Part shown: positions 1 to 36,283 of the stretch, piece after piece
Layout: each line of letters starts with the position of its first letter
Position numbering within the stretch: the first letter of the stretch is position 1
Source of the DNA: an uncultured Prevotella sp.
Lineage (GTDB): Bacteria; Bacteroidota; Bacteroidia; Bacteroidales; Bacteroidaceae
Direction: 5' to 3'
Length of the DNA stretch: 36,283 bases
NCBI GenBank assembly: GCA_947304695.1
Contig: CAMZBS010000011.1
Coordinates: 1-36,283, forward strand
Program-made: the position numbers and the translations under genes
The notes under the pieces: model-generated
The model's database searches: none
What the model was told of the DNA's origin: nothing
Seen by the model: the letters and a program-made list of their open reading frames with translations, nothing else

Positions 1-115
1 CCTGCATCTGCTCCATTGTGTTGAAGTTGAAAGCGGGGATGGCATAGCCACCGGCAACTGCTCTCTTAAACATCTCGCGAGTGTTCACGAGACCCAAATC
101 CTTGTAGTTTACCAT
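1..115 (-). CDS. fba: Class II fructose-bisphosphate aldolase, N-terminal part (gene runs off the window)
   Basis: The first 38 codons are visible. The product starts MVNYKDLGLVNTREMFKRAV and continues GGYAIPAFNFNTMEQMQ, the N-terminus of class II (zinc-dependent) fructose-1,6-bisphosphate aldolases, which interconvert fructose-1,6-bisphosphate with glyceraldehyde-3-phosphate and dihydroxyacetone phosphate in glycolysis. The AIPAFN segment near the N-terminus is characteristic of the family. The catalytic and metal-binding residues lie outside the window, so activity cannot be judged. The start is the only ATG after a good promoter at 167-174, which leaves a leader of about 50 nt. Confidence 0.9.
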   Translation of the reverse strand, partial: MVNYKDLGLVNTREMFKRAVAGGYAIPAFNFNTMEQMQ

Positions 116-166
116 AATTTGTAATTAAATTATCAATTATAAATCTTAAAGTATAAATTCTGAGCG

Positions 167-174
167 CAAAGATA
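167..174 (-). promoter_or_regulatory. Bacteroidetes-type -7 element of fba
   Basis: Minus-strand TATCTTTG matches the TAnnTTTG -7 consensus used by the Bacteroidetes primary sigma factor. A TTTTTG lies about 22 bp upstream inside the T-tract of the aqpZ terminator, slightly further than the usual 19-21 bp. Inferred from sequence only. Confidence 0.7.
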
Positions 175-197
175 GTAATTTCTTTTCAATTACGGGC

Positions 198-271
198 AAA
201 AACCAGTCTGTCGATTCGATGGATTTAACGCAATTTCAGATTCCATTGCATCATCCGTCGAACCGACAGAC
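198..271 (-). terminator. Rho-independent terminator after aqpZ
   Basis: A long inverted repeat (206-224 with 253-271, 17 of 19 bases complementary) surrounds an inner GCAAT/ATTGC stem. On the minus strand it is followed by TGGTTTTTG, giving a hairpin plus T-tract about 50 nt after the aqpZ stop. The T-tract also falls in the -33 region of the fba promoter, so the end of one unit and the start of the next are interlocked. Confidence 0.7.
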
Positions 272-319
272 CCAAAATGCTAACTACGCCTTACAAAAAT
301 ATTCGTGCTATTGAAGTGA

Positions 320-997
320 TTACTTTTCTGCGGGTTCAATCATCTTCCAGATACCGGCAGCGCAAGCGGCACCCACCAGCGGGCCAACAATGAAGATCCA
401 GAGGTTGGTCAGGGCCGTACCACCTTCGAAAACAGCGGGGGCAATGGAACGGGCAGGATTGACCGAGGTGCCCGTGTAGCGGATGCAGACCAGATGGACC
501 AGCACCAGGCTCAGGCCGATGGCCAGGCCGGCAAAGTTGTTGGTGGCACCATTGGTCTTGGCCGTTGCACCCAGCACAACCAGCACGAAGACGCAGGTGA
601 AGATGATTTCAGCCAGCAGGCCGCCCATGACACTGACATTGGCCTGCAGGTCGTTGGCTCCCGTTCCCTCCAGACCGGGCACATTGGCTGTGAGCAGGGC
701 CAGCAGGGCCGAACCGATGAAGGCACCTACCACCTGACCGCATACATAGCCGCAGGCATCCTTGCCACTCATGCGTCCGCTGAGGAACACGCCCAGCGTG
801 ATGGCCGGATTGATGTGGCAACCGCTGATGCCGCCAATGGTATAGGCCATGGCCACCACGGCCAGGCCGAAGGCAAAGGCCGTTCCTACCACGGCCGGAA
901 TGTTGTTGATAGGATTGCATCCCAGGCTCACGGCCACGCCGCAGCCCATCAGAACGAGCACCATGGTGCCCACTGCTTCAGCAAGATACTTTTTCAT
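320..997 (-). CDS. aqpZ: Aquaporin Z-type water channel (MIP family)
   Basis: A 225-residue inner-membrane channel with six expected helices and both NPA half-helices (NPA at 63-65 in HINPAITLG and at 180-182 in SVNPARS). The predicted aromatic/arginine filter is Phe43, His168, Thr177 and Arg183, the set of E. coli AqpZ and not of the glycerol facilitator GlpF, so water selectivity is expected. The reading frame is open to a TTG at 1027, but the ATG at 997 is preceded by AAAGGAG five bases upstream and fits the family's MKKYLAEAxGT start. No TAnnTTTG element lies directly upstream, so it may be co-transcribed with the gene ending at 1045, 47 bp away. Its mRNA probably ends at the hairpin at 198-271. 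Confidence 0.93.
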   Translation of the reverse strand: MKKYLAEAVGTMVLVLMGCGVAVSLGCNPINNIPAVVGTAFAFGLAVVAMAYTIGGISGCHINPAITLGVFLSGRMSGKDACGYVCGQVVGAFIGSALLALLTANVPGLEGTGANDLQANVSVMGGLLAEIIFTCVFVLVVLGATAKTNGATNNFAGLAIGLSLVLVHLVCIRYTGTSVNPARSIAPAVFEGGTALTNLWIFIVGPLVGAACAAGIWKMIEPAEK

Positions 998-1044
998 AAT
1001 TACTCCTTTTTTTATTAAGTATAACAATGTTTATTCTTTTCAGG

Positions 1045-1704
1045 TCAGCGCCGCAAGTCGACATAGTCGAAGTCAGCAAACGAATAGCCCATCTGATACT
1101 TGCCGCTGCCCGTGAAGCAATAGAGTCCAGCCAGCAAAGGCAGGTCGCTTCCTGTCACGACGGGCGACAGCTGGGCGGTCTGTATGGCTTCCAACTGCTG
1201 GTATTTCTCTCCGTCGAAGGAATACTGGAAACGATAGAGGCTGTCTGCTTCAGAACGGGTAATGCGCAACCAGACGTCACGCTGTGTGCCCACATGGCGG
1301 TCGGCCAGCACCATTCTGTGGCCGAAGAACTGCACACGGAGCCTCAGCCTGTGGTCGCCCCGATAGGCATTCAGACAGCACTGCACGTAGGCATCCTTGG
1401 TTCGGAACAGGCACACCCCGGCTTCGTCGCCATTGTCGGCATCGAACAGGCTGAGCTTGGTCTCGAAGGTAAAGGCTTCATCGGCCACAGGCAAGCCCAG
1501 GAAGGTAGTGTGCAAATCTTCATGCAGCTCGAAGATGTCGCCATAAAGGCGCAAACGGCCTTCATGCAATTCATACTTGGACGCATCGTGCTGCCCCAGA
1601 AACTGCCACTGAGGACTTAACTGTGCCTCGTCGAACTCATAACGCTGCGCCATAGCAGCCAGCGCCGACAGCCACAAAGCAAATATGAGCAGGTGTCTTT
1701 TCAC
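1045..1704 (-). CDS. Secreted concanavalin-like beta-sandwich protein (GH43 C-terminal / DUF1349-like)
   Basis: About 219 residues: a signal peptide (KRHLLIFALWLSALAAMA, cleavage before Gln) followed by one beta-sandwich domain. Segments such as FETKLSLF, DEAGVCLF, VWLRITRSEADSLYRFQYSFDG and LLAGLYC are typical of the concanavalin-like domain found at the C-terminus of GH43 beta-xylosidases and in DUF1349 proteins. Here it stands alone with no catalytic domain, so a carbohydrate-binding role is possible but unproven. The frame is open to a TTG at 1731, but that codon lies inside the promoter TATATTTG (1729-1736), so the GTG at 1704 is the likely start, with a leader of about 20 nt. Confidence 0.65.
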   Translation of the reverse strand: MKRHLLIFALWLSALAAMAQRYEFDEAQLSPQWQFLGQHDASKYELHEGRLRLYGDIFELHEDLHTTFLGLPVADEAFTFETKLSLFDADNGDEAGVCLFRTKDAYVQCCLNAYRGDHRLRLRVQFFGHRMVLADRHVGTQRDVWLRITRSEADSLYRFQYSFDGEKYQQLEAIQTAQLSPVVTGSDLPLLAGLYCFTGSGKYQMGYSFADFDYVDLRR

Positions 1705-1728
1705 AACAGATTGTTCGTTTATCGTCGG

Positions 1729-1736
1729 CAAATATA
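1729..1736 (-). promoter_or_regulatory. -7 element for the 1045-1704 gene
   Basis: Minus-strand TATATTTG matches TAnnTTTG. It rules out the longer start at 1731, which would lie within the promoter. I found no convincing -33 TTG at 19-21 bp. Confidence 0.6.
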
Positions 1737-1821
1737 CGAAAAAATCATGAAATCACCACCTTTTTTGACAACAATTCTTGCTATTTTGAGCAAATAATTT
1801 TGTCGGTTGATGGAAATGGCG

Positions 1822-1829
1822 TATATTTG
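1822..1829 (+). promoter_or_regulatory. -7 element for the esterase/HAD fusion gene
   Basis: TATATTTG lies nine bases before the chosen ATG at 1839, implying a 5' leader of only about 4-6 nt if the usual promoter geometry holds. Confidence 0.6.
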
Positions 1830-1838
1830 CAGATAATT

Positions 1839-2837
1839 ATGGAGAATCAATATATCAAGCAGTTTCCCGAAATCATGTCGGGAAAGACTATCATGTACGT
1901 TCACGGATTCGGTTCGTCGGGCCAGTCGGGCACCGTGGAACGCCTGAAGCAGGTGCTGCCCGAGGCCCGCATTGTGGCACCAGACCTGCCCATCCATCCC
2001 GAAGAAGCACTGCAACTGCTGCAAGCCACCTGCCAGACGGAGCATCCCGACCTCATCATCGGCACCTCGATGGGCGGCATGTTTGCCGAGATGCTCTACG
2101 GCTACGACCGCATCCTGACCAACCCGGCCTTCCACATTGCCGACACCATGCAGAGCCACGGCCTCACGGGCAAACAGCAGTTCTTCAGTCCGCGCCGCGA
2201 CGGAGTGCAGGAGTTCTATGTGGACAAGCCAATGGTGAAGGAATACCGGCTGATGACAGAACAGAACTTCGCCCATGCAGCCGATGACGGCGAACAACAG
2301 CGCGTCTTTGGTCTGTTTGGCGACGAAGACCCGCTGGTGGACACCTATCAGACTTTCCTCGACCACTATCCGCAGGCCATCCGTTTCCACGGTGAGCACC
2401 GCATGAACGACCGTTCGTTCATGCACTCGGTACTGCCCGTCATCCGCTGGATTGACGACCGGCAGCAGCGGCGTGAGCGTCCCATCGTGTTCATCGGACT
2501 GGAAACGCTCATGGACAGTTATGAGAAGCCCGCAAGCAGCAGTCAGAAAGCCGTGCGCACCCTGCTGGAGAATTATCAGCTATACTTCGTGGCACCGGCT
2601 CCGACGACTGACCCCGATGCCTACGCCAAGGCTCTTTCATGGCTGGAACAATACATCAACGTGCCAGCCTGGGGCCACACCATCTTCACCAACCAGCGTC
2701 AACTGCTGTTGGGCGACTACCTGATTGAGACTGAAAAAACGCGTGATGCCATGGCCACCCGACTGGAGTTCGGTAGCGACACTTTCAAGACTTGGGAGGA
2801 CGTAATCAACTACTTCTCACACTTGGGAGGACAGTAA
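1839..2837 (+). CDS. YqiA/YcfP-like alpha/beta-hydrolase fused to a degenerate HAD (NT5C-like) domain
   Basis: 332 residues, two domains. Residues about 15-205 are an alpha/beta-hydrolase of the YqiA/UPF0227 esterase type: oxyanion segment YVHGFGSSG, nucleophile elbow GTSMGG with Ser77, a likely acid in GDEDP (about 162-164) and a likely histidine in GEHR (His187). Residues about 213-332 resemble the cytosolic 5'(3')-deoxyribonucleotidase (NT5C) branch of the HAD fold, as in IFTNQRQLLLGDYLIE and a C-terminal FGSDTFKTWEDVINYF. However, the position of the catalytic DxDG reads FIGLETLMDS, so phosphatase activity is not expected. The substrate is unknown. The frame extends to 1800, but the promoter at 1822-1829 makes ATG 1839 more likely; ATG 1875 is a later alternative. 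Confidence 0.75.
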   Translation: MENQYIKQFPEIMSGKTIMYVHGFGSSGQSGTVERLKQVLPEARIVAPDLPIHPEEALQLLQATCQTEHPDLIIGTSMGGMFAEMLYGYDRILTNPAFHIADTMQSHGLTGKQQFFSPRRDGVQEFYVDKPMVKEYRLMTEQNFAHAADDGEQQRVFGLFGDEDPLVDTYQTFLDHYPQAIRFHGEHRMNDRSFMHSVLPVIRWIDDRQQRRERPIVFIGLETLMDSYEKPASSSQKAVRTLLENYQLYFVAPAPTTDPDAYAKALSWLEQYINVPAWGHTIFTNQRQLLLGDYLIETEKTRDAMATRLEFGSDTFKTWEDVINYFSHLGGQ

Positions 2838-2847
2838 GAAAACAGCC

Positions 2848-2922
2848 GAGGCTCAGTTGCATCATAACTGAGCCTCACTTGTCTCACAACTAAGGCTCAG
2901 TTGCGTCGCAGCTGAGCCTTAG
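2848..2922. repeat. Pair of related palindromes between convergent genes
   Basis: Two hairpins share the core GGCTCAGTTGC...CTGAGCC. The first is 2848-2858 with 2866-2876 (11 perfect pairs, 7-base loop). The second is 2890-2900 with 2912-2922 (11 perfect pairs, extended inward by TTGC/GCAG). They lie between convergent genes and could stop transcription from both sides, but neither is followed by a clear T-tract. A single copy of AACTGAGCCTTA recurs at 6033-6044, suggesting a dispersed palindromic element. Confidence 0.7.
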
Positions 2923-2974
2923 CTATAAATTACTGATAATCAAATTATTACAAGAGTATATCTTATACAGTTAC

Positions 2975-5900
2975 TCATTCGGGATTATCATCTTTCGGCA
3001 GCAGCACCACACCAGTCTGCTTCTTGCCGTCCATCATGATTTTCAGCGGACGGTCGAAACGCACATGGCGCACATAATCCGTCTCTTCAACGGCTGGCAT
3101 GGCGTCGAGCACACTTTGCTGGAGCACACCGTCGCCCACGTATGTGTTGATGGTGAAATAGCCCACTCCGAAAGAGGTGAGGTTCTGGAAGAAGTGAGTA
3201 CCCTGCGACGGATCGACATGATAGTTCTTCAGACCAGCCTCGACAATGACACGTGCCGCCGAAATGTGCGGCCACTTCACAGGAATGCCCAACCAGTAGT
3301 CGCTCGATCCCCACCGGCCTGGGCCGATGAGCACGTAGTTCTTGCCCTCAGCGAGGAATCGGCGGTTGATCTGCTCTATCTCGGTGGCAATCATGGGGTT
3401 GTTCGAAGCAGTGAAGTTCTCGTCGGTCTTCACGTAGACCACATCCACCACATCTTCGCTGATGCCGTGTCCCAACGAGTTCTGGGAGCGCAGCAGGCAG
3501 TCCGAGTCGGGTATCTTCTGCAGGTCTTCGTCGAGCACCTGCTTAGAGTCTACAATGGGCCGTATCTGCAGCAGATAGAAGTCGCCCGTGCGATCCTGGT
3601 TCAGGTTGCAGGCAAACTCAATCTCCACGGGGCGGCGCATCTCCTCGGCACCGTACTTCTGCGACAGCTGTAGCAGTTCGGGCAGGGGGAAGATGCCCTG
3701 CTGCAACACGCCATCGAAGGAGATGATCTTGCGTCCTCCCTCGTAAAGACCGGGACGGATGACTTGGTCAACGGGGTCATAGGTCGAGGCGATGTAGTGA
3801 AGCGAACCGTCCTTGTCGGCCTGCTTTACGCGCAGATTCTTGATGTTGAAGCCGTCATCGACCTTGAAGTCGTCGCCCACATGGCTCATGTCGAGCGCAT
3901 AGAAGCGGGTCTGTGTCTCGGTCAGGGCCGTCTCCATCTCACTGGTCTGCAGGATCTGGTGCGGATGATAGGGCGACACGCGGAGCGTCTGACCGCCATC
4001 AACGATGTATTTGCCCAGTCCCAAGGCCAGCGATGCAATGCCTTCCTCGGCCGTTTCATCGCCAATGGGATAATAGTTCAGCGAACGCAGCACGCCACTG
4101 AAGTTGGGATAGTAGAGGTCGCCATACTGATGACCCACCACCTCCTGTAGGATGACGGCCATCTTCTCCTGGTCAATCACGTTCTGCGTGGCCGTCATGT
4201 AGGCTTTCGAGTCACGGTAGTAGACCGACGCGTAGACACTCTTGATGGCACAGGCCAGCATGCGCAGCATTTCGTACTTGTCCTCCAGCCAGGGAATCAT
4301 GTAGGTGCTGTAAATGCCGGCAAAGGGCTGATAGTGGGAGTCTTCAAGCAACGAGCTGCTTCTGACGGCGATAGGGGTCTTGATGGCTTCAAAGAAGGTG
4401 AAGAAGTCGGCTATCAGCGCGTCGGGCAACTGGGCGTGGAGAAAGTGCTTCAGGATCTCGTCGTCACTGGCATCGCTCAGCGCAATGCCCCATAGGTTGT
4501 TCTTGTCCATGAACTCGTCGAAGAAGTCGGTGCAGAGCACCACCGTCTTCGGAATCTGCACGGTAGCATTGGGAAACTGGTTCAGCTCAGGATGACGCTT
4601 GATGATGTTGTCCAGGAATGCCAGGCCACGGCCCTTGCCGCCCAGTGAGCCTTCGCCGATGCGGGCAAAGTGGGCATAGCGGTCGAACTTCAGACGGTCG
4701 AACACAGCCACCACACCGATGTTCTTCATGTGGCGGTACTGCACAATGGCATCGAAGATAATCTGACGGTGGGCATCCAGGTCCTTCAACTTATGCCATG
4801 TCACGGTCTTCAGGAACTGCGACACGGGGAAGATGGCGCGGGCACAGAGCCAACGGCTCATATTGTTACGGGCCACATGGAACTGGAACGAGTCGGCGGG
4901 AATCTTGAAGATATTATCCTGCAGTTCCTTCAGCGTCGACACCCGGGCCACCTCCTTCAGTGTCTTCGGGTCACGGAAGATAAAGTCGCCAAAACCCATG
5001 TGCTCCTCTATCAGCTGTCGCAGGTCGACGTTCATCTTCTTCGAATTCTTGTCCACGAAGTGGAACCCTTCGGCCTTTGCCTTCTCCCTGTTCTGAATCT
5101 CCGAACTTTGCAGGATAAGCGGCACGTACTCGTCGCGTTTTCTGATTTCGCGCAACAGTTTCAGGCCTGCCTCAGCGTCTCCCTCCTCAACATGTGCCAG
5201 ACGACCATTGACGCCCTTCATTGGAAAGCGCGTGTCGCTGATGACACCCAAGACGTTGTCAGGATACATCTCATACCAGTGTATGGCCTCCTCGTATGTG
5301 GTGGCCAGCACCACCTTCGGACGTCCACGTTTACGCTGGGCGGCAGCATGCGGATTCAAGGCCTCAGTAGAGAAATTCTTCGACTGGGCCAGAATATAAT
5401 TATAAAGGTTGGGCAGCACCGACGAATAGAAGCGGATGTTGTCTTCCACCAACAGAATCATCTGCACACCCGCCTCCTTGATGTCATGTTCTATGTTCAT
5501 CTGATCCTCTATCAACTTGATGATGGAAAGAATCAGGTTGGTATTGCCCAACCAGCAGAACACATAGTCGAAGATGGTCATATCCTCATTCTCAATGCGC
5601 TTGGTGATACCGTGCGAGAAAGGTGTCAGCACCACGCAGGGAATGTATGGTGACATCCGCTTCACCTCGCGTGCCACGGCAAAGGCATCGTTGTCGGCGT
5701 TGCCCGGCATGCAGATGACCAAGTCGATGTTGGTGGTGGCCAGCACCTGATTGGCCTCTTCGGTGGTAGACACCTGGGTAAAGGTGGGCGGATAGCGCAT
5801 GCCCAGTTCGGTGTACTCGTCGAAAACCTTCTCGTCAACACGGCCGTCGTCCTCCAACATGAAGGCGTCGTAGGGGTTGGCCACTATGAGAATGTTGAAG

Positions 5901-5977
5901 ATTCTGCGTGTCATCAGATTCACAAACGACACGTCTTTCAGAAAGAAGTTATTGAACTCCTGAGGTATGTCTGCCAT
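2975..5977 (-). CDS. Two receiver-like domains plus PEP-synthase/PPDK-type ATP-binding domain, no phosphohistidine domain
   Basis: 1000 residues. Residues about 24-160 form a receiver-like fold without clear phosphorylation residues. About 172-325 form a second receiver domain with all key positions visible: acidic VEDN (177-180), phospho-acceptor Asp248 in VISDTR, Ser in ILQSSE and Lys310 in FVDKNS. About 425-810 is the PEP/pyruvate-binding (PPDK_N) ATP-grasp domain, with GEGSLGGKGRGLAFL, AVRSSSLLED (about 537-546) and LLQIRP (802-807). The remaining segment has GPGRWGSSDYWLG (885-897). The swivelling phosphohistidine domain and the PEP-binding barrel of real PEP synthase are absent, so it should not be called ppsA. 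The role may be a phosphorylation-responsive kinase or phosphotransferase. ATG 5977 is chosen because the longer frame (to 6103) crosses the promoter and the divergent gene. Confidence 0.8.
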   Translation of the reverse strand: MADIPQEFNNFFLKDVSFVNLMTRRIFNILIVANPYDAFMLEDDGRVDEKVFDEYTELGMRYPPTFTQVSTTEEANQVLATTNIDLVICMPGNADNDAFAVAREVKRMSPYIPCVVLTPFSHGITKRIENEDMTIFDYVFCWLGNTNLILSIIKLIEDQMNIEHDIKEAGVQMILLVEDNIRFYSSVLPNLYNYILAQSKNFSTEALNPHAAAQRKRGRPKVVLATTYEEAIHWYEMYPDNVLGVISDTRFPMKGVNGRLAHVEEGDAEAGLKLLREIRKRDEYVPLILQSSEIQNREKAKAEGFHFVDKNSKKMNVDLRQLIEEHMGFGDFIFRDPKTLKEVARVSTLKELQDNIFKIPADSFQFHVARNNMSRWLCARAIFPVSQFLKTVTWHKLKDLDAHRQIIFDAIVQYRHMKNIGVVAVFDRLKFDRYAHFARIGEGSLGGKGRGLAFLDNIIKRHPELNQFPNATVQIPKTVVLCTDFFDEFMDKNNLWGIALSDASDDEILKHFLHAQLPDALIADFFTFFEAIKTPIAVRSSSLLEDSHYQPFAGIYSTYMIPWLEDKYEMLRMLACAIKSVYASVYYRDSKAYMTATQNVIDQEKMAVILQEVVGHQYGDLYYPNFSGVLRSLNYYPIGDETAEEGIASLALGLGKYIVDGGQTLRVSPYHPHQILQTSEMETALTETQTRFYALDMSHVGDDFKVDDGFNIKNLRVKQADKDGSLHYIASTYDPVDQVIRPGLYEGGRKIISFDGVLQQGIFPLPELLQLSQKYGAEEMRRPVEIEFACNLNQDRTGDFYLLQIRPIVDSKQVLDEDLQKIPDSDCLLRSQNSLGHGISEDVVDVVYVKTDENFTASNNPMIATEIEQINRRFLAEGKNYVLIGPGRWGSSDYWLGIPVKWPHISAARVIVEAGLKNYHVDPSQGTHFFQNLTSFGVGYFTINTYVGDGVLQQSVLDAMPAVEETDYVRHVRFDRPLKIMMDGKKQTGVVLLPKDDNPE

Positions 5978-6001
5978 CGTGCTAAGTTGGTTTTTACCGT
6001 G

Positions 6002-6009
6002 CAAAGGTA
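6002..6009 (-). promoter_or_regulatory. -7 element for the receiver/PPDK_N gene
   Basis: Minus-strand TACCTTTG matches TAnnTTTG, 25 bases before ATG 5977. Together with the plus-strand element at 6053-6060 it forms a compact divergent promoter region that also contains a copy of the CTGAGCCTTA motif. Confidence 0.65.
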
Positions 6010-6052
6010 AAAAATAATTATGAATTATGCATAACTGAGCCTTAATTATTCG

Positions 6053-6060
6053 TAACTTTG
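6053..6060 (+). promoter_or_regulatory. -7 element for the phosphopantetheinyl transferase gene
   Basis: TAACTTTG matches TAnnTTTG and ends eight bases before ATG 6069, implying an almost leaderless mRNA. Confidence 0.6.
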
Positions 6061-6068
6061 CACCGCAA

Positions 6069-6626
6069 ATGCTATATCTGAACGACCATATCTGGGATTT
6101 CAACCTCGACGAGTCGCTGGCACTGCTGTCGCAACAGCGGCGTGAGCAGGCTCTGAAGTTCCGTCACGAACAGGGACAGCGCTCCTGCGTGGCGGCCTAC
6201 CTGCTGCTGTGCGAAGGGCTGCGGAAGGAGTACGGAATCATGGAAAAGCCCGTGTTCGAATACGGGGAACACTGCAAGCCCTTCATAGTGGGTCACCCCG
6301 AAATTCACTTCAACCTGAGCCACTGCCGTGAGGCTGCCGTCTGCATGTTGAGCAAACGGCCTGTGGGCGTGGACGTGGAATCGGTCCGATCATTCAAGGA
6401 AGAGCTGGTTCGCTACACGATGAACGACCGCGAAGTCAGGCAGATCATGCTGTCGGAGCGCCCCGACATTGAGTTTATCCGCCTGTGGACCATGAAAGAG
6501 GCCGTACTGAAGCTGTCAGGACACGGCATCATGGACAACATGAAAGACGTACTTGAAAACCTTTCGTCGGAACTGACCACTGTAGTCAGCCCCGACGAAA
6601 GGTTTGTCTATAGCATCTGCCAATAG
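6069..6626 (+). CDS. 4'-phosphopantetheinyl transferase superfamily protein (Sfp-like)
   Basis: 185 residues. Transfers the phosphopantetheine arm of coenzyme A to a serine on carrier proteins of fatty-acid, polyketide or peptide synthesis. The family motifs are in order: FNLSHC (81-86), the magnesium-binding GVDVE (100-104, Asp102 and Glu104) and WTMKEAVLKLSG (140-151, with Lys143 and Glu144). The length is at the short end of the Sfp group. It is divergent from the receiver/PPDK_N gene and converges on the PD40 lipoprotein gene, with eight bases between the two stops. No synthase gene is nearby, so the acyl carrier protein of fatty-acid synthesis is the most plausible partner (inference). 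Confidence 0.85.
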   Translation: MLYLNDHIWDFNLDESLALLSQQRREQALKFRHEQGQRSCVAAYLLLCEGLRKEYGIMEKPVFEYGEHCKPFIVGHPEIHFNLSHCREAAVCMLSKRPVGVDVESVRSFKEELVRYTMNDREVRQIMLSERPDIEFIRLWTMKEAVLKLSGHGIMDNMKDVLENLSSELTTVVSPDERFVYSICQ

Positions 6627-6634
6627 CCTGGCAG

Positions 6635-8146
6635 CTACTTACGGCCCTTGTAGTTTGCACGCACGGCATCTTTCCGCAGTGCGTCGGCAAAAGCCTGCGG
6701 GCTGACATCCACCGGGCCTCGCAGGAACTCGGGCACATTGTAGCTCTTCATCAGCTCACGATGATAGTTGGGATCGTCCGAAGGCAGCTCAAAGGGCTTC
6801 GTGGCATGACCGTCCTTGTCCACATGGGCAAAGAAAGGACGGGTGTAGTTGCCGTCGTCGCGGCGGCTGCTGAACACAATCCAACGTCCGTTGCTACTCC
6901 AGGTGTGGTACGATTCCACCTCATTACTGTTCACTTCGTCGAAAGGACGTATCTTTTCCGTCTGCAAATCGGCGATATACAGGTCGGCATCGCGGTGCCA
7001 GATGTGGAAAGTGCCCCATTCTCCTACAGCCAGCAACAGCCAGCGGCCATCAGGAGAAATGCGCGGCAGCGTGGCACTCAGACCCAGGCTGTCGGCAGGG
7101 AATACCATTTCGCGAGGACCGAAAGAGCGTGTCTGCTCGTCGAAATGCTTCCGGTAGACATTGTAGCGGATGTCCTTGTAGCGCAAGATGCACTCCGAAG
7201 TATGGGGCACCGTGTCACGGAACTCGAAGTGGGCAGAGCAGTAATAGAGCCACTGACCGTCAGGACTCCAGCAGGGGAAGGTCTCAAACTCGGTCGTATC
7301 GTTTTCTACGTTGAACACTTCGTTGGTTTCCGGGTCGTAGAGAATCAGGTCGCTCTGCGAGTCAAGCACCTCAATCTTATCGGTGTTGCGGGTGTGGAAA
7401 CTCTGCAAGGTCATGTTGGTACTGTAGGCAATGAGGTTCTGATGTGGATGCCATGCAGGATAGACACCGGCCGAAAGGGTTGAGTCGGTCTTCAGGTTCA
7501 CCTTGGTCAGTTTGCCGTCGATGTTGAGCATGGTGCCGCCCAGGTTCTGACGGGCATGGAACTGGGTGCGGTGCGGATTGTTCAACTGGCTGTGATGGCA
7601 GTTGATGCACTGTCCGTCCTTTTCCGTGGAGCACAGCATGTTGTCGTAGATGACCCGTTCCTCATAGCTTTCCAGACAACGCTGGTTCAGGGTCAGCTCC
7701 TCATAGGTGACGTAGGAAGGGGAAATGAGACGGTAGGTGAGCCATGGATCGATGGAGTCGGGCGACACATAAATGGCAAACGGCTGGTAATGAACCCACT
7801 GGTCGGCCTCACGTACAAACATGTCGACCGTGATGCTGTCGTTCAGGGCCTGCCCGACAAGGGCCTGCCACTGATCAGCATCGGGACAAACCTGGCGTCC
7901 GCCGAGCACCACTTCTTCGTTGCCTGCACGCAAACGGGTAACCACCTCGTCGGCATCCTTTGCCAATTGGAAATGCAGGGGAGCCATGTTCACAGGCACC
8001 GTCACACCCACATAGTCGGGATAAATGGCTGGAAGAACTGCTTTTTCAGCATAGCTCTCCGGCAGTTGTGCCTGATGACAGGCTGTAAGGAGGAAAAGGA
8101 GGAAAAGCAAGGCTCCTCCTTTTTTACTAATAAGTTGCAAGTTCAC
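6635..8146 (-). CDS. PD40/TolB-like beta-propeller lipoprotein with a CxxCH motif
   Basis: About 503 residues. KKGG followed by LLFLLFLLTAC is a lipoprotein signal peptide. The C-terminal two thirds contain WD40-like PD40 propeller repeats (YPAWHPHQNLIAYSTN, FPCWSPDGQWLYYCS, LPRISPDGRWLLLA, YHTWSSNGRWIVFSS). Before them lies DGQCINCHH, a CxxCH typical of covalent heme c attachment, which needs a periplasmic or surface location. It is the last gene of the operon that begins at 11004 and its start overlaps the end of the DUF6057 gene. The start is uncertain: ATG 8182 gives a long hydrophobic N-terminus; GTG 8146 gives a normal signal peptide; TTG 8110 lies just after a strong AAAGGAGGA right behind the upstream stop. 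Heme binding is inferred from the motif alone. Confidence 0.72.
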   Translation of the reverse strand: MNLQLISKKGGALLFLLFLLTACHQAQLPESYAEKAVLPAIYPDYVGVTVPVNMAPLHFQLAKDADEVVTRLRAGNEEVVLGGRQVCPDADQWQALVGQALNDSITVDMFVREADQWVHYQPFAIYVSPDSIDPWLTYRLISPSYVTYEELTLNQRCLESYEERVIYDNMLCSTEKDGQCINCHHSQLNNPHRTQFHARQNLGGTMLNIDGKLTKVNLKTDSTLSAGVYPAWHPHQNLIAYSTNMTLQSFHTRNTDKIEVLDSQSDLILYDPETNEVFNVENDTTEFETFPCWSPDGQWLYYCSAHFEFRDTVPHTSECILRYKDIRYNVYRKHFDEQTRSFGPREMVFPADSLGLSATLPRISPDGRWLLLAVGEWGTFHIWHRDADLYIADLQTEKIRPFDEVNSNEVESYHTWSSNGRWIVFSSRRDDGNYTRPFFAHVDKDGHATKPFELPSDDPNYHRELMKSYNVPEFLRGPVDVSPQAFADALRKDAVRANYKGRK

Positions 8147-9953
8147 GGATAAAGAAATAATTATAATAGAAAGTGTGACCAAAACGCGGATATGCAGCCT
8201 GCTTCATCTGCTCATTAGTCATGTTACTATACTGTGATGCTGTGGACATAAGTTCCTTGTAGTCGTTGATAACGGACTGATCAAACGGCATTCCACTGAT
8301 GTCTACACCGTGCTCCAGATTGCCATAAAGGAAGGCGGCTTCCTGATAATGACGGGGCATGGGTTCTCCCTTGTGCAGTTCGGCGTACTGGAAGAAGGCA
8401 TTCCAAAAGGTTCTGATGTCTTTCAGTTGTAAGGCACAAAGCAGGACAAGCTCGGCGCATACCGGGTCGTCGGTCTGACGGTAGGCATGCGTGTTGAGCA
8501 TGAACATCTCGATGAGTGACTGGTCGCTGGCCAGTATGTCGTTGCCTTTCATCAGCCGGGTAATCGGTCCCAGCTCAGGATGTTTCTTGACGGCATCCAT
8601 ATCTTCGCCAACAGCCAGCGGCTCGTACTGCAAAGCCCATTCACGATGATAGCGTGTCTGTTTCAGCACATCGATGTATTTACGGGCCACCTGCCATTCA
8701 CCATTGAGCAACGAACATCTGACCAGGAACTTCAGGTACTCCGTACGCCAACCGTACTCCACGCCGTCTTCCAGACACCAGCGGTAACAGTAGTTGGGCA
8801 AACCGTAGAACAGGTAGATGTTGCGGCCGTTCAACTGCATCATGCGCAGGTCGAAATCGCAGTTGGGCTTCTGGGCACCGTCTCGGTAGGTGTACATCTC
8901 ATTGCCTGCACGTCCCAACTTGAACAAGGCCAGGTTCTTGTACATAACCATCATGCGTGTTGGGTCGCCCTTGTGCTGACGCATGATTTTGAGCACTTCC
9001 TCCCACTGCATGTGGTCTACACAATTAGTCATCCTGATCTCCTCATGGAAGGTCACGTCCTTGTACCATCCCAGCCAACAGCCCCAGACAACAGCGCCCG
9101 TCAACAGGAGTTGCACTGCCGTCTGCTGCCAGTTGCGGCGCATGAACTTAGGCTCCATGCGGCGACCGTACAGGAGTGCCATGACAACCAGGAAGATACA
9201 AAGCAGGACAAAGGGATAATAATCATGCGAGAAGCTTTCAGTCTCCGAATAGACGGGCAGGGCCTGCCACCATACGTTCTCAAGACTGGCCTGATAATAG
9301 ACCTGACGGTAATAGATCAGCGGCACAGCCACCAACAAGACCAAGGCCAGAACCGACGTGAGTACACGGTGTATCAGCTTGAGATTCTCTATCCGCCACG
9401 TAATGACAGCCATCAGCACAATGGCCAGCAAGCCATAGAATCCACCTACGGGATAGGCCAGCAGGGCGGCAACCACCATGAAGGCATTGCGGAAAGGCAC
9501 CACACGATAAAGCCATGTGAGTGCCACAGCCAGGGAAGTGCCCATGACACAGATAAAGAAATGGCCGCGCAACTTGAGATAGTAGAGCCAATAACCCAGG
9601 TCAAAGTCGGTAAGCAACACCAATGCCACAGGTATCAACAACAAAGGCAGCCACATTCGCGGCAGGCGGAAGGTCTTATAGATTAGCCACGTCAACAGCC
9701 CGAGCCAAGCGCACAAAAGAATTGCTCCAAGCCAGGGATGATAGAAGAACTGCGTGAAATAGGTGCCCAGCCAGGTGAGCAGACCTCCGGCCACGACCAA
9801 CTGCTGCTTGAAGAACAACGGCGTGTAGAGGAACAGATTGAGTTCCTGAACACGCACCAGATAGTCGCTTTCGTAACACAACAGCACGACGAAGACCGCC
9901 ACAAGGGCGGCCACGACGAGCGCAACGGGTAGAAACTTACTTAGCTTTTGCAT
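8127..9953 (-). CDS. DUF6057-like polytopic membrane protein
   Basis: 608 residues. The first 330 or so contain about eight to nine hydrophobic segments (for example FLPVALVVAALVAVFVVLLC, LGAILLCAWLGLLTWLIY, FVLLCIFLVVMALLYG). The rest is a soluble, mostly helical region, perhaps with tetratricopeptide-like helices (CSLLNGEWQVARKYIDVL, AELVLLCALQLKDIRTFW). I recognise it as the Bacteroidetes family of unknown function usually called DUF6057; no catalytic motif is visible. Its ATG overlaps the end of the GH43 gene by 17 bases, and its end overlaps the start of the PD40 lipoprotein, so the three are translated from one mRNA and probably work together in the cell envelope. Confidence 0.75.
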   Translation of the reverse strand: MQKLSKFLPVALVVAALVAVFVVLLCYESDYLVRVQELNLFLYTPLFFKQQLVVAGGLLTWLGTYFTQFFYHPWLGAILLCAWLGLLTWLIYKTFRLPRMWLPLLLIPVALVLLTDFDLGYWLYYLKLRGHFFICVMGTSLAVALTWLYRVVPFRNAFMVVAALLAYPVGGFYGLLAIVLMAVITWRIENLKLIHRVLTSVLALVLLVAVPLIYYRQVYYQASLENVWWQALPVYSETESFSHDYYPFVLLCIFLVVMALLYGRRMEPKFMRRNWQQTAVQLLLTGAVVWGCWLGWYKDVTFHEEIRMTNCVDHMQWEEVLKIMRQHKGDPTRMMVMYKNLALFKLGRAGNEMYTYRDGAQKPNCDFDLRMMQLNGRNIYLFYGLPNYCYRWCLEDGVEYGWRTEYLKFLVRCSLLNGEWQVARKYIDVLKQTRYHREWALQYEPLAVGEDMDAVKKHPELGPITRLMKGNDILASDQSLIEMFMLNTHAYRQTDDPVCAELVLLCALQLKDIRTFWNAFFQYAELHKGEPMPRHYQEAAFLYGNLEHGVDISGMPFDQSVINDYKELMSTASQYSNMTNEQMKQAAYPRFGHTFYYNYFFIRELATY

Positions 9954-11004
9954 TTTGTTTGCCCGACCACTTCTTAAGTCGGTTGTATTCTTTCTTGGTC
10001 AGCCGCATGAACGAGCCGTGTTGCGGACCGGTGACACCCTTGATGTCAACGGGGTTCTTGAAATTGCGCAGGTTCTCGTCAGCCTCGCAGATGCGGTAAT
10101 GCTTGGGATTGTCGCTGTACTGGATGTAGGCCACACGCCAGGTTTTGTCGCCTATGAGCTGGAAAGCACTCGAACCCTCACAGTTCTTGCGACCCTCAAA
10201 GCTCACGTAGTCGTCGGCCACAGGCTCACCCCAGCCGTGGGTCAGGTACTTGGAGGTGGCCGTGAAGATGCCTTTCTGACCGCCTTCCTTCTTGATGAGC
10301 ATGTGGTAGAGACCGTCGGAGAGCAGGTTGATGTCGGCATCAATCGTGGCATAGCCCCAGTCGAAAAGCAAACGGGGCTGTGTCAGACGGGTGAACGACT
10401 TGTCTGCATAGCTGTAATACATGCGATCATAATTCTCTTCAGGGCGGTTCAGCATGGAATAATAAATCATGTAGCCGCCCTTCTCACCGTTCTCCCATAC
10501 ATAGTTGGGATCCCAGAAAATCTGCGGAGCCCATACGCGATTAATGGTCGACCAGTCCTTATAGACGCTTTCCGCATCAGGATTGGAGAATATCTGCGTA
10601 CCCTTACGGTAGTCGAACGAGACGCTGGTCCAGTTGATGAGATCATCACTCTTCAGAAGGTCTATTCCGTAGTTGTCCCAGTCGCTCTGCTTGCCCAGCT
10701 TCTTGGTCATTGAGTTGTTCATGTCGGTGGTCACCATGACATAGCCCTTGCCGTTCCAGGCACGGCAGATATAGGCATCGCGCTGGCCGCCTTCAATGCG
10801 GGCATGCTCTTTGGGATCCATGATGGCACGTCCTCCGATGATGTCTTCGTAGTTGTAGCCGTCGCGGCTGATGGCGTAGGCAGTGTATTGTCCGCGATCG
10901 CTCATGTGACAATACAGATAGCCGTAGTCACCCTTCTGCAGGTTCTGGGCACCAGCACACAAGGCAGCAAGCATCACGACAGCCGAAAGCAAAGTTCTCT
11001 TCAT
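9937..11004 (-). CDS. Glycoside hydrolase family 43-like secreted enzyme
   Basis: 355 residues with signal peptide MKRTLLSAVVMLAALCAGA. It has the five-bladed propeller features of GH43 (alpha-L-arabinofuranosidases, beta-xylosidases, arabinanases). The candidate catalytic acids are Asp36 in CHMSD (general base), Asp222/Asp224 in TIDADIN (pKa modulator) and Glu276 in NCEGSS (general acid). RVWAPQIFWDP (about 156-166) is the usual WAPxI(F/W) blade motif. The exact subfamily and sugar specificity cannot be read from the sequence. The start at 11004 is preferred because the longer frame to 11049 runs through the OmpA terminator. It is the first gene of the GH43, DUF6057, PD40 operon. No TAnnTTTG is visible between the terminator and this ATG, so it may depend on read-through from ompA. 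Confidence 0.8.
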   Translation of the reverse strand: MKRTLLSAVVMLAALCAGAQNLQKGDYGYLYCHMSDRGQYTAYAISRDGYNYEDIIGGRAIMDPKEHARIEGGQRDAYICRAWNGKGYVMVTTDMNNSMTKKLGKQSDWDNYGIDLLKSDDLINWTSVSFDYRKGTQIFSNPDAESVYKDWSTINRVWAPQIFWDPNYVWENGEKGGYMIYYSMLNRPEENYDRMYYSYADKSFTRLTQPRLLFDWGYATIDADINLLSDGLYHMLIKKEGGQKGIFTATSKYLTHGWGEPVADDYVSFEGRKNCEGSSAFQLIGDKTWRVAYIQYSDNPKHYRICEADENLRNFKNPVDIKGVTGPQHGSFMRLTKKEYNRLKKWSGKQNAKAK

Positions 11005-11027
11005 AGTTTTAGATGTTTCGTTATCTG

Positions 11028-11067
11028 AAAAACCAAGCCCCCTCCGCAATGGAGGGGGTGGCTGGTT
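11028..11067 (-). terminator. Strong terminator after the OmpA-like gene
   Basis: On the minus strand the stem is CCCCCTCC (11051-11058) with GGAGGGGG (11038-11045) around a 5-base loop, extended by AACCA/TGGTT, and is followed by TTGGTTTTTC. It begins four bases after the ompA stop and ends just before the GH43 gene, so it separates or attenuates the two units. Confidence 0.82.
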
Positions 11068-11070
11068 TCA

Positions 11071-11922
11071 TTATTTCGTCTCGGGTGCCTCACCGATCAA
11101 GTCCATGAACTCGTCGAGCTTCGGCGTGATAATAATCTGGGTGCGACGGTTGCGCTGCTTGCCCAGTTCGGTGTCGTTGGCCTGCAGGGGATTGTACTCA
11201 CCACGGCCACCGGCGGTCAGACGCTTCGGGTCTACGCCATACTTGGTCTGCAGGGCCTGCACCACACTTGAAGCACGCAGGCAGGAGAGATCCCAGTTGT
11301 TACGGATGTTCTCACGCGAGATGGGCACATTGTCGGTGTTGCCTTCAATGAGCACGTCATAGTCCTTGTAGTCGGTGATAATCTTGGCAATCTTCGACAA
11401 TGTCTCAGCAGCACGGTCGTTGATTTCATACGAACCGCTCTTATAAAGCATGTTATCGGCCAATGAAATGTAGACCACACCCTTCAGTACCTGCACGTCG
11501 ACCTCCTTCAACTCTTCCTTGGACAGTGAGCGGGTCAGATTGTTGCTCAGCACCAAGTTGAGCGAATCGCTCTTCGACTTCACTTCCACCAGGTGACGGA
11601 TGTATTGGTTCGACTCATTAATCTGGTCAACCAGTTTTTCAATCGACACGTTGTTCTGTGATGCGTTCGAGAGACTCTGGTCAAGTGACTTCTGTAGATT
11701 GGTCATCTGATTCTTCTGTTCAGCCAGTGCAGACTTATGAGCGGCCAGCTGCTCCTCAAGGCTGGTGATGCGGGCATTCTTGCCTGCCAGATCCTCACGG
11801 GCATTCTGCAGATTATTGGTCAGTGTCTTATTCTCATCCTGACATGCCTGCAAGGCTTTCTTGCTGGCACAGCTACTCAGCAACAGTCCTGCTGCGAGTG
11901 CTATAAACAAACTTTTCTTCAT
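11071..11922 (-). CDS. OmpA-family peptidoglycan-associated lipoprotein with coiled coil
   Basis: 283 residues. The signal peptide ends LLLSSC (lipobox, Cys18). Residues about 25-120 are a heptad-rich coiled coil (TNNLQNAREDLAGKNARITS and onward). Residues about 150-275 form the OmpA/MotB domain that grips peptidoglycan: LYKSGSYEIN, VLIEGNTDNVPI, NWDLSCLRASSVV, RLTAGGRGEYNP and NRRTQIII are the usual blocks. It likely spans from the outer membrane to the cell wall. A promoter (11958-11965) and a terminator (11028-11067) flank it, so it can be a single-gene unit. The start is supported by the signal peptide and the leader length of about 35 nt. Confidence 0.88.
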   Translation of the reverse strand: MKKSLFIALAAGLLLSSCASKKALQACQDENKTLTNNLQNAREDLAGKNARITSLEEQLAAHKSALAEQKNQMTNLQKSLDQSLSNASQNNVSIEKLVDQINESNQYIRHLVEVKSKSDSLNLVLSNNLTRSLSKEELKEVDVQVLKGVVYISLADNMLYKSGSYEINDRAAETLSKIAKIITDYKDYDVLIEGNTDNVPISRENIRNNWDLSCLRASSVVQALQTKYGVDPKRLTAGGRGEYNPLQANDTELGKQRNRRTQIIITPKLDEFMDLIGEAPETK

Positions 11923-11957
11923 ACCTTTCTGTTTAAATTAATGATATAATTCGGATG

Positions 11958-11965
11958 CAAAATTA
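11958..11965 (-). promoter_or_regulatory. -7 element for the OmpA-like gene
   Basis: Minus-strand TAATTTTG matches TAnnTTTG; a TTG lies about 18 bp upstream. The distance to the ATG at 11922 is about 35 bases. Confidence 0.65.
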
Positions 11966-12040
11966 CTAATATGACGCTCAAAACAAGTAAAAGTTGCGCG
12001 GAATTAGAATAATTTAACCACGACTATGGTGTAGTTAACG

Positions 12041-12067
12041 AAAAAAAAAGGGTCACCGCTGTGACCC
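12041..12067 (-). terminator. Rho-independent terminator of the small RNA
   Basis: Seven perfect pairs (GGGTCAC with GTGACCC), a four-base loop and an uninterrupted run of nine T on the minus strand. It is one of the two clearest terminators in the window. Confidence 0.82.
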
Positions 12068-12107
12068 AACCTTTGTTAACCTTAAATCTAATACTATGAA
12101 AAACACA
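12041..12107 (-). ncRNA. Probable small RNA of about 65 nt
   Basis: A complete small transcription unit is visible on the minus strand: TTG (12139-12141), a 20-bp spacer, TATCTTTG (12111-12118), then about 40 nt with no plausible open frame on this strand, a perfect GGGTCAC/GTGACCC hairpin (12050-12067) and nine T residues (12041-12049). Transcription should start near 12107. It does not belong to the OmpA gene, which has its own promoter at 11958-11965 further on. I cannot assign it to a named family. The 5' part is AT-rich and could base-pair with mRNAs. Confidence 0.55.
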
Positions 12108-12110
12108 TTG

Positions 12111-12141
12111 CAAAGATACACCTTTTATTATTAACACGCAA
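12111..12141 (-). promoter_or_regulatory. Full promoter of the small RNA
   Basis: TTG at 12139-12141 and TATCTTTG at 12111-12118 with a spacer of exactly 20 bp, the Bacteroidetes consensus geometry. Confidence 0.7.
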
Positions 12142-12300
12142 CGAAACTGTAACTTTTTAGTGTGCTTTTGATAATTAATTGACATAAATCAAATATCATT
12201 GCTAACAATTTAATGCAAAAGCTGGCTGCAAAGGCATCAAAACAAATCAACGGCTGGCGTACTGTCAAGGTCATGCACCAACATTTTCTTTCACCCATTA

Positions 12301-12332
12301 TTTGGCAGTGTCTGTAAATTATTGTACCTTTG
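12301..12332 (+). promoter_or_regulatory. Promoter of purL
   Basis: TTTG (12301-12304), a 20-bp spacer and TACCTTTG (12325-12332). The leader to the ATG at 12375 is about 38 nt. I saw no recognisable purine riboswitch or operator in the 200 bases before it. Confidence 0.75.
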
Positions 12333-12374
12333 CAGGCAAATTACGTAATTATAATATTAAGGTATAAAGAAATT

Positions 12375-15300
12375 ATGATTCTTTTCTTTCAGACCCCACA
12401 GAAGAGCGTGATAGCCACCGAGGTAGACCATCAGCTCAACCAGAACGAAGTACAGGAACTATGCTGGCTCTATGGCGATGCCAAGCTACTTGAAAGCGAC
12501 AGCCTTGAGGGCAACTTTGTGGGCCCACGCCGCGAGATGGTCACGCCTTGGTCGACCAATGCCGTTGAGATTACGCAGAACATGAACCTCAGCGGCATTT
12601 CGCGTATTGAGGAGTATTACCCCGTGGCTTCAAAAGATGCTGAACACGATCCGATGCTGCAACGCATGTATGACGGACTCGACCAGCGCATCTTCACCAT
12701 CAACATCAAGCCCGAGCCCATCAAGCACGTGGAGAATCTGGAGGAATATAACGAGCAGGAGGGACTGGCCCTCTCGCCCGAAGAGATTGAATACCTGCAC
12801 GGTCTGGAGAAGCAGAACGGACGTCCGCTCACGGACTCAGAGATCTTCGGCTTCGCGCAGATCAACTCAGAGCATTGCCGTCATAAGATTTTCGGCGGCA
12901 CCTTCATCATCGACGGAAAGGAAATGGAGTCGTCGCTCTTTGCAATGATCAAGCGTACCACGCAGGAGAACCCCAACAAGATTCTGTCGGCTTACAAGGA
13001 CAACGTGGCCTTTGCACAAGGTCCTGTCGTGGAGCAGTTTGCCCCGAAAGATCAGTCGACCGCCGACTGGTTCCAGGTGAAAGACATTGAGAGCGTTATC
13101 TCATTGAAGGCCGAAACCCACAACTTCCCCACCACGGTGGAGCCTTTCAACGGTGCTGCCACAGGCACAGGCGGTGAGATTCGCGACCGCATGGGTGGTG
13201 GCGTAGGCTCGTGGCCTATTGCAGGTACAGCCGTTTATATGACAGCCTACCCGCGTCTGACCGACGACAACCAGCTGACCCGTGATTGGGTAGATATTCT
13301 CCCCGTTCGTCAGTGGCTCTATCAAACGCCCGAGCAGATTCTGATCAAGGCTTCAAACGGTGCCAGTGACTTCGGCAATAAGTTCGGCCAGCCCCTCATT
13401 TGCGGTTCCGTTCTCACCTTCGAGCATCAGGAGCTTCCTGTAAGCGGAGGCGGTGCCTCCGCCAACCAGACCAAGTACGCCTACGACAAGGTCATCATGC
13501 TGGCAGGCGGTGTGGGCTACGGCACCAAACGCGACTGTCTGAAGAAAGAGCCCCAGAAGGGCAACAAGGTCGTGGTGGTAGGTGGCGACAACTACCGCAT
13601 CGGATTGGGTGGTGGCAGTGTGTCATCGGTAGACACAGGCCGCTACAGCAACGGCATTGAACTGAACGCCATCCAGCGTGCCAACCCCGAAATGCAGAAG
13701 CGTGCCTACAACCTGGTGCGTGCGCTCTGCGAAGAAGACGTGAACCCCGTCGTGTCCATCCATGACCACGGATCGGCAGGTCACCTCAATTGTCTCTCAG
13801 AGTTGGTCGAGGAATGTGGCGGTGAGATTGACATGACCAAGCTGCCCATTGGCGACAAGACGCTCTCTTCAAAGGAAATCATTGCCAATGAGAGTCAGGA
13901 GCGCATGGGTCTGCTCATCGATGAGAAGCACATCGAACACGTAAGGAAGATTGCCGAACGCGAACGTGCCCCGATGTATGTGGTCGGCGAGACAACCGGT
14001 GATGCCCACTTCTCGTTCAAGCAAGGCGACGGCGTGAAGCCCTTCGACCTCGACGTGGCTCAGATGTTCGGTCACTCGCCGAAGACCATCATGCGCGACA
14101 ACACCGTAGAGCGCCACTATGCCCCCGTCGCCTATAATATTGACAACAGCTCTGCCGCTGATACCATCCAGCAATACCTGGAGCGCGTTCTCCAACTCGA
14201 GGCCGTGGCCTGCAAGGACTGGCTCACCAACAAGGTAGACCGTTCTGTAACGGGTAAGATTGCCCGCCAGCAGTGTCAGGGTGTCATCCAACTGCCGTTG
14301 AGCGACTGCGGTGTGGTGGCTCTCGACTACCGAGGCCGCAAGGGTATTGCCACAGCCATCGGCCATGCCCCACAGGCTGGACTGGCTTCGCCCGAAGCAG
14401 GTAGCGTGCTGTCTGTAGCCGAGGCACTGACCAACATTGTTTGGGCTCCACTCACCGAAGGACTCTCCAGCGTCAGCCTGAGTGCCAACTGGATGTGGCC
14501 CTGCCGTTCACAGGAAGGAGAGGACGCCCGTCTCTATGCTGCCGTGAAAGCCCTGAGCGACTTCTGCTGCGACCTGAACATCAACGTTCCCACGGGCAAG
14601 GACTCGCTTTCACTCAGTCAGCAGTATCCCAATGGTGAGAAGATCATCTCACCGGGAACGGTCATCGTCAGCGCAGGCGGTGAAGTTTCCGACATCCGCA
14701 AAGTGGTAAGTCCCGTACTGAACAACAACAAGAACAGCTCAATCTATCATATCGACTTCTCCTTCGACGAACAGCACCTGGGCGGTTCTGCCTTCGCACA
14801 GAGCCTGGGCAAAGTGGGCGACGACGTGCCTACGGTAAAGGACGCGGAGTATTTTGCCGATGCCTTCAACGCCGTACAGGAACTCATCCGTCGCGGATGG
14901 GTGGAAGCCGGCCACGACATCTCAGCTGGTGGTATTATCACCTGTCTGCTTGAAATGTGCTTTGCCAACACCCGTGGCGGTCTGCACATCAACCTGCACG
15001 ACCTTTGCAGCGACGGTGACATTGTGAAGACGCTCTTCGCCGAGAATCCTGGTGTGGTGATTGAGGTGAGCGACGAGCATAAGTTTGAGTTCCGTGAACT
15101 GATGGAAGACCTTGGTGTGGGCTACGCCAAGATTGGTTACCCCGTGGAAGACAGCCGCACCATTGAGGTCGTCTGTCCCGTGAGCGGTGACACTGACTCT
15201 GCAACCCAAACGCTGAGCTTCGACATCGACCACCTGCGCGACGTATGGTACAAGACAAGCTACCTGCTCGACCGCCGTCAGAGTTTCAACGGCAAGGCCC

Positions 15301-16175
15301 GCGAGCGCTTTGAGAACTACAAGCAGCAGCCCTTGGAGATGAAGTTCCCCCGTCATTTCGAAGGAACACTGGCCCACTACGGTCTCAACCCCCGTCGTCC
15401 AGCATGCAGCTGTTCCACAGCAACTGACAAAACGGCTCCCAAGGCTGCCATCATCCGCGAAAAGGGCACCAACGGTGAGCGCGAGATGGCTTACTCCATG
15501 TACTTGGCTGGCTTCGATGTGAAGGACGTGATGATGACCGACCTTATCTCGGGCCGCGAGACACTGGAGGATGTGAACTTCATCGTGTTCTGCGGTGGCT
15601 TCTCCAACAGCGACGTGCTGGGTTCAGCCAAGGGCTGGGCAGGTGCATTCCTCTACAACCCCAAAGCCAAGGAAGCCCTCGACAAGTTCTATGCCCGCAA
15701 GGACACGCTCTCACTGGGCATCTGCAACGGTTGCCAGCTCATGGTGGAGCTGGGACTGGTAGGCGCAAAGGGTGCCAAGATGCTGCACAACGACTCGCAT
15801 AAGTTCGAGAGCGAGTTCATCACCCTGCAGATTCCGAAGAACGACAGCGTGATGTTCGGTTCGCTCAGCGGTACGAAACTGGGGCTATGGGTGGCTCACG
15901 GAGAAGGCAAGTTCTCCCTGCCTGAAGCAGAGAGCACATATAACATCATTGCCAAGTACAACTACCACGGCTATCCCGCCAACCCAAACGGTTCCGACTA
16001 CGACGTGGCCGGTATCTGTTCGGCCGACGGCCGTCACCTGTGCATGATGCCTCACTTGGAGCGTGCCATCTTCCCCTGGCAGTGCGCCTGGTATCCCGTT
16101 GGCAAGCGCATGGACGAAGTGACTCCGTGGATTGAGGCATTTGTAAACGCACGTAAGTGGGTTGAACAGCAATGA
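12375..16175 (+). CDS. purL: Phosphoribosylformylglycinamidine synthase, large single-chain form
   Basis: 1266 residues, the size of the fused PurL of proteobacteria and Bacteroidetes. It makes formylglycinamidine ribotide from formylglycinamide ribotide, glutamine and ATP, the fourth step of purine synthesis. Visible blocks include SEHCRHKIFGG, KAETHNFPTTVEPFNGAATG, GGGSVSSVD, SIHDHGSAGH and the second ATP-binding half around NVPTGKDSLSLSQ. The C-terminal glutamine amidotransferase domain has its nucleophile Cys1117 in LGICNGCQLM and ends with MMPHLERAIFPWQ. The frame extends upstream to a TTG at 12330, but this lies in the promoter, so ATG 12375 (MILFFQTPQ) is the start. The stop overlaps the ATG of the first chromate transporter. 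Confidence 0.95.
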   Translation: MILFFQTPQKSVIATEVDHQLNQNEVQELCWLYGDAKLLESDSLEGNFVGPRREMVTPWSTNAVEITQNMNLSGISRIEEYYPVASKDAEHDPMLQRMYDGLDQRIFTINIKPEPIKHVENLEEYNEQEGLALSPEEIEYLHGLEKQNGRPLTDSEIFGFAQINSEHCRHKIFGGTFIIDGKEMESSLFAMIKRTTQENPNKILSAYKDNVAFAQGPVVEQFAPKDQSTADWFQVKDIESVISLKAETHNFPTTVEPFNGAATGTGGEIRDRMGGGVGSWPIAGTAVYMTAYPRLTDDNQLTRDWVDILPVRQWLYQTPEQILIKASNGASDFGNKFGQPLICGSVLTFEHQELPVSGGGASANQTKYAYDKVIMLAGGVGYGTKRDCLKKEPQKGNKVVVVGGDNYRIGLGGGSVSSVDTGRYSNGIELNAIQRANPEMQKRAYNLVRALCEEDVNPVVSIHDHGSAGHLNCLSELVEECGGEIDMTKLPIGDKTLSSKEIIANESQERMGLLIDEKHIEHVRKIAERERAPMYVVGETTGDAHFSFKQGDGVKPFDLDVAQMFGHSPKTIMRDNTVERHYAPVAYNIDNSSAADTIQQYLERVLQLEAVACKDWLTNKVDRSVTGKIARQQCQGVIQLPLSDCGVVALDYRGRKGIATAIGHAPQAGLASPEAGSVLSVAEALTNIVWAPLTEGLSSVSLSANWMWPCRSQEGEDARLYAAVKALSDFCCDLNINVPTGKDSLSLSQQYPNGEKIISPGTVIVSAGGEVSDIRKVVSPVLNNNKNSSIYHIDFSFDEQHLGGSAFAQSLGKVGDDVPTVKDAEYFADAFNAVQELIRRGWVEAGHDISAGGIITCLLEMCFANTRGGLHINLHDLCSDGDIVKTLFAENPGVVIEVSDEHKFEFRELMEDLGVGYAKIGYPVEDSRTIEVVCPVSGDTDSATQTLSFDIDHLRDVWYKTSYLLDRRQSFNGKARERFENYKQQPLEMKFPRHFEGTLAHYGLNPRRPACSCSTATDKTAPKAAIIREKGTNGEREMAYSMYLAGFDVKDVMMTDLISGRETLEDVNFIVFCGGFSNSDVLGSAKGWAGAFLYNPKAKEALDKFYARKDTLSLGICNGCQLMVELGLVGAKGAKMLHNDSHKFESEFITLQIPKNDSVMFGSLSGTKLGLWVAHGEGKFSLPEAESTYNIIAKYNYHGYPANPNGSDYDVAGICSADGRHLCMMPHLERAIFPWQCAWYPVGKRMDEVTPWIEAFVNARKWVEQQ

Positions 16176-16714
16176 ACATTTATCTGCAAAGCTTCAAGAC
16201 ATTCTTCAAGATTGGCATGTTCACCCTTGGGGGTGGATATGCCATGATTCCTATTATCGAAGCCGAAGTGGTAGACAAGCACAAGTGGGTATCAAAGGAA
16301 GAGTTTCTTGACCTCATTGCCATCGCCCAGAGCTGTCCGGGTGTGTTTGCCATCAACATCAGTACTTTTATCGGCTACAAACTGAAGAAGAAGACAGGGG
16401 CTGTCAGTTGTGCGCTGGGCACCGCCCTACCCTCTTTTCTCATCATCCTGGCCATCGCCATATTCTTCCACCAGTTTCAGGACAATCCTGTCGTGGCTTC
16501 GATGTTCCGCGGCATTCGTCCTGCCGTGGTGGCACTCATTGCCGTTCCCACGTTCAAACTGGCCATGAGTGCCAAGCTGTCGTGGGCCAACTGCTGGATT
16601 CCCATTGCCGGGGCACTGCTCATCTGGCTCATGGGCGTTTCACCTATTTATATTATACTGGCAGCCGGTATCGGCGGCTACGTCTACGGAACCTTGATAA
16701 AACCGACGGAATGA
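16172..16714 (+). CDS. chrA: Chromate transporter, half-size subunit 1
   Basis: 180 residues, one ChrA-type domain of about six hydrophobic segments. Motifs: FKIGMFTLGGGYAMIP near the N-terminus, IAQSCPGVFAINIS and FRGIRPAVVALI, the usual CHR-domain signature. Half-size CHR proteins work as pairs, and the partner is the next gene. The natural substrate in anaerobes is uncertain; the family is named after chromate efflux. Start and end both show ATGA overlaps (with purL at 16172-16175 and with subunit 2 at 16711-16714), implying coupled translation. Confidence 0.88.
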   Translation: MNIYLQSFKTFFKIGMFTLGGGYAMIPIIEAEVVDKHKWVSKEEFLDLIAIAQSCPGVFAINISTFIGYKLKKKTGAVSCALGTALPSFLIILAIAIFFHQFQDNPVVASMFRGIRPAVVALIAVPTFKLAMSAKLSWANCWIPIAGALLIWLMGVSPIYIILAAGIGGYVYGTLIKPTE

Positions 16715-17286
16715 TTTTCCTATACCTTTTCATTACGTTCTTCGAGATTGGTCTGTTCGGCTTTGGCGGCGGCTACGGCATGCTGTCGCTCATACAGCAT
16801 GAGACCGTGGAACACTGGCACTGGATGAACTCAGCCGAGTTTACCGACATTGTGGCCATCAGCCAGATGACGCCTGGCCCCATTGGCATCAACTCGGCCA
16901 CATACGCCGGTTACACAGCCTGCATCAATGCAGGATACTCTGTCCCGATGGCCATCTTAGGCTCGGCCACAGCAACCTTTGCACTGGTACTGCCGTCGCT
17001 CATCCTGATGATCCTGATTAGCAAACTCTTTTTGAAGTACATGAAGACACAGGCCGTGCAGTCGGTCTTTGCCGGACTCCGCCCTGCCGTTGTTGGTCTC
17101 TTGGCTGCTGCAACGCTGCTGCTCTGCACCAAGGAGAACTTCTCCACTCCTTCGGAAAACGCCTGGCAGTTCTGGATCAGCGTCATGCTGTTCGTCGCCA
17201 CCTTCATTGGTACCCTCGTCTTCAGGATTAACCCCATCCAGATGATTCTCATGTCGGCCTTCGCTGGCCTGCTTCTTCTATATTAA
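16711..17286 (+). CDS. chrA: Chromate transporter, half-size subunit 2
   Basis: 191 residues, the second CHR domain, with FEIGLFGFGGGYGMLSLI, ISQMTPGPIGINSATYAG and FAGLRPAVVGLL. TPGPIGIN is the typical second-half motif, different from SCPGVFAIN in subunit 1, which fits a heterodimer of inverted halves. The frame is open upstream to 16408, but the ATG overlapping the subunit 1 stop (ATGA) is the sensible start. The GH43 gene follows 20 bases downstream with no separate promoter visible. Confidence 0.88.
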   Translation: MIFLYLFITFFEIGLFGFGGGYGMLSLIQHETVEHWHWMNSAEFTDIVAISQMTPGPIGINSATYAGYTACINAGYSVPMAILGSATATFALVLPSLILMILISKLFLKYMKTQAVQSVFAGLRPAVVGLLAAATLLLCTKENFSTPSENAWQFWISVMLFVATFIGTLVFRINPIQMILMSAFAGLLLLY

Positions 17287-17306
17287 CACTTAAAAACAAA
17301 CTACTT

Positions 17307-18314
17307 ATGACTAAAAAACTAATTCTTGCGCTGTTCTGTATGGCCACATGCCATATCGCACATTCCCAGCCCGGTAACCGCCGTCCCAACTTCCGCCGCA
17401 TGGCATACGCCACCGACACGGTAATGGTACACGACCCCGTCATGGCCCAAGAGAACGGCACTTACTACCTGCTATCCACAGGCATGGGCATCAGTTGGGC
17501 CACATCGAAAGACCGCAAGACATGGGTCATCCAGCCCACTCCTTTCATCGAGAACCTGCCCCAATGGACGCAGGACTCCGTGCCAGGCTTCCGCAACCAC
17601 GTGTGGGCTCCCGACATCATCCGCTGGCACGACCGCTGGTGGTTGGCTTACAGTTGCTCCACCTTTGGCAAGAACACCAGTGCCATTGGCTTGATGTCTG
17701 CCGACCGCCTGAACGGCCAGTGGCGCGACGAAGGCTGTGTTGTGAAGTCACAGGAAGGCCGTGACCAATGGAACGCCATCGATCCCAACTTCATCGTCGA
17801 CGACAACGACCAACTCTGGATGACCTGGGGCTCATTCTGGGACGGCATACAGATGGCAACTCTAAACGCTCCACTTAATCCGAAGACCATTGCCCGCCGT
17901 CATCGCCCAGGAGACCCGAATGCGGCAGAGAACCCCACATCGCAGTTTGCAGGACGCAATGCCATTGAAGCCCCATTCATTTTCAAGAAAAACGGCTGGT
18001 ATTATCTTTTCGTGTCATGGGACTACTGCTGTCGTGGAGCCAAAAGCAACTACCGTGTGGCAGTGGGTCGCTCAAAGAACATAGACGGTCCCTACGTTGA
18101 CCGTAACGGCAAGCCGATGCTGGAAGGCGGCGGCACGCTCTTCATCGAGGGCGACAAGCAGGAATATGAGGCCGCTGGCCACTGCGCAGCCTACACCTTC
18201 GGCGACGAAGACATTTTCATCTGTCACGGCTACAGCACCAAGATGAACGGTGCAAGCATCCTCATTCAGCGGCCCATTCACTGGACTGCTGATGGCTGGC
18301 CAGAGCTGCGATAA
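17307..18314 (+). CDS. Glycoside hydrolase family 43, arabinanase-like
   Basis: 335 residues with signal peptide MTKKLILALFCMATCHIAHS. All GH43 landmarks are in place: general base Asp43 in VHDPVM, pKa-modulating Asp159 in AIDPNF, general acid Glu221 in IEAPFIF, plus HVWAPDI, WGSFWDG, SWDYCCRG and His292 in GHCAAY, a calcium-site histidine of endo-arabinanases. The best match is an endo-1,5-alpha-L-arabinanase or a related arabinosidase. It lies 20 bp after the chromate transporter pair and so probably shares the purL transcript, an unexpected grouping. It converges with the operon ending at 18326; the stops are 11 bases apart inside a small imperfect hairpin (18310-18330). Confidence 0.85.
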   Translation: MTKKLILALFCMATCHIAHSQPGNRRPNFRRMAYATDTVMVHDPVMAQENGTYYLLSTGMGISWATSKDRKTWVIQPTPFIENLPQWTQDSVPGFRNHVWAPDIIRWHDRWWLAYSCSTFGKNTSAIGLMSADRLNGQWRDEGCVVKSQEGRDQWNAIDPNFIVDDNDQLWMTWGSFWDGIQMATLNAPLNPKTIARRHRPGDPNAAENPTSQFAGRNAIEAPFIFKKNGWYYLFVSWDYCCRGAKSNYRVAVGRSKNIDGPYVDRNGKPMLEGGGTLFIEGDKQEYEAAGHCAAYTFGDEDIFICHGYSTKMNGASILIQRPIHWTADGWPELR

Positions 18315-18325
18315 CAGCAAGGCTG

Positions 18326-18625
18326 CTATCTCACCACAAACTTCCTATGGGCCACCACGTAGACGCCCGCAGGAAGTTTTTTCTTAAAGTCAGCCCAAAC
18401 CACATTGCGGCCCAGCAAACGGCCTGTAACGGAAAACACCGTGACCCGCTTTTCTGTAAAGACTGCTTCAATCCCAGCGGATGGTTCCACAGGAATCACA
18501 ACCGACAAACTGTCATCCCAGCGTTCTTCCTCCATATACGCCGACAAAGTATCTGCCTTACCAGCCCGACAAGGAAGCCCACTGATCATGAAGGCCGCCA
18601 ATATCCATATTCTGAACATAGCCAT
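18326..18625 (-). CDS. Tiny secreted protein consisting largely of a T9SS type A sorting domain
   Basis: 99 residues. MAMFRIWILAAFMISGLPCRA is a signal peptide. After a short acidic linker (DTLSAYMEEERWDDSLSV) the last 50 or so residues read like a type A C-terminal sorting domain of the type IX secretion system: VTVFSVTGRLLG, then LPAGVYVVAHRKFVVR. Such domains normally sit at the end of large secreted cargo; here almost no cargo is left. It is the last gene of the fimbrillin/M64 operon, starting 13 bases after the preceding stop. The frame is open to 18697, but that would overlap the fimbrillin gene. Assignment to T9SS rests on the pattern alone. Confidence 0.6.
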   Translation of the reverse strand: MAMFRIWILAAFMISGLPCRAGKADTLSAYMEEERWDDSLSVVIPVEPSAGIEAVFTEKRVTVFSVTGRLLGRNVVWADFKKKLPAGVYVVAHRKFVVR

Positions 18626-18638
18626 ACGCACAGTCCGT

Positions 18639-19499
18639 TTACCAGCCACCAATCTCACCACCAATGTCAATCTTCGTCTGCTCCGGATTTTTGTCAAGCG
18701 TCACGCTGATGGTATGGCGCATGCCCGGCTTCAGTGAAATCTTGCCTTCCATCAAGTAGCTCACGCCATTGGTTATCACTTCCACCAGCGGGCGGCGCGT
18801 AGTGATATTCTGCGGCACCACGCAGGCCACATACTCCGCAGCCGAGTTCTGACGGCAGCGCACAGTGCCTGTACCTGCATAATCGTCCTTGGCGGCATCG
18901 CCCGTACTCAGGTCAATCACAGCCTTAGTCACCGTACCGAGGATATACACTTCCGTCGAAGCAGGAATGTCACCTGTATAGTTTTCGCCCTTTTCCAGTC
19001 GCACTACCACATTCGACAGTTTGTGGGCGAACTGCATGGCCACAGGCTGTGCCGAAGCCGCCACGTCTTTCTTTCCAGCCCAAAGAAAATCGCTCTGCGT
19101 ATAACCATCGTCCGTGTTCTGGTCGGCCTGCACCTCAAAAGAATAGTCCATAATGTCATTGACCGTCTTCGAATAAGGATAGTAAGCGTACACGTCGTGC
19201 TGTCCTTCATTCCAGTACACCCTTCGGCTCGACGTCCACGACGTGCCATTATACGTAAACAACTCGTTATTCACCTCATTTCCGCCAATCTGCAGTGCCA
19301 CGTCCTTTGCCGTCACATACACACCAATCTGATCCGTGTTCTCAAACTGCGTATCAGTGGCACGTGTCTGCGCCGGATGCACAAACTGTAGCTGGATCTC
19401 TCCTTTGTCGGCCACGAAGCCCTGCTGTTCACTTGTCTCTTCACTGCTGCAGGCCGCCATCATCAGTGCTCCCACAGCCAAAAGCCAAATCTTCTTCAT
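18639..19499 (-). CDS. Short fimbrillin-like surface lipoprotein
   Basis: 286 residues, one fimbrillin (Mfa_like_1) domain. Signal peptide with lipobox MMAAC (Cys17), then SSEETSE, an acidic stretch like the surface-export signal of Bacteroidetes lipoproteins. Arg46 in AQTRATD lies 29 residues after the cysteine, the expected protease site of type V pilins. Shared domain blocks are DQIGVYVTA, YAYYPYSKTV, QSDFLWAGKK, MQFAHKLSNVVVRL and ACVVPQNITT. It ends in GGEIGGW without a further domain and so resembles a structural pilin or anchor. It starts one base after the stop of the preceding giant gene (TAA-T-ATG), so it is co-translated with it. Confidence 0.82.
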   Translation of the reverse strand: MKKIWLLAVGALMMAACSSEETSEQQGFVADKGEIQLQFVHPAQTRATDTQFENTDQIGVYVTAKDVALQIGGNEVNNELFTYNGTSWTSSRRVYWNEGQHDVYAYYPYSKTVNDIMDYSFEVQADQNTDDGYTQSDFLWAGKKDVAASAQPVAMQFAHKLSNVVVRLEKGENYTGDIPASTEVYILGTVTKAVIDLSTGDAAKDDYAGTGTVRCRQNSAAEYVACVVPQNITTRRPLVEVITNGVSYLMEGKISLKPGMRHTISVTLDKNPEQTKIDIGGEIGGW

Positions 19500-19500
19500 A

Positions 19501-22500
19501 TTATCTTCTATTATTCATTCTTTCATTTTTCAGTTTTGCCCGGATGGCCCGCACTACATTGCCCATTTCACCTAAACGGATCAATGTAGGCATGTGATGA
19601 TTACCATTCGTATAGGGTTGCAGGTTTGATAAATCTGCAACATCCGAACGGGTAATACTCGTCAATCCCCATTCAAAGGTATCCTGCACACGGAATTCCT
19701 CCATTGTCCAGTTTTCACCAGCATACTCCTTGATACGCTTCCAGATGCTCAAGCGTGAAGGAGCATTATAATAAGGAATCCCGTAATTCATACACGAATT
19801 CACTTCAGGACGATAGATTCCACGAGTGAAGCCAAAGCCTCCTTCGTAGACATCCACATAATCACTGTATGTAGGATCAAAGATAAAGTCAGCCCAAGGC
19901 ACATCATGTAGTTTGCCCGTTGTAGTAAGATTATCATACCAGCCACGACCATGCATTTCTTCAATCTGTTGCTTCACAGAATTCGGAGCAAAAGCATTGC
20001 GCGTAATGGCCTCATCGCCTAACTTACCAAAGCCGTGACCACCAGCTTCGTGCTGTATCACACCACGGGTGTCACGCGGATATGGCTGTTCAGACGGTGG
20101 ACAAATAGCAATGGCCAAACCATCGTTGGTAAATACAGTATTGCCCTCATATTCTGTTGAGTTGGGCACAGCCACAATAAGTGTACGTCCAAGATTGTCC
20201 TGCACAACAGGTGTTTTCTCCAGCACATATTGTTGCACTTCATCCGTCTCTATAATAAGTTTTGAAGAAGTGCATTCGGTCTGTGCGACAGTAAGGAGCG
20301 ATGATATGCCCTGCAAAGTTCCAAAACGATTGTTCACATAAGTGTACATGGTATTTACGCCTTTTTCCTGCGACAATGGGAAGGTAACGTAGACATTGAA
20401 ATATTCACGCATAGATCGGTATGGTTCAACTGCGAAAAAACACTCTGCCTGATAACGTACAAGATCCAGATAGGAGTCATCGCTGATACTCTGTCCGTCC
20501 CATCCGTCACCAACGAAAACAATATCAATGCCACCACGCTGTCCTTTCGTGGCTGTTTGCAATGTCAGATAACTGTCTTCCGCATGTTCGTAGTCGTATT
20601 GTCGCACCACACAAGATGTAGTATAGCCGTCCATTTCAAACTTCACCGTATCCATACGGTTACCTTGTCCTTGCGGCAACTGCTGAACGGTCAGCATCAA
20701 GGCGGTCTTACCTGTACCACTAGTCTTTGAGAGTATTACCCAATCTGGTTTCTCTGCCACCGTCCATGCACCATCGGCATTGAGTATGATTTCTTCTGTG
20801 TGAATCGTATTAAGGGCACCTACTTGTGCTGGACGGCATACGAAGTTTTTATATTCAGATATCCGTTTGAAGTCACTCCAGCCACGCGCCTGCCGGTATC
20901 TCTCCACACAACCCTTCGGCACTTCAACAGTAAAGTTGTCCTTCGGCACGCCAAGGAAGGCATTGTCAACCACAAATGGAGGTTCCTCGCTTTGGCAAAT
21001 GATTGAACTAATATTTGAACATCCAGCGAAACAGTAGGCATCAAGAAGTTGTGTTCTTTTAGGAATGACGATTTCTGCAATACCCGTGCAATTCATGAAA
21101 CATCCTTGAGGTATTCGCACTACATTTTTCGGTAAAGTGAGCGTACCCATTAGACGACATCCTGTGAACGCACCTTCAAAATAATAATTTCCTTTTTCTA
21201 TTTCTTTTAAAGCGTCAGGGAAAATAATCCTTGTAATCTTTGATCCAGCGAAAGCACAAGACCCTATTTTGGTAACAGTCGATGGAAGCTTGATCTCACC
21301 ACGTATCTCTGAACCTCCAATACAATTCGCTGGAATTTCTGACATTCCTTCGGGAAATATGATAGAAGTACATTGGGTACCAGCAAATGCGCCACCACAT
21401 ATCTTACAACCTTGTGGGATATTGATAGTACCAGTGAGTCCAGAAGGTAGTGGACTGTTTATCTCTTTCAACGTAGGAGGCAGATACATGGTACCCGTAA
21501 TTTTTCCACCATTTCCAAACCCAATAGGTTCCCATTTCTCCAATCCTTCAGGAATTACCAACTCACCTTTGAAAGGGTCTATGTCTAATCCTAAGACTTT
21601 CAATGTAGAAGGCAAAGTCAGTGTTCCTGTAAAGTTGCATCCCCAAAATCCACCTACCTCAACGACACCTTCTGGTATAATAAGTGAACCTGTGAGGTGA
21701 CGTACTTCGTTAAAACAGTCTATGTATTTCAGACCTTTTTCAGGAAAGAATACTTTTTCCAGCATTGGCATCCATTCGATGCCATACAGTGCCCCGTCTT
21801 CTGGTATTGCTTTTATCAGATTCAAATGCGTCAATTTCTTCATGGTGCTAATAGTCTGATAGTCATCACCATTTACAGGACCTACAATCTTAAGTGCTAA
21901 CAGTTCGGCAGCATTCAGGCCCATGGTTTCCAATGTTGTTGCTAAGGTGCCTGCCTCGCTGACTTCTACCACGACATACTGACGCACCAACCCTTCGTGC
22001 ATATCAGCATCGTCAACCCAATCCGTAACGACCTCATCCAGTAACGCGAATTGAAAATCTCCCGAAGGTGTATTACGGTTTACCTGAATCGTAAAACGAT
22101 GCATTTTCCCAGACATTAAAGTCATGGGCTCATTTTTCGTAAGCGAATAGCTTTGGCCATCAATGGTAAGAGATACTATTACTTTGTTTGCCGCAATTGT
22201 TTGAGGAAACGCCACGGCCCGCCACTGTCCTTGATACGGCAAAGGAATAATATTGCCCACGGTTCCTTCACCTACAGTTAAGGCACCAGAAGTCAAATCA
22301 ACGATACCACTGAGCACTGTGTTTTTCAGAATCACAGTCTTTTCAAAGCCATTCCACTCATCGTCAGTAAAGCCAGTTCCTTTCTCCAGCGTAATGCAAA
22401 CGCCTGCCATCAGGTGATGATACAGTAAATTGACTGTTTCCGTTGTCGGACTCACATTTTCCTGCTTTGCCCAAAGCAAATCGCTGGCAACATAGCCATT

Positions 22501-22935
22501 AACCGTTTTTGACGGAACAACGGTATCCTGCCGATTGGCTATGAAGAACGGATAAGCAGTTACCGAAGGCAAATTCCCATCGAAAGGGTAATATCCATAA
22601 AAGTCTGCAGCAGTTCCTTTCACGTCCCAAAAGAGCTGAGTTGGCGAAGTCCATGTGCCGTCATCCTGTAAGGTGAAACGCATGTTTGAAGCACGGTTTC
22701 CTTGGAGCTTTACTTCTGTTGGCTGACCGTTTTCGTCGCGATCAACTACAAAAACACCCATTTCGTCACCCGTGCTGAATTCCCCATCTATAACAGACCG
22801 GGTTGTAGTGCCTGGATATGTAGTCCCAACATTGATGGGTATTTGACTTTTCAGGCCAAACGACTGCAAGTCATCATGCTCAGTGCAAGCCCATATTCCA
22901 AGAAGCGCACCTATTATATATATAGCTTTCTTCAT
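19501..22935 (-). CDS. Fimbrillin-like, leucine-rich repeat, BACON and M64 peptidase surface lipoprotein (third giant, intact)
   Basis: 1144 residues. Lipoprotein signal to Cys17; Arg46 in TTTRSV 29 residues later; fimbrillin-like domain about 30-310 (GDEMGVFVVD, GYYPFDGNLP, ASDLLWAKQE, LYHHLMAGV). About 345-690: BspA-type LRR_5 repeats (LPSTLKVLGL, IIFPEGMSEIPANC, LPSTVTKIGSCAFAG). About 710-780: BACON-like domain (GAWTVAEKPDWVILSKTSGT). From 790: M64 peptidase domain (IDIVFVGDGW, FFAVEPYRSMREYFNVY) with the metal motif HEAGGHGFGKLGDE at 972-985. A C-terminal tail of about 55 residues is absent from its paralogs. Its ATG overlaps the stop of the split C-terminal piece of the previous gene (ATGA, 22932-22935). 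The fimbrillin part is less GC-rich than in the other two giants. Confidence 0.82.
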   Translation of the reverse strand: MKKAIYIIGALLGIWACTEHDDLQSFGLKSQIPINVGTTYPGTTTRSVIDGEFSTGDEMGVFVVDRDENGQPTEVKLQGNRASNMRFTLQDDGTWTSPTQLFWDVKGTAADFYGYYPFDGNLPSVTAYPFFIANRQDTVVPSKTVNGYVASDLLWAKQENVSPTTETVNLLYHHLMAGVCITLEKGTGFTDDEWNGFEKTVILKNTVLSGIVDLTSGALTVGEGTVGNIIPLPYQGQWRAVAFPQTIAANKVIVSLTIDGQSYSLTKNEPMTLMSGKMHRFTIQVNRNTPSGDFQFALLDEVVTDWVDDADMHEGLVRQYVVVEVSEAGTLATTLETMGLNAAELLALKIVGPVNGDDYQTISTMKKLTHLNLIKAIPEDGALYGIEWMPMLEKVFFPEKGLKYIDCFNEVRHLTGSLIIPEGVVEVGGFWGCNFTGTLTLPSTLKVLGLDIDPFKGELVIPEGLEKWEPIGFGNGGKITGTMYLPPTLKEINSPLPSGLTGTINIPQGCKICGGAFAGTQCTSIIFPEGMSEIPANCIGGSEIRGEIKLPSTVTKIGSCAFAGSKITRIIFPDALKEIEKGNYYFEGAFTGCRLMGTLTLPKNVVRIPQGCFMNCTGIAEIVIPKRTQLLDAYCFAGCSNISSIICQSEEPPFVVDNAFLGVPKDNFTVEVPKGCVERYRQARGWSDFKRISEYKNFVCRPAQVGALNTIHTEEIILNADGAWTVAEKPDWVILSKTSGTGKTALMLTVQQLPQGQGNRMDTVKFEMDGYTTSCVVRQYDYEHAEDSYLTLQTATKGQRGGIDIVFVGDGWDGQSISDDSYLDLVRYQAECFFAVEPYRSMREYFNVYVTFPLSQEKGVNTMYTYVNNRFGTLQGISSLLTVAQTECTSSKLIIETDEVQQYVLEKTPVVQDNLGRTLIVAVPNSTEYEGNTVFTNDGLAIAICPPSEQPYPRDTRGVIQHEAGGHGFGKLGDEAITRNAFAPNSVKQQIEEMHGRGWYDNLTTTGKLHDVPWADFIFDPTYSDYVDVYEGGFGFTRGIYRPEVNSCMNYGIPYYNAPSRLSIWKRIKEYAGENWTMEEFRVQDTFEWGLTSITRSDVADLSNLQPYTNGNHHMPTLIRLGEMGNVVRAIRAKLKNERMNNRR

Positions 22936-23192
22936 CTCTTACCTCCTTTCTTCTTCAGATAGTCCACAGGAGAACCAGCTTTGATAACAGGTCCATGACC
23001 TTCACTGTGCATGGCTTTGACCTGCTGCCACGGAGTGTCATTCATGGAACGGGTAAGGAACTTACTTCCATACGCCCTACTGTCATGCTGCACAAAATCG
23101 GAGAAATCAAACGTCTCGCCTGCTGCATCCTTGATACGTTCCACAATAAGCTGGCGGGACCATGTGCTGAAGTATGGCACGTTGTTATTCAC
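22932..23192 (-). CDS. Separated C-terminal piece of the M64 protein (frameshift product)
   Basis: 86 residues from a GTG at 23192 that overlaps the TGA of the large upstream frame (GTGA). The sequence VPYFSTWSRQLIVERIKDAA and GETFDFSDF aligns with the ends of both other giants (IPYYNAPSRLSIWKRIKEYAGENWTMEEF in two blocks; IPYFNAISRMSIVKRIMQYAGETFTFEKF likewise). It is therefore the missing end of the protein encoded at 23189-26464, displaced by a 4-bp deletion. It may still be translated by reinitiation at the GTG, and its own stop overlaps the next ATG. Confidence 0.75.
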   Translation of the reverse strand: MNNNVPYFSTWSRQLIVERIKDAAGETFDFSDFVQHDSRAYGSKFLTRSMNDTPWQQVKAMHSEGHGPVIKAGSPVDYLKKKGGKR

Positions 23193-26100
23193 GAATTCAG
23201 TTCTGAGCGGTAAATGCCTTGTGAATGCATGTGGCTGCCTTCATAAATATCCACAATGTCGCTGTATTTCGGATGAGGGATCAGATGTTTCCATTCCACG
23301 CTTCCATACTTTCCATTGAGCGACACATTGCGTCCCCATCCCATGGCATGCATGGTCTCCACGGCACTCACATGGCCACAGCAAGGACACTGACAGGTGT
23401 GGATATTGTCACGATGGTAAACATATTCGTCATCAAGCTTAGCCCATCCGTGACCACCAGCCTCATGTTGTATCAGTCCACGCGCATCATTGGGATAGTC
23501 GAATTTACTCATCGGACAAACGGCAATTGCCGAACCGTCGGCATACATAGCCGTCAGTCCTTCATAAGCATCAGAATTCGGTACGCAAATAATCAATGAA
23601 CGGCTGATATTACTTGCCGTGACAGGACTCTGCACAATATCGGTCAACACATAATCGGCAATGTCTTCAAAAGGCACGCTCAACCGGCCATTGTCGCCTG
23701 CGCCCCAAGTGATATTAAATTTTGTGTTGCGCCATTTGTCAGGTGAATCCTGCATGCCACTTTCATAACTCATGGCCATTGCTATGCTGACATTGAAATA
23801 CTGCTGATATGTTTTATAAGGTTCCACACCGAAGAAGTATTCCATTTCTTCTTCCATATCGGTGCGGTAAGTACCGCGTGCAATGTCTTCAGCATCGTAT
23901 CCATCACCTACAAAAAGTATGTCAATACCACCATTAATACCCTGTGTTGCAGTTTGCAATGTCAGAACCTCGTCTTCTTCTATTTCATAGTCAAACTGTT
24001 TCACCGTGTAAGTACACGTGATGGGATTTCCGTCCTCATCATTACGTGCCAAACGGAACACAACGCTGCCTTCGCGGTCGCCCTGATGATGGGACATGTT
24101 GTCAATGGTTATCTTCAACTCTGTTTTCTTTGTGCCCGAAGTCTTGTCTACATGAATCCAATTAGGACATGACTGCACCGTCCACTGTGTGTCGGCATTC
24201 AGTACCACTTCACGCACATTGCCTTTGTTCAAGAGCTTTGCCTGCATGGGGCGGCACACAAACTTGCTGTCTGACGAGATGCGCCTGAACTCGCTCCAGT
24301 AAGGCGCTGCCTTATATGCTTCCACTGCTGACGTAGGAACAACAACCGTAAAATTATTCTTTTCCACGCCACTAAATGTACTCTCCTCTATGGCTGGCGG
24401 CTCCACAGCCTGGCATTCGATATAGTCCAATGATGAACAATCCGCAAATGCGTCTCCCTGCATACCTTGTAAGCCAGCAGGCAGAATGACGGCGGTGAGT
24501 TGTCTGCAGAATCTAAAAGCACTTCCACGAATCTGGGTTACCGTTGATGGTATGACAAGCGTGTCCTGTAGGTTTTCACAATCATAGAAAGCAGCCTCCT
24601 CAATTATTTCAATGCCTTCTGGCATGTTCACATGGGTAACTCCTGATAGGCTGAACGCATCTCTTTCGATTCTCTTAAGAGTAGATGGCAAATGGATGTT
24701 TCGGAGGTGTTGAGTGGCATGAAAAGCATAGGAACCAATCTCTTCAACGCCTTCAGGCACATAAACATCTCCAATTGCACCACGCGGAATGCCATTGATT
24801 TTCTTCACTCCCTGAGGAATTACGATTGGTCCTCCAATCTGGGCAGGCCAGGCATTATTGAGTTCTGCGAGTCCTTCAGGAATATGTATTGAGCCCGTCA
24901 TATAGCTACAGCCAATGAATGCACCGCTGCCAAGATACTTCATGGAAGCAGGCAGCACAAGTTCGTTTGTGAAAAAACACATATTCAGATCGCCGTCATT
25001 ACCCCCAAAGGCATTATCGCCAATGTATTCCACCGTTGAGGGGATATAAAGCTCACCCGTCATCATACTTCCCTTATGGCCGTAGCAGACAAAAGCGTCT
25101 CTTCCAATATATTTGACTCCTTCTGGAAGTATCAAGGAACCACACAGGCTTGTACCCGGAAACGCCATTACTCCGATTCCCTTCAGATGGTCGGGAAACA
25201 CAAAATAGCGCAGTGATAACATATTTTCAAAAGCCCCATAGGGTATGTAGTCATCAGCAGCTTCAGGCATACCATATTCACGTCCGGGATCCTCCCATGG
25301 ACCACTTAGCCTCATGTTCTTTGTGCGCAATTCTTTCAGATTCAATGCCTCTAAGGAGGTCATCCTCTGTCGAATATAATCGAAACTGCCATCAGCTATA
25401 CAGCCTGTCAGTTTTAGATTAACAATCTTACTTGGGTCAAGCCCCATACTATCCAACACGTATTCCAAGGAGTGTTCCTCATCTACATGTATCGTAGTGT
25501 ATTCTCGCACTTCACCATTATGACTCATGGCGTCGTTTTCCCAAGGGGTGATGGACTCACTGATCAGCGAGAAATGATAGTCGCCTTCGGGCAGGCGCTT
25601 ATCGACCTTGATGGTGAACTTGTGCAGTTTGCTTTTATAATAGGTCATGGCGGCAGCACGCTGGAAGTTGTAGCTAATGCCGCCCACGGTGATGGCCAGC
25701 AGCGTTTTGTCAGCAGCCACCGTTTGCGGGGCCACCACGGCACGCCACTGGGTACCGCGCTGCTGGGGTGTGATGCTGCCCGTGGCCGAACGGCGGCTGA
25801 TGCCCACCGTACCTGTTTGTATATTAATATAGGTGTCGAGCGCGGTGTTTTCCACCAGCACGCTCTTTTCCAGTGTGTCCCATTCGCCCTCATCAAAGTA
25901 ATCACCTTCAACGAGCGTTACCTGCACACCGGCCATTACATGGTGGTGCTTCAGGTTGATGGGGGTGCCGGGCGCAACGTCTTCAGCCTTGGCCCAGAGG
26001 AAGTCGCTGGCCTCATAGCCGGAGAGGTGGCGTCCCGTGGTGAGCTGGTCGCGCTGATTGCGCTGGATGCTGAACGGATAGTCTTCGACGCTCCGCAGGT

Positions 26101-26464
26101 TGGCATCGAAAGGATAATAGCCGTAGGCATCCACGTGGGTCTGTTTGTCTTTCCAGTAGAGCTGATAGGAACCTGTCCACGTACCGTTGTCGGCATCGTA
26201 GGTGAAGCGCACGTTGTCGGCATGATTGCCCACGACCTGTAGTGGCTGTGGCTGCTGGCCGTCGTAGTTCACAATGTAAACACCTATCTCGTCACCAGTG
26301 GCAAAGCCTCCGTCGCTGGCACGGGTCACGTACTGCTGTTCCACTTGCGCCAACACCTGCAATGGCTCGCCCGTGGAAACAGATTCCATCCACCCGTTGT
26401 CGTCGGCACAGGCCGACAACAACAGGGCAGACAGAATGGCGATATACTTGTCAGTTCTCATCAA
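23189..26464 (-). CDS. Fimbrillin-like, leucine-rich repeat, BACON and M64 peptidase surface lipoprotein (second giant, C-terminus split off)
   Basis: 1091 residues. Lipobox LLLSAC (Cys19), then ADDN; Arg48 in YVTRAS 29 residues on. Fimbrillin-like domain about 30-310 (GDEIGVYIVN, GYYPFDANLR, ASDFLWAKAE, LKHHHVMAGV, AVVAPQTVAADK). LRR_5 repeats about 350-735 (LILPEGVKYIGRDAF, IHLPSTLKRIERDAF). BACON-like about 745-825 (TQWTVQSCPNWIHVDKTSGT). M64 peptidase from about 830 (IDILFVGDGYDAED, FFGVEPYKTYQQYFNVS), motif HEAGGHGWAKLDDEY at 1000-1014, and a cysteine cluster CQCPCC at 1024-1029. The protein stops after IYRSELNS, where paralogs continue for about 50 residues or more; those residues are in the overlapping frame at 22932-23192. 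The catalytic motif is intact. Confidence 0.82.
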   Translation of the reverse strand: MMRTDKYIAILSALLLSACADDNGWMESVSTGEPLQVLAQVEQQYVTRASDGGFATGDEIGVYIVNYDGQQPQPLQVVGNHADNVRFTYDADNGTWTGSYQLYWKDKQTHVDAYGYYPFDANLRSVEDYPFSIQRNQRDQLTTGRHLSGYEASDFLWAKAEDVAPGTPINLKHHHVMAGVQVTLVEGDYFDEGEWDTLEKSVLVENTALDTYINIQTGTVGISRRSATGSITPQQRGTQWRAVVAPQTVAADKTLLAITVGGISYNFQRAAAMTYYKSKLHKFTIKVDKRLPEGDYHFSLISESITPWENDAMSHNGEVREYTTIHVDEEHSLEYVLDSMGLDPSKIVNLKLTGCIADGSFDYIRQRMTSLEALNLKELRTKNMRLSGPWEDPGREYGMPEAADDYIPYGAFENMLSLRYFVFPDHLKGIGVMAFPGTSLCGSLILPEGVKYIGRDAFVCYGHKGSMMTGELYIPSTVEYIGDNAFGGNDGDLNMCFFTNELVLPASMKYLGSGAFIGCSYMTGSIHIPEGLAELNNAWPAQIGGPIVIPQGVKKINGIPRGAIGDVYVPEGVEEIGSYAFHATQHLRNIHLPSTLKRIERDAFSLSGVTHVNMPEGIEIIEEAAFYDCENLQDTLVIPSTVTQIRGSAFRFCRQLTAVILPAGLQGMQGDAFADCSSLDYIECQAVEPPAIEESTFSGVEKNNFTVVVPTSAVEAYKAAPYWSEFRRISSDSKFVCRPMQAKLLNKGNVREVVLNADTQWTVQSCPNWIHVDKTSGTKKTELKITIDNMSHHQGDREGSVVFRLARNDEDGNPITCTYTVKQFDYEIEEDEVLTLQTATQGINGGIDILFVGDGYDAEDIARGTYRTDMEEEMEYFFGVEPYKTYQQYFNVSIAMAMSYESGMQDSPDKWRNTKFNITWGAGDNGRLSVPFEDIADYVLTDIVQSPVTASNISRSLIICVPNSDAYEGLTAMYADGSAIAVCPMSKFDYPNDARGLIQHEAGGHGWAKLDDEYVYHRDNIHTCQCPCCGHVSAVETMHAMGWGRNVSLNGKYGSVEWKHLIPHPKYSDIVDIYEGSHMHSQGIYRSELNS

Positions 26465-26487
26465 ACTCCTAATTCTTAACTTCTAAC

Positions 26488-27366
26488 TCAATTTACCGTT
26501 CCACCAAAGTCCTCGTCGACCACTTCCCAGTCACCAATGCCGATGTTGATGCCGCCTGAGGTCTTCTTCATGGTCACGGTAATGGTGTACTGCTTGCCGC
26601 TCTCGAAGGTCATGGCGCGTGTCAGCGTATAGTTGGCATTGTTCCAGGTCACGGTGACGATGCCCGTAGAGGCCACCTGCTGGGGTACCACTACGGCACT
26701 GTACTGCAGATTCTGCTCCTTCAGCGGAGTGATGCTGGCAGCATTGCCCGATGCGGTGACGGCACCTGTAGCCAGATTGATGGTGGCCTGGGTGCGGATG
26801 CTATTCAGGCGCACGCTAAGCGTACCGTTGTTCAGTTCATCGGCCGTAAAGCCTTCACCGGGAGCCACCTTGATGATGGCACGTGCAAAGAGGTGGTTCA
26901 GCGTCAGGCTGAGCACATTGTCGGTAGGTCCCTGTTCGGCCAGCTTGCCCCAAAGGAAGTCACTCTGCTTCTGAACGGCAGCCGTACTCTGATCGGTCTG
27001 TGCCTGGAAGTTATAGGCCAAGGCGTTGGTCACACCGCTGTTGTAAGGAGCATAACCGTAGAAGTCGGCCACGGTGGCATTGTCTTTCCAGAACACGGGA
27101 TACTGTGATTCCCAAGCACCTGCGCCATTCGACTGTAGGAGCATGTTGTTGATGTAGTTGCCCGATTCCTGCATGGCTCCATATACCATGAAGACTCCCA
27201 CTTGTTCTACTGTTACAGGCGATTCGTCACCAGAACGTGTTTGCAGGCGCACCATTTTGGCCTCACCCGACACGTTTTCCTCGTTCGTCACTTCGTCGTC
27301 GCTGCTGCTGCAAGCAGTCATCATGATACAGGCCATGCCTGCCATCAGAAAAGAAATCTTTTTCAT
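26488..27366 (-). CDS. Short fimbrillin-like surface lipoprotein
   Basis: 292 residues, a single fimbrillin-like domain. Lipobox MMTAC (Cys19) followed by SSSDDEVTNEE, a clear acidic surface-export signal. Arg44 in LQTRSGD lies 25 residues after the cysteine. Shared blocks: VEQVGVFMVYG, GYAPYNSG, QSDFLWGKLA, LTLNHLFARAIIKV and SAVVVPQQVA. It lies between two giant genes, 28 bases after the first and 23 before the second. The frame continues upstream to 27465 inside the previous gene, but only ATG 27366 gives a signal peptide. A structural pilin or anchor role is inferred from size and fold. Confidence 0.82.
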   Translation of the reverse strand: MKKISFLMAGMACIMMTACSSSDDEVTNEENVSGEAKMVRLQTRSGDESPVTVEQVGVFMVYGAMQESGNYINNMLLQSNGAGAWESQYPVFWKDNATVADFYGYAPYNSGVTNALAYNFQAQTDQSTAAVQKQSDFLWGKLAEQGPTDNVLSLTLNHLFARAIIKVAPGEGFTADELNNGTLSVRLNSIRTQATINLATGAVTASGNAASITPLKEQNLQYSAVVVPQQVASTGIVTVTWNNANYTLTRAMTFESGKQYTITVTMKKTSGGINIGIGDWEVVDEDFGGTVN

Positions 27367-27394
27367 AAGCATATCATAATTTAAAATTAATAAT

Positions 27395-30300
27395 TTAGAA
27401 TTCATTCGGATATTCTCGTTTATCTTTCTCTGCAAACTTCTCAAAGGTAAAGGTCTCGCCAGCATATTGCATGATACGCTTCACGATGCTCATACGGCTG
27501 ATGGCATTGAAATAGGGGATGAAAGTGGTGCCCATAATGCTCATATTCTCCGAACGGAAAACACCACGGGCGTGGTTATATCCACCCTCAAAAATGTCAA
27601 CATACTGGGCATAACGGCTGTCAAAGATGAAATCCTTCCAAAGAACTTCGTTCATTCTGCCCGTCAGGCTGATGTTTTCATACCATCCCTGTGACTTGGC
27701 ATGCTGGAAGCGGCTCATGGCATTGCAGTTGGGACAGGTACACGACTTGAGGAAGGTGAAGTGACTGATGCCTTCTTCGCCTAAATGGCCGAAGGCCACA
27801 CCACCTACTTCACGCAGCACGAACTCACGCTGTGAGTAGGGGTAGCTGTCAGTACTCTTTCCCAAATAGGAAATGGTACGTCCATTATCGCTAAGCACAG
27901 AAGTGTTGTTGCCTAAATAGCTGGTGTTTAGAAGCACAACGACGGTAGTCTCGCCACTTCTTTCTTCGGTGATGCCTGCACCATGAGCCTTAGCGTAGGC
28001 CCACACCAGGTCGTCGCGAGTCACCTGCCAGTCATCGCTGGCAAAACGGGTTCGCCCATTAATGCCATGCTCAGGCGAGACGGCAATGGCTGTAGATATT
28101 GTGAAATAGTTTCTGTAGGTCTTGTAAGGTTCGCATGAGAAGAGGTAGTCAATCTGCTGTCGCATGTCGTCCATGTACTGGCCGCTGACCACATCCTCGG
28201 CACTGTAGCCCTCGCCCACTATAAATAAAGGTATCGCGCGCGAGGCTCCAACAGAAGCCGTCTGCAGGACTATTTCCTGATCCTCCTTAATATCGGTACT
28301 GCAAATCTGCCGCACATCAGTATAAGTGGTGTAATCCTTGCCGTTGAGTTTGAACACGATGCGCCCACTACGTTCGCCCTCACTGGTCATGGGCTTCACA
28401 GTGATGGTCAGTTCGGTCTTCCGTTCCTCATCGGTACCACTCGACGGCGACACCGTGACCCAGTCGGGACATTCGCTTACCTGCCAAGCACCTTCGGAAC
28501 GAATCACGCCCGTAGCCGTCTGTCCTTTGTCAAGTGCAAGAATTTCTGGAATATTAAAAGCTAGTTCGTGATAAGCTGTGATATTCTTGAACTGATTCCA
28601 ACCAGCAGTGTGGCGATAGGTTTCTACTGATGCCTCTGGCACCTGCAATATGCATTTGTCGAAATAGACACCTTGGAAAATGGCACCACCCAGTTCTGGT
28701 GGCTCTGGATTCAGGCATACAACTGTTTGTAACGCATCGCAACCATCAAAGGCTTCCTCGCCAATATAACTGACATATTTCGGAAGTGTAATAGATGTAA
28801 GAAAACCATTATTGGCGAAGCATCCCCTATTGATGTTCTCCAAACGCGACGGTAATTGAATGCTCGTGAAACAGTTTCCCTGAAAACAGTTTTCTGCAAT
28901 ATATAGGCACTGCTCTGGAATAATAAGATTGCCTTCGAAGCCATTTCCACTGAAACATTCCCGTTCAATAGAACGTAGCGTACTGGGCAGGTAGAGAGGG
29001 AAGGGAGCACTGCCGTATTTGAAATTACCATATCCAATCTCCTCTAAGCCTTCGTTCAGTTGTAGTTTTGAAAGCTTTAGCTGAGTAAAGGATAAATCAC
29101 CAATGCGTTTCATGCTTGAAGGCAGAATCAGTTCAAAGTAGTTAGAAAGATTTGGTGCCCAACTACCCTGCCAATTAGCATCTGGGGTCTCAATGATTCC
29201 TTGTGGAAGTTCTATGGTTCCTACAAAATTGCCTGTGCGTCCAAGTCCGCTGAACATACCAGGAACCAGTTCTTTAATTTTCGAAGGAAGGTGGAACACA
29301 CCATAGAAATTGGGATCACATGCGTCTTCATAATTATTACCAAAGGCGCCACCACCTATATATGAAATGTTATCAGAAAGTTTTAGCTCGCATTTGTATC
29401 TGCATGCATAGAAAGCCCCTTCACAGATGGAGTCAAGCGTATTGGGCAGAATCATTTCCACTCCATTATAATCATTATAACTTAAAGCATATTCATCAAT
29501 GCGAGTTACACCTTCTGGAATCTCAAGGGTAGAATACATCAGTCGCATGCTAGAGAGCCCCGTTATCCTTTTGAGTGTAGTTGGTAGTATGAGCGAACGG
29601 ATAGTTTGATTGCCACTAAGTTTGCCCATGATGTTGTCTTCAAAAACATCATAGTCGTGTGATCCATGTGAGAGCCATCCATCCTCTGTGCAGATATGCT
29701 TTACCGTTACCTCTTTCAGATTGAGATGGTGTAGTTCCGGCATCTGATCACGAAGCAAATCAAAGTCTGATTCTGATATTTCTCCTGTCACCTTCAAGTT
29801 CTGAATAGTTTTATAATCATAGCCTGCATTAGTAAGACACTGCATTAAGGTACCATATTCCGAACAATGCACCGTAACGTATGCCATAGCTGAGAACTGG
29901 TGGCTGGTCTCATCGTTCACCCAGGGCGAGATGCCGTCGTCGGTGACGGTGATCTGATAGTCACCAGACAGTTCGCTTTTGTTTACGGTCAAGGTGAAGT
30001 TGTGGAGCTTGCCACCCTGATACTGCATGGGGGCAGTGAGCTGATGGCTGTAGGTCTGGCCGTCGAGGGTGATGCTGATGAGCTGCTTGCCTGCGGCCAC
30101 AGTCTGGGGAATGACGACGGCACGGTAGTCATCGCCCGTTTGCTGGGCCATGCAGACAGGCATCTGAGTGTCGGAGGCACTGCCGCAGTCCACCGAACCT
30201 GAGGACAGGTCGACGGTGGCTGAAGTCACGGTGTTGTCGACAAGAACTATCTTGTCGAGTTTCTGCCACTCAATGTCGCTCACACCTGTACCTTTAATCA

Positions 30301-30868
30301 AATGTACGCGCACGCCCGCGAGGATATGGTTGTAACGGACGACGATTTGGTCTTCGGTGTATTCGGCACGAGCCACCTTGCCCCACAACAGATCGCTCTG
30401 CTCATAGCCCGACAGGGTGCCGTTCTGGGCGGGCGTGCTCTGGTCGGTCTGAATGCTAAACTGCCAGGCAGTGGGGTCATTGATATAGTTCTGAGCAGGA
30501 TAGTAGCCGTAGATGCTGACGGGTGTCTGGCGGTCGCGCCAATAAATGGTGGTGGGCGATGACCAGGAGTAGGCATCGCCGTCGTAGGTGTAGACCACGT
30601 TGCTGGCACGGTTATCGGTGGCAGTAAGGGGGCCTGCAGTGCCGTCGGCGTTGTAGTCGACGACGTAGATGCCCATGCGGTCGCCTGTCACGAAGCCGTA
30701 GTCGTTGGCACGGGTGACATTCTCCTGCTGAAGTTGAAATGTTAAATTAAGTGAAAAATGGGGGGGGTAAATTGCCTCAGTCAGCTCATCGCTGCACGAA
30801 AAGAGCGCAACGAGAAGCAACGAAGCGGCCACAGCCGTATGGAGGCGAAGCTTTCTGAGTGTTTGCAT
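27395..30868 (-). CDS. Fimbrillin-like, leucine-rich repeat, BACON and M64-like surface lipoprotein (first giant, metal site lost)
   Basis: 1157 residues from ATG 30868; the frame opens at a TTG inside the promoter (30898), which is rejected. Lipobox LFSC (Cys25), then SDELTE; Arg53 in NVTRAN 28 residues later. Fimbrillin-like domain about 37-310 (GDRMGIYVVD, GYYPAQNY, QSDLLWGKVA, RYNHILAGVRVHL, AVVIPQTVAAGK). LRR_5 repeats about 375-760 (LPSTLRSIERECFSG, IPEQCLYIAENCFQG). BACON about 790-850 (GAWQVSECPDWVTVSPSSGT). M64-like domain about 865-1150 (PLFIVGEGYSAED, LFSCEPYKTYRNYFTIS). The metal motif found in the paralogs is replaced by REVGGVAFGHLGEE (about 1019-1032), so it is predicted to be catalytically dead. 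A C8 tract follows the signal peptide. Confidence 0.8.
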   Translation of the reverse strand: MQTLRKLRLHTAVAASLLLVALFSCSDELTEAIYPPHFSLNLTFQLQQENVTRANDYGFVTGDRMGIYVVDYNADGTAGPLTATDNRASNVVYTYDGDAYSWSSPTTIYWRDRQTPVSIYGYYPAQNYINDPTAWQFSIQTDQSTPAQNGTLSGYEQSDLLWGKVARAEYTEDQIVVRYNHILAGVRVHLIKGTGVSDIEWQKLDKIVLVDNTVTSATVDLSSGSVDCGSASDTQMPVCMAQQTGDDYRAVVIPQTVAAGKQLISITLDGQTYSHQLTAPMQYQGGKLHNFTLTVNKSELSGDYQITVTDDGISPWVNDETSHQFSAMAYVTVHCSEYGTLMQCLTNAGYDYKTIQNLKVTGEISESDFDLLRDQMPELHHLNLKEVTVKHICTEDGWLSHGSHDYDVFEDNIMGKLSGNQTIRSLILPTTLKRITGLSSMRLMYSTLEIPEGVTRIDEYALSYNDYNGVEMILPNTLDSICEGAFYACRYKCELKLSDNISYIGGGAFGNNYEDACDPNFYGVFHLPSKIKELVPGMFSGLGRTGNFVGTIELPQGIIETPDANWQGSWAPNLSNYFELILPSSMKRIGDLSFTQLKLSKLQLNEGLEEIGYGNFKYGSAPFPLYLPSTLRSIERECFSGNGFEGNLIIPEQCLYIAENCFQGNCFTSIQLPSRLENINRGCFANNGFLTSITLPKYVSYIGEEAFDGCDALQTVVCLNPEPPELGGAIFQGVYFDKCILQVPEASVETYRHTAGWNQFKNITAYHELAFNIPEILALDKGQTATGVIRSEGAWQVSECPDWVTVSPSSGTDEERKTELTITVKPMTSEGERSGRIVFKLNGKDYTTYTDVRQICSTDIKEDQEIVLQTASVGASRAIPLFIVGEGYSAEDVVSGQYMDDMRQQIDYLFSCEPYKTYRNYFTISTAIAVSPEHGINGRTRFASDDWQVTRDDLVWAYAKAHGAGITEERSGETTVVVLLNTSYLGNNTSVLSDNGRTISYLGKSTDSYPYSQREFVLREVGGVAFGHLGEEGISHFTFLKSCTCPNCNAMSRFQHAKSQGWYENISLTGRMNEVLWKDFIFDSRYAQYVDIFEGGYNHARGVFRSENMSIMGTTFIPYFNAISRMSIVKRIMQYAGETFTFEKFAEKDKREYPNEF
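30760..30767 (-). repeat. C8 homopolymer in the first operon gene
   Basis: Eight consecutive C on the coding strand encode Pro35-Pro36, just after the lipoprotein signal peptide. A gain or loss of one base would stop translation of the first giant near its N-terminus. Possible contingency tract. Confidence 0.6.
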
Positions 30869-30895
30869 GTGGGCTGTTAATAGTAATTTCAGCTG

Positions 30896-30926
30896 CAAAT
30901 GTAGTCATTAATTCCCACATAACAAA
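30896..30926 (-). promoter_or_regulatory. Promoter of the fimbrillin/M64 operon
   Basis: TTTG (30923-30926), a 19-bp spacer and TACATTTG (30896-30903), consensus geometry. It is the only clear promoter I found for the seven reading frames down to 18326, whose gaps are all under 30 bases. The leader is about 25 nt. Confidence 0.75.
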
Positions 30927-31501
30927 ATTTATCGACATTTTTTTTTTATGGCCATTGCCCAAAGAGATAAAAGCGGAACAGTCCATCTACACTTTTTACG
31001 AGCCATCCTGCAACATGGATTTGTAAAAATAATTCATAGAAAAAAGCGCTCTCACAACAGGTGCTTCCAGACAAAAGGAGTCACCGAAAGCGGTGCTTTC
31101 AGAGTCAGCCGCCTGCTGTTTAGGAGTCATAAAGCCTCTGACGCACCGGAAATAAGGCTTAGACGCACCGGAAATAAGGCTTAGACGCATCGGAAATAAG
31201 GCTTAGACGCATCGGAAATAAGGCTTAGACGCATAGAAAATAAGCCACTTTTGAGGTCAAAAGCGGTTGTTTCAGAGGGGCAGAAAAGCCTCCAAAAACA
31301 CAAACGCCTGATTGTCAACTACTTACAAAATAGCCCATAATTCGCTCATTTGCAAGCGACTGACCGTTTGTGAATTCCGAGCGAATCTCAGAAGGGTGTT
31401 TGTAAAGATTTTTCATAATAGTGAACACGCTACAGAGGGGAACAAGAAGTCTTAACAAACTACAAAATGCAAGAAGATACGGTAAATTTTCGATGGATTC
31501 C
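30927..31501. other. Long non-coding stretch between the divergent operon and gdhA
   Basis: About 570 bases with no credible gene. It holds a run of ten T near 30938-30947, a small CACCG/CGGTG hairpin (31083-31096) and the 22-bp tandem repeat at 31140-31246. Short open frames here (for example minus strand 30996-31190) overlap the repeat and have no promoter or ribosome site. Confidence 0.6.
31140..31246. repeat. 22-bp tandem repeat, four full copies and a degenerate fifth
   Basis: Copies begin at 31140, 31162, 31184, 31206 and 31228. Each starts GACGCA(C/T)CGG and ends AAATAAGGCTTA. Copies 1-2 have ACCGG, copies 3-4 ATCGG, and the fifth drifts (ATAGAAAATAAGCC). The period is not a multiple of three and there are no unique spacers, so it is neither coding nor CRISPR. 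Confidence 0.88.
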
Positions 31502-31532
31502 TTGGATGGTATCGTATTTTTCCCTATATTTG
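31502..31532 (+). promoter_or_regulatory. Promoter of gdhA
   Basis: TTG (31502-31504), a 20-bp spacer and TATATTTG (31525-31532). The leader to ATG 31599 is about 62 nt, longer than for most genes in this window. Confidence 0.75.
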
Positions 31533-31598
31533 CGGTGCTCGATGAGCAAAATGACAAAAATAGATCTTAAACTATCATACCTTTTAAATCGTAACACT

Positions 31599-32939
31599 AT
31601 GGAAGTTGAGAAAATCATGCAGGCCCTGGAGCGTAAGCACCCGGGCGAACTGGAGTATCTTCAGGCTGTAAGGGAAGTGCTGGAGTCGATCAAGGATGTG
31701 TACAACCAGCATCCTGAGTTTGAGAAGGCAAAGATTGTGGAGCGCATCGTGGAGCCGGAGCGCATTACCACGTTCCGTGTGCCCTGGGTGGACGACAAGG
31801 GCGAGGTACAGGTGAACATAGGCTACCGCGTACAGTTCAACTCGGCTATTGGCCCGTACAAGGGCGGTCTGAGGTTCCACCCGTCGGTGAACCTGAGCAT
31901 CCTGAAGTTCCTGGGCTTCGAGCAGACGTTCAAGAACGCTCTGACCACGCTGCCCATGGGCGGCGGCAAGGGCGGAAGCGACTTTTCCCCGCGCGGCAAG
32001 AGCGACGCTGAGATTATGCGGTTCTGCCAGGCCTTCATGACCGAGTTGTACAAGGTAATAGGTCCCGATATGGACGTGCCGGCAGGCGACATCGGTGTGG
32101 GCGGCCGCGAGATAGGCTATCTGTTCGGCATGTACAAGAAGCTGACCTCGCAGTTCCACGGTGCCACCCTGACGGGCAAGGGCATTGAATGGGGCGGCTC
32201 GATACTGCGTCCAGAGGCTACGGGCTTTGGTGCGCTGTACTTCGTGAACCACATGCTTCAGGCCCACGGACTGGACATCAAGGGCAAGACGGTGGCGCTC
32301 TCCGGCTTCGGCAATGTGGCCTGGGGTGCTGCCAAGAAGGCTACGGAGCTGGGGGCGAAGGTCATTACCATCAGCGGACCGGACGGCTACATCTACGACC
32401 CGGCAGGACTGGACGCTGAGAAAATTGACTATCTATTGGAGCTGCGTGCTTCGGGCAACGACATTTGTGAGCCGTATGCCGAAGAATTCGACGGAGCCCA
32501 GTTCTTCGAGGACAAGAGACCGTGGGAACAGAAAGCCGACATCTATCTGCCCTGCGCCACACAGAACGAGCTGAACGGTGACGATGCCGACAAGATTCTG
32601 GCACAGAAGCCGCTATGCGTGGCCGAGGTGTCGAACATGGGCTGCACGGCCGAAGCCGTGAACAAGTTCGTTGCTGCTGGGCAGCTGTTTGCCCCAGGCA
32701 AGGCTGTGAACGCCGGTGGCGTGGCTACCAGCGGTCTGGAGATGACGCAGAATTCGATGCGCATGGCGTGGACGGCTGAGGAGGTTGACCAGCGTCTGCA
32801 CCAGATCATGCAGGGCATTCACGAACAATGCGTAAAATACGGAAAGGAGCCTTCGGGCTACGTGAACTATGTGAAAGGTGCCAATGTGGCCGGCTTCATG
32901 AAGGTGGCCAAGGCCATGCTGGCACAAGGAATTGTATAA
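31599..32939 (+). CDS. gdhA: NADP-type glutamate dehydrogenase
   Basis: 446 residues, the normal length for the hexameric 50-kDa family. It interconverts 2-oxoglutarate plus ammonium with glutamate and is the main ammonium-assimilation route in Bacteroidales. Blocks: NSAIGPYKGGLRFHPSVN, LPMGGGKGGSDF with the catalytic-site lysine region, MDVPAGDIGVGGREIGYLFG, GATLTGKGIEWGGS, LRPEATGFG and the Rossmann SGFGNVAWGAAKKA. The frame opens at 31467, but ATG 31599 gives the family start MEVEKIMQALERKHPG and lies after the promoter. It is probably a single-gene unit. Confidence 0.94.
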   Translation: MEVEKIMQALERKHPGELEYLQAVREVLESIKDVYNQHPEFEKAKIVERIVEPERITTFRVPWVDDKGEVQVNIGYRVQFNSAIGPYKGGLRFHPSVNLSILKFLGFEQTFKNALTTLPMGGGKGGSDFSPRGKSDAEIMRFCQAFMTELYKVIGPDMDVPAGDIGVGGREIGYLFGMYKKLTSQFHGATLTGKGIEWGGSILRPEATGFGALYFVNHMLQAHGLDIKGKTVALSGFGNVAWGAAKKATELGAKVITISGPDGYIYDPAGLDAEKIDYLLELRASGNDICEPYAEEFDGAQFFEDKRPWEQKADIYLPCATQNELNGDDADKILAQKPLCVAEVSNMGCTAEAVNKFVAAGQLFAPGKAVNAGGVATSGLEMTQNSMRMAWTAEEVDQRLHQIMQGIHEQCVKYGKEPSGYVNYVKGANVAGFMKVAKAMLAQGIV

Positions 32940-32953
32940 AAGCCTTCGGGTTT
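32940..32953 (+). terminator. Weak hairpin after gdhA
   Basis: AAGCC-TTCG-GGTTT directly follows the stop codon. The UUCG loop is stabilising, but the stem is short (five pairs, one G-U) and no T-tract follows. Confidence 0.35.
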
Positions 32954-32965
32954 ATGAAAAATGAT

Positions 32966-33058
32966 CAGTGAATGGTGAATAAAGCGAAAAACGGAGTCCA
33001 TAGCTTATCATTGCGAGGAATGGTGCTGACGGTATTATTCACTATTCACTGTTCACTG
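32966..33058. repeat. Inverted repeat with 7-bp periodic TATTCAC units
   Basis: CAGTGAATGGTGAATA (32966-32981) is complementary, with one mismatch, to TATTCACTATTCACTG (33036-33051), which runs on as TTCACTGTTCG. The right arm is a 7-bp periodic sequence (TATTCAC, TATTCAC, TGTTCAC, TGTTCGT) and lies inside the signal-peptide codons of the RlpA-like gene. Confidence 0.7.
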
Positions 33059-33544
33059 TTCGTTAACCCCGCTGGGGCGCAAGTCCAGACGGGCAAGGCT
33101 TCTTTCTACGCACGCAGGGCAACAGGAAGCCGGACAGCCAACGGGGAGAGGCTGCACCATGACTCGATGACGTGCGCACACCGCACGCACCCCTTTGGCA
33201 CATTGCTCAGAGTGACTCACACGGACAACAGACGCTCGGTGACGGTGAGGGTGAACGACCGCGGGCCGTTTGTGCGCGGACGCATCATCGACCTGTCGTG
33301 GGGGGCAGCCAAAGAACTGGGCATGATTGCCGAAGGCATTGCCACAGTGGAAGTGGAGCCGATGGATGCCAACATTATCATTCCGCTCAGACCCACGGAG
33401 GAATATAAGGTCAGGATTCCACCCTTGAGAATCGACACGATTGAACTGCCAGACACACTAACAGCCATCTGGCAGGAGGACCTGCTCATTGAACATAAGA
33501 AAAGGCAGCAACCCAAGAAGCGGGGTGCTGCCCAAAAACGCTGA
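32972..33544 (+). CDS. RlpA-like double-psi beta-barrel protein
   Basis: 190 residues. After a hydrophobic signal segment (MVLTVLFTIHCSLFVNPAGA) comes the RlpA domain: GKASFYARRATGSRTANGE, SMTCAHRTHPFGTLLRVT, VRVNDRGPFVRGRIIDLS and AKELGM. In RlpA these residues form a barrel related to peptidoglycan-cleaving lytic transglycosylases; the Asp in NDRGPF is the expected catalytic residue. No SPOR domain follows; the C-terminus is basic (HKKRQQPKKRGAAQKR). ATG 32972 and ATG 33020 are both possible starts; the first adds lysines before the hydrophobic core. It is convergent with the lipoprotein gene ending at 33567. Confidence 0.82.
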   Translation: MVNKAKNGVHSLSLRGMVLTVLFTIHCSLFVNPAGAQVQTGKASFYARRATGSRTANGERLHHDSMTCAHRTHPFGTLLRVTHTDNRRSVTVRVNDRGPFVRGRIIDLSWGAAKELGMIAEGIATVEVEPMDANIIIPLRPTEEYKVRIPPLRIDTIELPDTLTAIWQEDLLIEHKKRQQPKKRGAAQKR

Positions 33545-33566
33545 ACTTAGTCTGCAAGAGCGACGG

Positions 33567-34349
33567 CTATTTACGTGCCGTTCGCATGGTGAACTCCTGG
33601 GTCTGGGAGGCAATGATGCCCTTCTGTCCCTGTGAGACACCCACACGCACCACAATCTCGCCATCCTTCAGCTTCTTGTCGGCACGGATGGTGGCTGTGT
33701 AGCGTATGCCCTGATAGGGGGGGATGCTCTCCACACGCAGGTTGGGCGACACCTTGACATGCTTGTTAGCCGTGACATTCTCCACGAAAGGAAAGATGTC
33801 GGTAACAACGGCCGGGGTGTTGTTCATGACCTCAAACATGACAGTACACTCCTCACCACGTACCAGCACGCCGTTGCCGTCGGCATCGGCAATCGTCGCA
33901 TGGCGAAGCTCAATGTCGGGACGGTGTACGCTGTTTGGACGACGGTCGAAAGCATTGTCATCGAACGTGATGCGGTCGTCACCACGCATATCGGGGTCAA
34001 AACCACTCTGGTCGACCTGTTCGGTTGACAAATGCCAGTCACGCTGCTGCTGACGCTGCTCGCGACGGGCCTCCATGTCACGTTCGCGCTGTTGCATGGC
34101 CTCTTCGTACTTGCGCTGCTGGGACGCATCAACAGCAGCACCAATAGCCGCTCCGGCTACTGCGCCGCCCACAGTACCAATAAGTCCACCAACATGATGA
34201 CCACGCCAGCCATCAGAAATTCCGCCAATACTGGAGCCGATGATATAGCCAAACTCACCTCCTACCGTCATGCCTGCACCGGCACTGCCACAGCTGGTAA
34301 GCACCAGCAAAAAGCTCATTGAAAGTATCAGTCCTTTTTTCATCTTCAT
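33567..34349 (-). CDS. Glycine-zipper lipoprotein with a C-terminal beta-sandwich
   Basis: 260 residues. Lipobox LVLTSC, then a Gly-rich zipper (about 22-75, with GGLIGTVGGAVAGAAIGAAVD) like those of outer-membrane stress lipoproteins, a charged helical linker (QQRKYEEAMQQRERDMEARR) and a C-terminal domain (about 145-260) resembling CARDB-like immunoglobulin folds (GEECTVMFEVMNNTPAVVTDIFP split over the fold, IRADKKLKDGEIVVRVGVSQ). No enzyme motif is visible; an envelope-structural role is likely. It has its own consensus promoter at 34373-34403. I do not recognise a named family for the whole protein. Confidence 0.72.
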   Translation of the reverse strand: MKMKKGLILSMSFLLVLTSCGSAGAGMTVGGEFGYIIGSSIGGISDGWRGHHVGGLIGTVGGAVAGAAIGAAVDASQQRKYEEAMQQRERDMEARREQRQQQRDWHLSTEQVDQSGFDPDMRGDDRITFDDNAFDRRPNSVHRPDIELRHATIADADGNGVLVRGEECTVMFEVMNNTPAVVTDIFPFVENVTANKHVKVSPNLRVESIPPYQGIRYTATIRADKKLKDGEIVVRVGVSQGQKGIIASQTQEFTMRTARK

Positions 34350-34372
34350 CTGTGTTTATATGTTCTTGGTTG

Positions 34373-34403
34373 CAAAGATAGCGAATAAGAATGAAATAGC
34401 AAA
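34373..34403 (-). promoter_or_regulatory. Promoter of the glycine-zipper lipoprotein
   Basis: TTTG (34400-34403), a 19-bp spacer and TATCTTTG (34373-34380), a full consensus match, with a leader of about 20 nt. Confidence 0.75.
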
Positions 34404-34405
34404 AT

Positions 34406-34437
34406 GGATTTCCCCTATTTTTCTTTAGGGAAAATCC
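34406..34437. promoter_or_regulatory. Inverted repeat next to the lipoprotein promoter
   Basis: GGATTTCCCCTA and TAGGGAAAATCC form a 12-bp inverted repeat with one mismatch and an 8-base spacer, three bases upstream of the -33 element. It could be an operator, or a hairpin in an upstream transcript. The AraC-family gene lies about 190 bp away on the other strand. Confidence 0.4.
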
Positions 34438-34597
34438 TACGGCCACACTTCATTTGCGACAAAGCCTGCGGGAAATGTAAAAATACTTTTACGCCCATTG
34501 TGTTCAAAAGCACAGAATCAATGTCAAATAAAAGAAAAGACGAAAAAATGAACAACAAAAAAACTCATTTATACACTATAATCTAAAAAAAATTGTG

Positions 34598-34605
34598 GAT
34601 ATTTG
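34598..34605 (+). promoter_or_regulatory. Possible -7 element of the AraC-family gene
   Basis: GATATTTG differs from TAnnTTTG at the first position and has no -33 TTG at the right distance. A weak site of this kind is common for activator-dependent genes, but support is limited. Confidence 0.3.
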
Positions 34606-34624
34606 TAACCGTAAATCATGACTT

Positions 34625-35503
34625 ATGGCCAATACAACACTAAAAGACCAAAGAAGGTACATAGAATTCAGTAACCTGGTAGTTGACTACACCGAAGGGG
34701 ATGTGGTTGTGTATGATGGTATACAGAATCTGCCAGCACTTTATCCGCTGAAGCCTATGACAAACATGATTGTCATGTGCCTGTCAGGAACCATGTCGAT
34801 GAAAGTCAACGACACGCGCAACATAATCAGCGCTGGCGACGTATTCTTCTGCCCGCCCAACGTGAAATTAAGGCATATTGACATGAGCGATGATTTCAGA
34901 TGCCATGTCATCAACCTTTCTGACCATATCATACAAGGACTACTCCACGATCGCATCAACACCTGGCACAAAGCTGTCTACGTGGTCAACAAACTCACCA
35001 TCATCTCGCTGTCGCCTGTGACCACCAATGAATTTGACTGGTACTACAGACTCATCGGCTCTAAGCTACAGAACAACGAGGATACACCATACGAAATCGT
35101 GCAATCGCTTGTCAGGGCACTGCTGCTGGAAATGTGTAACCTGCTGGAGATTCATCAGAACAACAATGAACCCGTGAAGTTATCGCAGGGAAAGATTCTC
35201 TTCAACCGCTTCCTCGGTTTGATTTCAAACAACGAAGTGAAACGTCGCCCCATCAACCACTACGCAAGCATACTGGCCATCACGCCGAAATATCTCACGA
35301 TGCTTTGCCTGAAATACAGCGACAAGACGGCTTCGGATTGGATCATTCAGTACACCACAGAGGACATCCGCTTCTATCTGAAGAACTCGAACCTGACCAT
35401 CAAGGAAATTTCTGCAAAACTTGGATTTGCCAATATGAGCCACTTCGGTTCCTATGTGAGGAAACACCTCGGTGTTTCACCCAGCGAGTACCGCCACAAA
35501 TAA
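34625..35503 (+). CDS. AraC-family transcriptional regulator
   Basis: 292 residues. The N-terminal half (about 15-170) is a cupin-like sensor domain (IVMCLSGTMSMKVNDTRNII, GDVFFCPPN). The C-terminal 100 residues carry the two helix-turn-helix motifs of the AraC/XylS family: HYASILAITPKYLTMLCLKYSDK, in two parts, and NLTIKEISAKLGFANMSHFG followed by YVRKHLGVSPSEYR, the family signature. The ligand and targets are unknown. It is monocistronic, upstream of a hairpin at 35526-35566. Its low-consensus promoter suggests it is itself regulated. Nearby candidate targets are the lipoprotein promoter and the inverted repeat at 34406-34437 (inference). Confidence 0.87.
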   Translation: MANTTLKDQRRYIEFSNLVVDYTEGDVVVYDGIQNLPALYPLKPMTNMIVMCLSGTMSMKVNDTRNIISAGDVFFCPPNVKLRHIDMSDDFRCHVINLSDHIIQGLLHDRINTWHKAVYVVNKLTIISLSPVTTNEFDWYYRLIGSKLQNNEDTPYEIVQSLVRALLLEMCNLLEIHQNNNEPVKLSQGKILFNRFLGLISNNEVKRRPINHYASILAITPKYLTMLCLKYSDKTASDWIIQYTTEDIRFYLKNSNLTIKEISAKLGFANMSHFGSYVRKHLGVSPSEYRHK

Positions 35504-35525
35504 TAAGGACAATTCCTTCAGAACC

Positions 35526-35566
35526 ACCCTTCACAAAACGCACTAACAAGCACATTGGTGAAGGGT
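35526..35566 (+). terminator. Hairpin after the AraC-family gene
   Basis: ACCCTTCAC (35526-35534) pairs perfectly with GTGAAGGGT (35558-35566) around a 23-base loop, followed by the T-rich TATTTGTTTG. Likely end of the regulator mRNA. Confidence 0.5.
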
Positions 35567-35590
35567 TATTTGTTTGCATGAAAACATAAT

Positions 35591-35626
35591 AAAAGATGCC
35601 CACCTCTATGCAGAGATGGACATCTT
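35591..35626 (-). terminator. Terminator of the rpoA-rplQ operon
   Basis: On the minus strand AAGATGtCCAtCTCT pairs with AGAGgTGGgCATCTT (lower case marks mismatches) and continues into TTATTATG. It lies about 30 bases after the rplQ stop. Confidence 0.65.
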
Positions 35627-35653
35627 CCTATAAAGTTGATTAGGCTAATGACC

Positions 35654-36187
35654 TTATTCAGCCTTTGCCTCTTCAGCAGGAGCCTCAGCTGCAGGAGTTT
35701 CTTCGGCAGGAGCTTCTTCAGCAGGAGCTTCTTCGGCAGCAGGTGCCTCAGTAGCAGGTGCTTCAGCCTTAGCTGACTTGCGTGAACGGCGAGTGGTCTT
35801 CTTTTTGGTCTCAGTCTTAGCCATTTCAGGATCGAAGTCTACCAGCTCGATGAAGCAAATCTGTGCAGCGTCACCCTGACGAGTACCCAGCTTGATGATA
35901 CGGGTGTAGCCACCGGGACGGTCGCCCACCTTCTCAGCAACCTCACTAAAGAGAACCTTAATGGCCTCCTTGTTCTGCAGGTAGCTGAACACGACACGAC
36001 GCGAGTTGGTCGAGTCATCCTTTGCCTTAGTAATCAGGGGCTCCACATACTTCTTCAGAGCCTTAGCTTTTGCCAGGGTCGTAGTGATTCTTTTGTGCAT
36101 GATCAGCGAAATGGCCATGTTGGCAAGCATGGCAGCGCGGTGATCTGCAGTACGGCTCAGATGATTGAATTTCTTTCCGTGTCTCAT
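35654..36187 (-). CDS. rplQ: Large-subunit ribosomal protein L17
   Basis: 177 residues. The first 120 or so are a typical bL17: [20 protein letters not shown], the basic [41 protein letters not shown] and CFIELVDF. A lysine/arginine patch ([14 protein letters not shown]) then leads into an Ala/Glu/Pro-rich tail of about 40 residues, which E. coli L17 lacks but Bacteroidetes members often have. It follows rpoA with a 42-base gap, the conserved end of the alpha operon, and its mRNA ends at the hairpin at 35591-35626. Confidence 0.95.
35660..35770 (-). repeat. Short in-frame repeats encoding the L17 acidic tail
   Basis: Imperfect copies of a 15-base unit (GAAGAAGCTCCTGCC on the coding strand, and variants) encode [15 protein letters not shown] pentads. 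The unit is a multiple of three, so copy number can change without breaking the frame. Confidence 0.7.
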
Positions 36188-36229
36188 TTTTGTTTTTTTT
36201 CTTTTTTGGGCTGGTTAGTAATATCGCTA

Positions 36230-36283
36230 TTACTCCTTGTCCAGTTTATACTTTGAAATGTCGGTTCCAAACGACAGATTCAG
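36230..36283 (-). CDS. rpoA: RNA polymerase alpha subunit, last 17 residues
   Basis: The visible end reads LNLSFGTDISKYKLDKE and a stop. This fits the C-terminus of Bacteroidetes RpoA, and the position directly before rplQ is the conserved alpha-operon order. The rest of the gene lies beyond the window. Confidence 0.85.
   Translation of the reverse strand: MNLSFGTDISKYKLDKE

Follow-up and report, generated by a model that had tools for sequence, protein, structure and literature searches.

The window analysed here is a stretch of 36,283 nucleotides from an uncultured Prevotella sp. (GenBank assembly GCA_947304695.1, contig CAMZBS010000011.1, positions 1 to 36,283). On its minus strand, three giant proteins and two small fimbrillin lipoproteins, F-alpha and F-beta, are encoded downstream of one Bacteroidetes-type promoter. 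The original prediction had placed a promoter at 30896-30926, and it is borne out there as TTTG-N19-TACATTTG, while scans of the window for sigma-70 promoters and terminators gave matches at chance level only. Seven reading frames had also been described; five of them do encode fimbrillin lipoproteins (three giants, two small proteins), but the seventh gene proved to be the detached C-terminus of giant 2. Overall, what that prediction observed is partly confirmed and what it made of the observation is partly supported. The features are the following.

30896..30926, minus strand: Bacteroidetes-type promoter TTTG-N19-TACATTTG
27395..30868, minus strand: giant 1 (T1), lipoprotein, fimbrillin - LRR_5 - BACON - M64-like pseudopeptidase; the reading frame opens at 30898 and the likely start is the ATG at 30868
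27770..27814, minus strand: degenerate zinc site of giant 1, REVGGVAFGHLGEEG
26488..27366, minus strand: F-alpha, small fimbrillin, shaft-like; likely start ATG at 27366, lipobox Cys at 27312
26491..26532, minus strand: C-terminus of F-alpha, DWEVVDEDFGGTVN, a Trp followed by a tail of 12 residues that is a candidate donor strand
23189..26461, minus strand: giant 2 (T2), first piece, fimbrillin - LRR_5 - BACON-like - M64-like
22932..23192, minus strand: residual C-terminal stretch of giant 2, in another frame
19501..22935, minus strand: giant 3 (T3), intact, 1144 aa, fimbrillin - LRR_5 - BACON-like - M64-like
22789..22803, minus strand: Thr-Arg (R46) of giant 3 in the loop after strand 1, candidate maturation cleavage site
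20008..20052, minus strand: zinc site of giant 3, HEAGGHGFGKLGDEA, with the hexapeptide HExxGH
18639..19499, minus strand: F-beta, small fimbrillin with a conserved Trp at its end
18326..18625, minus strand: small secreted protein with a T9SS-CTD-like end, judged by eye only

It should be noted that giant 2, the middle giant, is interrupted by a frame break near its C-terminus in this contig, so the source strain may not produce the full set; its zinc site is intact (HEAGGH...DEY at 23467-23423). The small secreted protein occupies a slot that is often held in other trios by a length-variable family, f6. In 2 of the 10 neighbour proteins tested, the T9SS sorting domain profile TIGR04183 scored 18.6 and 19.9 bits (cut-off 23), and the NCBIfam profile search returned no TIGR04183 match for the window's small secreted protein.

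Searching for related loci with a single protein as query gave 6 pattern matches and no confirmed relatives, and with an alignment as query 287/416. Together with the window, 75 related loci were compared; 28 of the total are trio loci, 23 of them complete, and the other 48 have only one type of giant, in one or two copies. Single-type loci also occur in cultured commensals (Butyricimonas synergistica DSM 23225 and Xylanibacter rarus; L027 and L058). The same small proteins accompany the giants wherever the contig extends far enough. F-beta lies 3' of giant 3 in all 23 complete trios, although in L006 the contig ends just after F-beta begins. Of 36 single-giant loci that span at least 6 kb and include 1.5 kb ahead of the giant, 35 show the order F-alpha, giant, F-beta, and the 36th (L064) runs into the contig end. 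Among the 22 complete trios that are uncut at that end, 9 lack F-alpha; five of these nine carry its tail on another protein and four do not. Gene order in relatives had been named beforehand as the check that scattered genes would have turned against the original prediction, and the genes are linked and conserved. The gene set is present in gut and rumen Bacteroidales.

The three giants are old, position-specific clades. First-position giants form one side of a branch marked 100* in the tree, and second- and third-position giants fall in starred clades whose only other members are copies from cut trios. Recent local tandem duplication was rejected as the source of the trios, since the positions are separate clades. 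Every one of the 23 complete trios has exactly one giant that has lost the zinc site; 22 are arranged dead-alive-alive and one alive-alive-dead. The latter, L018, is a swapped trio in which giant 3 is dead and the site of giant 1 is intact. Two cut trios have a readable first-giant site (L016, L034), and giant 1 is dead in both. L018 gives no support for an exchange of domains between its giants 1 and 3, as each domain finds its best match within the clade of its own position. The best row for the BACON part of its giant 3 is L023, which the tree places among the third-position copies, and for the last M64 piece of its giant 1 the group means are close (0.537 for its own clade, 0.522 for the single type).

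A domain search of the giants supported all the families that had been proposed, namely Mfa_like/fimbrillin, BspA-type LRR_5 repeats, BACON or BACON-like and M64-like, and predicted folds match all four domains. The fimbrillin fold expected of the N-terminal domains was found in the predicted structures as a two-domain fold, so the contrary outcome did not occur. For giant 3 we used the per-domain Foldseek rows, because whole-chain TM-scores by query length are low owing to the size of the chain; the pTM of this model is 0.41, which makes its domain arrangement unreliable. An Arg is found in the loop in 124/124 giants with a residue at that position; in giant 3 this is R46, within a low-confidence stretch (43-51) between predicted strands 35-39 and 58-66. 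Moreover, Trp306 is present in 127/127 giants. The last Trp is followed by 12-14 residues in 55/56 F-alpha and by 0-6 in 73/73 F-beta, under a tail pattern devised once such tails were already known, and with body profiles built from both tail classes themselves. Judged from sequence, a lipobox pattern is present in 53/56 F-alpha and 72/73 F-beta.

Type V pili of Porphyromonas gingivalis (FimA and Mfa1 clusters) have a shaft of Mfa1, an anchor, Mfa2, and a tip of Mfa3-5. In such pili the loop after strand 1 bears an Arg or Lys at which maturation cleaves, polymerisation depends on a C-terminal donor tail that follows the Trp of the shaft protein, and the anchor (Mfa2/FimB) stays uncleaved. On predicted structures and sequence, the giants resemble the tip proteins of type V pili and F-alpha resembles a shaft. 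The proposal of short proteins as stalk or anchor and giants as tips gains from this likeness, but Pfam names no Mfa2/FimB-type anchor among the locus proteins. The NCBIfam profile of the Mfa1 major subunit (NF038041) gave F-beta 18.3 bits, far from its cut-off of 130, and listed no match for F-alpha or the giants. That usher and chaperone genes are missing is no oddity, as neither is known to take part in type V assembly. Unlike the P. gingivalis pili, the present system has LRR-BACON-peptidase heads in three paralogues per trio, one of them dead, carries the tail on non-fimbrillin proteins as well and has no named Mfa2-type anchor; its filament is putative.

The conserved set of three protease-like heads, one of them dead, together with pilus-type proteins points to an assembled machine on the cell surface and less to enzymes that work apart. 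We consider it an evenly balanced proposition that this is a conserved Bacteroidales surface peptidase module made from fimbrillin parts, with an obligate pseudopeptidase; the assembly, activity and target of the module are inferred. The five fimbrillin proteins would be exported as lipoproteins, and the giants, with their Cys and acidic export signal, would reach the cell surface. Maturation would probably proceed by cleavage after the invariant loop Arg, and strand exchange like that of type V pili would link the subunits. With its Trp and 12-residue tail, F-alpha may be the shaft or a donor part; F-beta, which ends near its Trp, may be an adaptor or cap, and the giants, whose Trp leads on to the LRR, BACON and peptidase domains, tip-like heads. 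The head of a trio would be a heteromer of three paralogues, two of them with an intact site of the unusual HExxGH type and the third a pseudopeptidase retained to bind, pair or regulate; LRR and BACON domains may hold a protein or glycoprotein target, which the two active peptidases (DEY versus DE-not-Y) would cut. A more specific version, which we put forward tentatively and with distinctly less credence, is that the heteromer requires exactly one dead member, whichever paralogue this is, that the Trp and its 12-residue tail are a portable plug by which fimbrillins (in some species also Ig-like or BACON proteins) enter the assembly, and that the peptidase works through an M64 fold with an M49-style HExxGH site. 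Counted against the module were the lack of F-alpha in some trios, the lack of a named anchor, the low Mfa1-profile score of F-beta, the pTM of giant 3, the broken giant 2 of the window and the patchy acidic export signal (11/22 first-position giants, 10/53 F-alpha). It also counts against it that Mfa_like_1 lipoproteins are common in Bacteroidales, most of them without a proven polymer.

The giants might instead be independent surface lipoproteins, with the fimbrillin part as a membrane-near spacer, no polymer, and heads that cut different targets separately. A lipobox Cys in 124/127 giants (the remaining 3 are gapped) and an acidic export signal, counted at +3 to +6 with Cys as +1, in 98/124 giants (1/124 in a control stretch) agree with this reading, as does the existence of single-giant loci with one head. 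However, one dead copy in 23/23 trios, the L018 swap included, and the constant presence of F-beta would be unexpected, and the invariant loop Arg and Trp fit the type V plan, so that we regard independent lipoproteins as unlikely.

The pseudopeptidase of the proposed module looks constrained at the sequence level. The dead M64 domain retains key fold residues; of its 16 listed conserved C-terminal positions, 10 are unchanged in 23/23 and the other six vary in giant 1. In the one informative genome pair, dS/dN was 1.24/0.10 for the dead copy, while the active copies gave 1.16/0.07 and 1.27/0.10. Neither the kept positions nor these rates support simple decay of giant 1, although the rates come from a single genome pair and 6/16 positions do vary. 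Constraint would also be expected of a decoy or pure adhesin that binds substrate or a host factor through LRR, BACON and the dead site while the active copies act alone. The degenerate zinc-site letters of giant 1 vary between lineages, as expected if loss alone matters, but a decoy gives no account of L018 (one case), where giant 1 is intact and giant 3 dead, and we think it rather improbable. Mitochondrial processing peptidase, with paralogous active and inactive subunits, is a peptidase with a conserved dead partner, but it belongs to an unrelated family and another cellular place.

The peptidase domain has the family profile and fold of M64, and its structure matches are M64. An M64-type peptidase had been predicted; family and fold uphold this, but the zinc motif is HExxGH instead of HExxH, and one giant per complete trio is dead. 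The canonical M64 motif is HEXXHXXXGXXD (PMC12402451), and it occurs in 0/366 aligned giants, 223/366 of which carry HExxGH. Outside the first-position clade the hexapeptide is present in 222/223, a count biased on the loci because the fetch patterns include QHE[AV]GGH. Alignment with 3p1v and 4df9 places one extra residue in the zinc motif, and the motif Gly is replaced by Lys in most giants. Among protein-database relatives (the best 120 per giant, taken as proteins irrespective of genomic context), the pentapeptide HExxH occurs in 0/120 of giant 2, and the second His is kept in 119/119 of giant 3, 120/120 of giant 2 and 0/120 of giant 1. The residue beside the third zinc ligand separates the two active giants. 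The active giants carry the M49 hexapeptide, HEXXGH, which PMC5805324 describes as the zinc motif of active M49 peptidases and as unique to them; no protein gave a Pfam match to M49 at E up to 0.1, and M49 dipeptidyl peptidase III, which shares the motif, is of a different family. That no giant is an enzyme, the extra residue having abolished M64 catalysis and left a binding scaffold, would fit the absence of the canonical motif and its Gly, but is very improbable, as all listed giant 2 and giant 3 relatives (120/120 and 119/119) retain H, E, H and the acidic ligand, whereas giant 1 has lost them, which implies a site under selection, and HEXXGH serves active M49 enzymes.

Adhesion is the role for which type V pili are chiefly known. 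If the module is real, a widespread, conserved type V relative with peptidase heads would make pili enzyme platforms on gut and rumen bacteria. A dead copy in every complete trio, at another position in L018, offers a direct handle on why pseudoenzymes persist. HExxGH in an M64 fold brings into a second family a motif called unique to M49 in PMC5805324. Among M64 peptidases such as BF3526 of Bacteroides fragilis, BACOVA_00663 and the Thomasclavelia IgA protease, the giants differ in HExxGH with mostly Lys, in the fusion to fimbrillin and LRR, and in the dead paralogue. BF3526, a tested Bacteroides M64 enzyme, did not cut intact IgA (PMC12402451). No published system of such architecture is named among the best-matching open-access papers (the best 4 to 20 per search), and the few source names shown for the proteins are 'fimbrillin family protein' or 'hypothetical protein', the peptidase part being unnamed there. 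Stand-alone M64 proteins with the canonical motif are present in 11 of the 12 genomes searched. The same genomes encode BACON-M64 lipoproteins of 546-570 aa (a fourth match has 578 aa) which, unlike the giants, have no fimbrillin or LRR family in Pfam, and all three that were read combine BACON and M64 with the same hexapeptide.

The operon in the window encodes three paralogous, putatively surface-located lipoproteins (giants 1, 2 and 3, numbered by position), each running from fimbrillin through LRR_5 and BACON to an M64-like peptidase, together with two small fimbrillins, the shaft-like lipoprotein F-alpha and F-beta, which ends near a conserved Trp:

30926-30896, minus strand, promoter TTTG-N19-TACATTTG, upstream of giant 1
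30868-27395, minus strand, giant 1
27366-26488, minus strand, small fimbrillin F-alpha, between giants 1 and 2
26461-23189, minus strand, first piece of giant 2, with the last part in another frame to 22932
22935-19501, minus strand, giant 3
19499-18639, minus strand, small fimbrillin F-beta
about 18625-18326, minus strand, short secreted protein, last of the operon

The TTTG-type promoter pattern has 5 matches in a window-wide scan (0.41 expected). As read in this contig, the frame of giant 2 breaks near the C-terminus at 23189-23192, and the seventh gene of the original prediction is the cut-off end of giant 2, not a separate gene. The operon flanks are ordinary: one side has a purL-type gene, chromate transporters and GH43, and the side of the promoter has a glutamate dehydrogenase-type gene; between the latter and the operon promoter lies a tandem repeat (31140-31244; 22-bp unit, 4.8 copies, 96% matches).

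A search with giant 3 scored 7996 candidates, of which 1836 are relatives at E <= 0.001; the best 119 of these, as listed, all combine M64, Mfa_like_1 and LRR_5 at 1070-1192 aa. An alignment-based scan (one genome per species) confirmed 287 places of 416 pattern matches; the best 80, representing 75 distinct loci, were analysed together with the window. Using our own profiles, we found 127 proteins with all four parts, 69 of them in 23 complete trios (the window is counted here despite its broken giant 2), 12 in 6 pairs and 46 alone. Overall, 28 loci are of the trio type and 48 carry giants of a single type. Contig ends cut some trios to pairs (L016, L019, L034) or to a single giant (L023), and also cut L029; two copies of the single type occur in L041, L058 and L072. 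By record title, the loci come from Prevotella, Bacteroides, Phocaeicola, Paraprevotella, Barnesiella, Butyricimonas, Alistipes, Muribaculaceae and others, with ruminant gut as the source of many trio loci. L020 is titled Staphylococcus sp., but its trio is of the Bacteroidales type, so this MAG is probably mislabelled.

The module is conserved in its order. Trios read giant 1, giant 2, giant 3 and F-beta; all 23 complete trios have F-beta after giant 3 (L006 shows only its start). F-alpha, found in 13 of the 23, stands after F-beta or, as in the window, L003 and L009, between giants 1 and 2. Single-type loci read F-alpha, giant, F-beta, followed in many cases by f1 (38 loci), f3 (33) and a further LRR protein (37). 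Of 36 single-giant loci counted (at least 6 kb long, with 1.5 kb before the giant), 35 have the giant flanked by F-alpha upstream and F-beta downstream, and the 36th, L064, is cut. Judged by eye, the genes flanking the module mostly differ between the loci shown. Neighbours of the single type include a Ser/Thr protein kinase (29 loci) and a protein of about 190 aa without a Pfam match (24 loci), encoded on either strand (L025, L027, L036, L052, L054, L061 and others).

A tree of the 127 giants was built by a quick method, without bootstrap, leaving out the zinc-motif columns. First-position giants occupy one side of a branch with support 100 (starred), the second and the third position each have a starred clade (26 and 27 rows), in which cut trios supply the remaining copies, and single-type giants have their own clade (51 rows). 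Given that giants of each position form separate clades, the trio is old and ordered. Between L006 and L008, the M64 part of giant 1 is nearly identical (dS/dN 0.07/0.01), whereas giants 2 and 3 have strongly diverged (1.39/0.10 and 1.71/0.09), which points to a recent exchange of the giant 1 gene alone within the trio.

The zinc site of giant 3, at position 962-976, reads HEAGGHGFGKLGDEA. With copies called alive if this site (H, E, H and Asp/Glu) is kept and dead if it is lost, all 23 complete trios have exactly one dead copy each, with the pattern dead-alive-alive in 22; giant 1 is also dead in both cut trios with a readable giant 1 end (L016, L034). Because the basis is 23 loci, we regard this rule as very likely to hold, at the level of sequence, for such trios. 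Among the database relatives listed, the second His is kept in 119/119 for giant 3, 120/120 for giant 2 (including the window's own piece) and 0/120 for giant 1 (including one identical to the window's).

The sole exception to the pattern, L018 from an uncultured Bacteroides, is alive-alive-dead. Each domain of its giants 1 and 3 has its best match within the clade of its own position, so L018 looks like a separate loss rather than a domain swap. Since L018 lies inside the first-position clade after the dead L021, the dead state of giant 1 may have arisen more than once, if regain is excluded; we hold this loosely because the base of the clade holding both is weakly supported (81).

The dead M64 domain of giant 1 is not simply decaying: 10 of 16 listed conserved C-terminal positions are kept in 23/23 copies, among them Met1049, probably the Met-turn residue. 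In the pair L001-L024, which, leaving aside L006-L008, shows the least saturation among the eight closest pairs printed, dS/dN of this domain is 1.24/0.10, against 1.16/0.07 and 1.27/0.10 in giants 2 and 3.

M64 enzymes carry HEXXHXXXGXXD, according to passages of PMC12402451 and PMC12237041, and a passage of PMC5805324 calls HEXXGH unique to M49 peptidases. Compared with canonical M64, the giants' motif is one residue longer, HExxGH, and its Gly is mostly Lys. The pentapeptide form occurs in 0 of 366 aligned giants and the hexapeptide in 223 (giant 1 of L018 and 222 of the 223 giants that lie outside the first-position clade); the remaining 143 are dead. A Tyr after the acidic ligand pair, as in the solved M64 enzymes 3p1v and 4df9, is present in 120/120 giant 2 relatives and 0/119 giant 3 relatives listed. 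Hexapeptide counts on loci are biased; because the loci-fetching pattern contained part of this motif, we turned to 12 genomes, in which PF09471 has 47 matches, and retrieved 30 loci for reading. Stand-alone M64 proteins with the canonical motif (411-516 aa) occurred in 11 of the 12, and the hexapeptide in 13 of 14 giant loci read, the 14th, L087, being a dead first giant of Barnesiella. HExxGH was also present in all three BACON-M64 lipoprotein-like proteins read (546-570 aa; L088:823-2463, L104:1195-2898, L089:1171-2883), which have no fimbrillin or LRR match; thus, the hexapeptide branch extends beyond the giant module.

The fimbrillin and other domain folds are predicted. As described in PMC5789003, Mfa1 fimbrial precursors are lipoproteins cleaved at Arg. 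Polymerisation requires a tail that the shaft protein carries after a conserved Trp, and the tip protein Mfa3 continues about 105 residues past this Trp. The loop Arg is present in 124/124 giants with a residue at that position, and Trp306 in 127/127, followed by LRR, BACON and peptidase. Past the last Trp, F-alpha has 12-14 residues in 55/56 cases and F-beta 0-6 in 73/73, in classes that were seeded by these tails; body-only profiles reproduce the class of 127/129 small fimbrillins. Outside fimbrillins, the F-alpha-like tail occurs in 4 of 727 genes of at least 90 aa, all adjoining giants in trios without F-alpha (L018, Big_2 repeats; L017, BACON; L005, no Pfam match; L011, no Pfam scan). L021 has a variant by eye, and among the genes printed the tail is absent from the other F-alpha-less trios L015, L020, L022 and L056. 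At least two D/E at positions +3 to +6, an acidic export signal of a kind described in PMC5080379, are present in 98/124 giants against 1/124 in a control stretch, and in only 11/22 first-position giants.

The analysis shows the conserved module, the order of the trio, the single lost site in each complete trio, the unusual zinc motif and the predicted folds; from these we infer a surface place, cleavage, strand exchange, a heteromer, activity and a target. Our preferred reading, a surface peptidase built from fimbrillin parts in which a pseudopeptidase is obligate, has about even odds as a whole chain. An 'IgA protease' label should not be assumed for the giants, because a tested Bacteroides M64 enzyme, in a passage of PMC12402451, left intact IgA uncut; it cut proline-rich peptides.

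Family f6 adjoins trios (17 genes in 15 loci, e.g., L001:15268-21168, L008:15251-16960, L020:14375-16603); the window's short protein (18326-18625) does not cluster with it. These secreted proteins vary greatly in length, up to 1966 aa, and contain Big_2, MBG or dockerin parts, an SDIEITDSTS-like N-terminal stretch in about half and a T9SS-CTD-like end in several; they are possibly Mfa5-like T9SS cargo.
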